From contig NZ_FNIA01000021.1 in NCBI RefSeq assembly GCF_900103505.1, forward strand, positions 1 to 54,808: DNA of 54,808 bases, read 5' to 3'. The notes below the pieces were generated by a model. The model did not search any database, had not been told where the DNA came from, and saw nothing but the letters and a program-made list of their open reading frames with translations. Shown here piece after piece: positions 1 to 54,808 of this stretch. Source of the DNA: Haloarchaeobius iranensis (GTDB taxonomy: Archaea; Halobacteriota; Halobacteria; Halobacteriales; Natrialbaceae). A program made the translations under genes and the position numbers. Every line of letters begins with the position of its first letter. Position 1 is the stretch's first letter.

Positions 1-287
1 TCAAACGACTTGCAGAGCGCGGATGGGCCGGGGAACTCGCCGCGCTCGAGAACGAGCGCGGCTCGTACCCGCTCCATCTCCTCGGCCCAGTCGAGGACTT
101 CTTGGAGCGTTGCGTCCATGTGAAGCCGGAGAAAGTGCAGGACGGCGTGCTTCCAGCCGGCAACCCCGTTGCCGGCTGGATGGCTGATCTGCATTAGCGC
201 AGCATCAGTAAGTTTTCGTGCTATCGAGACAGCTTGTTTAACGAAGCGGAAGAGGACCTTTTGCACAACTGTACTCTCCCGCTTCAC
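1..287 (-). CDS. IS5-family transposase, N-terminal fragment (window edge)
   Basis: About 95 codons of a transposase N-terminus read leftward from a GTG at 287 (a TTG two codons upstream is possible). The protein begins VKRESTVVQKVLFRF and contains a GWKHAVLHFLRLH helix and a GEFPGPSALCKSF stretch, the arrangement of the N-terminal domain of haloarchaeal IS5/IS4-superfamily transposases before the DDE catalytic core. The core itself is outside the window. The same N-terminus restarts at 54681 on the other strand. Whether the full copy is intact cannot be seen. The assignment is by recognition of the family pattern, not by alignment. Confidence 0.8.
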   Translation of the reverse strand, partial: MKRESTVVQKVLFRFVKQAVSIARKLTDAALMQISHPAGNGVAGWKHAVLHFLRLHMDATLQEVLDWAEEMERVRAALVLERGEFPGPSALCKSF

Positions 288-341
288 TTCCAACGTTCTG
301 ACGGCTCGTCCCTACGCCGTCCGTGGATTCAATAGAGCCGT
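1..341 (-). mobile_element. Left-edge IS5-family insertion sequence, terminal part
   Basis: The end of an insertion sequence runs off the left edge. Its boundary with host DNA is at about 341, where the terminus reads CGGCTCTATTG outward. Positions 160-341 are the exact reverse complement of 54627-54808, so the same element sits at both window ends in opposite orientation. It contains the transposase start (see 1-287) and a near-perfect hairpin (GCCGGCAAC/GTTGCCGGC, around 155-175). The element cuts the enolase-like gene next to it. The far end and any target duplication lie outside the window. Confidence 0.88.
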
Positions 342-1216
342 CCACCCCAAAACATCTGGATGTCATGCTCTCGGCAGTAATCGACCGTGTCGAAGAGCGA
401 CTGGACCGAGCCGAATCGGGATGGCTTGATGTTGAGCCAGTCCGGTTCCCATGGAAGGTTTTCGACCGTCTCGACGCCTCGAATCGGGTAATCCCACGTC
501 ACGCGGGCTTCCTCACCTTCGAACAGCGGTCGCGTCTCCTCGTTCAGTTCCGGATCTTCGATGAGCGCCTCGGGGAACCCCTCGATGATTCGCTCGTAAA
601 GCGCTGGGTCGGCAGGCTGGTCCACTGTCGTCCCGTGGTATTGACCTTTGAGGTCGAGTGTTCGAACGGCATCAGTTGCCGAGAGCCGTTCGACAACCTC
701 GGTAGTCCAATCCGATGTCGGGTCCAGTTTGAACTCCAACTCCGGGTTGCGGTCGAGCCAGTCGAGCACGACGTCGCCGGTCGGCGGGTCCTCCAGACGC
801 GTACTCATGACGAATCGAACGGGGTCGTACGTACGGCCGAGACAATCGGCAAGGTTGGTGTTGGACTGTTTCAATGCGAGATCGAGCGCGGCGCTCTCGA
901 ACGCCCACTGTCGATAATTACGGAAGATAGACTGGTTCGGTTCAGTCCCGTGAAAGAGATCGATCTCAGATACCTGGGCCGAAAACTCGTCGAGGGTGTA
1001 GTCGCCCGTTACGGGAAAGTCCCCTGCGGAACCGTCGAGGGCCTCGTGTGCGTCGTTGTCGTACGTGACGTCCTCTCCACGCCCAGTTTCGCCATCGCCA
1101 TGCAACGAGACGATGGTCGTCGCTCGGCTGAAACCACTGGACGTGTCCCGCTCGCGTTGTTCGAGCTCGCAATCCTCCACTTCCAGTTCCAGTTCGGAAA
1201 CGTGACCGTACAGCAT
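329..1216 (-). pseudogene. Enolase-superfamily protein, 3' end removed by IS insertion
   Basis: Reads from ATG 1216 (GGGGG purine tract 5-10 nt upstream; an in-frame ATG at 1243 is an alternative). The protein resembles the haloarchaeal enolase-like / mandelate-racemase-type family. It has an N-terminal capping region with GRGEDVTY, then barrel segments with FKLDPTSDW, TLDLKGQYHG, ALIEDPELN and WDYPIRGVETVE, whose acidic residues are those expected to bind Mg2+. The frame reaches QMFWGG and then enters the insertion sequence at about 341, ending after three IS-derived codons. The last part of the barrel, which carries the general base and C-terminal cap in this superfamily, is missing, so the product is probably inactive. 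The original substrate is unknown. Confidence 0.75.
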
Positions 1217-1520
1217 CGTGAACCCCCTTTGTCCCGCCGCCATTAATAAGTGAGAGAGACAATCGTAGAACCTGGTAACACTCCTGTCATCTGCTCCGCG
1301 TTTCAGGCTCGTAGAGGAGTGACCTTCTGAGTCAATAACTGTCCAGTCAGTCAACCCACTGCCCGCGTCGATCCCGTCCGGGGACTCGGAGCGCTGGCCG
1401 CTACTGTGGCACCCACGATGAGATGACGGGTTGGGAATTGGCATCGTTGTCACCTGGTGTTGTTCCTGTCCGCAGGCACTTACTCCGGTTCGCGAACGAA
1501 TTTGGATCGCTTCCCATGGG
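1217..1520. other. Intergenic stretch without a recognisable gene
   Basis: Between the truncated enolase-like gene and the hydrolase remnant I see no frame with haloarchaeal codon character and no recognisable motif. It probably holds the promoter of the enolase-like gene: the minus strand carries an AT-rich ACTTATTAAT just before the ATG at 1243. Confidence 0.4.
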
Positions 1521-1781
1521 AACGTTGCTGCTACTCCGAGCGATCAGTTGCTCGCGCCCCAGAACTGTGCGATCACACTCATCGACCACCAGCCCGAGAT
1601 GGCACTCGGCGTCAACACCATCGGAACCGGGGAACTCCGGAACAACGTCGCTGGGTTGGCAAAGCCCAGCGACGTGTACGACATCCCAGCCGTACTCACG
1701 AGCATCGGCAGGGAGTACAATGGCCCCCTCTTCGAGGAGATCACACTGTCTATGAATACCATCCTGTCCCGGCTGAGCTAA
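1521..1781 (+). pseudogene. Remnant of a YcaC-like isochorismatase-family hydrolase
   Basis: A frame without a clear start encodes about 80 residues resembling the N-terminal part of cysteine hydrolases of the isochorismatase superfamily: CAITLIDHQPEMALGV (the catalytic Asp motif), ELRNNVAGLAK, VPAVLTSIG-type strand and YNGPLFEEI. After that the match is lost and a stop follows about 12 codons later, at 1779-1781. The Lys- and Cys-containing parts of the triad are absent (families of this type are about 200 residues). This is a 5' fragment left after deletion. It sits among other truncated genes near the insertion sequence, which fits local rearrangement. Confidence 0.6.
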
Positions 1782-1887
1782 CTGGAGTAGTTTTTGTATC
1801 AATCCCCGCTGCTGTTGACTTGCTCAACCCTCGGAACTGGGAAAACCCCCAGGCCCTGGTCGGAGGATTGAATAGCGACTCCGGGAA

Positions 1888-2661
1888 ATGGGCACCAACA
1901 TGCCACTCGACTGGTCGGCGGTCTCCCACGTGACGAAGGTCGACCCGGCCGAGGACCTCCCGGCCGACCTCGGGATTCTCGGCGGAACAGACCTGGTCAT
2001 CGTCGGCGGTTCCGACGGCGTCACACAGGAGAATTCGCTGGACGTGATCCGGCGTATCAAGTCCCGGTTCCCCGACCTCCCGGTGTTCCAGGAGCCGTAC
2101 AGCTCCAGTCACGTCTCGACGGAAACCGTCGAGGCCGCGGACTACCTCTCCGTGCCGGCCGTGTACAACGGCGACCAGCAGAACTTCGTCTCGAAGCATC
2201 TCGAGTTCTTCACCGAGATCGGGAACAAGCCGGAGGAGATCGTCGGGTCGAGCCTGCCGGTCGTGGGCGGACTGATCGCCTCACGTGGCCGGGACGCCAT
2301 CGCGGAGCTCTCGGAGAAGGTTGTCGGCGAAGGCTACGTTATCCAGAACCTCGGCTCGAAGGCGGCAGGCGTGTCGGGCGTCGAGAGGGAGTTCACCACC
2401 GAGGAGGTCGCTGGCGCGGCCCTGGCGACGGAGTCGTTCTACGGCTTCCCCATCTTCTACGTCGAGTACTCCGGCACCTACGGCGGTCCAGCCGATGTCG
2501 AGGCCGCGGCGCAGTACCTCGACGACACGGTGCTCCTCTACGGTGGGGGCATCGAGCGCAACGAGCAGACCCACGAGATCCTCGACGCCGGTGCCGACGC
2601 GGTCGTCGTCGGTGACTGTTTCCACGACGAGCCCGAACAGTTCCGGGAGACTCTCCCCTAG
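1888..2661 (+). CDS. Geranylgeranylglyceryl/heptaprenylglyceryl phosphate synthase family protein
   Basis: A 257-residue TIM-barrel prenyltransferase of the PcrB/GGGP synthase family. Motifs are HVTKVDPAEDLP near the N-terminus, TDLVIVGGSDGVT, VFQEPYSS, YGFPIFYVEYSGTYG and VLLYGGGI, ending in DAGADAVVVGDCF, a phosphate-binding loop pattern. The family joins geranylgeranyl diphosphate to sn-glycerol-1-phosphate, the first ether bond of archaeal lipids. Haloarchaea often carry more than one member, so this may be a paralogue rather than the housekeeping enzyme. ATG 1888 is followed by a second in-frame ATG at 1900, so the start is not fixed. The gene abuts the convergent DUF2071 gene with no gap. 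Confidence 0.8.
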   Translation: MGTNMPLDWSAVSHVTKVDPAEDLPADLGILGGTDLVIVGGSDGVTQENSLDVIRRIKSRFPDLPVFQEPYSSSHVSTETVEAADYLSVPAVYNGDQQNFVSKHLEFFTEIGNKPEEIVGSSLPVVGGLIASRGRDAIAELSEKVVGEGYVIQNLGSKAAGVSGVEREFTTEEVAGAALATESFYGFPIFYVEYSGTYGGPADVEAAAQYLDDTVLLYGGGIERNEQTHEILDAGADAVVVGDCFHDEPEQFRETLP

Positions 2662-3351
2662 TCAGTCCCAGCGTTTGGACCGCGATGCGGTTACGTCGAC
2701 GCCGGGGCTGTAGTATCGGACCGGCTCGGTGTCCGGCGTGTCGAAACCGTCCGCGGCGAACAGCGTGTTCGTCCGCTCGTCGACGCTCGCCGGATAGAGC
2801 GTCCACGGCTCGTGGTCGACGTTCGAGTACCGCACGGTCCCGTCGGGAGCTTCGGTGTAGAACCGGTACCGCTCGAGGAGGAACCGTGCGAGGGGGTCCT
2901 CGCGGGCTTCGAACGCTTCACCGCTGGGCCAGTACGTCGCCTCGTACTGGGCCGGCCGGGCGCCGGGGTGGAGCCGCCGGCTCAGGAACCGGACCTTGCC
3001 GTCGACCCCTTCCAGCGAGATACGGGCGTAGTAGTAGGGGAGGTGCTGGAACAGTCGTGCACCTGTCACGCCGAGGATCCCCTGCGCGTCGAGACTGAAG
3101 AAGTAGACCCCGGGTTCGTCGTCGCAGGTGACGTAGGTGCGGAGGTTCAGCTCGGGGAGCGGCATGCCCCGCCCTTCTGGGACACCAATCGGACGGACGT
3201 CGACGTTCGTGAAGGGCACGACGGAGAGCCAGGCGTCCCCGTCGAACGTGTCCACGTCGAGTGCATCTGGCAGGTGCGCGTCGACGGTATCGGGCTCGAC
3301 CGGGTAGTTGTCGAAGAGGAGGTGCCGCCAGCCCATCGCCAGTGGTAGCAT
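2662..3351 (-). CDS. DUF2071 (YqjF-like) protein
   Basis: A 229-residue protein of the DUF2071/YqjF family. It begins MLPLAMGWRHLLF, followed by DTVDAHLPDALDVDTFDG, LSVVPFTNVDVRP and LNLRTYVTCDDEPGVYFFSLD, all recognisable family signatures. The family is soluble, about 230-250 residues, and of unknown biochemical role. ATG 3351 is chosen because homology begins there; the open frame upstream is low-complexity and unlike a protein. It is transcribed toward the GGGP-synthase gene and stops one base after that gene's stop. Confidence 0.8.
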   Translation of the reverse strand: MLPLAMGWRHLLFDNYPVEPDTVDAHLPDALDVDTFDGDAWLSVVPFTNVDVRPIGVPEGRGMPLPELNLRTYVTCDDEPGVYFFSLDAQGILGVTGARLFQHLPYYYARISLEGVDGKVRFLSRRLHPGARPAQYEATYWPSGEAFEAREDPLARFLLERYRFYTEAPDGTVRYSNVDHEPWTLYPASVDERTNTLFAADGFDTPDTEPVRYYSPGVDVTASRSKRWD

Positions 3352-3454
3352 ACCCGAACCTGGGGGCCCGGCGTGCAAAACTCCTCGGCCACGGCGTCGG
3401 CCTGGCGTCCGTCCGTGAGATACTTTTATTGGCCGACCCTCCCGAGGTGAGGCC

Positions 3455-4360
3455 ATGACGACGGGAGCGACACCCCGGCGGCGCGCGGTTCTCGCCGGGG
3501 TGGCGGGCGCGACGGCCGGCCTGGCTGGCTGCAGCGGCGTCTTCGGCGGTGGGGCCGCGGTGTCGGTGCTCGCGGCCGGCAGTCTGAACGACGCACTGGA
3601 GAACGGCCTGCGAGAGCGGGTCGACCAGCGCGTCGCGGTCGAGGCCCACGGCTCTGCGCGGGTCGCCCGTCTCGTCGCCGACGGACAGAAGGACCCCGAC
3701 ATCGTCGCCGTCGCGGACCCCGCGCTGTTCGAGTCGACCCTCACGCCCGAGTGGTACGCCGAGTTCGCGACGAACTCCCTCGTCCTCGCATACGACGCCG
3801 AGAGCCCGGGCGGCCGTCGGGTCGCCGAAGCGGGCGTGGACGGCTGGTGGCGGCCGCTCCTCGACGAGGGGGTCGCCCTGGGACGGACGGACCCGGACCT
3901 GGACCCGCTCGGCTACCGGACGCTGTTCGCACTCGAACTCGCGACCGAACACTACGACACCGACACCAACCTCAGAGCGGCGGTTCCCGCTCCGGGACAG
4001 CTGTTCCCCGAGACGCAGCTCGTGAGCCAGTTCGAGACCGGCGCCATCGACGCCGCGTTCACCTACCGGAGCATGGCCGTCGACCGGGGCTACGACTTCG
4101 TCGACCTCCCGGCGGCCATCGACCTCGGCGACCCTGCACTCGCCGTCCGGTACGAGACCACGAGCTACGAGCTGCCCGGGGGAACAGTGGTGCAGGGCGC
4201 CCCGATAAGTTACGCGGCGACACTCCCTCGAGAGACGGCAGCGACGACCGCGGTGTTCGAGGCACTGACCGGTGACGGCTACCTGACCGACTTCGGGTTC
4301 ACCGTCCCCGAGCCGTACCCCCGATACACGGGCCAGCCACCGGATGGCCTCGCGAGCTGA
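3455..4360 (+). CDS. Molybdate/tungstate ABC transporter, substrate-binding lipoprotein
   Basis: 301 residues. The N-terminus has a twin-arginine signal (RRRAVLAGVAG) ending in a lipobox (LAGC), so the protein should be Tat-exported and anchored on the outer face of the membrane. The mature part looks like the ModA/WtpA oxyanion-binding fold: VLAAGSLNDAL, HGSARVARLV, DIVAVADP, TNSLVLAY, and FETGAIDAAFTYRSMA late in the protein. WtpA-type archaeal proteins bind molybdate and tungstate with acidic residues in this region; which anion is preferred cannot be read here. It overlaps the permease gene by 17 nt in a three-gene operon. Confidence 0.85.
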   Translation: MTTGATPRRRAVLAGVAGATAGLAGCSGVFGGGAAVSVLAAGSLNDALENGLRERVDQRVAVEAHGSARVARLVADGQKDPDIVAVADPALFESTLTPEWYAEFATNSLVLAYDAESPGGRRVAEAGVDGWWRPLLDEGVALGRTDPDLDPLGYRTLFALELATEHYDTDTNLRAAVPAPGQLFPETQLVSQFETGAIDAAFTYRSMAVDRGYDFVDLPAAIDLGDPALAVRYETTSYELPGGTVVQGAPISYAATLPRETAATTAVFEALTGDGYLTDFGFTVPEPYPRYTGQPPDGLAS

Positions 4361-5141
4361 GCCGCACCGGGGGCCGGACTGGCTCGCGGTCGCCACGGTC
4401 CTCGGGGCGCTGCTGCTCTGTTACTACCTGCTGCCCGTGCTCTCGCTCGTCGCGAGCCAGTCGCCGACGGCGGTGCTGGCTCGGCTCGACGACCCGGCCG
4501 TCGTCGGAGCGATGACCACCTCGGTCGTGGCGTCGACGGTGAGTACGCTGGTGGGGGTCGCGTTCGGGCTGCCACTCGCCTACTGGCTGGCCAGGACCGA
4601 CGGCAGGGTGAAGACGCTGGTGACCGCACTCGTGGTCCTGCCGCTCGTCCTGCCACCCATCGTCAGCGGCATGGTGCTGCTGACGGTCGTCGGTCCGGAC
4701 ACGCTGGTCGGAGAGCTCGCGTCGGCGAGCGGACTCCCGCTCACCCGGTCCATCGCGGGCGTGGTGCTCGCACAGACGTTCGTCGCATCGCCGTTCGTCG
4801 TGGTCACAGCCAAGGCCGCGTTCGAGGGGGTCGACGACCGGCTCGAAGCCGCCTCCCGGTCCCTCGGAAAGAGTCGGGCGACGACCGTCCGGCGGGTGAC
4901 GCTACCCCTCGCATGGCCCGGCATCCTGGCGGGCGTCACGCTCGCGTTCGCCCGTGCAATCGGCGAGTTCGGCGCGACCATCATGCTCGCGTACTACCCC
5001 CGGACGATGCCGGTCCAGATCTGGGTGGCGTTCAGCACGGAGGGCCTGTCCGAAGCGTTCCCCGTCGCTGTCGTCCTCCTCGGAGTGTCGGTCGTCAGCC
5101 TCGTCGTCCTGAACGCCCTCGGTACGAACCCACTCGACTGA
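4344..5141 (+). CDS. Molybdate/tungstate ABC transporter permease
   Basis: 265 residues with about six hydrophobic segments. Near the C-terminal third it has the EAA-type cytoplasmic loop (DRLEAASRSLGKSRATTVRRV then LPLAWPGILAGVTLAFARAIGEFGA), the binding-protein-dependent permease signature that contacts the ATPase. The order substrate-binding protein, permease, ATPase identifies it as the ModB/WtpB equivalent. The ATG lies inside the 3' end of the upstream gene, which suggests translational coupling. The stop is two bases from the ATPase start. Confidence 0.87.
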   Translation: MASRAEPHRGPDWLAVATVLGALLLCYYLLPVLSLVASQSPTAVLARLDDPAVVGAMTTSVVASTVSTLVGVAFGLPLAYWLARTDGRVKTLVTALVVLPLVLPPIVSGMVLLTVVGPDTLVGELASASGLPLTRSIAGVVLAQTFVASPFVVVTAKAAFEGVDDRLEAASRSLGKSRATTVRRVTLPLAWPGILAGVTLAFARAIGEFGATIMLAYYPRTMPVQIWVAFSTEGLSEAFPVAVVLLGVSVVSLVVLNALGTNPLD

Positions 5142-5143
5142 CA

Positions 5144-6217
5144 ATGCTCGAACTCGACGCACTGGAGACCCGCTACGACGACTTCACGTTCGGACCACTC
5201 GACCTGACGGTCGAGGACGAGGTGCTGGCGGTGCTCGGGCCGTCGGGCAGCGGGAAGACAACGCTCCTCTCGACCGTCGCAGGCATCGTCTCCAGTGCGG
5301 GCGGCTCGGTCCGCCTCGACGGCCGAGAGCTCACGGGCAGGCCACCCGAAGCCCGTGGCACCGGCGTCGTGTTCCAGGACGGTGCGCTGTTTCCGCACAT
5401 GACGGCCCGCGAGAACCTCTCCTACGCCGCGACCGACGCGGGGCGGGTCGGGGAGCTGGCGAACCTGCTCGAGATCGACGACGTGCTGGGCCGTCGTCCG
5501 GGGGCGCTCTCCGGGGGCGAACGACAGCGGGTCGCGCTGGCCCGCACGCTCGCCGCCGACCCCGACGCACTCCTGCTCGACGAGCCGCTGTCGAGCCTGG
5601 ACGCCCCAATCAGGCGACGGCTCCGCTTGGAGCTCCACGACCTGTTCGGCTCGCTCGACATCCCGGTCGTCTGCGTCACCCACGACCAGCGGACGGCGAG
5701 TGCCCTGGGCGACCGTCTCGCGGTGCTCCGGGACGGGCAGCTCGAACAGGCGGGGCCGTGTTCGGCAGTGCTGGAGCGGCCGGCCACTCCGTTCGTCGCC
5801 CGTTTCACCGGGAGCGAGAACGTCCTTACGGCCCGTGTACTCGAGCGAACGGTCGAAGCGGTGCTACTGGGGCTGGCTCCGGGGCGACCCCTCGCTGCGC
5901 TCGACGGCACGAGGGTCACGGCCGACGTGGGGGAGACGGTCACCGTCAGTGTCCACCCGGCACGGTTCGAGTTCGGGCGAGAGACGACGGCGGAACTGCA
6001 CGGAGTGGCACCGCTTCAGGGGTGCGTCCAGCGGCTGGTGAACGAGGGGGACCAGTACCGTCTCGTGGTCGAGACACGGCCCGGTGGCGACAGCTCGACG
6101 GCAGGACTGGCGCTGGCTGTGACGGCGGCGCCGACGACGGTCTCCCGCCTCGGCCTGGCAGCCGGCGAGCAGGTCTCGCTGTCCGTGGACCCGGCAGACG
6201 TCAACGTCATCGGCTGA
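5144..6217 (+). CDS. Molybdate/tungstate ABC transporter ATP-binding protein
   Basis: 357 residues. The ABC domain occupies roughly residues 1-230, with Walker A GPSGSGKTT (32-40), Q-loop VVFQDGALFPHMTARENL, signature LSGGERQRVALA, Walker B ALLLDEPLSSLD and switch His in CVTHDQ. A C-terminal region of about 120 residues resembles the TOBE/Mop-like regulatory fold of molybdate and related importers. ATG 5144 is chosen because homology (LELDALETRYDDFTFGPLDL) starts there. Mo/W uptake would feed molybdopterin enzymes; none is encoded in the window. Confidence 0.87.
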   Translation: MLELDALETRYDDFTFGPLDLTVEDEVLAVLGPSGSGKTTLLSTVAGIVSSAGGSVRLDGRELTGRPPEARGTGVVFQDGALFPHMTARENLSYAATDAGRVGELANLLEIDDVLGRRPGALSGGERQRVALARTLAADPDALLLDEPLSSLDAPIRRRLRLELHDLFGSLDIPVVCVTHDQRTASALGDRLAVLRDGQLEQAGPCSAVLERPATPFVARFTGSENVLTARVLERTVEAVLLGLAPGRPLAALDGTRVTADVGETVTVSVHPARFEFGRETTAELHGVAPLQGCVQRLVNEGDQYRLVVETRPGGDSSTAGLALAVTAAPTTVSRLGLAAGEQVSLSVDPADVNVIG

Positions 6218-6454
6218 GGACGACACCGGGACGGCCCCCACAGTTCGGCACCGGGTTCGACGAACTCGCCGAGGTAGCGGCCTTCAGTATCGCCGCCCCG
6301 TTCGACAGTACAGTGCTGCCGATGCTGGTGGCTCGGGGACGGGCAAGGTCGTGGGGCCGTCGAGAAGGTCGTCACCCTCGAACCAGTCGTCCGCTCGGTG
6401 CCGTTGACCGGGCGGACACGCCGGAAGAGCGCCATCGAGAGGCAGGCGGGTAGC

Positions 6455-6853
6455 TCAGCTCTCGACCGTCTGTACGTCGCCGTCGGCGTACTTCTCGCTG
6501 AACTCGCCGATGAGGTTCCCCATCTTCGCGTACCAGTCGTTGAGCATCCGCTGCATCTCCTGGGCGATCTCCTCGGCGTCGCGCGGCCGGTACACGTGGT
6601 AGTAGCCGCCCTGGTCGTAGTTCACCTGCTCCTTCTGGAGGAACCCAGCCGAGAGGAGCCGCTGAACCGCCCGGTACGCGGTCGAGCGTTCACGGTCGAT
6701 CTCCTCGGCGATCTCGTCGACGGTGAGGGCCTCCTCCCCGTCGTTCAGCAGCCGGAAGATCTCCTTGTCGATTCCCTTCAGGTCGTGGAAGCACTCCAGC
6801 AGGCCCTCACAGCGCATGTCCGACCGGAGCATCTCGTTCATCGAGTCAGCCAT
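6455..6853 (-). CDS. Winged-helix (TrmB-like) regulator, candidate controller of the sulfur genes
   Basis: 132 residues. After a short N-terminal tail with two cysteines (C14 and C21, spaced by six residues) comes a winged helix: IDKEIFRLLNDGEEALTVDEIAEEIDRERSTAYRAVQRLLSAG, with GGYYHVYRP as the wing. A C-terminal helix (EEIAQEMQRMLNDWYAKMG) probably dimerises. The start at 6853 matches the beginning of the folded region. It stands directly before the YeeE/TusA/DsrE genes. An inverted repeat 32-54 nt upstream of its ATG recurs before other sulfur genes, so autoregulation and control of a sulfur regulon are likely. The paired cysteines could sense persulfide or redox state; that is inference. 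Confidence 0.75.
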   Translation of the reverse strand: MADSMNEMLRSDMRCEGLLECFHDLKGIDKEIFRLLNDGEEALTVDEIAEEIDRERSTAYRAVQRLLSAGFLQKEQVNYDQGGYYHVYRPRDAEEIAQEMQRMLNDWYAKMGNLIGEFSEKYADGDVQTVES

Positions 6854-6884
6854 TTCCGTAACGTACGCAGTGGCCACGGAAAAG

Positions 6885-6907
6885 TGTTTGCAAAATCCGC
6901 ACAATAC
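6885..6907. promoter_or_regulatory. Candidate sulfur-regulon operator before the regulator gene
   Basis: TGTTTG-N11-CAATAC, an imperfect inverted repeat with the TTG-N11-CAA core, 32-54 nt upstream of the minus-strand ATG at 6853. The same core and spacing occur at 8201, 15302, 18505 and 19972. The left half is the weakest of the set. Confidence 0.5.
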
Positions 6908-6932
6908 TGTTTGCGCGCCGGTTACGGCACTC

Positions 6933-7412
6933 TCAGTCCTGCGAACTGGGTCGTTCGGCACTCTGGCTGGCACTGTCGTCGGCGCGACTGGAGCGCCAGT
7001 AGCCCTGGGCGTACGCACCGAGGAACATTCCGGCGATGGCCCAGAGGATGGGGTAGTTGCCGACACCGAAGCTGGCGTAGGCAGCCCCGGGACAGATGCC
7101 GGAGAGCCCCCAGCCGACACCGAAGATGGAGCCACCGATGACGACGTTGCGGTCGAAGGACTTCACCCGGCGCTTGTACTCGTCGCCGGTGATCGGCGCA
7201 CGGTCGAGGAACGTCGTCGCCACGAAGAACGTGATGCCGGTGACGACCGCCGCGCCGCCCATCACGAACAGCAGCCCGAAGTCCTGGAACTGGAGGAAGT
7301 CAAGCACCACCTCAGGGCGTGCCATCCCGCTGATGGCGAGGCCGAGTCCGAACACCAGCCCGCCGAGGTAGATGGCGGGCAGGAACAGTGGGCTCCGCTC
7401 GGTCGTGCTCAT
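6933..7412 (-). CDS. YeeE/YedE-family sulfur transporter half, C-terminal-type
   Basis: 159 residues with about four membrane segments. It starts PLFLPAIYLGGLVFGLGLAI and carries GVGWGLSGICPGAAYASFG, the conserved Cys-Pro-Gly motif of the YeeE/YedE (thiosulfate-uptake) family. Full-length YeeE proteins are about 330-350 residues; here the fold is divided between this gene and 7409-7912. The ATG overlaps the upstream gene's stop by four bases, so the halves are probably made together and assemble. In YeeE the conserved cysteines pass thiosulfate along the channel. The substrate here is inferred from family and from the TusA/DsrE neighbours. Confidence 0.8.
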   Translation of the reverse strand: MSTTERSPLFLPAIYLGGLVFGLGLAISGMARPEVVLDFLQFQDFGLLFVMGGAAVVTGITFFVATTFLDRAPITGDEYKRRVKSFDRNVVIGGSIFGVGWGLSGICPGAAYASFGVGNYPILWAIAGMFLGAYAQGYWRSSRADDSASQSAERPSSQD

Positions 7413-7912
7413 GGCGACACCCCCAGTGCGGCGACGACCTGTGCCGTCCCGATGGCGAAGGCCATGAACGTCGCGACGTTCACGATCGAGGTGTTCGACA
7501 GGGAGCCCACGCCACAGACACCGTGTCCGGACGTACAGCCCTTCCCCAGTCGGGTACCGATACCGACGAGGAAGCCGCCGCCGAGAAGCCGCCACCACTG
7601 GACCTCGGTGGTCCAGATGCCGGGGTCGAGCACGAGTCCCCAGACTGCGGCTCCACTGACGATACCCGCGGTGAACGCGAACCGCCACCCGCGGGACTGG
7701 AGGTAGGTGAAGCGATTGAACCGGTCGATGTCTGAGACGTACGAGAGCGTGCTCTCGAGGAACGTACTCGCCCCTGCGATGACGCCGGTCGAGAGGTAGA
7801 TTATCGATGCTCCGAGGCCGACGAGTAGGCCGCCGATTGCGTACGGGAGTACCCCACGCGGGAAGAGGTCGGCCACCGCCAGCAACGGGGTGAGTTCGGC
7901 CGTCACCTGCAC
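7409..7912 (-). CDS. YeeE/YedE-family sulfur transporter half with GKGCTSGHG motif
   Basis: 167 residues from a GTG at 7912, with GGGGGTGTG purine-rich sequence upstream. It has about four membrane helices, including AIGGLLVGLGASIIYLSTG and FAFTAGIVSGAAVWGLV, and the motif GTRLGKGCTSGHGVCG, whose first cysteine is the hallmark of YeeE/YedE transporters. It is first in a two-gene unit with the CPG-containing half. The promoter region (7913-8224) is shared with divergent tusA and contains a CAATAC with a partial left half (GTAATT-N11-CAATAC, 8064-8086). Confidence 0.8.
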   Translation of the reverse strand: MQVTAELTPLLAVADLFPRGVLPYAIGGLLVGLGASIIYLSTGVIAGASTFLESTLSYVSDIDRFNRFTYLQSRGWRFAFTAGIVSGAAVWGLVLDPGIWTTEVQWWRLLGGGFLVGIGTRLGKGCTSGHGVCGVGSLSNTSIVNVATFMAFAIGTAQVVAALGVSP

Positions 7913-8200
7913 ACACCCCCACGTCGGCTACCGATGTCGATTCGCCGGTCGGTGCCGTCGGCGGTGCCGGGACCGTCGTCACGGGTGCCCGTGCGTCCGG
8001 TGTACCGTCCGTCTGTCATTGTCGGTTCCAACTATAGGGGTCGCACGGATAAGGGTTTGCATAGTAATTCTACTTCTAGGCAATACTAACGGAAGAGTAC
8101 GACATCTCAGACACCACTCGGGCAGTTTTAGTGGGTATTGAACGTTGCAGTAGTGTCGCACGACCGAATTGCTACCGACACGCTTTTTACTGGGCCTCCA

Positions 8201-8223
8201 GTATTGAGTGGTGAAGTCAATAC
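8201..8223. promoter_or_regulatory. Candidate sulfur-regulon operator at the tusA start
   Basis: GTATTG-N11-CAATAC with perfect 6-bp arms, ending one base before the tusA ATG (8225). A T-rich possible TATA element (CTTTTTAC) lies 15-20 nt upstream. A repressor here would cover the likely transcription start. This is the clearest member of the repeated set. Confidence 0.65.
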
Positions 8224-8224
8224 A

Positions 8225-8467
8225 ATGACTGAGTACGAGACAACCGAGACGCTCGACGTGAAGGGACAGAACTGCCCGATGCCGGTCGTCAAGACGAAAC
8301 AGAGCATCGACGGCCTCACCAGTGGGGAAGTGCTCGAGGTGCTCGCGACCGACTCCGGCAGCATGAGCGACATCGCCGGCTGGGCCGACTCGACACCGGG
8401 AGTCGAACTCGTCGACCAGGTCGAAGGCGACGGTCTCTACACCCACTACGTCCGCAAGACGGAGTAA
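8225..8467 (+). CDS. tusA: TusA-family sulfur carrier protein
   Basis: 80 residues. The sequence ETLDVKGQNCPMPVVKTKQSI contains the CPxP motif of TusA/SirA proteins, whose cysteine carries a persulfide sulfur. It continues with LEVLATDSGSMSDIAGWADS and VEGDGLYTHYVRKT, typical of the two-layer alpha/beta fold. It should take sulfur from a rhodanese or transporter and hand it to acceptors such as the DsrE-like protein two bases downstream. ATG 8225 is fixed by homology and by the operator just before it; the open frame extends upstream without protein-like sequence. Confidence 0.92.
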   Translation: MTEYETTETLDVKGQNCPMPVVKTKQSIDGLTSGEVLEVLATDSGSMSDIAGWADSTPGVELVDQVEGDGLYTHYVRKTE

Positions 8468-8469
8468 TC

Positions 8470-9054
8470 ATGTCGACCGAGACACCAAACGCTGGCGGCA
8501 CAGAGGGCGAGGAACCGAGCCGCGCCGAGCTGGCGGCTCGCGTCGGGGAACTCGAGGACCGACTGGCGGACTTCGAGGCCGACACGGCTGACGACAACCC
8601 GAAGATGTCCATCATCGCGACGAAGGGTACCCTCGACATGGCGTACCCGCCGCTCATCCTCGCGAGCACCGCTGCTGCGTTCGGATACGAGGTCACCGTG
8701 TTCCACACGTTCTGGGGCCTCGACATCCTGCACGAGGAGAAGTCGAAGAGCCTCCAGCTCAGTTCCGTCGGTAACCCCAGTATGCCCGTCCCGAACGTCA
8801 TCGGGGCGCTACCGGGGATGGACCGGATGACCACCCGGATGATGGAGAAGCAGATCGCCGACAACGACACGGCGACCATCGAGGAGCTCATCGACACCTC
8901 GCTCGACATGGGCGTCGAGTTCCAGGCCTGTCAGATGACCATCGACCTCATGGACTACGACGAGGACGACTTCTTCGATGGCGTCACCACGGGCGTCGGC
9001 GCAGCGACGGCCATCCAGGACATGGCCGAGGCGGACATCCAGCTCCTGGTCTGA
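8470..9054 (+). CDS. DsrE/DsrF/DrsH-like (DsrE3 type) sulfur-trafficking protein
   Basis: 194 residues. A charged N-terminal stretch with heptad-like SRAELAARVGELEDRLADFE is followed by the DsrE fold: KMSIIATKGTLDMAYPPLILASTAAAFGYEVTVFHTFWGLD, then GMDRMTTRMMEKQI, and a late GVEFQACQMTIDLM whose cysteine is the expected persulfide-bearing residue. DsrE3 proteins are commonly encoded with TusA and rhodaneses in sulfur oxidisers and pass sulfane sulfur between carriers. It lies two bases after tusA and is clearly cotranscribed. Confidence 0.88.
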   Translation: MSTETPNAGGTEGEEPSRAELAARVGELEDRLADFEADTADDNPKMSIIATKGTLDMAYPPLILASTAAAFGYEVTVFHTFWGLDILHEEKSKSLQLSSVGNPSMPVPNVIGALPGMDRMTTRMMEKQIADNDTATIEELIDTSLDMGVEFQACQMTIDLMDYDEDDFFDGVTTGVGAATAIQDMAEADIQLLV

Positions 9055-9069
9055 CCGACCACTTCCTTC

Positions 9070-9786
9070 ATGACACAGGACTCACCCGAGGAGCGGACGC
9101 AGCAGGCCGAGACCGACAGCCAGGCCGCCCCCGACCCGCTCGTCGGTGAGGGCCTGCTGGACGAGGAGATGGGCCCGAGTTCGTCGATGGCCCACCTGTA
9201 CCGTGGCGAGATACACCGGATGAAGTTCTGGCGCGAGCGGCTGGACCGGACCACGAACTGGGCGGTCGTCGTCATCTCCGCACTGCTGACGTGGTCGTTC
9301 TCGTCGACGGGCACGCCCCACTACGTCATCCTCATCGGCATCGCGACCCTGACAGTCTTCCTTATCGTCGAAGCGCGCCGGTATCGGGGCTACGACATCT
9401 GGCGCACCCGGGTCCGCTCGCTCCAGCAGAACGTGTTCGCGAAGGGGCTCGACCCGAGCCTGGAGCTCCGTAATCCGGACTGGCGGAGGGAACTGGCGTC
9501 GGACTACCGCCAGCCGACGCTGAAGATCACGACTGAGGAGGCCATCGCACATCGGCTGCGACGCATCTATCTCCCGCTGTTCGGGCTGCTCTTCGTCGCC
9601 TGGGTGGTGCGGATCACCGCGTTCGCGACGGACTCGTGGCTCGCAACTGCGCGGGTGGGTGCGATTCCGGGAACGGTCGTGACACTCACCGTCGCCGCGT
9701 TCTACGTCGCGGCGTTGGTCGTCGCCTTCCGACCACGGACGTGGCACGCGCGCGGCGAACTCAGGTTCGAGGACCTCCGCAGATGA
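9070..9786 (+). CDS. DUF2270 membrane protein
   Basis: 238 residues of the haloarchaeal DUF2270 family. A hydrophilic N-terminus leads to the signature MAHLYRGEIHRMKFWRERLD, two adjacent membrane helices (WAVVVISALLTWSF, YVILIGIATLTVFLIVEARRYRGYD), a soluble middle with LRNPDWRRELASDY, and two more helices near the C-terminus. The function is unknown. It begins 15 nt after the DsrE-like stop, so it may share the tusA transcript, though it occurs in other contexts too. Confidence 0.85.
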   Translation: MTQDSPEERTQQAETDSQAAPDPLVGEGLLDEEMGPSSSMAHLYRGEIHRMKFWRERLDRTTNWAVVVISALLTWSFSSTGTPHYVILIGIATLTVFLIVEARRYRGYDIWRTRVRSLQQNVFAKGLDPSLELRNPDWRRELASDYRQPTLKITTEEAIAHRLRRIYLPLFGLLFVAWVVRITAFATDSWLATARVGAIPGTVVTLTVAAFYVAALVVAFRPRTWHARGELRFEDLRR

Positions 9787-9861
9787 CCGGCATCCACGGC
9801 GCACCCATACTCCGTAGAGTCTGACCGTTCTGCCCCCGGACCATTTCTCTGACCGCGGGAC

Positions 9862-9885
9862 TGATACTACGTCTTTATAGTATCA
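9862..9885. promoter_or_regulatory. Perfect inverted repeat over the promoter of the LiaF-like gene
   Basis: TGATACTA-N8-TAGTATCA, with perfect 8-bp arms. The spacer and right arm form CTTTATAG, a plausible TATA box about 25-30 nt before the ATG at 9904. A regulator bound here would block TBP/TFB. The sequence differs from the TTG-N11-CAATA sites and so suggests another regulator. Confidence 0.6.
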
Positions 9886-9903
9886 CTTCGAGTATGTTAA
9901 ACC

Positions 9904-10593
9904 ATGAGCTCCACTTCCTCGCGGAGATTCCCGTCCATCCAGGTACTGTTCGGTGGCCTCGTCGTCGTCCTCGGGGCGCTGCTCCTGCTGGACACCACCG
10001 GCGTGTTCCCCACCTCGGAGCTGTTGCTGTACACCCCGTCACTGTTCGTCGTGATCGGCATCTTCGCGCTGTACCAGAGCCGCCTCCGGAGCATCGTTGG
10101 CCCTGTCGTGCTGATCAGCATCGGCGTTGCCTGGCAGGCCGTCGCACTCGGGCTCACGACCGTCGACGACGTCGTCGTGTTCTGGCCGGTGCTCGTCATC
10201 GCGTTCGGTCTCTCGGTGGTCCTCGGGACCTACCGGGCGAAGGCTGTCCCGACCGACGACGGCTTCACCTCGATGTTCGCGGCCTTCGGCGGCGCCGAAC
10301 GACGGAACACCTCGAAGGCGTTCACCGGCGCAGACCTCACCGCCGTGTTCGGCGGCGTCGAGATAGACCTCCGCGACGCCGAGGTCGTCGACCGACCTGC
10401 CCGTATCAACGCCGTGGCGCTGTTCGGTTCGGCCGAGGTCGTCGTCCCGCGCGACTGGAACGTGCAGCTGGACGTTCTCCCGGTCCTCGGTGCGGCCGAG
10501 GACTCCCGCCGCCGGTACGAGACTGTCAACGACGAGGTCGACCTCGTCGTCGGCGGGTTCACCGCCTTCGGTGGCATCGAAGTCAAGAACTGA
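9904..10593 (+). CDS. LiaF-like membrane protein (cell-envelope stress type)
   Basis: 229 residues. Four N-terminal hydrophobic segments (IQVLFGGLVVVLGALLLLD; LLLYTPSLFVVIGIFAL; IVGPVVLISIGVAWQ; FWPVLVIAFGLSVVLG) are followed by a soluble domain from about 115 with repeated MFAAFGGAERR, AVFGGVEIDLRDA, ALFGSAEVVVPRDW and AAFGGIE-like strands, the beta-helical LiaF C-terminal pattern. In bacteria LiaF restrains a two-component sensor of envelope stress; the archaeal role is not established. The ATG is close to the TATA element, suggesting a leaderless transcript. Confidence 0.8.
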   Translation: MSSTSSRRFPSIQVLFGGLVVVLGALLLLDTTGVFPTSELLLYTPSLFVVIGIFALYQSRLRSIVGPVVLISIGVAWQAVALGLTTVDDVVVFWPVLVIAFGLSVVLGTYRAKAVPTDDGFTSMFAAFGGAERRNTSKAFTGADLTAVFGGVEIDLRDAEVVDRPARINAVALFGSAEVVVPRDWNVQLDVLPVLGAAEDSRRRYETVNDEVDLVVGGFTAFGGIEVKN

Positions 10594-10633
10594 TGCGCTC
10601 CCCCCGGCTGATTGGTCCGAGGTATCGGACCGG

Positions 10634-11401
10634 CTAGCGCCAGCTCGTCCAGCCACCGTCCACGACCAGTGACTCGCCCGTCACGTAGCTCGCGAGGTCG
10701 CTCGCGAGGAACGTGGCCGCGCCACCGATCTCCTCGGGCTGTCCGTAGCGCCCGAGCGGGACCTGCTGGGCGAACGCCTCGGCCTCCTCCTCGCTGGTCT
10801 CCTCGTCGCCGCCGATCATCGTCTCGATGCCGCCCGGGTGGACGGCGTTCACCCGGATGTCGTGCTCCGCGAGCTTGTGCGCGAGCGAGTACGTGAGCAT
10901 CGTGAGTCCACCCTTCGACGCCGAGTACGTCGGCCAGTTGCCGTTGCCGAACAGCCCCGCGACGATGGAGATGTTGATGATGCTCCCGCCGTCGCCCTCG
11001 GCCATCCGTTCGGCGGCGACCTGCGACCCGAAGAACGCACCGTAGAGGTTGATGTCCATCAGCCAGCGGTACTCCTCCTCCGAGACGTCGAAGAAATCCT
11101 CGGCGCGCCAGACGCCCGCGTTGTTCACCATGATGGAGACGCCACCGAACTCGTCGGCGGCGTCCATGGCGGCCGTGAGGTCATCGCGGTCCGTCACGTC
11201 GCAGTGGACGAAGGCCGCGTCGGCGTCGGTCTCCGTCTCGACCTTCTCGTGGGTGGGGGTTCCCTCGCCCTTCGGGTCCTCGCGGATGTCGGCGATGACC
11301 ACGGCCCTCGCGCCGTGTTCGGCGAACGCGAGTGCGATTCCCCGTCCGATACCCGAGCTGCCGCCCGTGATGACCGCGATTTCGTCGTCAAGTAGTGGCA
11401 C
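10634..11401 (-). CDS. Short-chain dehydrogenase/reductase (SDR)
   Basis: 255 residues of the classical SDR family. Visible are cofactor motif ITGGSSGIGRG (about residue 11), FVHCDVTD, NNAG at about 95, the catalytic serine in IINISIVAG, and YSASKGG (Tyr-x3-Lys). It ends SYVTGESLVVDGGWTSW, the family C-terminal signature. An acidic residue in VVIADIRED after strand 2 suggests NAD rather than NADP preference. The substrate cannot be told. It stands alone, transcribed toward the LiaF-like gene. Confidence 0.88.
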   Translation of the reverse strand: MPLLDDEIAVITGGSSGIGRGIALAFAEHGARAVVIADIREDPKGEGTPTHEKVETETDADAAFVHCDVTDRDDLTAAMDAADEFGGVSIMVNNAGVWRAEDFFDVSEEEYRWLMDINLYGAFFGSQVAAERMAEGDGGSIINISIVAGLFGNGNWPTYSASKGGLTMLTYSLAHKLAEHDIRVNAVHPGGIETMIGGDEETSEEEAEAFAQQVPLGRYGQPEEIGGAATFLASDLASYVTGESLVVDGGWTSWR

Positions 11402-11492
11402 GCGTGAACACCAGCCGAAATTCGGCGCGAGAGATGATAAAACGAGACGATAGTTCCAGTTCGCTGAGACTCTGGCTGTGGGCCTGCGGCAG

Positions 11493-12359
11493 CTACTCCG
11501 AGCCGGCCTCCGCTGTTCGAACTGTCAGCACCGGTACGGGAGACGTTCGGACGAGCTTCTCGGTGACGCTCCCGAGCAGGTAGCGCTCCAGTCCCGTCCG
11601 GCCGTGGGTGCCCATCACCACGAGGTCGACATCGTTCTCCTCGACGTACCGGCGCAGTTTCTTGTACGGGCTCCCGTACGCGACGGCGGTTTCGACCCCA
11701 CCGACGGCACCGCCGGCCCGTTCGGCGATCCCGTCGACGGCCTCCCGAGCGGACGCCTCGAGCGCGTCGGTCATCAGCTCGGAGCGGACGTCCACCCCCA
11801 TCGAGAGCGCATCGACGATGGAGACGACGTGCAGTTCGGAGCCGTATCGTGTCGCCAGGTCGAGGCCAACGTCGGCGGCAGCCCCGGCGGCGGCGCTTCC
11901 GTCGGTCGGGACCAGCACCGACTCGTACGGGTAGTGCACCGACCCGTCCTCGGCGTCTCGGATCGTCAGCACGGGCACGTCGGAGCGGCGGAGTACCTTC
12001 TCCGTGACGCTCCCGAGCAGGTAGCGCTCGACGCCCGTCCGGCCGTGGGTACCCATCACCACGAGGTCGATACCCGCCTCGTCGACGTATTCGAGGATGA
12101 CCTCGTAGGGAACCCCGGTGCGGACGGTGCGTTCGACCCCGAGGCCGGCGTCGACCATCTCCTCGGTGACCTCATCGACGACCGCCTCGGCACGGGTGCC
12201 ATCCCGGGCCTGGTGCTCGGCGTTCTCCTGGCTGCGCGAGTCGAGGACGCTGAGAACGTGGACGGTGGCGCCGTAGTGGCTCGCGATGTCCACCGCGTTC
12301 CCTACGGCAGCCGCTGCACAATCGCTCCCGTCGGTCGGAACGAGTACCTCGTCGAACAT
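11493..12359 (-). CDS. Universal stress protein, tandem UspA domains
   Basis: 288 residues made of two UspA domains of about 145 residues each. Each begins with a VLVPTDGS strand (FDEVLVPTDGSDCA and YESVLVPTDGSAAA) and ends with the nucleotide-binding GTHGRTGxERYLLGSVTEK motif, so both probably bind ATP. ATG 12359 is chosen because MFDEVLVPTDGS is the canonical start. Two other tandem USPs occur in the window (15472 and 23758), the first with a degenerate nucleotide motif. Confidence 0.9.
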   Translation of the reverse strand: MFDEVLVPTDGSDCAAAAVGNAVDIASHYGATVHVLSVLDSRSQENAEHQARDGTRAEAVVDEVTEEMVDAGLGVERTVRTGVPYEVILEYVDEAGIDLVVMGTHGRTGVERYLLGSVTEKVLRRSDVPVLTIRDAEDGSVHYPYESVLVPTDGSAAAGAAADVGLDLATRYGSELHVVSIVDALSMGVDVRSELMTDALEASAREAVDGIAERAGGAVGGVETAVAYGSPYKKLRRYVEENDVDLVVMGTHGRTGLERYLLGSVTEKLVRTSPVPVLTVRTAEAGSE

Positions 12360-12439
12360 TGTCTGTACGTTGACGGGGAACGAACAAATATCACGGGGGC
12401 ACAGTGGGCCGACGCCCGCCGGTCGCCCTCCGGCCAGTC

Positions 12440-13441
12440 TCACGGTCGCCAGCCACGCAGAAAGCCGGTCGAGATGCCACCGACCGCCAGGGCGGAGCCG
12501 ATGCTGAACGTACGGACCGCGAAGACGGCCGCGGCGGCATCCGCCTGTGAGGCGACGGTGAGCAGCCCCAGAACCGCCCCGAGTAACACGTCGTAGGCCC
12601 CGAGACTGGCCGGGACCGGGACGACGCTCGCGGCCTGCGGGAGCGGGATGACCGCGACGATGGGGAGCAACGCGACGGGGGCACCGATGCCCCCGAGGGC
12701 GAGCCAGAGCGCGCCGGCCGTGAGCACCTGCTCGACGATGCCCCCGACGGCGATGAGCGCGACGAGCCCGGGAGCGTCCCGGAACGCCGCCGCACGCATC
12801 CAGAAGCGGTCGACTGCAGCCGCCACGTCCGCCCGGTCGTGCGGGTCGGACCGGTAGAGCGAGGAGACGAGTCCGACCGGGATCGCGAGGATGGCGACGA
12901 CGACGCCACGCAGCTGTCCACGGATGACGACCAGGAGGAGACCGACCACGACGAGGAGTGCCACTGCACCGCCCAGCGTGTAGATGAGGAACGGCGGCGT
13001 CGGTCCGAGGAGAACCAGCGCGACGACGAGCAGCGTCGAGACGAGCAGCTGGGCGCCCGACTTCACGTACTTCGCGACGCCCCGCACTCCGAGTGCCTCG
13101 CTGTAGCTCGTGTCGGTCTCGACGGCGAAGAACCGGGCCATGATGGGCTCCGACGTCACCGGCCCCGCAGGACTGAGTGTATCGAAGAAGTCGCCCGCGA
13201 ACGCGAACTGAACGCTCTTCGGCGGTGAGATACCGCCGTTGAGCGGACGGACCGAGGCCCAGACACCGATACCGTCCGCGGCGCCCTCGGCGAGCACGAG
13301 CCCGAGGACGAGGACGGCGACGACTGGTGCCAGCGTGGTCGCCCGGTCCAGCACCGTCGTCACCCCGACGACCGAGAGGTACACGGCTACCGCAGCCAGC
13401 CCGAGCGTCGCGCCGACGATGAACCGCACGAACGGACGCAC
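12440..13441 (-). CDS. UPF0104 / lysylphosphatidylglycerol-synthase-type membrane protein
   Basis: 333 residues with about eight membrane helices. It follows the UPF0104 (LPG_synthase_TM) pattern: an N-terminal helix FIVGATLGLAAVAVYLSVVGV, a loop with FAGDFFDTLSPAGPVTSEPIMARFF, VKSGAQLLVSTLL, and late VIPLPQAASVVPVPASLGAYDVLLG. The loop with GPVTSEP is conserved in haloarchaeal members. The molecular function is unproven; it is sometimes annotated as a flippase-like domain. It lies 80 nt upstream of the USP gene on the same strand. The 265 nt between it and trx hold nothing recognisable. Confidence 0.82.
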   Translation of the reverse strand: MRPFVRFIVGATLGLAAVAVYLSVVGVTTVLDRATTLAPVVAVLVLGLVLAEGAADGIGVWASVRPLNGGISPPKSVQFAFAGDFFDTLSPAGPVTSEPIMARFFAVETDTSYSEALGVRGVAKYVKSGAQLLVSTLLVVALVLLGPTPPFLIYTLGGAVALLVVVGLLLVVIRGQLRGVVVAILAIPVGLVSSLYRSDPHDRADVAAAVDRFWMRAAAFRDAPGLVALIAVGGIVEQVLTAGALWLALGGIGAPVALLPIVAVIPLPQAASVVPVPASLGAYDVLLGAVLGLLTVASQADAAAAVFAVRTFSIGSALAVGGISTGFLRGWRP

Positions 13442-13706
13442 GTCACGGACTCCGAGGGGGACCTAATTAAACCCGCCGTCGTCGCGTGGGGGACCGGACA
13501 CTGGATGTGTCGGCCTCCACGCCTGTATGCGCGGTCACGTGTCTCCCCGCGGCAGTGTACCCTGGCGGACGTTGCCAGCGAACCGGGCGGGACAGGTCGA
13601 CTGCCAGTCTCACGCTCCGGCGGGCGACCCAACAGGTCGTCGAACGGTTTCTCGTCGGGCCGCACTGAGAAGGGCGCGAAACGGTCGCCGGCGAGCCGAG
13701 TCGGCG

Positions 13707-14123
13707 TTAGCTGTGCTGCTCGATGAGGCTCCGCAGCGTGCCCTCGTCCTCGAAGCCGACCATCTGCTCGACCGGCTCACCGTCGGCGAACAGCACCATC
13801 GTCGGGACGCCCTGCACGCCGAACTGTGCGGCGAGCTGCTGGTTCGCGTCGACGTCGACCTTCGCGACTGCCGCGTCCGTGCTCTCCGCGAGAGACTCGA
13901 CGACGGGCTCGAGCATCTGGCAGGGGCCACACCAGTCCGCGTAGAAGTCGACGAGGACGACGTCGTACTCCGACGTGGTCGACGTCAGCTCGTCGACGCC
14001 GTTCACGTACACCGGCTCCGCCGGCGCGCCGGCCTCGCCCGCTGTGGCGTCCTCGGTCTGGTTCTTCATCTCGTCGATCTTCTGCTCGCGAATGTCCTCG
14101 ATTGAACTATCTCCACTCATCAC
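13707..14123 (-). CDS. trxA: Thioredoxin with an acidic N-terminal extension
   Basis: 138 residues. A charged N-terminal segment of about 45 residues, unlike the compact bacterial protein, precedes a thioredoxin fold with YDVVLVDFYADWCGPCQMLEP (C65 and C68 of WCGPC), VDVDANQQLAAQFGVQGVPTMVLF (cis-Pro) and EQMVGFEDEGTLRSLI. It is a general protein-disulfide reductase and could reduce persulfidated partners in this sulfur-rich region. A variant of the sulfur operator (GTGTTG-N13-CAATAC) lies 28-52 nt upstream. ATG 14123 or the adjacent ATG 14120 may start it. Confidence 0.92.
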   Translation of the reverse strand: MMSGDSSIEDIREQKIDEMKNQTEDATAGEAGAPAEPVYVNGVDELTSTTSEYDVVLVDFYADWCGPCQMLEPVVESLAESTDAAVAKVDVDANQQLAAQFGVQGVPTMVLFADGEPVEQMVGFEDEGTLRSLIEQHS

Positions 14124-14150
14124 CAGTTGGTTGACGCTCCTCGAACTTAG

Positions 14151-14175
14151 GTGTTGTGCTCTTTTTGCACAATAC
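14151..14175. promoter_or_regulatory. Inverted repeat before trx, variant of the sulfur operator
   Basis: GTGTTGTGC-N7-GCACAATAC, eight of nine positions complementary. Written as half-sites it is GTGTTG-N13-CAATAC, two bases wider than the N11 sites elsewhere. It lies 28-52 nt upstream of the trx ATG. It may be the same operator with altered spacing, or a different one. Confidence 0.5.
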
Positions 14176-14321
14176 AGCCAGTGGCGCTAGGAACGAGAAC
14201 ACGATCAGGAGAACACAGGTGGCTCACGTACCCCATATCGACGTGTTCTCTAGCACAGCCATCCCATCTAATTGTGTATCGAACACGAAATACTATATGG
14301 CCGCACCGCGTACTGTCCACC

Positions 14322-15059
14322 ATGACCCGACACGTTGTAGTCCTCGACGCGTCGCTCGGCGAGACCCCAGCAGAGCGCAACCTCGTCCGCGAGCTCGAGG
14401 CGGCGTCGCCGGACGTGGACATCGACGTCTACAAGCTGCCGGCAGGGGAGCTCCCGCCGACCGTCGCCAGTCCGGAGTGGCGCTACGACGGGGTCGTCGT
14501 CAGCGGGTCGCAGACCGCGGTCTACGAGGACCGGGACTGGATACACGAGGCCACGGCCTGGGTGCGCCGTGTCCACGCGGCGGACGTCCCGATCCTCGGC
14601 ATCTGCTGGGGCCACCAGTTCATCGCGCAGGCCCTCGGCGGCCGTGTGGTCGATATGGGCGAGTACGAGCTGGGCTACCGGGAGGCCTCGCGCGTCGGCG
14701 AGGACCCGCTCTTCGACGGGATTCCGGCCCAGTTCGTCAGTTTCGAGACCCACTCCGACCGCGTGGCGGAGCTCCCACAGGGCGCGACAGTCCTGGCGCG
14801 AAACGACAACGGCGTCCAGGCCTACAGAGTCGGCAGCAGCTACGGCCTGCAGTTCCACCCGGAGTACGACCGGCAGACCGCGGTCTGGGTCACCGAGGGG
14901 AAGGACCTCCCCGAGGAGCGCATCGAGCAGGTCCGCGACGGAATCACCGACGAGTCCGTGGCCGCAGCCGAGGCGGCGAAGGCCGTCTTCGCGAACTTCC
15001 TCGAACTGACCGCGTCACATCAACCGGGCACGAGCCCTGCATACGGCCATCCGTACTGA
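14322..15059 (+). CDS. Class I glutamine amidotransferase-like protein
   Basis: 245 residues resembling GMP-synthase-type amidotransferase domains: VVVLDASLGETPAERN at the start, GVVVSGSQTAVYED, ILGICWGHQFIAQALGG with the nucleophile C95, ETHSDRV and GLQFHPEYD with the catalytic His. It has no synthetase partner domain, so like other stand-alone members it may be a hydrolase of unknown target. ATG 14322 follows an AT-rich ATACTATATGG box (about 30 nt upstream). It is transcribed away from trx and converges on a small membrane-protein gene one base after its stop. Confidence 0.82.
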   Translation: MTRHVVVLDASLGETPAERNLVRELEAASPDVDIDVYKLPAGELPPTVASPEWRYDGVVVSGSQTAVYEDRDWIHEATAWVRRVHAADVPILGICWGHQFIAQALGGRVVDMGEYELGYREASRVGEDPLFDGIPAQFVSFETHSDRVAELPQGATVLARNDNGVQAYRVGSSYGLQFHPEYDRQTAVWVTEGKDLPEERIEQVRDGITDESVAAAEAAKAVFANFLELTASHQPGTSPAYGHPY

Positions 15060-15060
15060 C

Positions 15061-15225
15061 TCACTCGTTCCCTCCGTCGACAGCGTCCTCCCACGACTCC
15101 GCACCGAAGAACTCCTGGAGCGCCATCAGTACGCCGACGTACGTGCCGAACGCGACGAGGACCACCGGAACGACGAACCCGATGACGAGCCAGGCCAGTG
15201 AACTCCTGGCCAGCACCTGGATCAT
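15061..15225 (-). CDS. 54-residue single-helix membrane protein in the sulfur region
   Basis: A short gene that size cut-offs would miss. The minus strand encodes MIQVLARSSLAWLVIGFVVP and continues VVLVAFGTYVGVLMALQEFF, then an acidic tail ending GGNE. One long or two short hydrophobic helices and a halophile-like acidic tail make it credible, as does GGAGG 10 nt before the ATG (in-frame GTGs just upstream are alternatives). An ATCTTG-N11-CAATAT operator lies 77-99 nt upstream, matching the site before the rhodanese fusion. I do not recognise the family. By analogy with the small partner of TauE at 19682 it could be an accessory membrane subunit. Confidence 0.6.
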   Translation of the reverse strand: MIQVLARSSLAWLVIGFVVPVVLVAFGTYVGVLMALQEFFGAESWEDAVDGGNE

Positions 15226-15301
15226 CGCCACCACGCCTCCCCGGGGACCACGAGTGAACCGTGAGCGTTCATGGCTACACTCACCCGCGACCCGACAATC
15301 A

Positions 15302-15324
15302 ATCTTGTGGCTCTAGTACAATAT
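15302..15324. promoter_or_regulatory. Candidate sulfur-regulon operator before the 54-residue gene
   Basis: ATCTTG-N11-CAATAT. The left half is identical to that of the 18505 site and the spacing is the same. It stands between the minus-strand small gene (15225) and the plus-strand USP gene (15472), so it could serve either. A lone CAATAC at 15437-15442, 30 nt before the USP ATG, has no partner half. Confidence 0.5.
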
Positions 15325-15471
15325 AGCTCTATCAAAGCGTCTACCCGCACCGACTTGATACTTCAGTAAGCCCATTTCTAGGTGATTCACCGGGTCAAGC
15401 ACCCGGTTGCCCGTACGTAGAAGACACACTTATGCACAATACTGATTAGCGAGCTCCCCGTAGCGGTACGT

Positions 15472-16329
15472 ATGCGCGCAGTACTTGCAACCGACCTGTC
15501 CGACGCCATCGAGACCGCTATCGAGTCACGAACCTGTCTCGAGTGCCTGCAGCGGTACGGAATCGACGAGATCGACCTCGTCACCGTCACGAGCCCGAAC
15601 GTGACCGCCGGGATGCCGGGAAGCGACATCGGTGGCCGCACGAAGCGAGGCCTCGAACGCCAGCGCGGGAAACTCGAAGCCGAGGGGTTCGGCGTCCGGA
15701 CGCACGTGATGCGGGGCACGCCACACCGTCGGATCAACGGGCTCGCCGAGCGTATCGACGCCGACCTCCTTATCGTGGGGTCACGCGGGCAGAGTCCCCT
15801 GGAACAGCGGTTCATCGGGGGCACCGCGCGGAACGTCGCCCGAACCGCGGCGCGGCCACTGCTCGTGCAGCGTATCCTCGAACACGGCGAGGAGGACCAC
15901 GAGGTCGCCGCCGAGCACCTCTTCCAGCGGATACTGTACGCGACGGACTTCTCGGAGAACGCCGAGCGGGCGTTCGAGCAGTTCGACCACCTCGAGACCG
16001 CCGCCCAGGAGGTGACCCTCCTCCACGTCGCACCGCCGGGCCGCCGGGCAAACGGTGACCCCGACGCCGTCTCGGACGCGGAGGCCCGGCTGGGCGAACT
16101 CGCCGATCAGCTCGAGGAGCGCGGTATCGAGACGCGAGTCGTCGTTCGAGAGGGAGCGGCCGTCGAGGAGATACTAGCGGCGGAGCAGCAGTTCCAGCCG
16201 ACCAGCGTTCTCATGGGCTCGCGCGGTCGAAGCCGGATGCGGCGGCTCCTCCTGGGCAGCGTCTCCGAGGAGGTCACTGCACGTGCCGACTGCAACGTCC
16301 TGCTCGTGCCGCCGGCGGGGAGCCGGTGA
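15472..16329 (+). CDS. Universal stress protein, tandem and divergent
   Basis: 285 residues with two USP-like halves. The first (RAVLATDLSDAIETAIE to about 135) has a weakened nucleotide motif VGSRGQSPLEQRFIGGTARNVAR. The second (QRILYATDFSENAERAFEQ) ends MGSRGRSRMRRLLLGSVSEEV. The start motif ATDLSD replaces the usual PTDGS, placing it in a subgroup often found beside membrane transporters. A CAATAC half-site lies 30 nt before the ATG. It ends adjacent to the convergent HiPIP gene. Confidence 0.82.
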   Translation: MRAVLATDLSDAIETAIESRTCLECLQRYGIDEIDLVTVTSPNVTAGMPGSDIGGRTKRGLERQRGKLEAEGFGVRTHVMRGTPHRRINGLAERIDADLLIVGSRGQSPLEQRFIGGTARNVARTAARPLLVQRILEHGEEDHEVAAEHLFQRILYATDFSENAERAFEQFDHLETAAQEVTLLHVAPPGRRANGDPDAVSDAEARLGELADQLEERGIETRVVVREGAAVEEILAAEQQFQPTSVLMGSRGRSRMRRLLLGSVSEEVTARADCNVLLVPPAGSR

Positions 16330-24862: not shown

Positions 24863-25348
24863 ATGACCGACGATGAGATCGACGATGTCGACAGAGCCAT
24901 CCTCTATGCACTCCAGGAAGACGCTCGGAACATGGCGTCCGGAGACATCGCGGAGCGGACCGGGACCTCCGACAGCACTGTCCGCAAGCGCATCCAGCGT
25001 CTCGAATCGAACGGCGTAATCAAAGGATACAGCGCCAGCGTCGACTATCAGCGGTCAGGCTATCCGCTCCGAATGCTGCTCTACTGTACCGCTACGATCC
25101 CCGAACGTGGCGACCTCGTTCCGGATATCTTAGACATCGATGGCGTCGTATCGGTCCAGGAGCTGGTCACTGGTGAACAGAACCTCCTGGTCACTGCAGT
25201 CGGCGAGACGGACGGCGATATCACACCCGTCGCACAGGAGCTCCTCGACATGGGGCTCACCGTCGCCGACGAGGTTCTCGTACGGAGCCACGAGACGACG
25301 CCCTTCGGCAAGTTCGACTCCGAGACCCAGCGAGGAGACGGCACCTAG
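24863..25348 (+). CDS. Lrp/AsnC-family regulator upstream of dabBA
   Basis: 161 residues. The N-terminal winged helix reads DDVDRAILYALQEDARNMASGDIAERTGTSDSTVRKRIQRLESNGVIKGY in sections, the classic Lrp/AsnC pattern. The rest (about 60-150) is a RAM-type effector and dimerisation domain with VVSVQELVTGEQNLLVTAVGE-like strands. It is the nearest regulator to the DabB-DabA genes, which start about 500 nt downstream on the same strand, and may control them. Its effector is unknown. Confidence 0.88.
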   Translation: MTDDEIDDVDRAILYALQEDARNMASGDIAERTGTSDSTVRKRIQRLESNGVIKGYSASVDYQRSGYPLRMLLYCTATIPERGDLVPDILDIDGVVSVQELVTGEQNLLVTAVGETDGDITPVAQELLDMGLTVADEVLVRSHETTPFGKFDSETQRGDGT

Positions 25349-25718
25349 ACGAGGACACGTTCGACGTCCAGCTCGGTCGCGCGTCGAACGACTGCCAGTA
25401 CTGGGTCGACAGAGCCCGTCAGATTGTCCGAGTCACCGTCCAGGACGAGGCGTGCTTCGCGCGGGGACTGACTACCACCGGGACCGACTCGTCGAGCACA
25501 ACGGCCGCCGGCAGGTCCGATGTCTCCAGCAGGCACTCCCCACGTCGGTGTCGGTCGCTGCCTAGGTTCGCGACCAGGACGGCAGTGACTACCCGTTCCC
25601 GGGCAGGCGGAATCTGGTCGCTTTCGACGGCGCGACCGATACGGGCCCGTCTCCCGGCGATACGTCGGGTCGTTTCGCGAGCATCCTCCCTGACCCGCGC
25701 TACCGGGCCTCTCCGCAC
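25345..25718 (-). pseudogene. Possible frameshifted remnant, family unknown
   Basis: The minus strand holds two overlapping frames that look protein-like only when joined: an upstream part with ARETTRRIAGRRARIGRAV and LPAAVVLDESVPVVVSP, and a downstream part in another frame with ARLVLDGDSDNL and LAVVRRATELDVERV ending at 25345. Joining them near 25465 gives a continuous acidic sequence, so a small gene with one frameshift is possible. I do not recognise the family. It could equally be chance coding-like sequence in a GC-rich region. Confidence 0.25.
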
Positions 25719-25857
25719 GTCGCTGTAGAATCATAACGTTCTTTAATTCTATTTTTGCGAACATATTGGGAACATAGATAGATTTAACAAACGTTCTGTT
25801 CAAGATGTCCTCGAACTCGACCAGAAGCGGACCAGCCGGGTCGTCTCGGGTGCCGCG
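25349..25857. promoter_or_regulatory. Region between the Lrp-like gene and dabB with repeated motifs
   Basis: Apart from the doubtful remnant on the minus strand, the last 130 nt are AT-rich and carry paired motifs: AACGTTCT at 25735-25742 and again at 25790-25797, and GAACATA at 25759-25765 and 25770-25776, exactly 11 bp (one helical turn) apart. Phased repeats of this kind suit cooperative binding by an Lrp-type protein controlling dabB. No TATA element can be assigned with confidence. Confidence 0.4.
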
Positions 25858-27369
25858 ATGCGTGGTCGGATGGAATGGACGATGTCAGGACACAGCTCGA
25901 ACCAAACGGTCGGAGCGCTCCCGGACACGGCGGTGGATTCGCCGTTCGTGCCCGTTGCACTAACGAGGGTCGTGTGGTCGCTGTTCGTGGTGAGTCTGGC
26001 CGTCCTCGTCGCCAGAATTCGGTTCGGTGAAGTGTGGGAGCTCCCAGGGTTGGTCGTCATCGACGGTCTGACCGTTCTCATGTGGGTGGTGGTCGCCTTC
26101 TTCAGTGGTATCGTTCACAGCTACTCGCGCCGCTACATGGCCGGTCGCACCCACAAAACGAGGTTCTTCCTCGCCACGTTCGGGTTCACCGCGGTCGTGA
26201 TGGCCCTCGTCGCGGCCGACCACGTCGCACTGTTCGGGTTCCTGTGGGTGGCGATGGGTCTGTTGATGGCCGAGCTCATCGGTACCAACGAGGGCTGGGA
26301 ACAGGCACAGGCCGCCGCGGCGGTCGCTCGCAGGTACTTCATCGCCAGTAGCGCGCTGCTCGGGGTTGCGCTGGCGGCGTTGTGGTGGGCGACCGGCACC
26401 ACGACGGTCTCCGGAATCGGCACGGCCGCCGACGCGCTCGGTGGTCCGATGTGGCTGCTCGCCGCCGGCGCGCTCGTGCTCGCGGCGATGATCCAGTCGG
26501 CCCTCATCCCGTTCCACAGCTGGCTGCTCTCCTCGATGACCGCACCGACGCCCGCGTCCGCGCTGATGCACGCCGGATTCGTCAACGCGGGTGGCATCCT
26601 GCTGACCCGCTTCGCCCCGGTCATCACGGTCGACTCCAGGTTCATGCTCGCAGTGGTCGCCGTCGGCGCGGCGAGTGCGGGCGGCGGGAAGCTCCTGAAG
26701 TCGGTCCAGACGGACATCAAGGGCAAGCTCGGCTGCTCCACGGTCGGCCAGATGGGCTTTATGATAATGCAGGCCGGCCTCGGGTTCTTCGGGGCCGCGA
26801 TCACCCACCTCATCCTGCACGGGTTCTACAAGGCCTATCAGTTCCTCAGCTCCGGCGAACGCGTCGAACACGCGAGCCCGAGCGAGACCACCGAGCACAC
26901 GCTCGGGGGTGCGACGAGTGCCGTCGGCTTCGTCGTGGCGGTGCTGACCGGACTCGGCGGCGGCGCGGTGTTCACGGTGCTGACGGGGAAGGGGGCGAAC
27001 GTCGACAGCGGTCTCCTGCTGACCTTCTTCGTCGTCTTCACCACGCTGCACGCGGCCCGCAGCACGGTCCAGCACACCTCGCTCCCGACGCTCGCCCGCT
27101 ACGGGGCCGTCCCGCTGGTGTTCTTCCCGGCAATCGTCGTCTACGCCGTTGTCTACGAGGGCGTCTCGGGCCTGCTGGCTGTCAGTGCGGCAACGACCGA
27201 ACTGACCCTGCTTCACGGCATCGTCGCCGTCGCCTTCGTCGGTATCTACGTCGCGATCGAGACCGGCATCCACGAGCACAGCCAACGTCTCTACGTGGCG
27301 CTGCTGAATGCCACCCAACCGTCATCTGACACCCTACTGACAGCCAGGGAGGACTACGATGAGTACTGA
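25858..27369 (+). CDS. dabB: DabB, membrane subunit of inorganic-carbon pump
   Basis: 503 residues, about 13 membrane helices, in the NuoL/MrpA proton-conducting transporter family (SYSRRYMAGRTHKTRFF, PFHSWLLSSMTAPTPASALMHAG, GKLGCSTVGQMGFMIMQAGLG, HGFYKAYQFL with the conserved His and Lys). The gene directly after it is the DUF2309 partner DabA, which distinguishes it from NADH dehydrogenase or Mrp antiporter subunits. DabB is thought to use the cation gradient to drive DabA-catalysed CO2 hydration and so accumulate bicarbonate. An in-frame ATG at 25882 is an alternative start. The gene overlaps dabA by 11 nt. Confidence 0.85.
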   Translation: MRGRMEWTMSGHSSNQTVGALPDTAVDSPFVPVALTRVVWSLFVVSLAVLVARIRFGEVWELPGLVVIDGLTVLMWVVVAFFSGIVHSYSRRYMAGRTHKTRFFLATFGFTAVVMALVAADHVALFGFLWVAMGLLMAELIGTNEGWEQAQAAAAVARRYFIASSALLGVALAALWWATGTTTVSGIGTAADALGGPMWLLAAGALVLAAMIQSALIPFHSWLLSSMTAPTPASALMHAGFVNAGGILLTRFAPVITVDSRFMLAVVAVGAASAGGGKLLKSVQTDIKGKLGCSTVGQMGFMIMQAGLGFFGAAITHLILHGFYKAYQFLSSGERVEHASPSETTEHTLGGATSAVGFVVAVLTGLGGGAVFTVLTGKGANVDSGLLLTFFVVFTTLHAARSTVQHTSLPTLARYGAVPLVFFPAIVVYAVVYEGVSGLLAVSAATTELTLLHGIVAVAFVGIYVAIETGIHEHSQRLYVALLNATQPSSDTLLTAREDYDEY

Positions 27370-29764
27370 ATCCGCCATCCGCGACAGCATCGACGAAGCA
27401 GCGACCACCGTCGGCTCGCGCTGGCCCGTTCACTCGTTCGTGACGGCGAACCCGCTCTCGGGCTTCGAGCACCGGCCGTTCGGCGAGGCTGTCGAGGAGG
27501 CAGCCACCCTCCTGGGCGGCCGTGGCCTCCCGAGTGCCCGGACGCTCGCAACGGCGCTGGAACGCGGCCAGATCGACCGGGAGATACTCGCAGACGAACT
27601 CGCCGAAGCAGGCTACGATGACAGTCCGGAGGCGATACTCGACCGTATGCGCGACGGGGGCGACGCGGAGAACGGTGACGCGGACACCGCCACGGACCGC
27701 GTCGACAGGGTGCTGACGAAGTGGCTGTCGGCCTTCCTCGACGAGGGGAGTGCCCACTGGTCGATGCCGAACCGCGAGGCGGGCTTCTACGCTGCCTTCC
27801 GTGGAATGGCGGAATACGACGGCGACATCCCCAGCGAGGGGGTCGTCGCCGACCTGCCCGAATCGCCGTTCGAGGCTATCGAGTCGGTCCTGTCCTCGTA
27901 CCCGGACGCCCAGTGGGTGCCCATCCTCGAGGAGCAACTGGCGGCGCTCCCGGGCTGGACCGGGTTCATCAAGCGGCGCGCCGAGGACGGGGGCGTGTGG
28001 CAGTCGACGTATCCGATTTCGCTGGAAGGGTACCTCGCGGTCCGTCTGGCACTGCTGGATGCCATCGACGCCGACATCGAGCCGGACCCCGACATCACAG
28101 CCGATAACCCGGCGGATGACCCCGCACAGGTGTTCCTGCGTGCGTGGGAGGCGACCTACCGCGACGACCTCGTCGGGACCGTCGCGGCTCGGAGCCGGTC
28201 GATGGACGACAGCGAGAAGACTGGCCGCCCGGACATCCAGTTGGTCTTCTGTATCGACACCCGCTCCGAGATCATCCGCCGCCACATCGAGGCCACGGGC
28301 GACTACGAGACCCACGGGTACGCTGGGTTCTTCGGCATCCCGATGGAGTATCGGGGATACGATGCCGACGTGTCGGTCGATGCCTGTCCGCCGATCCTCG
28401 ACCCACAGCATCACGTCGTCGACTATCCGACCGATGACGACACACACGCACGTCACGACCGCTGGTCGGGAATCCGTGCGGCCGCCGATGAGGTCATAGA
28501 GATACTGGAGGCCAACGCCGCCACCGCTTACGGGTACGTCGAGACCGCCGGGAGCGGCTACGGGCTCTCACTCGCGGCCAGGACGCTCGTCCCCGGGCGC
28601 GTCCACGACGTGGTCGACGCCGCGGCCGAACTGGTGCCGGACGAGCGCGAGTTCTGTGAGCCGCTGGTGCACCACCAGCACACCTACGCCGGCGACCTGC
28701 CGGTGGGGCTGACCCACGAGGAGAAGGTCGAGTACGCTGGGACTGCCTTCGAGTTGATGGGGTTCGAGGAGTTCGGTCGCCTCGTCGTCTTCACGGGCCA
28801 CGCCAGCGAGACGGCGAACAACCCCTACGACGCGAGCCTGGACTGCGGTGCCTGCGCGGGCAACCCCGGCGGGCCGAGTGCGCGCGTCCTGGCGAATATC
28901 TGTAACGACGAGGCCGTCAAGGCCGACCTCCGCGAGAGAGGGTTCGAGATCCCCGATGACACGATCTTCGTGGCCGGACAGCACAACACGACGACCGACG
29001 AGGTGGAACTGTTCGCGGGCGACGTGCCCGAGAGCCACGCGGACGACCTGGACAGGTTGCGGGCGGACCTCACGGTTGCTCGCGAGGACGCGACCGCCGA
29101 GCGCGCCGAGGCGCTGGGCGCCGACGGCTCGAGCGGCGTTTCCGAGACGGAACGCCGTGCCGCCGACTGGGCCGAGACGCGTCCCGAGTGGGGGCTGGCC
29201 GGCAACGCCGGCTTCGTCATCGGTCCCCGCGAGTTGACGAGCGGCTGTGACCTCGACGGGCGCGCGTTCCTCCACTCGTACGACTGGTCGACTGACCCCC
29301 ACGGAGACGCGCTGGAGGCCATCCTCACTGGTCCCATGGTCGTCACCCAGTGGATCAACGCCCAGTACTACTTCTCGACGGTCGACAACGCCGTCTACGG
29401 CAGCGGGTCGAAGGCGACACAGAACCCGGTCGGCAACGTCGGCGTCTATCAGGGCAACGGCGGCGACCTGCTGACGGGGCTCCCGCTCCAGTCGCTGATG
29501 ACCGCGGACGACGAACCGTACCACCAACCGCTCCGTCTCTCGACGGTGGTCCACGCGCCGGTCGAGCGGGTCACCGAGGTCCTGGCCGACCACGAGAACC
29601 TGACCCAACTGCTGGACAACGACTGGCTCTCGCTGACGGTCGTCGACCCGACTCGGGAACACCGCGTCTTCCACTACGAGGAGTCCTTGGAGTGGGTGCC
29701 AGAGCCCGAACGGACCGAAGCGGCTCCGGAGATTCCGAGCGCGCAGGCTGTCGCAGACGACTAG
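27359..29764 (+). CDS. dabA: DabA, DUF2309 carbonic-anhydrase-like subunit
   Basis: 801 residues of the DUF2309/UPF0753 family. The N-terminus has SFVTANPLSGFEHRPF, as in known members. The zinc site can be traced: QLVFCIDTRSEIIRRH gives C298 and D300 (the C-x-D pair) and TGHASETANNPYDASLDCGACAGN gives H481 and C496, with the 15-residue His-Cys spacing of the characterised enzyme. The C-terminal part has QWINAQYYFSTVDNAVYGSG. DabA is cytoplasmic, membrane-associated, and works only with DabB. Translation is coupled to dabB. In this organism it would support carbon fixation or carboxylation reactions at high salt; RuBisCO is not in the window. Confidence 0.88.
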   Translation: MSTESAIRDSIDEAATTVGSRWPVHSFVTANPLSGFEHRPFGEAVEEAATLLGGRGLPSARTLATALERGQIDREILADELAEAGYDDSPEAILDRMRDGGDAENGDADTATDRVDRVLTKWLSAFLDEGSAHWSMPNREAGFYAAFRGMAEYDGDIPSEGVVADLPESPFEAIESVLSSYPDAQWVPILEEQLAALPGWTGFIKRRAEDGGVWQSTYPISLEGYLAVRLALLDAIDADIEPDPDITADNPADDPAQVFLRAWEATYRDDLVGTVAARSRSMDDSEKTGRPDIQLVFCIDTRSEIIRRHIEATGDYETHGYAGFFGIPMEYRGYDADVSVDACPPILDPQHHVVDYPTDDDTHARHDRWSGIRAAADEVIEILEANAATAYGYVETAGSGYGLSLAARTLVPGRVHDVVDAAAELVPDEREFCEPLVHHQHTYAGDLPVGLTHEEKVEYAGTAFELMGFEEFGRLVVFTGHASETANNPYDASLDCGACAGNPGGPSARVLANICNDEAVKADLRERGFEIPDDTIFVAGQHNTTTDEVELFAGDVPESHADDLDRLRADLTVAREDATAERAEALGADGSSGVSETERRAADWAETRPEWGLAGNAGFVIGPRELTSGCDLDGRAFLHSYDWSTDPHGDALEAILTGPMVVTQWINAQYYFSTVDNAVYGSGSKATQNPVGNVGVYQGNGGDLLTGLPLQSLMTADDEPYHQPLRLSTVVHAPVERVTEVLADHENLTQLLDNDWLSLTVVDPTREHRVFHYEESLEWVPEPERTEAAPEIPSAQAVADD

Positions 29765-29865
29765 CCGAACCCGAATCTGCCCCGGGTGGACTCGGTGGGG
29801 TGCTCTGGCTCTCCTCCAGGCCTGCGACTCCGCCCTGTCCGAGAAGGGAAGTGTAACGACCTCTC

Positions 29866-30286
29866 CTATTCCATGGCGACGACCGAATCAACGGTGACTG
29901 CAGCACCGCCGAGCAGTTCGCAGACGCCGACGGTTGTCCGGGCTGGGTACGCCTCATCGAAGTAGTGCTCGTAGGTGTCGTTCACCCGCTGGTATGCATC
30001 CATCTCGGCGAGATACAGGGTGAGCTGTAGAACGTCGCTCATCTCTTTCCCGTGCTGTTCAAGCTGGGCTTCGAGGTTCCCCCAAACACAATTCGAGCTG
30101 ACGCACGGGGGATGCATCGTTCGCGATCCGGTCCCCATCCTCCGGCAGTTGGCCTTCGATGAAGAGGAGGTCCGACTCTCCCGTTTTCTTCCCATAGCCG
30201 CCGATGAATCCCGTTCCGTCACGCTGCTTGCGGCTGCTCGCACTGGCACGACTTGGCTGTGCCTGGGTCACCGAGTTCGCCCTCAT
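29866..30286 (-). pseudogene. RidA-family (YjgF/UK114) gene with a single-base frameshift
   Basis: Two overlapping minus-strand frames together make a RidA protein. The 5' frame from ATG 30286 gives TGESDLLFIEGQLPEDGDRI and SPVRQLEL; the 3' frame gives VWGNLEAQLEQHGKEMSDVL, TLYLAEMDAYQRVNDTYEHYF and ARTTVGVCELLGGAAV. Removing one T (minus strand) near 30082 restores LELVWGNLEAQLE, so a one-base insertion separates them. RidA deaminates reactive enamine/imine intermediates. Either the gene is broken or there is a base error. It lies convergently after dabA and divergently from arsR. Confidence 0.7.
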
Positions 30287-30397
30287 AAAACGATTGATGG
30301 AGTTTTCAACTAAATTCCTCGTCCGCCCCTGCTCAGTGGAACTAACGCAGTGCAAAGAGGTTTTTTGGTCGGTGCAGCCGCGCGCATCACAACTATT

Positions 30398-30417
30398 AAT
30401 TGAAGATATACTCAATT
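30398..30417. promoter_or_regulatory. Inverted repeat over the arsR promoter
   Basis: AATTGA-N8-TCAATT with perfect 6-bp arms; the spacer AGATATAC can be the TATA box. It ends 8 nt before the arsR ATG (30426). ArsR-family repressors bind AT-rich palindromes at their own promoters and leave when arsenite binds, so this is the likely operator. Confidence 0.6.
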
Positions 30418-30425
30418 CAGTTCCG

Positions 30426-30824
30426 ATGGCAGAAGCAACAGAACGACTTCGCCGCTATCTCGATGACGAACTCGGGGAGTGCCGCAGCGAGGATGTCGTG
30501 GCCCGACTCGACGAACTCGGCACGCTCGAAGCCGCAATCGGGACGGCGCAGGTGGACGCTGAACTCGACGTGCTGTCGGCGCTCTCGAACGAGACGCGGT
30601 ATACGCTCGTCCGTGTTCTCGTCGCCGCGCGGGAGGAGCTCTGCGTCTGTGAGCTGAACGCGGTCGTCGACGTGAGCGAGAGCGGGCTCAGCCACGGGCT
30701 CTCGAAGCTCGTCGAGGCGGGACTCGTCGACGGCCGAAAGGACGGTCGGTGGAAGAAGTACCGTGCGACGAACCGGGCCGTCGCGCTCGTCACCGTCCTC
30801 GAGGGGAGCGTGAGCGATGAGTGA
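30426..30824 (+). CDS. arsR: ArsR-family arsenite-responsive repressor
   Basis: 132 residues. An N-terminal extension of about 45 residues is followed by a winged helix: LDVLSALSNETRYTLVRVLVAA, EELCVCELNAVVDVSESGLSHGLSKLVEAGLV, and the wing GRKDGRWKKYRATN. The ELCVCEL motif supplies the two neighbouring cysteines used for As(III) sensing in ArsR. It overlaps the arsenite exporter gene by 8 nt and is preceded by a palindrome covering the TATA region, so negative autoregulation is likely. Confidence 0.88.
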   Translation: MAEATERLRRYLDDELGECRSEDVVARLDELGTLEAAIGTAQVDAELDVLSALSNETRYTLVRVLVAAREELCVCELNAVVDVSESGLSHGLSKLVEAGLVDGRKDGRWKKYRATNRAVALVTVLEGSVSDE

Positions 30825-31983
30825 CGTCGACAGCCACGAGCACGACCCGAACTGCGACTGTGAGAGCTGTGGCGACCCGCGGTCGATGGACTTCCTCGAC
30901 AAGTACCTCACCGTCTGGATTCTCGGTGCGATGGCCATCGGCGTCGGCCTCGGCTTCGTCGTCCCAGCTGTAACCCAACCCATCCAGGAGTTCCATCTCG
31001 TCGAGATCGGCCTCGTCCTGATGATGTACCCGCCGCTGGCGAAGGCGAACTACTCGCAGCTCCGGGCCGTCTTCAGCAACTGGCGCGTTCTCGGGTTGAG
31101 CCTCGTCCAGAACTGGCTGATCGGGCCGACGCTCATGTTCGGACTTGCCGTGATCTTCTTCAGTGGACTCGTGCCCGGCCTGCCAGCCCGCCCCGAGTTC
31201 TTCCTCGGGCTCGTGTTCATCGGGATGGCCCGCTGTGTCGCGATGGTGCTCGTCTGGAACGAACTCGCAGAGGGCTCGACTGAGTACGTGACCGGTCTGG
31301 TCGCATTCAACAGCCTCTTCCAGATCGTCACCTACGGGGTGTACGTCTGGTTCTTCGGGCTGTTCCTCCCGCCACTTCTCGGGATGGAGACGCTCGTCGC
31401 GGGCATCGAGACGTTCAACGTGACGCCGATGCAGGTGTTCGAAGCCATCGTCGTCTTCCTCGGAATCCCCTTCCTCGGCGGGTTCCTTACCCGGTACGTC
31501 GGCACGCGAGCCAAGAGCGAGGAGTGGTACGACGAGGAGGTGGTTCCGAAGATCGACCCACTCACGCTCGTCGCCTTGCTGTTCACGGTCATCGTGATGT
31601 TCGCCACGCAGGGCGAGAATATCGTCGCCTCGCCCGGTGACGTGCTCCTCATCGCCGTCCCGCTGACCATCTACTTCGTCGTGATGTTCCTCGTGAGCTT
31701 CGGGATGGGCAAAGGCATCGGGGCGGACTATTCGACCACGACGGCCATCGGCTTCACTGCCGCCTCCAACAACTTCGAACTCGCGATCGCGGTGGCCGTT
31801 GCGGTGTTCGGGGTCGGCTCCGGCGTCGCATTCACGACCGTCGTCGGCCCGCTCATCGAGGTTCCCGTCCTGCTCGCACTGGTCAACGTCGCCCTGTACT
31901 TCCAGCGCAAGTTCGACTGGAGTGGTGCCACGACCGGAGAACTCGGGACATCTCACTCGGGCTCACCAGCCGAAGACGACTGA
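30817..31983 (+). CDS. acr3: Acr3-family arsenite efflux transporter
   Basis: 388 residues, about ten membrane helices, of the Acr3 (BART superfamily) arsenite exporters. Visible signatures are MDFLDKYLTVWILGAMAIGVGLG at the start, MMYPPLAKANYSQL, FFLGLVFIGMARCVAMVLVWNELA with the essential cysteine, and GFTAASNNFELAIAVAVAVFG. A Cys/His-containing N-terminal tail (HEHDPNCDCESCGDP) precedes the first helix and could bind metalloid; this is unusual for the family as I know it. It is cotranscribed with arsR. Confidence 0.92.
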   Translation: MSDVDSHEHDPNCDCESCGDPRSMDFLDKYLTVWILGAMAIGVGLGFVVPAVTQPIQEFHLVEIGLVLMMYPPLAKANYSQLRAVFSNWRVLGLSLVQNWLIGPTLMFGLAVIFFSGLVPGLPARPEFFLGLVFIGMARCVAMVLVWNELAEGSTEYVTGLVAFNSLFQIVTYGVYVWFFGLFLPPLLGMETLVAGIETFNVTPMQVFEAIVVFLGIPFLGGFLTRYVGTRAKSEEWYDEEVVPKIDPLTLVALLFTVIVMFATQGENIVASPGDVLLIAVPLTIYFVVMFLVSFGMGKGIGADYSTTTAIGFTAASNNFELAIAVAVAVFGVGSGVAFTTVVGPLIEVPVLLALVNVALYFQRKFDWSGATTGELGTSHSGSPAEDD

Positions 31984-32263
31984 CGAGGGGCGAGGGCAGC
32001 CGGTCGGTTCTTGCGGCGACTGACCCCGCCGACGAGAACCATCCGACCACCGTAGCGGTGATAGTCGAGGGGGCCTGCGAGCTGAGCCGGAATCCGCTAC
32101 CGAGTGGCGTTTCGTTTGCACTGGAGAACGCCGACTTCCCCGGTTTCGGCCGGTTCTTCGGCAACGTCGCCTCTCCTGGCCGCGAACTGAAGGAAGTGTG
32201 ACTCGGAGAGCGTGCGATTGGGATGGCCCAGACTTCGACGAGGGTGTACAATCTAGATTTTCC
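31984..32263. other. Intergenic region between acr3 and the cobalamin operon
   Basis: No gene is supported. A start-less plus-strand frame stays open from the acr3 stop to a TGA at 32199-32201, but I recognise nothing in it. The last part holds the cbiT promoter. Confidence 0.4.
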
Positions 32264-32285
32264 TAAAACAACCATAATTGTTTTA
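32264..32285. promoter_or_regulatory. Candidate cobalamin-regulon operator before cbiT
   Basis: TAAAACAA-N6-TTGTTTTA, perfect 8-bp arms, spacer CCATAA, 26-47 nt upstream of the cbiT ATG. The core ACAA-N6-TTGT is found again before cbtB (42727) and the cbiX-like gene (50857), each time within 50 nt of a start codon. A regulator responding to cobalamin or cobalt is the natural candidate. Confidence 0.65.
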
Positions 32286-32310
32286 CGGGTCAGTGCAGTT
32301 GTATTCGGCG

Positions 32311-32880
32311 ATGGCAAACGTATCGCTCCCACACGATGCGAAGGCCGGTCCGACGAAGCCGGAGGTCAGGGCCGTCCTTCTCAGCAAACTCGACCTCGGG
32401 CCGACCGACCACTTCGCGGAGGTCGGCTCGTGTACCGGTGCCGTGACCATCGAGGCGGCACGGCGCGCGGGCCGGGTCACTGCACTCGAACGAAACGCAG
32501 AACGGGTCGAAACCACCAGGAAGAATCTCGCTGCCAACGACCTGACCGGGGACGTCGAACTCCGGAGAGCCGAAGCTCCCGAAGGGTTACCCGACGACGC
32601 AGACGCCCTGTTCCTCGGCGGTAGCCGGAACTACGAGGCGGTCCTCGACCACGCAGTCGAGACCGCGGTCGACCGCATCGTCATGAACGTTTCCCGGCTC
32701 GAAGTCGCCGGGGCCGCCACCGAGGCGTTCCGCGAGCGGGGCCTCCTCGAAGCAGTCGTGCAGTTCCAGGTGAGTCACGGGTACGAACTCGCCGGCGCGA
32801 CGAGTTTCGATTCCGACAACCCGGTGTACATGCTGGTCGGCGGGACCGATGCCGTCGCGGCAGACGGGGGGCGGCGATGA
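32311..32880 (+). CDS. cbiT: CbiT, cobalt-precorrin-6B/8W decarboxylating C15-methyltransferase domain
   Basis: 189 residues. A SAM-dependent methyltransferase fold with the CbiT opening GPTKPEVRAVLLSKLDL, the SAM motif FAEVGSCTGAVTIEAA, VTALERNAERVETTRKNL and DALFLGGSRN. It methylates C15 and decarboxylates the C12 acetate side chain during corrin ring synthesis, working with the separate C5 methyltransferase CbiE encoded at 49920. It is the first gene of a long cobalamin operon whose members mostly overlap by 4 nt or lie a few bases apart. ATG 32311 follows the operator and is the first one with homology. Confidence 0.9.
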   Translation: MANVSLPHDAKAGPTKPEVRAVLLSKLDLGPTDHFAEVGSCTGAVTIEAARRAGRVTALERNAERVETTRKNLAANDLTGDVELRRAEAPEGLPDDADALFLGGSRNYEAVLDHAVETAVDRIVMNVSRLEVAGAATEAFRERGLLEAVVQFQVSHGYELAGATSFDSDNPVYMLVGGTDAVAADGGRR

Positions 32881-33731
32881 CCCTCTACGGCATCGGCCTC
32901 GGGCCCGGCAGCGCCGACCTCGTGACCGTCCGCGGACGGCGCGTCCTCGAAGCGGCGGACGTCGTCTACTCGCCGGGACGCCTCTCCCGGTCGGTCGCGG
33001 TCGAACACGTCCCCGAGGACCGAATCGGTGACGTCGACTTCCCGATGACTCGCGACGAGGACGAACTCCGGCAGGCGTGGCGCGAGGCCGCCGAAGAGAT
33101 TGCACCCCGCGCTCGCGACGGAACTGCAGCGTTCGTCACGCTCGGCGACCCGAACGTCTATTCGACGTTCGGCCACCTGCGGCGTACGCTCTCCGCGTTC
33201 CACGCCGATGTCGAGGTCGAGGTCGTTCCCGGAGTGAGCGCCGTGACGGCCTTCACTACCGCTCTCGGCGTCGAGATTTCCGCCGGGGCGAGTCTCACCC
33301 TTCACGAGGCCCCTCGTGGTGCGGCACCGACCGGACCGGACCGGATGCTCCTGTTCAAGGTCACCGATGTCCCGACGACCCACGAACGGCTCGTCGACGC
33401 AGGCTACGACGTGCTGTACGGCCGCCGACTCTGCATGGAGCAGGGCGAGACAGTCGTGACGCGCGACCCCAGCACGCTGGACGACCGTGACTACTACACG
33501 CTGGCGTACGCGGAGAAACACGACCTCGATTCGGAGCCAGCGACTGCGGCCTTCCAGGAGAGCGAGTCGGAGCGCGGCTCCGGCACCCGACCGAGGGCGG
33601 AGACCGATGGCGGGACACAGCCTGCTTCAGAACCCCGGTCCGGGGATGAGTGTCAGCGTGGGTCCGTGTCGATGGAGCGAGCCGAAGGTGAGGCCTGCGG
33701 CGACGAAGTACCGGAGGGTCCGCCACGATGA
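32877..33731 (+). CDS. cbiL: CbiL, cobalt-factor II C20-methyltransferase
   Basis: 284 residues. Precorrin methyltransferase fold: LYGIGLGPGSADLVTVRG, AADVVYSPGR, FVTLGDPNVYSTFGHL (the GDP-x-x-Y motif specific for C20 enzymes) and VEVVPGVSAVTAF. The last 55 or so residues form a low-complexity acidic/polar tail absent from bacterial CbiL. It overlaps cbiT by four bases. It adds the C20 methyl group that is later lost with ring contraction. Confidence 0.9.
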   Translation: MTLYGIGLGPGSADLVTVRGRRVLEAADVVYSPGRLSRSVAVEHVPEDRIGDVDFPMTRDEDELRQAWREAAEEIAPRARDGTAAFVTLGDPNVYSTFGHLRRTLSAFHADVEVEVVPGVSAVTAFTTALGVEISAGASLTLHEAPRGAAPTGPDRMLLFKVTDVPTTHERLVDAGYDVLYGRRLCMEQGETVVTRDPSTLDDRDYYTLAYAEKHDLDSEPATAAFQESESERGSGTRPRAETDGGTQPASEPRSGDECQRGSVSMERAEGEACGDEVPEGPPR

Positions 33732-34594
33732 CCGACCCGCAGGACGCCATCGACGCGGAGTCCACCAGCCGAGCGGCAGAGCGGGACCCCCGGATTCGGG
33801 AGCGAACTGCGGGCGAGAGACAGGAGGGAATCCCGTTCATCGGCGCCGGTCCCGGCGACCCAGGGCTCCTCACGGTCACCGGTAAGGAGCTGGTCGAGGC
33901 GGCAGACCTCGTCGTCCACGCGGGTTCGCTGGTCAACAGCGAACTCCTCGAGGAATACTGTGCGGACGCCGAGCAGGTCTCGAGCATCGGCAAGGACCTG
34001 GAGGAGTTGGTGCCGCTGATGCGGGACGCCTACGAGGCGGGGCGGACTGTCGTTCGTCTCCACAGCGGCGACCCGGCGATCTACGGCGCAGCATTAGAGC
34101 AGATGGACGCACTGGAACACGAGGGCGTTCCGACCTACATCGTCCCCGGCGTGACCGCGGCGTTCGCAGCAAGCGCGACGCTCCGGACCCAGCTCACGCT
34201 GAACGGCGTGGCCAACCACGTCGCGTTCACTCGCCCTCGCGGGAAGACCCTCGACCCCGAGGACGATCACGTCGGTGAGTTCGTCGAGATGGGCGACGTG
34301 ACGACCTGCATCTACCTCGGCACCCACGCGGTCGCCGAAACGATGGACCGCCTCCTCGACGACGGTCACGACCCGGAGACGCCGGTGACGGTGGTCTATC
34401 ACGCCTCGTGGCCGGACGAGGCGGTCATCGAGGGGACCATCGGGACGATCGGCGAGCGTCTGGAGGCAGCCGGCTACCGTGCGTCCGCGCTCGTCATCAT
34501 CGGCGACGCGGCGCGAAAAGCGGGCTACGAGCGCTCCTACCTGTACGGTGACTGGGCGAACCGCGATTCCACCGAGAGCGAAGCAGACGACTGA
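33728..34594 (+). CDS. cbiF: CbiF, cobalt-precorrin-4 C11-methyltransferase
   Basis: 288 residues. A charged N-terminal extension of about 35 residues precedes the methyltransferase fold: FIGAGPGDPGLLTVTGKELVE, VVHAGSLVNSELLEEYC (the CbiF-type AGSL motif), VRLHSGDPAIYGAALEQ, VPGVTAAFAASATL and FTRPRGKTL. It overlaps cbiL by four bases. It methylates C11 of the ring-contracted intermediate. Confidence 0.92.
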   Translation: MTDPQDAIDAESTSRAAERDPRIRERTAGERQEGIPFIGAGPGDPGLLTVTGKELVEAADLVVHAGSLVNSELLEEYCADAEQVSSIGKDLEELVPLMRDAYEAGRTVVRLHSGDPAIYGAALEQMDALEHEGVPTYIVPGVTAAFAASATLRTQLTLNGVANHVAFTRPRGKTLDPEDDHVGEFVEMGDVTTCIYLGTHAVAETMDRLLDDGHDPETPVTVVYHASWPDEAVIEGTIGTIGERLEAAGYRASALVIIGDAARKAGYERSYLYGDWANRDSTESEADD

Positions 34595-34597
34595 CTC

Positions 34598-35578
34598 ATG
34601 ACTACAGACACGAACGAACCGGCGGCAGAGGAATCGGGCGGCCACTGTTCGACACCGGACTCGGACGGCGAGGTGGCCGAGGAAATCGCGATCATCAGCT
34701 TCGAACGAAAACTCGACACCGCTCGCGAAATCGAGGCGGAGATCGGCGACGGCTACGAGCGCGTGGACATCGTCGAATACCACGGTGACGTGTTCGCGGA
34801 ACACTGGGGCGAGTACGACTGCTTCGTCGGGCTGATGGCCTCGGGTATCGCGATGCGCAAGACCGCACCGCTCCTCGATGACAAGTGGGACGACCCCGCT
34901 ATCGTCGTCGTCGACGAGGAACTCACGTGGGCGATCCCGATCACGGGCGGCCACCACGGTGCGAATCAGGTCGCCAACGACCTCTCACGGCTGGGCGCGG
35001 TCCCGGCGATGACGACCGCGAGCGAGGCTGCGGGCAAGCAGGGCGTCGAGAGCAAGGCGAAGGCGCTGGACACCCACGTCGTCAACGGCGATTCGACGGT
35101 CGCGACGAACCTCGCCGTATTGAACGACGAACTCGGTCCGGTGGCCCGTCTCGACGGCCCCAGAGCGGTCCTCGTCGGCGACGACGTGACCGTTCTCAAG
35201 CGCAACACCGATGACGGCGTCGTCCTCGGGACCGGCACCGTCTCGGGAGTGACCAAAGCGCAGGTACTCGACGCCTGGGAGGCTGTCCTCGACGACCTGG
35301 GGCTGGCGTTCTCCGACGTGGAGTTCGTCGCGACCGGCACCCGAAAGGCGGGCGAAGACGGGCTGTACGAGGCAGCCCAGGCGGTCGGTGCGGGCGTCGT
35401 GCTCTTCGAGAAGGCGACGCTGACCGAGTTCGAGGGCCCCTCGCCCTCGCGGTCGAAGGAACTCATCGGCTGGCCAGGTATCGCTGAAGCGTCGGCTATC
35501 GCCGGCGGCCGCGAGCACGAGCTCGCGCGGAAGAAAGAGCGGTTCGACGACGCCGTGACCGTCGCGGTGGGGCGGTAA
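34598..35578 (+). CDS. cbiG: CbiG, cobalt-precorrin-5A hydrolase
   Basis: 326 residues with the CbiG N-terminal, middle and C-terminal domains. Motifs are VGLMASGIAMRKTAPLL, VDEELTWAIPITGGHHGANQVA (the family-defining GGHHGAN) and the C-terminal GTGTVSGVTKAQVLDAW plus FVATGTRKAGEDGLYEAA. It opens the delta-lactone of cobalt-precorrin-5A and releases acetaldehyde, a step of the oxygen-independent branch. Three bases separate it from cbiF. Confidence 0.92.
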   Translation: MTTDTNEPAAEESGGHCSTPDSDGEVAEEIAIISFERKLDTAREIEAEIGDGYERVDIVEYHGDVFAEHWGEYDCFVGLMASGIAMRKTAPLLDDKWDDPAIVVVDEELTWAIPITGGHHGANQVANDLSRLGAVPAMTTASEAAGKQGVESKAKALDTHVVNGDSTVATNLAVLNDELGPVARLDGPRAVLVGDDVTVLKRNTDDGVVLGTGTVSGVTKAQVLDAWEAVLDDLGLAFSDVEFVATGTRKAGEDGLYEAAQAVGAGVVLFEKATLTEFEGPSPSRSKELIGWPGIAEASAIAGGREHELARKKERFDDAVTVAVGR

Positions 35579-35579
35579 C

Positions 35580-36479
35580 ATGGATGGCGGAGATGCCACC
35601 GCCGACGCGATGGGGACCCTCTTCGTCGTCGGCATCGGACCTGGACTGCCCCACGCGATGACCCAGCGGGCCAAGGACGTCATCACCACCGCCGATTGCG
35701 TCATCGCGTCGAACCTCTACCAGGAGTTCCTCCGTCGCGACGGGACGCTCCCCCCGGAAAACGCCGAGGTGGAAGCCGCACCTGACGGGGGGACGGCGGC
35801 GGGAGACGAGTCCGGGACGGTCTTCGAACGGCCGGGAGGGGCCCGACAGACACTCGTCCGCTCGACGATGGGGAAACAGATAGAACTGGCCCGTGAGGCG
35901 TTTCGGCGCGTCAGGGCGGGCGAGGATGTCGCCCACGTTTCCGGCGGCGACCCGAACGTCTACGGCAAGAGCGACCTCCTGTACACGATGGCCGAGTCGG
36001 ACGGGGCGTACGACGTTCCTATCGAGGTGGTCCCCGGTGTGACAGCGGCGCTCGGGGGCGCGGCGAACCTCGGCGCACCGCTGTCGAACGACTTCTGTAC
36101 GGTCTCGCTGTCGGACAAGTGGCGCGGGTGGGACGAGATCGAAGAGAAACTGCGAGCCGCGGCGATCAGTGGGTTCGTCATCGTCCTCTACAACTGCTGG
36201 CGTGACTATCAGCGCGCCATCGACGTGGTCCGCGAGGAGCGAGCCGACGATGTCCCGGTCGGTATCTTCAACGACGCGGGCCGCGGCGACGCCGGTCGAA
36301 ATCTGGACGACGAGACACACACCATCACCACCCTCGGCGAGGCGAACGAGCACGACGACGAGGTCGGCGGGATGGGAACGTCCATTCTGGTCGGCACACA
36401 CGAGACGACGGTCTGGGAGAACGACTACGGCAAACACCTCGTCACCCCGCGCGGCGGGCGTGACATCGACGACTTCTGA
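35580..36479 (+). CDS. cbiH: CbiH-type precorrin-3B/cobalt-factor III C17-methyltransferase, paralogue 1
   Basis: 299 residues. TLFVVGIGPGLPHAMTQRAKDVI, a long loop including ERPGGARQTLVRSTMGKQIE, VAHVSGGDPNVYGKSDLLY, VVPGVTAALGGAANLGAPLSNDF, VSLSDKW and FVIVLYNCWR mark the C17-methyltransferase group. A second, closer-to-standard CbiH follows immediately; haloarchaeal clusters commonly hold such a pair. Division of labour between them, for example methylation versus ring contraction, is unknown. Confidence 0.85.
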   Translation: MDGGDATADAMGTLFVVGIGPGLPHAMTQRAKDVITTADCVIASNLYQEFLRRDGTLPPENAEVEAAPDGGTAAGDESGTVFERPGGARQTLVRSTMGKQIELAREAFRRVRAGEDVAHVSGGDPNVYGKSDLLYTMAESDGAYDVPIEVVPGVTAALGGAANLGAPLSNDFCTVSLSDKWRGWDEIEEKLRAAAISGFVIVLYNCWRDYQRAIDVVREERADDVPVGIFNDAGRGDAGRNLDDETHTITTLGEANEHDDEVGGMGTSILVGTHETTVWENDYGKHLVTPRGGRDIDDF

Positions 36480-36481
36480 CA

Positions 36482-37558
36482 ATGAGCACCGACGACACCA
36501 CCACTGAGACGAGCACAGACACCGATACCGGCTGTGGCGCGAGCGAGGCTTCAGACGCTGCTGAAGATGCGACCGCCACCGAACCGGCTTCGAGATGCGG
36601 CGCTTCGAGCAACGAGTCCGAGTCCGACGGAGGCGTCACGAACGAAACCGGAGCGGCGTCAGACGCCGATGAGAGCACGTCGGCGTGTGGAGGGGCCACG
36701 TCGTCGTCCACTTCCGGCTGTGGTAGCTCGAAGGGGTCGACGACCGAGGAGACGGTCGGGTCGACCGTCGACGACTTCGAGGCAGACCCCGGCCGACTCG
36801 TCGCAGTTGGCCTGGGTCCCGGACAGCCGGAGGGGATGACCCAGCGTGCCCGCGGGGCGCTGCTCGACGCGGAGCATATCGTCGGGTACACTACCTACGT
36901 CGAACTCCTGCCGGAGGCGGTCAGGGAGTCGGCGGCGGAGCTGTACGACACGCCGATGTGTGGCGAGGTTTCCCGCACGGAGGAAGCGATCGACCGCACG
37001 CTCGCAGGGAACGACGTCGCCATCATCGGAAGCGGCGATCCGAACGTCTACGCGCTGGCCGGTCTGGCACTGGAGATACTCGAGTCGAAGGGCGCGACCG
37101 CGAGCATGGTCGACTTCGAGGTCGTCCCGGGCGTCCCCGCGGCCCAGTCCTGTGGCGCGCGGTTGGGCGCGCCGCTCGTGAACGACACGGTCAGTATCTC
37201 CCTGTCGGACCACCTGACGTCGATGCCGACCATCGAGTCCCGGCTCCACGCGGCAGCCAAGGAGGGCTTCACCATCGCCATCTACAACCCCTGGAGCCGC
37301 AAGCGCCGGGAGAACTTCCAGAAGTGCTGTGAGATACTGCTTGAGCACCGCGAACCGGAGACGCCCGTCGGAGTCGTCCACGGGGCGGGCCGGGACGACG
37401 AGGCGGTCGAGATCGTCGAACTCGGCGAGCTCGAGGAGCTCGGCGAGACGGACCTCATCGACATGACGACGACGATACTCGTCGGCAACGAGGAGACGTA
37501 CGTCTGGGACGACCGGATGGTGACGCCGCGGGGCTACGAGTCCAAGTATGACTACTGA
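36482..37558 (+). CDS. cbiH: CbiH C17-methyltransferase, paralogue 2, with Cys/Ser-rich N-terminal extension
   Basis: 358 residues. Residues from about 100 onward are a standard CbiH: RLVAVGLGPGQPEGMTQRARGALL, DAEHIVGYTTYVELL, IIGSGDPNVYALAGLA, VVPGVPAAQSCGARLGAPLV and FTIAIYNPWSRKR. The first 100 residues are low-complexity, rich in Ser, Thr, Glu and Asp, with cysteines spread in CGAS, CGAS, CGGA and CGSS repeats. Such a tail might bind cobalt or an Fe-S cluster or tether neighbours; nothing proves this. It overlaps the ferredoxin gene by 11 nt. Confidence 0.88.
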   Translation: MSTDDTTTETSTDTDTGCGASEASDAAEDATATEPASRCGASSNESESDGGVTNETGAASDADESTSACGGATSSSTSGCGSSKGSTTEETVGSTVDDFEADPGRLVAVGLGPGQPEGMTQRARGALLDAEHIVGYTTYVELLPEAVRESAAELYDTPMCGEVSRTEEAIDRTLAGNDVAIIGSGDPNVYALAGLALEILESKGATASMVDFEVVPGVPAAQSCGARLGAPLVNDTVSISLSDHLTSMPTIESRLHAAAKEGFTIAIYNPWSRKRRENFQKCCEILLEHREPETPVGVVHGAGRDDEAVEIVELGELEELGETDLIDMTTTILVGNEETYVWDDRMVTPRGYESKYDY

Positions 37559-37811
37559 GTATCAGGTGCGGCTCGACCGTAGCGCCTGTGACGGCGTCTT
37601 CGCCTGTCTCGTTCGAGACGACCGCTTCGTCGAGGATTCGGACGGGTTGGCGACCATCGACGCGGGCGACGACGGTCGTCATCGAGACCCCAACGCGAAC
37701 GGCGAAGAGCTCGTGACGTTCACCGACGAGCGGCTGCCGGCGGCCGAACAGGCGGCCCGTGCCTGCCCGGTCGACGCGATAGAGGTACTGGTGGAGGGTG
37801 ACGATGAGTGA
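37548..37811 (+). CDS. Small ferredoxin-like protein of the cobalamin operon
   Basis: 87 residues. Cysteines occur in SACDGVFACLVRDDRFVE (two, six apart) and in AARACPVDAIEV (one, followed by Pro). This is the layout of single-cluster ferredoxins that keep three ligands, suggesting a [3Fe-4S] or an incomplete [4Fe-4S] site. The middle is an acidic halophilic insert. It overlaps cbiH upstream and the next gene by 8 nt, so it is made with them. A role as reductant for a corrin reduction step (CbiJ is missing) is possible. Confidence 0.72.
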   Translation: MTTEYQVRLDRSACDGVFACLVRDDRFVEDSDGLATIDAGDDGRHRDPNANGEELVTFTDERLPAAEQAARACPVDAIEVLVEGDDE

Positions 37812-38520
37812 TGCGAACGGACGGTCCGCGACACCTGAGCCGGTCGAGGATCTGCTTGCCGCGACACCGGCCACGGCGTACTTCTGGGGACGCGTAGCCG
37901 GTGACGGCGAGCTGACCCAGGACTGCGTGACCGTTCGGACGGCAGACGAGACGTCGGCCGACGCGCTCGCGGCGGTCGCCGGCACCGGTCGGACGGACCA
38001 CGACCATCGAATCGCCGCCAGGGAGTCGGCACACGACGCCTCGATAGCCCGGTTCGAAGACGAGTACGAGCTACAGGTGTTCGGGATGCTGGCCGACCGC
38101 GCGAGTGCGGCGCTCGGCCTTCCCATCGACGGACAGCCCGGCGGATACCGCTTCGAGACGTTCTCGGAGTACCGACCACAGCTCGTCCGTGGCCTACTCG
38201 AGGCCTGTGGCACCGTCTGTTTCCGCGAGTCCGCGGGGTCGGTCGGCGTCTCGTTCGTCCACGACGACGAAGCGCTGCTTCGGACGGTTCAGTCGCTCGT
38301 CGACGCCGCCGAGCCCCACGTTCCGACCGAGGACCTCTCCGAGACATCCTCGGGCGGGTACTGGTTCGGGCTGGGCGACGATGCGGACACGGCGGCGTTC
38401 GCCCGGTGGGTGTACGCCGGCAGCGACGGGTCGGGACTGTACTCGGCGGAGCGGCGCCAGAAGCTCCAGCGGAGCGTCGAACGTGCGACGGGTAGCGAGG
38501 TGGGCGAACTCTCCCGATGA
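37804..38520 (+). CDS. Cobalamin-operon protein with degenerate LAGLIDADG-like repeats
   Basis: 238 residues; haloarchaeal homologues are known only as conserved cobalamin operon proteins. I see two LAGLIDADG-like segments: YFWGRVAGDGELTQD near residue 29, with an acidic residue in GDG, and LVRGLLEACGTVCFRES near 130, where the acidic position is Cys. The C-terminal YWFGLGDDADTAAFARWVY followed by SGLYSAERRQKLQR matches the tail of LAGLIDADG DNA-binding folds. With one catalytic acid lost and a fixed operon position, a domesticated DNA-binding or regulatory role, like that of bacterial WhiA, is more likely than endonuclease activity. The assignment is by pattern only. GTG 37798 is an alternative start. 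Confidence 0.6.
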   Translation: MSDANGRSATPEPVEDLLAATPATAYFWGRVAGDGELTQDCVTVRTADETSADALAAVAGTGRTDHDHRIAARESAHDASIARFEDEYELQVFGMLADRASAALGLPIDGQPGGYRFETFSEYRPQLVRGLLEACGTVCFRESAGSVGVSFVHDDEALLRTVQSLVDAAEPHVPTEDLSETSSGGYWFGLGDDADTAAFARWVYAGSDGSGLYSAERRQKLQRSVERATGSEVGELSR

Positions 38521-39743
38521 CCACGAACGCGAACGCGACCTCCATCGGGCTCGACGACGAAGCGGTGCTGCTGGTCGGTCACGGCTCTCGTCGCGAGAAG
38601 TCGAACGAACAGGTTCGCAGGCTCGCCGCCGACCTGGAAGGACGACTCGGGGTCCCGGTGGACGCCGGGTTCCTCGAACTCGCGAAGCCGTCGATTCCCG
38701 ACGCCATCGCGGGCCTCGCCGCGAGTGTCTCGCGCATCACCGTCGTCCAGCTATCGCTCTTTGCGGCCAGTCACGTCAAGAACGACGTGCCACTGGCAGT
38801 CCAGAACGCCCGCGCTGAACACCAGGAGGTCACCATCCACAACGGCGCACATCTCGGGGTCCATCCGGCACTCGTAGACCTCCTCGACGAACGGGCCGCG
38901 GCTGTGGAAGCGGAGCTCGGTATCGAACGTGACGAAGCGGACGTCGCGGTCGTCCTCTGTGCCCGTGGCTCCAGCGACCCGGACGCGAACAGTGACGCGC
39001 ACAAACTCGCCCGGTTACTGTACGAGGGCCGCGCCTTCGACCGTGTCGAAGCGTCGTTCATCGGGGTCACCGAGCCCCGGCTCGAGGAGACGCTACACAC
39101 AGTGGCGAAGAACCGTCCGGACGCCGTGGTTGTCCTCCCGTACATGCTCGGCGACGGCGTACTCACCGGCCGTATCCGCGACGGCGCCGCCGAGTTCGAC
39201 GACCGGTATCCGTACGTCGACGCGGGTGCGGGGGACCCGCTCGGGACCGACAGCCGGCTCCTGGACGTACTCGGTGACCGCTGGCAGGAAGCTCGGACCG
39301 ACAGCGTCGACATGTCCTGTGACACCTGCAAGTACAAGGTGGAACTCGACGGGTACGAGGAGGACGTCGGCGGCGCGAGAGCGATGCTCCGGGCGCTGAC
39401 CCACCAGGAATCCCACTCGGATCGTGACGACGTTTCCCCCCAGCCCCACGCGCACGACGCGCCGGAGAAACACGTGGCGGTCTGTACGAATCAGACCTGT
39501 GCCGCCGACGGTTCGCCGGCCGTTCTGGAACGGTTGCGACAGGCGGCCCGTGACTCGGACGCCTGTGACGCCCGAATCACGCGGTCGTCGTGTCTCGGGC
39601 GCTGTGGCGACGGCCCCATGGTCGCCGTCTATCCCGACGGTGTCTGGTACGGGGATGTCGACCGAGCCGACGCGGAGCGAATCGTCTCGTCCCACCTCGA
39701 CCGGGACCGTATCGTCTCGAATCTCGTCGACCAAACACTGTAA
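38517..39743 (+). CDS. cbiX: Long CbiX chelatase fused to a [2Fe-2S] ferredoxin domain
   Basis: 408 residues. Two CbiX-like halves (about 12-140 and 140-290): the first has LLVGHGSRREKSNEQ with the catalytic His, FLELAKPSIPDAI and LSLFAASHVKNDVP; the second has VLCARGSSDPDANSDAHKLA, with Arg in place of His. A linker with SCDTCKYKVEL and a His-rich stretch leads to a thioredoxin-like [2Fe-2S] domain (about 320-400): VAVCTNQTCAADGS and TRSSCLGRCGDGPMV. CbiX inserts Co2+ into sirohydrochlorin, the first step of the early-cobalt pathway. The Fe-S domain may be redox-sensing or regulatory. It overlaps the preceding gene by 4 nt. Confidence 0.88.
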   Translation: MTTNANATSIGLDDEAVLLVGHGSRREKSNEQVRRLAADLEGRLGVPVDAGFLELAKPSIPDAIAGLAASVSRITVVQLSLFAASHVKNDVPLAVQNARAEHQEVTIHNGAHLGVHPALVDLLDERAAAVEAELGIERDEADVAVVLCARGSSDPDANSDAHKLARLLYEGRAFDRVEASFIGVTEPRLEETLHTVAKNRPDAVVVLPYMLGDGVLTGRIRDGAAEFDDRYPYVDAGAGDPLGTDSRLLDVLGDRWQEARTDSVDMSCDTCKYKVELDGYEEDVGGARAMLRALTHQESHSDRDDVSPQPHAHDAPEKHVAVCTNQTCAADGSPAVLERLRQAARDSDACDARITRSSCLGRCGDGPMVAVYPDGVWYGDVDRADAERIVSSHLDRDRIVSNLVDQTL

Positions 39744-39751
39744 CCACGAAC

Positions 39752-40123
39752 ATGAGCTGCTACGAAATCGAAGCCCTACGACTCGGACTGATGAACGTGC
39801 TCGGGACCGAAGACCGGAGCGCGCGTGAACACGCAGAGACAGAACTGGAGGGGCAACTGGACGGACCGATCGAGGCACTGGCAGACGCCGAGAGCCTTTC
39901 GGAGATCGAGCGCCACCTCGACGCGGCCCTCGTCGACCTCGAGGAGGAGATCGCCGCCACCGACGCAGACGACCCGGAGTACGACTACATGCGTGGCCGA
40001 CTGGTGGCTGTCCGCGATGCGGAGCGCGCCGTCCATCGACTGACCGACCAAGGCGAGAGCGTCCTCGGCGGGTTGGGTGACGCACACGACGTCCTCCACG
40101 AGACCTTCCCCGTCGATGAGTGA
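39752..40123 (+). CDS. DUF3209 protein of the cobalamin operon
   Basis: 123 residues, acidic and helical. It starts MSCYEIEALRLGLMNVLGTE and has LEGQLDGPIEALADAESLSEIERHLDAAL split by charged turns, then YDYMRGRLVAVRDAERAVHRL. This is the DUF3209 family, found in haloarchaeal cobalamin clusters and of unknown function. ATG 39752 is 8 nt after the cbiX stop. It overlaps the beta-propeller gene by 8 nt. The four-helix appearance could suit a small binding or scaffolding protein. Confidence 0.75.
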   Translation: MSCYEIEALRLGLMNVLGTEDRSAREHAETELEGQLDGPIEALADAESLSEIERHLDAALVDLEEEIAATDADDPEYDYMRGRLVAVRDAERAVHRLTDQGESVLGGLGDAHDVLHETFPVDE

Positions 40124-41348
40124 CGCCCTGCAACAGCGAGCTACCGGACTCGGCGACGTGCCGCCCGCTCGGTCTCGGCACGCGGGTAAACGGTCGGCAG
40201 TCGCGTTGTTCGAGGAGCTAGTGGTCACTGGAACGGCCACCGGGGACGTGGTCGCTCACGACCGTGCGACCCTCGACGAACGGTGGCGCGGGGAAGCGGA
40301 AACTGAGAAGACGGCCGTCGTCGCAGCGGAGCCGTTCGGCGACGGAGTCGCGGTCGGCGAGCGCAGCTCGGCGGGGAGGATCCGGGTCTACGACCAGCAG
40401 ACCGGCGACCCCCGGTGGCAGTACGCCACAGCGACCGACCTCGGGGCTCCACAGAGACCGTCCCGGTTCTTCCTCCCCTTCGTCGCAGATATCGAGGCAG
40501 ACGAGGATCGACTGTACGTCGCGGCCCGTCGCTACGAGCGCGACGGTGAGTGTCGTTCGTTCACTAGTGTCGTCTACGCGTTCGACGAGGCGGGCGACAT
40601 CGTCTGGACCCACGATACCGACGCCTCTCCCATCGGTCTCGATGTCGGAGACCGTCGCCTGGCCGTCGCGTACAACCGTTGTCCCGGCAGCCACCAGCAC
40701 GGGGTGGTCGTCCTCGATGCTGAAACGGGTGCCGTGCGATACCAGTGGGACCCTGGTACCGACAGCCAGCGACGGGTCGGTGACGTCTCGCTCGTCGAGG
40801 ACGGTGTCGTCGTCGCCAGCCACGGCGACCACTGCGGCTACCGCCTCCGCGACGGGGGTGCCGAGCAGTGGTGTGTCGACCTTGCGACACCAACGGTGGT
40901 CGGCGACGAAACGGTGTACGCCTATCCGAACCACGTGCACGCGACGGCGACCGGTGCGGTCTTCGTCACGGGGAACACGTATCCGATGGATGGCCGCGAG
41001 ACTACGTCGTTGCATCCCCGGGAGCACACTGCCCTCGGATATGCGCCGGACGGCGAGTGTGTCTGGACGGCTTCGGTCGGCGGCTTCGCGAGTGAACTCG
41101 GTGTCGACGGGGACCGCGTGGCTGTTCCGGGGGCCCAGCACTTCCGGACGCGGGATGCCGAGGCCCACGGGCTGCGAGTATTCGGGACCGAATCTGGCCC
41201 CGAGGCGACCCTGGAGACCGACGGCATCGTCACGGCGGTCGCTCTGGACGCTGAGTCGGCCGTCGCCGTGACGGAGCCGGTGGTGTATCACGACGAGGGG
41301 GAGAAACGGGGAACGTATCGGTTATTGACGGCTGAGAGCCGCCAGTAG
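40116..41348 (+). CDS. PQQ-like beta-propeller protein of the cobalamin operon
   Basis: 410 residues of repeated strand motifs: ELVVTGTATGDVVAHDRATLDERWR, VYDQQTGDPRWQYATATDL, VYAFDEAGDIVWTHDTD, VVLDAETGAVRYQWDP, LGYAPDGECVWTASVGG. These are blades of a PQQ/quinoprotein-like propeller, without a signal peptide, so probably cytoplasmic. No PQQ-dependent catalytic partner is seen. It is the last gene of the cbiT transcript. The role is unknown; propellers often scaffold complexes, which could be useful for a pathway of unstable intermediates. Confidence 0.75.
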   Translation: MSDALQQRATGLGDVPPARSRHAGKRSAVALFEELVVTGTATGDVVAHDRATLDERWRGEAETEKTAVVAAEPFGDGVAVGERSSAGRIRVYDQQTGDPRWQYATATDLGAPQRPSRFFLPFVADIEADEDRLYVAARRYERDGECRSFTSVVYAFDEAGDIVWTHDTDASPIGLDVGDRRLAVAYNRCPGSHQHGVVVLDAETGAVRYQWDPGTDSQRRVGDVSLVEDGVVVASHGDHCGYRLRDGGAEQWCVDLATPTVVGDETVYAYPNHVHATATGAVFVTGNTYPMDGRETTSLHPREHTALGYAPDGECVWTASVGGFASELGVDGDRVAVPGAQHFRTRDAEAHGLRVFGTESGPEATLETDGIVTAVALDAESAVAVTEPVVYHDEGEKRGTYRLLTAESRQ

Positions 41349-41395
41349 GTTCGGGAGACCGAGGTCACCGGCTCGCGGGCACGGTCCCTTCGGCG

Positions 41396-41725
41396 CTACT
41401 CTCCTAATCGCGACGCGTCGGCACCGAATTCGTCTTCGAGCAGTGCCGGCACGTCCTCCGGGAGCACGTCCGAGTACCACCGATTGCGGGGATGGATGGC
41501 AATCGCGGTGCCCTCGGCGCTACAGAGTCCGAGACAGCTCGTCTCTGCGACGTGGACCCGTGACCAGAAGAGGTCTCGCTCACGCAGCCACGACTTCACC
41601 GCCGCGTACACCTCGTCACCCGACGCCTCTGCACAGCAGGCGTACTCCGAGTCTCTGTCGTTCGTACAGACCAATACGTGGTCGGAGAACCCGTTCTCGA
41701 GGACGTCCTCTGTGCGCGATTTCAT
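41396..41725 (-). CDS. Thioredoxin-like [2Fe-2S] ferredoxin
   Basis: 109 residues. FSDHVLVCTNDRDSEYACCAEASG and AETSCLGLCSAEGTAIAIHPRNRWYSDV match the thioredoxin-like 2Fe-2S ferredoxin domain fused to CbiX at 38517-39743. It is encoded downstream of cbtB-cbtA and overlaps the cbtA stop by one base, placing a free copy of this Fe-S domain in the cobalt-transport operon. It may assist cobalt chelation or redox sensing. Confidence 0.82.
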   Translation of the reverse strand: MKSRTEDVLENGFSDHVLVCTNDRDSEYACCAEASGDEVYAAVKSWLRERDLFWSRVHVAETSCLGLCSAEGTAIAIHPRNRWYSDVLPEDVPALLEDEFGADASRLGE

Positions 41726-42513
41726 CAGTCTGCAGTGGGGGCTCTGTCGGCAGGGGCGGTTGCGCCCTCAGGTGATCTCGTGTCCACCGAACGGCGGCGA
41801 AGTCGGGCGTGTGTGCCTGCGAGAAGCAGCCAGAGCACCGCCTGACCGAACACTATCATGCCCGTCAGCCCGGACGCCAGTTCCGATGGGAGGGAGCTCT
41901 CCACCGCGTTCGCCGGCGAGAGGACGGCCGGAATCGCGAGCAGACAGAACGGGAGCATCGCGACGATGGCGGCGGTCGTCCGTCCGTGGGTGTCCCGGAG
42001 CCGACCATGGACGAACCCGGCGAGCGAACAGACGAGCGCACCGACCACCATCATCCCCCCGTAGAGTCCCATGCGCAGGTCCGTCGGGAGCGATTGTTCG
42101 ACCCCCGGCGGCTGTGGCGGGAGCACGAGCCACGGTGCCCCGGAGACGGTGACGAAACCGGCGACGGCCAGGAGATAGCTCTTCGTCCCGCCGGTTCCCG
42201 GGATTGCGGGTTCGAGGAAGTAGTAGGCGATGCCGAACACGGCTCCGCCCAGGAGAACACCCCAGAGAACCCCGGAGACGATACTCACGCCGTTCGTGAC
42301 CGTCATCGAGACGGCGCTATCGTGCTGTTCTCCACCGCTTCCCTCGTGGTGTTCCTCGGCTGCGTGTTGGTCACCGACAGCGTGGCCATCCCCGTGGCCG
42401 AGTTCATCGGCGAACGCGACGAGCGGATTTGCGACGAGTGCCACGAGGAGACCGAACACCAGCCCGGCGACCACCCCTGCTTTCACCCCCCGCTTCAGGT
42501 AGGCAGCGAGCAT
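41725..42513 (-). CDS. cbtA: CbtA, cobalt transporter subunit
   Basis: 262 residues, about six membrane helices. It begins MLAAYLKRGVKAGVVAGLVFGLL, has a His-rich external loop (ELGHGDGHAVGDQHAAEEHHEG) suited to binding Co2+, and conserved PPQPPGVEQSLP and LRMGLYGGMMVVGALV. It belongs to the CbtA family, which occurs with the small CbtB and is commonly near cobalamin genes. It starts 2 nt after the cbtB stop. Uptake of cobalt across the cell membrane is the likely role. Confidence 0.9.
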   Translation of the reverse strand: MLAAYLKRGVKAGVVAGLVFGLLVALVANPLVAFADELGHGDGHAVGDQHAAEEHHEGSGGEQHDSAVSMTVTNGVSIVSGVLWGVLLGGAVFGIAYYFLEPAIPGTGGTKSYLLAVAGFVTVSGAPWLVLPPQPPGVEQSLPTDLRMGLYGGMMVVGALVCSLAGFVHGRLRDTHGRTTAAIVAMLPFCLLAIPAVLSPANAVESSLPSELASGLTGMIVFGQAVLWLLLAGTHARLRRRSVDTRSPEGATAPADRAPTAD

Positions 42514-42515
42514 AG

Positions 42516-42704
42516 TCAGTGGCAGGTAATTCCCGCCGCGTGCCGGAAGTTGTGCATCGAGTCGTGCACCATCGGCTCCTGAACGAACAGGAGGGCGAAC
42601 CCGAGTGCCGCGACGAGAGCGAGTCCGACGGCCAGTTGCGTCGGCGTTAGTTCCACGCGTGCCTGTTCGACTCTATCGTGAACGGTGTTGTTGGCAGTCG
42701 CCAT
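42516..42704 (-). CDS. cbtB: CbtB, small cobalt transporter subunit
   Basis: 62 residues with one membrane helix (TQLAVGLALVAALGFALLFV) followed by the His-rich end EPMVHDSMHNFRHAAGITCH, the metal-binding signature of CbtB. The gene is first in the cbtB-cbtA-ferredoxin unit. ATG 42704 lies 23 nt from an ACAAAC-CA-GTTTGT palindrome that shares the ACAA-N6-TTGT core with the cbiT and cbiX promoters. Confidence 0.88.
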   Translation of the reverse strand: MATANNTVHDRVEQARVELTPTQLAVGLALVAALGFALLFVQEPMVHDSMHNFRHAAGITCH

Positions 42705-42726
42705 TCTAAACTACAGTTGAACAAGA

Positions 42727-42740
42727 ACAAACCAGTTTGT
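42727..42740. promoter_or_regulatory. Candidate cobalamin-regulon operator before cbtB
   Basis: ACAAACCAGTTTGT, perfect 6-bp arms around CA, which is also ACAA-N6-TTGT. It lies 23-36 nt upstream of the cbtB ATG, a spacing similar to the cbiT site. Confidence 0.6.
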
Positions 42741-42762
42741 AAAACTTCCGGACGAACGGAAC

Positions 42763-44901
42763 CTACCGTTCCTGCGCGGCAGCGACGGCGGCCTCGATCC
42801 GTTCGGCTGACAGTGCGGAGAGTGGGACAGACTCGCCGTCCGTCTCGTCGACGACCAGCCCCGTCACACCGGACCGGTCACCGTCACTCGCGTCGACGAC
42901 GACCACGTGGGGGTCGAGTTCGCTCAACCTCCTCGCGGCCTCACGGGTCTCGCGGACGGGACTCTCGACAGCAACGTTCGCCCGCCCATCAGTGACCAAC
43001 ACAACGACGCTTGCACTTGGGTCGGCCCGGTCGAGTACGTCGCCAGCCGTGCGGAGACCTGACGGAAGTGGCGTCCGGTCGCCGGTCGGCAGGTCCTTGA
43101 GATGCCGAGCGGCGAGGGTGACGCTGTCTGTCGGCGGGAGGAGCACGTCAGCTTCCTCGCCGGCGAATGCGACGAACGCGACTTCGTCGCGCTTTTGGTA
43201 GGCGTCCTTCAGAAGTTCGAGGACTGTGCCCTTCGCCGCACGCATCGCCGGTGACATCGACGCACTCGCGTCCACGACGAACACCACCAGCGCGGCGGAC
43301 TCGCTCTGGCGGACAGATTGACGGAGGTCGCGCGACTCGACGGACGAAGCGCCGCGGGCGGAGGCCGCCCGAACCGACGCCGCGACGTCGATTCGACGGG
43401 TCGAATCCGCCTGCTGACTCCGTACCCGTGCTCCCTCGGTGTCCACGTGTGGCTGCGTCCGCGACCGAGACCCGCTACCTGCTCTCCCGTTCTCGACGGC
43501 TTCGGGCGCGGTCAGTTCGGGAGCGCGGCCGGCCCCGATGTCGGCACACGACTCGCCAGGGACGATCGGTGTCCCCTCCGTCGTGTCGCCGGTCTCGTCC
43601 GCCCTCCTCTCGTCGGTCGCCGTCGGTTCGACGTCGCCGGCCCCGCCCTCGTCGCTCCGTTCCGGGAACGACGTGCCGGACTCGGTCCCGTCGCGGTTGC
43701 CGTTCTCTTCGGGCGCTCCGGGGTCGGGCGAGTCCGGCGCGTCCGTCCCCTCGGCGTCACCTGTGTCGTCCGCTCCCTCAGAACGCTCCTCGTCCGCGTC
43801 GGAGGGCTCCTCGTCGTGGTGGTCCGTTCTGTCCTCCTCCTCGCTGTCGGTATCCTCACCATCGAAGTGGTCCTCGATGAGCTCACCCGGGTCGGGCGTC
43901 TCTTCGAACGGCCGCGACCGGAGGCGGTGAGGGAGCGCGAGTGCTGCCGCCCGCTGCACGTCGGCTTCGATGACCTTCGTGCGCCCGTCGAGAGCGGCGA
44001 ACGTCCTGGCTGCGCGGGCTGTCGCGATGTCTCCGCGGTGCCCGTCGACACCGGAGTCACGACACAGCTCCGCGATATCCCGGGCGAACTGGGTCGAAAG
44101 CTCGACATCGGAGAGCCGTCCGCGGGCCTGCAAGAGCTGGTCCCGATACTCCCCGTTCTCGACACGCTCGTTGGTCGAACGGCTCGCAGCGTCTCCATCT
44201 CCTCGTCCGAGCGCCCGGTCGATGATACCGACTCGTTTGTCAACGTCTTCGCAGGCGGTGACCGTCGCCTGAAGTGCGAAACGGTCGCGGAGCTGCGGTC
44301 TGAGGTCTCCCTCCTCCGGATTCATCGTTCCCACGAGCGTGAACCGAGCTGGGTGGGTGACGCTCATACCGTCACGTTCGATCCTGTTGACCCCGTTCGC
44401 CGCCGCATCGAGCAACACGTCGACGAGATGGTCGTCGAGGAGATTCACCTCGTCGACGTAGAGGATGCCCCGGTTCGCGCGCGCGAGCAGTCCGGGGTCG
44501 AACTCGTATTCGCCGCCGAGTGCGTCCGCCACGGAGAGTGTTCCGACGACCCGCTCGCGTGTCGCCCCCAGCGGGAGCGTCACGAGCGGAACCGACCGTT
44601 CGGTCGTCGGCGGGTCGGTCCGCCCACGGCAGTCCTCGCACTGATATGCCGGCGCGGACGGCGGGCAGCCGTACGGGCAGTCCTCGATGACATCCTGTGT
44701 GGGAAGGAGGTCAGTTAGCGCCCGCACCGCCGTGGACTTCGCCGTTCCCTTCTCGCCCTGTACGAGGAGGCCATCCAGGTCGTCGTTCGCCGCGATTGCC
44801 AGGAGAGCGCTCTTGAGCTCCGCCTGACCGACGATCTCTGAGAAGGACAGGGACGCCCCCCGACCGTGCGAAGCTTTTTTGCCTCCGCCGTAATCAACCA
44901 T
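42763..44901 (-). CDS. chlID: ChlID-type AAA+/VWA cobaltochelatase subunit
   Basis: 712 residues. The AAA+ ChlI/BchI-like N-terminal half (about 1-340) has EIVGQAELKSALLAIAAND, Walker A VQGEKGTAKSTAVRAL, RGILYVDEVNLLDDHLVDVLLD (Walker B) and TMNPEEGDLRPQLRDRF. A four-cysteine pattern sits in DCPYGCPPSAPAYQCEDC. A very acidic linker of about 150 residues leads to a VWA domain (about 540-712) with VVDASASMSPAMRAAK, the MIDAS motif. In haloarchaea this fused ChlID is the ATPase partner of CobN. ATG 44901 lies 34 nt from the divergent cobN start, so the two are probably co-regulated. Confidence 0.88.
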   Translation of the reverse strand: MVDYGGGKKASHGRGASLSFSEIVGQAELKSALLAIAANDDLDGLLVQGEKGTAKSTAVRALTDLLPTQDVIEDCPYGCPPSAPAYQCEDCRGRTDPPTTERSVPLVTLPLGATRERVVGTLSVADALGGEYEFDPGLLARANRGILYVDEVNLLDDHLVDVLLDAAANGVNRIERDGMSVTHPARFTLVGTMNPEEGDLRPQLRDRFALQATVTACEDVDKRVGIIDRALGRGDGDAASRSTNERVENGEYRDQLLQARGRLSDVELSTQFARDIAELCRDSGVDGHRGDIATARAARTFAALDGRTKVIEADVQRAAALALPHRLRSRPFEETPDPGELIEDHFDGEDTDSEEEDRTDHHDEEPSDADEERSEGADDTGDAEGTDAPDSPDPGAPEENGNRDGTESGTSFPERSDEGGAGDVEPTATDERRADETGDTTEGTPIVPGESCADIGAGRAPELTAPEAVENGRAGSGSRSRTQPHVDTEGARVRSQQADSTRRIDVAASVRAASARGASSVESRDLRQSVRQSESAALVVFVVDASASMSPAMRAAKGTVLELLKDAYQKRDEVAFVAFAGEEADVLLPPTDSVTLAARHLKDLPTGDRTPLPSGLRTAGDVLDRADPSASVVVLVTDGRANVAVESPVRETREAARRLSELDPHVVVVDASDGDRSGVTGLVVDETDGESVPLSALSAERIEAAVAAAQER

Positions 44902-44935
44902 ACTTGAATTAGTGAAATGGAGGTTTAACAACGTT

Positions 44936-47900
44936 ATGCCAAAAATCGGCCTATACACCGCGACCGAGAACGAACTGGGTGCTGTCCAGCAGGCGGCGGC
45001 GCGAACCGACATCGACCTCGTCGTTCGCTCGGAGAGCGACTTCGACGACCAGACCGACGTCGACGCGTTCCTCGACGAGCTCGAAGATGCGGCGGCGGCA
45101 ATCTTCTGGCTGCACGGCGCCGAGGAGAGCATGCCAGGGTACGACCACGCGGTCAGTCGTCTGGCGGCGGCCGGCGTCCCGCTGGTCGTCAAATCGACCG
45201 GTGACGCCTACGCACTCGAGGACACGTCCGTCACTGCGACGGACCGCGACCGAGTCTACGAATATCTGGAGAGAGGTGGGACGAGCAACGTCGCGAACTG
45301 CGTCCGATTCCTCGTCGACGAGTACGGGACCGTAGAGCGCGAGTACGACGAACCGGTGACGCTTCCGACGGAGGGTGTCTACCATCCGGACCGTCCGGGG
45401 GCATCGTACGAGGAACTGGTCGGGACCCTGGACCCGGACACCCCGACCGTCGCCATCTGGTTCTACGAATCCCATTGGACCCACGAGAACACGCGGTACG
45501 TCGACGGCCAGATACGCGCCGTCGAGGCCCGCGGTGTGGATGCACTCCCGGTCTTCTGTAATCCCGCCACCGACAGCGACGAACAGTGGGACGCAGAGCG
45601 CGTGACGGACGCGTGGCTCCTGGACGATGGGGAGCCAATCGTCGACGCCGTGCTCTCGTCGTTCATGTTCTCGCTGTCGATGGACGAACGAGGCCGGGCG
45701 GCCGACGACGAGGGTGACGGTGCGGCGGACGTCTTCCTCGACCGGCTGGGCGTGCCCGTCATCCAGACCGTGACGACGATGCGGTCTCGCTCGCGGTACG
45801 AGAAGAGCGACACGGGCGTCATGGGGTTCGAACTCGCGCTGTCGGTCGCTCTCCCGGAGTTCGACGGCAACGTCATCACGCATCCGATCAGCGGCAAGGA
45901 ACGGACCGACGACGAGGCGGGTATCGGCAGCGCACCGAAACAGCACTTCCCCATCGACGACCGGGTGGACCACGCCGCTCGGCTCGCGGTCAACTGGGCG
46001 ACGCTCCGGCATACCTCGAACGAGGACAAGCACGTCGCCGTCGTCCTGCACAACTACCCACCGAGCAACGATGGCATCGGCACTGCCTTCGGGCTCGATA
46101 GCCCCGAGAGTACCGTCAACCTGCTCCGGGAACTTCGCGATAGGGGCTACGACCTCGGCGGACGGACACCGACGGACGGTCAGGCCCTGATAGATCAGTT
46201 GACCGCACAGCTGACCCTCGACGACCGGTGGGTCGCCCCGGCGGACGTGCGCGACCTGAGCGTCGACGTCGTCCCAACCGACCAGTACCGCGAGTGGTTC
46301 GCGGCCACGGACGAACGCTTCCAGTCGAACGTCGTGGACGAGTGGGGCGAAGTGCCCGACCGTCCGTTCGCGATCCCCGGTGTCGAGTTCGGGAACGTCC
46401 TCGTCACCGTCCAACCACCGCGTGGGTTCGGGATGGACCCGACCAAGGTGTACCACGACTCCGACCTCCAGCCCCCGCACGACTACGTGGCGTTCTACGG
46501 CTGGCTCCGGAACACGTTCGAGGCCGACGCCGTCGTCCACCTCGGCACGCACGGGAGTCTGGAGTGGCTCCCCGGCAAGACGGTCGGGCTGAACGGCGAG
46601 AGCGCCCCGGACCAGCTCGTCGACGACATCCCGAACGTCTACCCGTACATCATCAACAATCCGGGCGAGGGGACCCAGGCGAAACGGCGCTCGTACGCGG
46701 CCATCGTCGACTACCTGACGCCAGTGATGCGCAACGCCGGGACCTACGACGAGCTGGCCGAACTCGAGGAGCTCGCGGACCAGTATCGCGAAGCCGGGAT
46801 GGAGGACGCACGCGCCGACGACGGCGACCACCTCGAACGGCTCCTCCGGGAGAGGGTCGACGAGCTCGACCTCGCGGTCGAACTCGGTATCGCAGGCGAT
46901 ATCGACGAGCGTGTCGACGTCCGCGGTCCAGCAGAGGCCGGGACGACGCTCGCGGAGGGGAGCGTCGACGGTGACGCGGTCGACGTCGACGAGCTCGTCG
47001 AACGCATCCACGGGTACCTCACCGACGTGAAGACGACGCAGATTCGGATGGGGCTGCACACGATGAGCGAGCCACCGGAGGCGGACCGTCTCGTCGAGTA
47101 CCTCGTCGCGCTCACGCGCCTGGAGAACCCTGGCGGGCCAAGTCTCCGGGAGAGCGTGGCCGGCGTGCTCGGCGTCGACTACCAGCGGATGCTCGACGAA
47201 CCGGGGGTGTACGACGACGAACTGGGCATGACACTCTCGGAGGCTGCCGACGAAGTGTACGAGACGAGTATCGACCTCGTGGAGACGCTGGCCGACCACG
47301 ACTTCGACATCCCGGCTTCGGAGGGAGAAGCGGGGCCGGATGACGAGGTCAACATGAACCTCCTCGTGGTGGACATCGACCCGCTCGGGGACGCACGTGC
47401 GAGTTCCGGCGCACACGACGACCTCCGGGACGCGCTGGCGTTCATCTGTCGAGAGGTCGCTCCCCGTGTCCGGGGTGCGGCGGACGAGATTCCGAGAACG
47501 GCAGACGCCCTGGCCGGTGAGTACGTCCCGCCCGGCGGAAGCGGTGCGCCGACGCGGGGCGGGGTCGACCTGCTGCCGACAGCACGGAACTTCTACACGC
47601 TGGACCCGCGGAAGGTCCCCGCGAAGAGTGCGTGGCGCGTCGGGAAGGAGGTCGCGGACGGAATCGCAGCGCGCCACCACGAGGCCGAAGGCGCGTATCC
47701 CGAGGAGATCGGCGTCGTCGCATGGGGGACCCCGACCGTTCGAACCCGGGGCGAGACCATCGCCCAGGTCCTTGCACTGCTGGGCGTCGAACCCGAATGG
47801 ACCGACGCCGGCCGTATCGACGGCGTCACTCCAGTTCCCCTGGACGAGCTGGGCCGCCCCAGAATCGACGTCACCACTCGGGTTTCGGGGCTGTTCCGCG

Positions 47901-48817
47901 ACGCCTTCCCGCAGGCCGCAGGTGTCGTTCACGACGCCGTCGACGCGGTCGTCGACCTCGACGAACCACACGAGATGAACTACGTCAAAAAACACGTCGA
48001 GGAGGAAGCCGAGCGGCTCGACGACCAGGGTGTCGAAGAGCCCGAACAGGCCGCCAAACATCGGGTATTCACGACCCGACCCGGTGGGTACGGTGCGGGT
48101 ACGAACAAAGCAGTCGACGAGGGGAACTGGGACGACCGGTCCGACCTCGCCGACGTGTACGTCCAGTGGGGCGGATACGCCCTCGGGAAGCGGGGCCGCG
48201 TCACGGAGGCGCACGAGGCCTTCGAGCGACGCCTCGGAAGCGTCGACGCCACGGTCAAGATAGAGGACACCGCCGAACAGGACGAGTTCGACAGCTCCGA
48301 CTGGTACGCGTTCCACGGCGGGTTCATCACCGCGGTTTCGGAGATAGCCGGCGCGGAGCCGGCCTCCTACGTCGGCGACTCCAGCGACCCCGACAACGTC
48401 TCGGTCTACACCAACGAGGAGAAGGTCCGCAAGGCCATGCGCGCCCGCGTCCTCAATCCCGACTGGCTCGACAGCATGGCGGAACACGACTACAAGGGCG
48501 CCGGCGACCTGTCCAGTACCGTAGACGTCGTTCTCGGCTGGGACGCGACCACGGGCGTCGTCAGTGACACGCTCTGGACCGACGTCGCAGAGAAGTACGC
48601 GTTCGACGAGGACCGACAGGAGTGGATGCGCGACGTGAACCCGTGGGCTCTGGAGAGCATCAGTGACACGCTACTCGAGGCGATCGACCGTGGACTCTGG
48701 GACGCCGACGAAGAGACCGCCGACCGGCTCCGTGACATCAATCTGCGGGTCGACGGTGACATCGAAGCGCGTGCCGGAAGCTCGAACGCATCGGGGGTGT
48801 CCAGCGATGACGACTGA
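44936..48817 (+). CDS. cobN: CobN, cobaltochelatase large subunit
   Basis: 1293 residues, the usual size of CobN. It begins MPKIGLYTATENELGAVQQA and carries family signatures FVYPYIINNPGEGTQAKRRS-type sequence (VYPYIINNPGEGTQAKRR), VHLGTHGSLEWLPGKTVGL, YVPPGGSGAPTRG and the late WGGYALGKRGR. It inserts cobalt into the corrin ring using ATP hydrolysis by the ChlID partner. In aerobic bacteria CobN acts late; here it coexists with CbiX, an early chelatase. An in-frame ATG at 44912 is an alternative start. It overlaps the next gene by 11 nt. Confidence 0.93.
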   Translation: MPKIGLYTATENELGAVQQAAARTDIDLVVRSESDFDDQTDVDAFLDELEDAAAAIFWLHGAEESMPGYDHAVSRLAAAGVPLVVKSTGDAYALEDTSVTATDRDRVYEYLERGGTSNVANCVRFLVDEYGTVEREYDEPVTLPTEGVYHPDRPGASYEELVGTLDPDTPTVAIWFYESHWTHENTRYVDGQIRAVEARGVDALPVFCNPATDSDEQWDAERVTDAWLLDDGEPIVDAVLSSFMFSLSMDERGRAADDEGDGAADVFLDRLGVPVIQTVTTMRSRSRYEKSDTGVMGFELALSVALPEFDGNVITHPISGKERTDDEAGIGSAPKQHFPIDDRVDHAARLAVNWATLRHTSNEDKHVAVVLHNYPPSNDGIGTAFGLDSPESTVNLLRELRDRGYDLGGRTPTDGQALIDQLTAQLTLDDRWVAPADVRDLSVDVVPTDQYREWFAATDERFQSNVVDEWGEVPDRPFAIPGVEFGNVLVTVQPPRGFGMDPTKVYHDSDLQPPHDYVAFYGWLRNTFEADAVVHLGTHGSLEWLPGKTVGLNGESAPDQLVDDIPNVYPYIINNPGEGTQAKRRSYAAIVDYLTPVMRNAGTYDELAELEELADQYREAGMEDARADDGDHLERLLRERVDELDLAVELGIAGDIDERVDVRGPAEAGTTLAEGSVDGDAVDVDELVERIHGYLTDVKTTQIRMGLHTMSEPPEADRLVEYLVALTRLENPGGPSLRESVAGVLGVDYQRMLDEPGVYDDELGMTLSEAADEVYETSIDLVETLADHDFDIPASEGEAGPDDEVNMNLLVVDIDPLGDARASSGAHDDLRDALAFICREVAPRVRGAADEIPRTADALAGEYVPPGGSGAPTRGGVDLLPTARNFYTLDPRKVPAKSAWRVGKEVADGIAARHHEAEGAYPEEIGVVAWGTPTVRTRGETIAQVLALLGVEPEWTDAGRIDGVTPVPLDELGRPRIDVTTRVSGLFRDAFPQAAGVVHDAVDAVVDLDEPHEMNYVKKHVEEEAERLDDQGVEEPEQAAKHRVFTTRPGGYGAGTNKAVDEGNWDDRSDLADVYVQWGGYALGKRGRVTEAHEAFERRLGSVDATVKIEDTAEQDEFDSSDWYAFHGGFITAVSEIAGAEPASYVGDSSDPDNVSVYTNEEKVRKAMRARVLNPDWLDSMAEHDYKGAGDLSSTVDVVLGWDATTGVVSDTLWTDVAEKYAFDEDRQEWMRDVNPWALESISDTLLEAIDRGLWDADEETADRLRDINLRVDGDIEARAGSSNASGVSSDDD

Positions 48818-49202
48818 GGCCGTCGAGGAAATCGCTCGGAGCGTCGGTACCGGCGCTGGCCCGCTGCTCGAACAGTCCGAGTGCCGGCACGCCGAGGCCG
48901 TCGCCACGGCGATATACGAAGACGCGGAGCGCAGCAAGCGAGCGGAAGTCGAGGAAGCGCTGGGCAAACTCGACCCAGGCGGTGAGCGCAACGATGCTCA
49001 GCGCGATGTCATCGAGGGGATGGCCGACGCCATCGTCGAGCGGCTCCTGGCAGCACCGCTATCGTCTATCCGGAGAGGAGGCGACGAGCCCGCTCTCGAC
49101 ACCGTCGTTCGGCTGTTCGATATCGAAGTCGTGGAGGCGGACGACGACGGAATGGACGGGCGTAGGTCGCATCGAGAGGAGGTGACGGGCGTTGACAGCT
49201 GA
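48807..49202 (+). CDS. Small protein resembling the glutamyl-tRNA reductase dimerisation domain
   Basis: 131 residues. The helical stretch ERSKRAEVEEALGKLDPGG, NDAQRDVIEGMADAIVERLL and PLSSIRRGGDEPALDTVVRL with FDI looks like the C-terminal dimerisation domain of HemA (GluTR), including the spacing of the ERLL and P-x-S/T helices. No catalytic or NADPH-binding domain is present. It lies between cobN and cbiC, overlapping both by 11 nt. It could bind HemA and tune tetrapyrrole flow, or simply reuse the helical fold. Assignment by pattern. Confidence 0.65.
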   Translation: MTTEAVEEIARSVGTGAGPLLEQSECRHAEAVATAIYEDAERSKRAEVEEALGKLDPGGERNDAQRDVIEGMADAIVERLLAAPLSSIRRGGDEPALDTVVRLFDIEVVEADDDGMDGRRSHREEVTGVDS

Positions 49203-49923
49203 CGACATTCGCCCAGACGACGACAGCGAGGTCGGGAACGCCGGTGACTTCGAGCAGTACGCCGACCTCGGTGCGACGACGGAGAACGCGATGGAGATCG
49301 CCGAGACGAGCATGGACCGCGTTCGCGAACTCGTCCCCGACGAGACGTTGGCCGACCGCATCCGGCAGAAGAGTGTCCACGCCACCGGCGATCCCGAGTT
49401 CCAGCACCTCGTGCGGTTCACCGGTGCCACCGAGGACGAACCGGTCGTCGCTGGCACGCGGGCGGTCCTCGACGAGCGACCGATCGTGACCGACATCACG
49501 ATGGTCGAGGCCGGTATCACCGGTCGGGGCCACGACTGCCCTGTTCAGAAGGCCATCGGGAACGGTGCCGACCTCGCGGCGCGGACCGGCATGACGCGGA
49601 CGGCTGCGTCGGTGCTCGAACTCGACAGACAGGGGGTTTACGACGGTGCCATCGCCGTTATCGGGAACGCCCCCACTGCGGCACTCGCCCTCGCAGACTG
49701 TATCGAAGGCGGCACGCGTCCGGCCGTCGTGGTTGCCACCCCGGTCGGCTTCGTCAAAGCCGCGGAGAGCCGGAAGCGCCTGCGGAGAGTCACGGACTCC
49801 CACGACGTCCCCGCGATCACGAACGTCGGCCGTCGCGGCGGCAGCGGGTTGGCAGCCGGCCTGACGAACGAACTCGTCCACGTGGCGAGCGACGTCCGTA
49901 GTGGAGAGGTCGAGCTCCCGTGA
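49192..49923 (+). CDS. cbiC: CbiC, cobalt-precorrin-8 methylmutase
   Basis: 243 residues from a TTG at 49192 with GAGAGGAGG upstream. Motifs are RIRQKSVHATGDPEFQHLVRF (the catalytic His in VHATGD), VTDITMVEAGIT, GNAPTAALALADCIEGG, and VATPVGFVKAAESRK. It moves the methyl group from C11 to C12 to give cobyrinic acid. It overlaps the upstream gene by 11 nt and cbiE by four. Confidence 0.92.
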   Translation: MTADDIRPDDDSEVGNAGDFEQYADLGATTENAMEIAETSMDRVRELVPDETLADRIRQKSVHATGDPEFQHLVRFTGATEDEPVVAGTRAVLDERPIVTDITMVEAGITGRGHDCPVQKAIGNGADLAARTGMTRTAASVLELDRQGVYDGAIAVIGNAPTAALALADCIEGGTRPAVVVATPVGFVKAAESRKRLRRVTDSHDVPAITNVGRRGGSGLAAGLTNELVHVASDVRSGEVELP

Positions 49924-50684
49924 GCGACACCTACGACCTCGACTCCGGCCCGGACCCAGCGGCACTGGCGGCGTCGGCCCCTGAATCCGAGTCCGCAACT
50001 GTGGAGAATCCAGTGTATGCAGTCGGTATCGGTCCGGGGAACCTGGAGTATCTGACCCCTCGCGCCGAGCGCGCGATACGCGCTGCCGATGTCGTCGTGG
50101 GCTTCGAAACCGTCGTCGAGTTCGTCCGCGGGAAGACGAGCGCCGACGCCCTTACGTGCGGGTATCGCGACGAGGCAGAGACGCTCGCGACGTTCGCTGA
50201 CCGCGTCGCCGACGGGGAGACCGGAACGGCCGTCTTGATGGGTGATCCAAACCACTCGGGCTACCAGTTCGTCGGCAAGGTGCAGGCCGCTGTCGAACGG
50301 CCCGTCCGGGTCATCCCCGGCATCTCGTCACTGCAGGTGGCCGCCAGCAGAGCACGAACACCGATGGAGGAGACGGTCTTCGTGACACTCCACAGGAGTG
50401 GGGACATCACACCCGGACTCCGTCGCCTTCGCGACGAGGTCGGCGACCGACACCTGCTCGTGCTCCCCCGGCCCTACGACTGGATGCCGGAAGATGTCGC
50501 CGCCGAGCTACTCGATGCCGGTGCATCCCCCTCGCTCGAGGCCCTCGTCCTGGAACGGCTGACCCACGAGGACGAAGGAGTGACGACGACGACGCTGGGG
50601 AGGCTCGAGGCACTCACGGAAGAGTCGGATGGTGATACCTCACCGTTCTCCGACCTTTCGGTGCTTGCTGTCCGGTCCAACTAG
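49920..50684 (+). CDS. cbiE: CbiE, cobalt-precorrin-7 C5-methyltransferase
   Basis: 254 residues from a GTG overlapping the cbiC stop. After a variable acidic start comes VYAVGIGPGNLEYLTPRAERAI, AADVVVGFETVVEFVRGK, AVLMGDPNHSGYQFVGKV and VIPGISSLQVAASRARTPME, the CbiE pattern. It methylates C5; the C15 methylation and decarboxylation are supplied by the separate CbiT encoded 17 kb away. It ends the cobN transcript. Confidence 0.9.
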   Translation: MSDTYDLDSGPDPAALAASAPESESATVENPVYAVGIGPGNLEYLTPRAERAIRAADVVVGFETVVEFVRGKTSADALTCGYRDEAETLATFADRVADGETGTAVLMGDPNHSGYQFVGKVQAAVERPVRVIPGISSLQVAASRARTPMEETVFVTLHRSGDITPGLRRLRDEVGDRHLLVLPRPYDWMPEDVAAELLDAGASPSLEALVLERLTHEDEGVTTTTLGRLEALTEESDGDTSPFSDLSVLAVRSN

Positions 50685-50856
50685 CTCAGAGAGATCCGGT
50701 CCCCTCCGAGTCTTCGTTCGTATCGCGGTCACCACCATCGACGAGCTTCCCGTCCATCATGTGTCACTCGCGCTACGCTCTCGCTGGACGAGCTCCGTGT
50801 CACCAAAACTTATTTCCCAGTCCGCATCGACCGGTTAGACAACCCAAATTGGGCTA

Positions 50857-50874
50857 GCACAAATATAATTGTGC
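50857..50874. promoter_or_regulatory. Candidate cobalamin-regulon operator before the cbiX-like gene
   Basis: GCACAA-N6-TTGTGC, perfect 6-bp arms with the AT-rich spacer ATATAA (possible TATA box), 14-31 nt upstream of the ATG at 50888. A second small palindrome, CCCAA-A-TTGGG, stands at 50843-50853. The core ACAA-N6-TTGT is shared with the cbiT and cbtB promoters. Confidence 0.62.
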
Positions 50875-50887
50875 AAGTGGACGACCC

Positions 50888-51676
50888 ATGACAACCGAAT
50901 CAATCCTGCTCATCGGCCGTGATACGAGAAACGCCCCCGAAGTGCTCGAAGCACACGCCAGCCGTCTCAGCCAGCGGTCCATAGTCGACGATGTCGAGAT
51001 AGCGACCTACGAGAGCGAGCCGGTCCGCGAACTCAAAGAGGAGTTCGAGCGGCTCGCCGCGGATACAGTGTATGCGGTCCCCATGTGTACCGCACACAGC
51101 CACGAGACCATCGATGGTCTCCCCGCCGCGCTCTCCTATCTTCCCGGGGACGTCCACTACTGCGAACCACTCGGTCAGAGCCCGGCAGTCACGGAGGTGA
51201 TAGCGGAGAGAGGAGCGAGCCTCCTCCCCGCATCCGACGACGCCGCGCTCATTCTCGTCGGGTTCGGGAGCAGCGCGAAACCGTACCACAGGCAAACGAC
51301 CGACTACCACGCAGCTCGACTGCGGGAGCAATCGGGCTACGGGGAGGTCCTGACCTGCTATCTCCTCCAGAATCCCACAGTCGATTGTGTCCGGTACAAC
51401 ATTAGCAAGAGCCGGTCGGTGGCTGTCCCGCTCTTCCTGACACGAACCGAGGCGACCGAGAGCAGGATTCCCGACGCGCTCGAACTCGCACGGGGTGGCA
51501 TCCAGTACGCCGACCCGCTCGGCGCACATCCACGGATAACGGACGCCGTTCAGGCAGAGGTAGAAAAGCAGCGCGCACTCGCCGGCAACGGCGGTGCGTC
51601 GACAGCCTCGTTCGAGGCCCAATTGACCCGGACGCGACGCCCGGTCGCAACCGACGGAGAAGGAGTCCAGCGGTGA
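50888..51676 (+). CDS. CbiX-like protein lacking the usual catalytic histidines
   Basis: 262 residues with two CbiX-like halves: SILLIGRDTRNAPEVLEAHA with YAVPMCTAHSHETIDGLP, and ILVGFGSSAKPYHRQTTDYHA with VAVPLFLTRTEATESRIPDAL. Where functional CbiX has GHGS/GHGT, these read GRDT and GFGS, so the first His of each half is replaced; an AHSH pair remains in the first half. It may chelate with altered residues or act as a cobalt or sirohydrochlorin chaperone. It has its own promoter with a palindrome, followed by the cobT relic and cbiA. Confidence 0.75.
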   Translation: MTTESILLIGRDTRNAPEVLEAHASRLSQRSIVDDVEIATYESEPVRELKEEFERLAADTVYAVPMCTAHSHETIDGLPAALSYLPGDVHYCEPLGQSPAVTEVIAERGASLLPASDDAALILVGFGSSAKPYHRQTTDYHAARLREQSGYGEVLTCYLLQNPTVDCVRYNISKSRSVAVPLFLTRTEATESRIPDALELARGGIQYADPLGAHPRITDAVQAEVEKQRALAGNGGASTASFEAQLTRTRRPVATDGEGVQR

Positions 51677-51773
51677 CGAGTCGGATAGTGCGACGAGGTC
51701 CGGTCTCCATGGGGGCGACACCGATACGGCCCGTTTCGATGAGAGCAGCACAGCAGGGGCCGGCCCCGACGCG

Positions 51774-52058
51774 ATGGTTCAGACGACCAGGACGGCCGTC
51801 GAAATCGTCGAGTACGGTCATCCAGACCGGGGTCCGTTCGCTCCGGGTAGCCCGACCGCCCGTCCGACGCCCGCGGTCATCACCCGCGCCGTTCGCGAAC
51901 TCCTCGGGGTCGACCTGCTCGCCGTCGACGCCGGGGTCCCCAGCCCTGCTGTCACGAACGGCGACGAGGGCGGACCCGGTGTTCGAGCCCCTGATTCTAT
52001 CGCGTCGGCGTCGGACGCGCTCGACGCCGCTCGTCCGCGACGAGGTCACTGCAGACGC
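51774..52058 (+). pseudogene. CobT-like (TIGR00303) relic in frame with cbiA
   Basis: The frame that runs into cbiA encodes about 95 residues here that resemble the middle of haloarchaeal CobT-like nicotinate-nucleotide:dimethylbenzimidazole phosphoribosyltransferases: VEIVEYGHPDRGPFAPGSPT, RPTPAVITRAVRELLG and LLAVDAGVPSPAV. The rest of that protein (normally about 340 residues) is missing on both sides. It reads through without a stop to the cbiA ATG, so it may be an untranslated relic or an N-terminal appendage of CbiA. The frame is open further upstream into the cbiX end. Confidence 0.55.
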
Positions 52059-53351
52059 ATGAAGGGTATCGTCATCGGTGGCACCCGTTCCGGCATCGGG
52101 AAGACAGTGACCACACTCGCCATCATTCGAGCGCTCCAGGAGCGCGGGTACACGGTCCAACCCGCAAAGGCGGGCCCTGATTTCATCGACCCCAGTCATC
52201 ACGAGCGCGTGGCGGGCCGGCCGTCGCGAACGCTCGACCGTTGGCTCCAGGGCGAAGACGGCCTTCGACGGAACTACCATCGAGGCGACGGCGACATCTG
52301 TGTCGTCGAGGGCGTGATGGGGTTGTACGACGGCGACGCCTCCAGTACCGCCATGGTCGCCGAGTCACTCGGTCTTCCCGTCGTTCTCGTCGTCGATGCG
52401 AAAGCCGGGATGGAGAGCGTCGCCGCGACAGCGCTCGGCTTTCAGCGATACGACGAACAGACCGACGTCGACGTCGCGGGAGTCGTTGCACAACGCGCTC
52501 ACGGGGGCCGCCACGAACGAGGAATCCGCGATGCACTGCCGGACGAGTTGACGTACTTGGGTCGAATCCCCCCTCGCGAGGGGTTCGAGATCCCCGACCG
52601 TCACCTCGGACTGCACATGGGTGACGAATCTCCACTCGCCCCCGAGGTCCTCGACGATGCCGCCGAACACATCCGGACTGAACGACTGCTCGACGTCGCG
52701 CGAACACCGCCGAATCCAGACCGGGAACCGGTCCGGCCGGCGGTGGACAAGCGAGTTGCGGTCGCCCGTGACGATGCGTTCCGCTTCTACTATCCCGCGA
52801 CTATCGAACGCCTCCGCGAGCGGGCGGACGTGGTCACGTTCGCGCCGACCGCGGGAGACGAACTTCCCGACTGTGACGGGGTCTATCTCCCCGGAGGGTA
52901 TCCCGAACTACACGCTTCCACACTGGAGGACAGTCCTGCGATACGACAACTCCGCAACGCAGCGGCTGACGGGCGTCCAATCGTCGGTGAGTGCGGCGGG
53001 CTGATGGCGCTCGCCGAGACGCTGACCACCACCGACGGCGACACCCACCGAATGGCGGGAGTCCTCCCTGCGGACGTGCAGATGCACGACCGGTATCAGG
53101 CGCTCGATCACGTCGAACTGCGCGCCCGGGAAGGGACACTTACCGCCGGCTGCGGACAGTCCCTGCGGGGCCACGAGTTCCACTATTCCAGTGCTGATGT
53201 CGACAGTGACGGTCGATTCGCGTTCGATGTCATACGGGGTGCCGGTATCGAAGACGAGCGGGACGGTCTCTACGAGTACACGACGCTCGGAACGTACTGC
53301 CACGTCCACCCTGCCAGTGGGGCCTTCGACGCGTTTCTCGAGGCGATGTGA
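52059..53351 (+). CDS. cbiA: CbiA, cobyrinic acid a,c-diamide synthase
   Basis: 430 residues from the ATG of MKGIVIGGTRSGIGKT. The N-terminal P-loop/dethiobiotin-synthetase-like domain has that Walker A, KAGPDFIDPSHH and VVEGVMGLYDG. The C-terminal type I glutamine amidotransferase-like domain has DGVYLPGGYPELHA, PIVGECGGLMALAE with the nucleophilic Cys, and GHEFHYSS. It amidates the a and c acetate side chains using glutamine and ATP. The open frame continues upstream into a cobT-like relic, so a longer fusion starting at 51774 cannot be excluded. Confidence 0.92.
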   Translation: MKGIVIGGTRSGIGKTVTTLAIIRALQERGYTVQPAKAGPDFIDPSHHERVAGRPSRTLDRWLQGEDGLRRNYHRGDGDICVVEGVMGLYDGDASSTAMVAESLGLPVVLVVDAKAGMESVAATALGFQRYDEQTDVDVAGVVAQRAHGGRHERGIRDALPDELTYLGRIPPREGFEIPDRHLGLHMGDESPLAPEVLDDAAEHIRTERLLDVARTPPNPDREPVRPAVDKRVAVARDDAFRFYYPATIERLRERADVVTFAPTAGDELPDCDGVYLPGGYPELHASTLEDSPAIRQLRNAAADGRPIVGECGGLMALAETLTTTDGDTHRMAGVLPADVQMHDRYQALDHVELRAREGTLTAGCGQSLRGHEFHYSSADVDSDGRFAFDVIRGAGIEDERDGLYEYTTLGTYCHVHPASGAFDAFLEAM

Positions 53352-54030
53352 AATGAGAACCACCCCTTCCAGCCGGGGCATCGAACGCGGAAGGGAGGAA
53401 CACTGGTTACACGAACGGGGCGCGGCGCAGGAACGACGAGTTGTGTGCCCAAGCGGACGCCGTTTCCGGGCTGTGTCGACGAGTTATTCCACGTGAGCGG
53501 CCCACCTCATTGCGCGTAGCGACAGGTGGGGAATCGAGAGTGGTCGCAGGTGGATAACGCAGCTCATGCAGGCGACGTCGAAGGAAGTCCAGCTTCGGTT
53601 CTTCCAGGTTGCGTTTGCGTGTCCTCTGAGTTCGATTTGGCGAGCGGTCGTTCTGCTGGTACAGGTCGAATTGACCGGCGAGAGCGGGCACGCGCCGGTC
53701 CTGACGGCCGATAACACGCTGGCGCTCTTGAAGGAGGGGACCGGGTAGTGAAGCGCTCGGTCTGGGTAGCACGGCGTCGAAGTGACAGCGCCGCTGGAAG
53801 TTGCCGAACGTTGGCGATATCAGTAGGTGTACACCACGAATTCCCGTTTGGAGAGCAATCTGAATCAGTCCTGTCCACTGAAACGTCGGATACTACGCAT
53901 CACAGCCCCGCTAAACCTGTTGTAGCCTCAACTCCCCGACTCAATCAGAAGTTGAGCCCGGCCTTCTCAATGCATACGGTATTCTGGCGCAGTTCATAGA
54001 TAGTATGAAAGCGTAGTCTCGGATAGAACG
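53352..54030. other. Decayed region after cbiA
   Basis: Only a transposase remnant is recognisable here (53548-53748). The 196 nt before it show nothing. The 280 nt after it are lower in GC than the rest of the window and hold a CTCAACT...AGTTGAG inverted repeat at about 53927-53957, possibly a trace of a mobile element, but no gene. Confidence 0.4.
53548..53748 (+). pseudogene. ISH3-type transposase, C-terminal remnant
   Basis: A start-less frame ends at a TAG in 53746-53748 and encodes TSKEVQLRFFQVAFACPLS then SIWRAVVLLVQVELTGE, GHAPVLTADNTLALLKEGTG. This is the conserved C-terminus of haloarchaeal ISH3-family transposases (IS4-like DDE enzymes), where the usual ending is LTLLKKETGIG. The catalytic core and N-terminus are gone. 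It indicates an old insertion at the end of the cobalamin cluster. Confidence 0.68.
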
Positions 54031-54398
54031 ATGACACGAATTACCGGCTCCTATCCAGATGACCTTGACCTCATCATCGAGGGGACTGTCGAGGCTGGTG
54101 TGTTTGGGGCAAGAGCGATGCGTTGCGAGAATTCGTGCGTGAATACTTCGAAGACCACGAGAACGAACGTATTGCAGCTGCCGTCGCCCTCTACGAACGC
54201 GAGCGTATCACGCTCGGTGATGCCGCGAGACTTGCTGATGTCGATCGGTGGACGATGCGTGACATCCTCCGTGAGCACGGTGTTGAGCTCCGCCTCGGAG
54301 TTGTTGACGAAGACGACGCAGCGTACGAGGTGGAGGCAGCAAGCGAACTCGAATTCGATGATGAGGACTCGGGCAACGAGAGATCGTCTGCGAAATGA
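54031..54398 (+). pseudogene. UPF0175-like antitoxin with a one-base frameshift
   Basis: From ATG 54031 the frame gives MTRITGSYPDDLDLIIEGTV, then EAGVF, after which it goes wrong. The next frame (from about 54113) continues SDALREFVREYFEDHENERI, AAAVALYERERITLGDAARL, DVDRWTMRDILREHGVELRLG. Inserting one A after TTTGGG near 54106-54109 restores FGSKSDALREFVREYF, the expected sequence of haloarchaeal UPF0175 antitoxins (RHH-like N-terminus, HTH-like middle). The downstream partial toxin overlaps it by four bases. A TTG at 54123 might allow a shortened product. Confidence 0.65.
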
Positions 54399-54626
54399 CC
54401 GGTGGTGATAGTCCAGCGAATCCGAGCGTCTTGAACACGACTGTCCTCTCGAATTTTGCGTACATCGATCAGCTGTGGGTAGTTGCTGGCCTCTCTGGAA
54501 TCTGTACGGTACCAGTCGTGCGCGAGGAGCCCGAACACGGCATCGATAATCATCCATATCTCCAGGAAGCACTCGATACGCTTGATGACGAAATCCCAGT
54601 CGCGACGATTTCGGATACTGTCGCAA
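54395..54626 (+). pseudogene. DUF3368 (PIN-like) toxin, truncated by the insertion sequence
   Basis: About 77 residues remain: VLNTTVLSNFAYIDQLWVV, TVPVVREEPEHGID, LQEALDTLDDEIPVATISDT. This is the first half of the DUF3368/VapC-like family (usually about 150-170 residues). The frame enters the insertion sequence at 54627, removing the later acidic residues of the active site. Asn in VLNTT replaces the first Asp of typical PIN domains but is common in DUF3368, so it is not itself evidence of inactivation. With the frameshifted antitoxin this module is dead or dying. Confidence 0.68.
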
Positions 54627-54808
54627 ACGGCTCTATTGAATCCACGGACGGCGTAGGGACGAGCCGTCAGAACGTTGGAAGTGAAGCGGGAGAGTACAGT
54701 TGTGCAAAAGGTCCTCTTCCGCTTCGTTAAACAAGCTGTCTCGATAGCACGAAAACTTACTGATGCTGCGCTAATGCAGATCAGCCATCCAGCCGGCAAC
54801 GGGGTTGC
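54627..54808 (+). mobile_element. Right-edge IS5-family insertion sequence, terminal part
   Basis: Begins with ACGGCTCTATTG at the junction with the toxin gene and is the exact reverse complement of 160-341. Only 182 nt lie in the window. It ends inside the GCCGGCAAC/GTTGCCGGC hairpin that is complete in the left copy. The orientation is opposite to the left copy, so the two elements face away from the 54-kb interior. Confidence 0.88.
54681..54808 (+). CDS. IS5-family transposase, first 42 codons (window edge)
   Basis: GTG start, VKRESTVVQKVLFRFVKQA, then ARKLTDAALMQISHPAGNGV at the edge. Identical in sequence to the left-edge copy over the shared length. A TTG two codons upstream could also initiate. 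The rest is outside the window. Confidence 0.75.
   Translation, partial: MKRESTVVQKVLFRFVKQAVSIARKLTDAALMQISHPAGNGV

Follow-up and report, generated by a model that had tools for sequence, protein, structure and literature searches.

A domesticated, very probably non-catalytic LAGLIDADG protein belongs to the haloarchaeal de novo cobalamin module

The cobalamin (cbi) cluster of Haloarchaeobius iranensis carries, between a ferredoxin gene and cbiX, a gene for a protein of 238 residues, and the question we asked is what this protein is and what it may contribute to the making of vitamin B12. The stretch of DNA that was analysed, 54,808 nucleotides in length, is called the window here. By the cluster order published in PMC8305020, the ORF corresponds to HVO_B0055, which that paper lists with three other genes of the cluster as 'function unassigned'. 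These four were put forward as candidates for EC 2.1.1.195 and EC 1.3.1.106, the two steps of the haloarchaeal B12 pathway that have no known enzyme (PMC8305020). Public records name the gene either 'cobalamin biosynthesis protein' or 'hypothetical protein', and a literature search on the HVO_B0055 family found no description of a fold or function. The gene family itself was already known; the new information is the LAGLIDADG fold, which can now be given to one of the four unassigned genes.

The operon runs in the order cbiT-cbiL-cbiF-cbiG-cbiH1-cbiH2-fdx-LAGLIDADG gene-cbiX-DUF3209-PQQ-type propeller, and the coordinates of the features are collected in the table. On the opposite strand after the propeller gene lie genes for a [2Fe-2S]-type ferredoxin, CbtA, CbtB and chlID, and after chlID come cobN, a GlutR_dimer protein, cbiC, a further methylase (CbiE-like by its place), a second CbiX and a CbiA-like protein; cluster genes without a profile scan of their own were named by the gene order in PMC8305020. 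The ORF shares 8 bp with the ferredoxin ORF before it and 4 bp with cbiX after it, and an alternative in-frame GTG start at 37798 would add two residues. The initial annotation had described a fixed place in an overlapping operon, and this was borne out in the 80 named loci, where cbiX directly follows the gene in 80/80 and a ferredoxin gene precedes it in 76/80. The window gene thus shares its slot in the cobalamin cluster with the HVO_B0055 family. An Rfam search of the whole window returned no family at threshold.

Table. Features of the LAGLIDADG-fold gene and its surroundings in the window
Feature	Coordinates	Strand	Basis and remarks
Gene of the domesticated LAGLIDADG-fold protein, 238 aa	37804..38520	+	ORF and translation; AlphaFold2; PDB fold search
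Motif 1, GRVAGDGELT, residues 29-38	37888..37917	+	Sequence; Asp34 (37903-37905) is the former catalytic acid
Motif 2, GLLEACGTVC, residues 130-139	38191..38220	+	Sequence; GLLEACGTV is residues 130-138
Conserved repeat-1 hairpin RESAHDASIAR, residues 73-83, with invariant His77	38020..38052	+	Alignment and model
Fer4_15 ferredoxin, encoded directly upstream; conserved Cys14, Cys20 and Cys73	37548..37811	+	Pfam; Cys counts in 79 sequences
Long CbiX, encoded directly downstream; MXCXXC motif, [2Fe-2S]-like domain at the C-terminus	38517..39743	+	Pfam; gene order
ACAA-N6-TTGT site before cbiT	32268..32281		Degenerate copy 20 bp upstream, 32248-32261

As a separate observation, in nearly all of the 79 sequences compared the ferredoxin of the operon conserves no more than three Cys (C-x5-C ... 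CP), and this is the pattern of [3Fe-4S]-type ferredoxins.

The two LAGLIDADG-like motifs that had been noticed in the gene were found at the coordinates and with the residues described. Sequence searches with the window protein alone against Pfam, NCBIfam and the PDB gave nothing usable (no Pfam match), and a PDB profile search built from 25 orthologues missed the LAGLIDADG fold. Among its relatives, at least the proteins of loci L005 (24.8 bits) and L070 (23.6 bits) scored above the 22.5-bit gathering cut-off of PF14528 (LAGLIDADG_3), so the curated profile is passed by these relatives and not by the window protein itself; 17 of the 63 family members matched PF14528 at E <= 0.01. Profile-profile alignment against 12 haloarchaeal intein LAGLIDADG domains gave, at motif 2, only a weak match to an intein motif (probability 8%, E 0.0043, one pair), which is not counted as evidence for the fold. 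A loose pattern for the motif pair was present in 38/39 family ORFs and in 4/814 other acidic ORFs of the same loci, and as the pattern had been designed around the family, these counts are a rough control only.

The fold itself was seen in the predicted structures. With an alignment of 63 sequences, AlphaFold2 gave a complete two-repeat LAGLIDADG monomer (pLDDT 86.5, pTM 0.86), made up of H22-34, E36-38, E41-46, H49-59, E66-74, E82-93 and H96-104 in repeat 1, and H117-135, E136-141, E146-153, H156-167, E186-190, H196-203 and H215-229 in repeat 2. The RESAHDASIAR hairpin joins strands E66-74 and E82-93. A distant Haloferax orthologue whose motif 1 has no acid (GHVAGGGRV) was predicted with the same fold (pLDDT 91.3, pTM 0.89). 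The alpha-beta-beta-alpha-beta-beta-alpha repeat, on whose presence the initial annotation had staked its proposal, thus occurs twice per monomer in the models of both orthologues, with the LAGLIDADG helices at the interface.

When the window model was searched against the PDB using Foldseek, the best matches included I-Tsp061I (E 4.6e-7) and WhiA (1.8e-5) as well as intein endonucleases and I-DmoI; each of the first 33 matches was a LAGLIDADG protein, WhiA included. The 50 VIA-align matches listed were likewise all LAGLIDADG proteins, WhiA among them, and included PI-PfuI (Z 15.0, 180 residues, 3.0 A), I-Tsp061I (Z 14.9, 179 residues, 2.9 A), I-DmoI (Z 14.7, 168 residues, 3.0 A) and WhiA 8dy7 (Z 13.7, 186 residues, 3.9 A). 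The Haloferax model matched I-DmoI with Z 15.8 and WhiA with Z 14.7. These searches, together with the predicted repeats, upheld the suggestion of a homing endonuclease fold. I-DmoI, I-Tsp061I and PI-PfuI are the closest solved folds (Z 14.7-15.8) and, like the protein studied here, have two repeats in one chain; the PF14528 profile passed by some of its orthologues is a further likeness. Unlike these endonucleases, the family has lost the catalytic acids, lies outside introns and inteins, and is kept vertically beside cbiX.

We examined the old active site in an alignment of the 63 members. The replacement of the metal-binding acid of motif 2 by Cys, already pointed out in the initial annotation, is a stable feature of the family (Cys135, 38206-38208, in 62/63). 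The GDG acid of motif 1 fared differently under the same check: it is present in the window protein, but D is found in only 46/63 members, the others having S, N, G or E. The Asp/Glu that ends each LAGLIDADG motif in active endonucleases is therefore not preserved in the family, and the gene is a free-standing ORF at a fixed place before cbiX rather than a mobile element in an intron, an intein or a sporadic location. The protein is very unlikely to cut DNA, since the motif-2 acid is almost always Cys and the motif-1 acid drifts.

Cys139 (38218-38220) and His77 are each found in 63/63 members, and the other invariant residues include Trp28, Arg116, Arg129, Glu133, Ser150, Tyr204, Arg217 and Lys220. 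Some of these conserved features, namely Arg129-Gly130 and the basic helix at the C-terminus, occur widely among LAGLIDADG proteins, while His77, Cys135 and Cys139 look particular to the HVO_B0055 family. Values of dN/dS against four relatives were 0.14-0.20, and on this sequence evidence the ORF is a host gene under purifying selection. That we are dealing with a domesticated LAGLIDADG fold that has lost its catalysis is nearly certain.

Domesticated LAGLIDADG proteins are already known, namely WhiA, and HO in yeast. HO is also a homing-type LAGLIDADG protein taken over by its host (PMC7282813), and it is a working endonuclease, whereas the protein of the cbi cluster is without the acids. What is new is an archaeal variant that is tied to vitamin B12, has thiols at the old active site and has no helix-turn-helix (HTH), an architecture distinct from that of WhiA.

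We further estimated how closely the gene is inherited with the cbi genes. Among 391 Halobacteria genomes, the LAGLIDADG family was found in 204, CbiG in 210 and both in 202, the shared count being tallied by hand from the two lists; the gene is thus present in 202/210 sampled genomes with CbiG and in 2/181 without. In a 294-genome sample of the phylum, all 24 positives belonged to the same taxonomic order, and within that sample no relatives were seen beyond Halobacteria. Together with the conserved locus, these counts place the protein firmly in the module with which haloarchaea make cobalamin de novo.

In the genus of the window, the LAGLIDADG gene and CbiG were seen in only two of six genomes, and the nearest CbiG in the tree is 91% identical and comes from Halobellus, a member of another family. 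These findings suggest that the cbi cluster (32278-53351 in the window) was transferred horizontally. The cluster is plasmid-borne in several genomes.

Eight genomes have CbiG and no LAGLIDADG gene: G045, G047, G063, G286, G335, G334, G373 and G017. The first five have a minimal compact cluster, which consists of cbiT, L, F, G, H1, H2 and a gene for a short CbiX; ferredoxin, DUF3209 and propeller genes are missing. In G334 and G373, the surroundings of CbiG are without ferredoxin, DUF3209, propeller and cbiX, and a short CbiX is found elsewhere in the genome. DUF3209 was missing or below cut-off in all seven of these genomes, and their CbiGs fall outside the gene-bearing clade of the CbiG tree, in which some long branches leave the number of events unsure. 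The seven represent mainly a separate, old cbi lineage spread over four host families. In G017, the CbiG is nested among those of gene-bearing clusters, and the absence of the gene there is a secondary loss. The slot between the ferredoxin gene and the long cbiX is occupied in G017 by a further CbiX, which is short and has a His-rich tail (L145: 9706-10587).

Two lineages of haloarchaeal cbi clusters can be seen in these data (L145-L150, L189, L190). The extended one has the ferredoxin, the LAGLIDADG protein, a long CbiX, DUF3209 and the propeller; the minimal one, found in at least four host families, has none of these extras and a short CbiX.

The gene was also found unlinked to the cluster in two genomes. 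In G046 the module is scattered, with cbiT-L-F-G-H1-H2-fdx-propeller on one contig and the long cbiX-DUF3209 on another; the orthologue (34% identity) is on a third contig (L170: 7448-10508), in an apparent operon of the order CDF-LAGLIDADG gene-rhodanese-CDF, where CDF denotes cation-efflux genes. In G333, an intact stand-alone orthologue is present (L169: 8497-9315) and CbiG was not found; its dN/dS against a relative in G069, a related genome with only a partial cbiG match, is 0.15. His77, Cys135 and Cys139 are kept in both unlinked copies.

The eight CbiG genomes without the gene suggest that ring formation can do without this protein as an enzyme and that its task is linked to the kind of cobaltochelatase present. 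We consider the most economical reading to be a small accessory protein, of a metal, thiol or redox kind, for cobalt insertion or its redox protection, and we hold this tentatively, at somewhat less than an even chance. According to this reading, the old active-site cleft would have been rebuilt with Cys135 and Cys139 (a Cys-x3-Cys in repeat 2), perhaps joined by the His77 loop of repeat 1. The ligand of this putative site may be cobalt, a corrinoid intermediate, or a partner of the Fe-S or thiol kind, and it could then be handed on or guarded with the long, Fe-S-bearing CbiX and the three-Cys ferredoxin as presumed partners.

We favour an accessory role because the gene is co-inherited with CbiG and is always followed by cbiX in the named loci, and because near-invariant thiols occupy the former catalytic position. 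It is also favoured because the seven gene-lacking genomes other than G017 have a short CbiX, no DUF3209 above cut-off, and no ferredoxin or propeller in their clusters, while in G017 a short His-rich CbiX fills the slot of the gene. The G046 copy points the same way, since it sits among CDF and rhodanese genes with the Cys and His residues retained. A last reason comes from bacteria, where the C-terminal part of CbiX-L has a 4Fe-4S centre and a His-rich region that was proposed to serve in metal storage or delivery (PMC7689651). Against it, the CDF context is that of one genome at 34% identity, G333 keeps the gene with no CbiG found, and in one locus (L081) the gene lies beside a shortened CbiX with no DUF3209.

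A further-reaching proposal is that the LAGLIDADG saddle has switched from DNA cleavage to cofactor biosynthesis, with a putative Cys/His site, where the active site used to be, that would hold cobalt, a corrin intermediate or an Fe-S partner. We regard this as possible and rather doubtful; if true, it would be, to our knowledge, the first LAGLIDADG protein without a nucleic-acid role.

Operon location alone does not separate an accessory protein from a regulator, and the initial annotation had compared the protein to WhiA and had made it a candidate for recognising the repeat ACAA-N6-TTGT. As for the repeat, the window was enriched for it, since four sites were found against 0.07 expected, and the 3.77-Mb genome had 13 against 8 for a reversed control. 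The four sites (15295-15308, 32248-32281, 42727-42740 and 50839-50872) lie before cbiT, cbtB and the second cbiX, with one upstream of a universal-stress-protein (Usp) gene; those before cbiT and the second cbiX each have a degenerate copy exactly 20 bp upstream. Within 250 bp upstream of cbiT, the site was present in 61/63 gene-bearing loci (51 exact, 10 with one mismatch; a control pattern gave 0 exact and 3 with one mismatch), with the consensus ACAACCAAAATTGT. It is a real conserved site before the cbi operon.

The same place in genomes without the LAGLIDADG gene carried an exact site in G047, G063, G334 and G373, and a one-mismatch site in G045, G286, G335 and G017. Since the site is equally present there, its reader must be another protein, at least in those genomes. 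In G046, exact sites were found at cbiT and cbiX and none in the 19 kb around the unlinked gene. As the site persists in all eight cbi genomes without the gene, as the G046 gene has no site near it, and as a WhiA-type HTH is absent, we infer that the LAGLIDADG-fold protein is not the reader of ACAA-N6-TTGT, and it can now be separated from the conserved site before the cbi operon. Across haloarchaea, the sites look like a cobalt/B12 regulon (61/63 loci at cbiT).

A WhiA-like regulator of cobalt/B12 genes, in which the saddle still binds DNA, would act at a different site or together with another regulator, with the ferredoxin perhaps as redox-sensing partner in the way of WhiB for WhiA. WhiA (DUF199) has the same fold over 164-186 residues (Z 11.8-14.7, with about 11-17% identity in the structural alignments) and is among the closest solved structures of both models. 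It shares with the family the degenerate LAGLIDADG domain, N-terminal in WhiA, the loss of catalytic residues, the status of a fixed host gene, and a probable partner or neighbour of the Fe-S kind: WhiA relies on WhiB, an Fe-S protein (PMC6282962), and the LAGLIDADG gene adjoins an Fe-S protein gene. A second activator of cob/cbi genes has been inferred in Halobacterium (PMC3794607), and the position of the G046 copy between two CDF genes would also suit a metal sensor.

The comparison with WhiA stood as regards a domesticated homing endonuclease with a matching fold and lost acids, and failed at the C-terminal HTH. No HTH was detected by Pfam in the window protein, and the LAGLIDADG alignment spans residues 14-238 of a chain that ends at 238. 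In WhiA, specific DNA binding is the work of the C-terminal HTH (PMC3781837), and the LAGLIDADG domain alone gave no footprint (PMC3781837; PMC6282962). The family also differs from WhiA in being archaeal, linked to B12 and furnished with Cys at the active-site position. The DNA-facing strand regions are more acidic than those of haloarchaeal intein domains (mean net charge -7.1, against -3.1 in ten such domains), a modest hint that may speak against DNA binding. With the HTH absent, the strands acidic and the conserved site kept in cbi genomes that lack the gene, we think a regulator of this kind unlikely.

An enzyme for one of the two gaps, either a ferredoxin-fed reduction of cobalt-precorrin-6A (EC 1.3.1.106) or the C1 methylation (EC 2.1.1.195), is the role that PMC8305020 suggested for the unassigned four. 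By the models used here both gaps are genuine, since CbiD was found in 0/391 and CbiJ above cut-off in 0/391 Halobacteria genomes, and the gene both tracks CbiG and adjoins a ferredoxin gene. However, the eight genomes discussed above have the ring-forming genes and lack it, five of them with compact clusters. Neither the protein nor its relatives showed a SAM-, NAD(P)H- or flavin-binding family or a match to PF01888 (CbiD) or PF02571 (CbiJ), and CbiH1, also retained by the minimal clusters, makes a stronger candidate for the methylase. We know of no LAGLIDADG enzyme of the reductase or methylase kind, and we consider this role improbable.

That the gene is a decaying homing endonuclease or intein remnant, in the operon by chance and with no host function, is highly improbable: the protein does fold like the intron and intein endonucleases of archaea, and these genomes contain many PF14528 domains, but the low dN/dS, the residues invariant over many genera, the single conserved location with co-inheritance of the cbi genes, and a phage search with insignificant matches only all stand against it. 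A recent selfish element was likewise rejected by synteny, dN/dS and the phage search.

Elsewhere in the cluster, between cobN and cbiC, the window encodes a free-standing protein of 127 aa (48819-49202) whose only match is to PF00745, the dimerisation domain of glutamyl-tRNA reductase.
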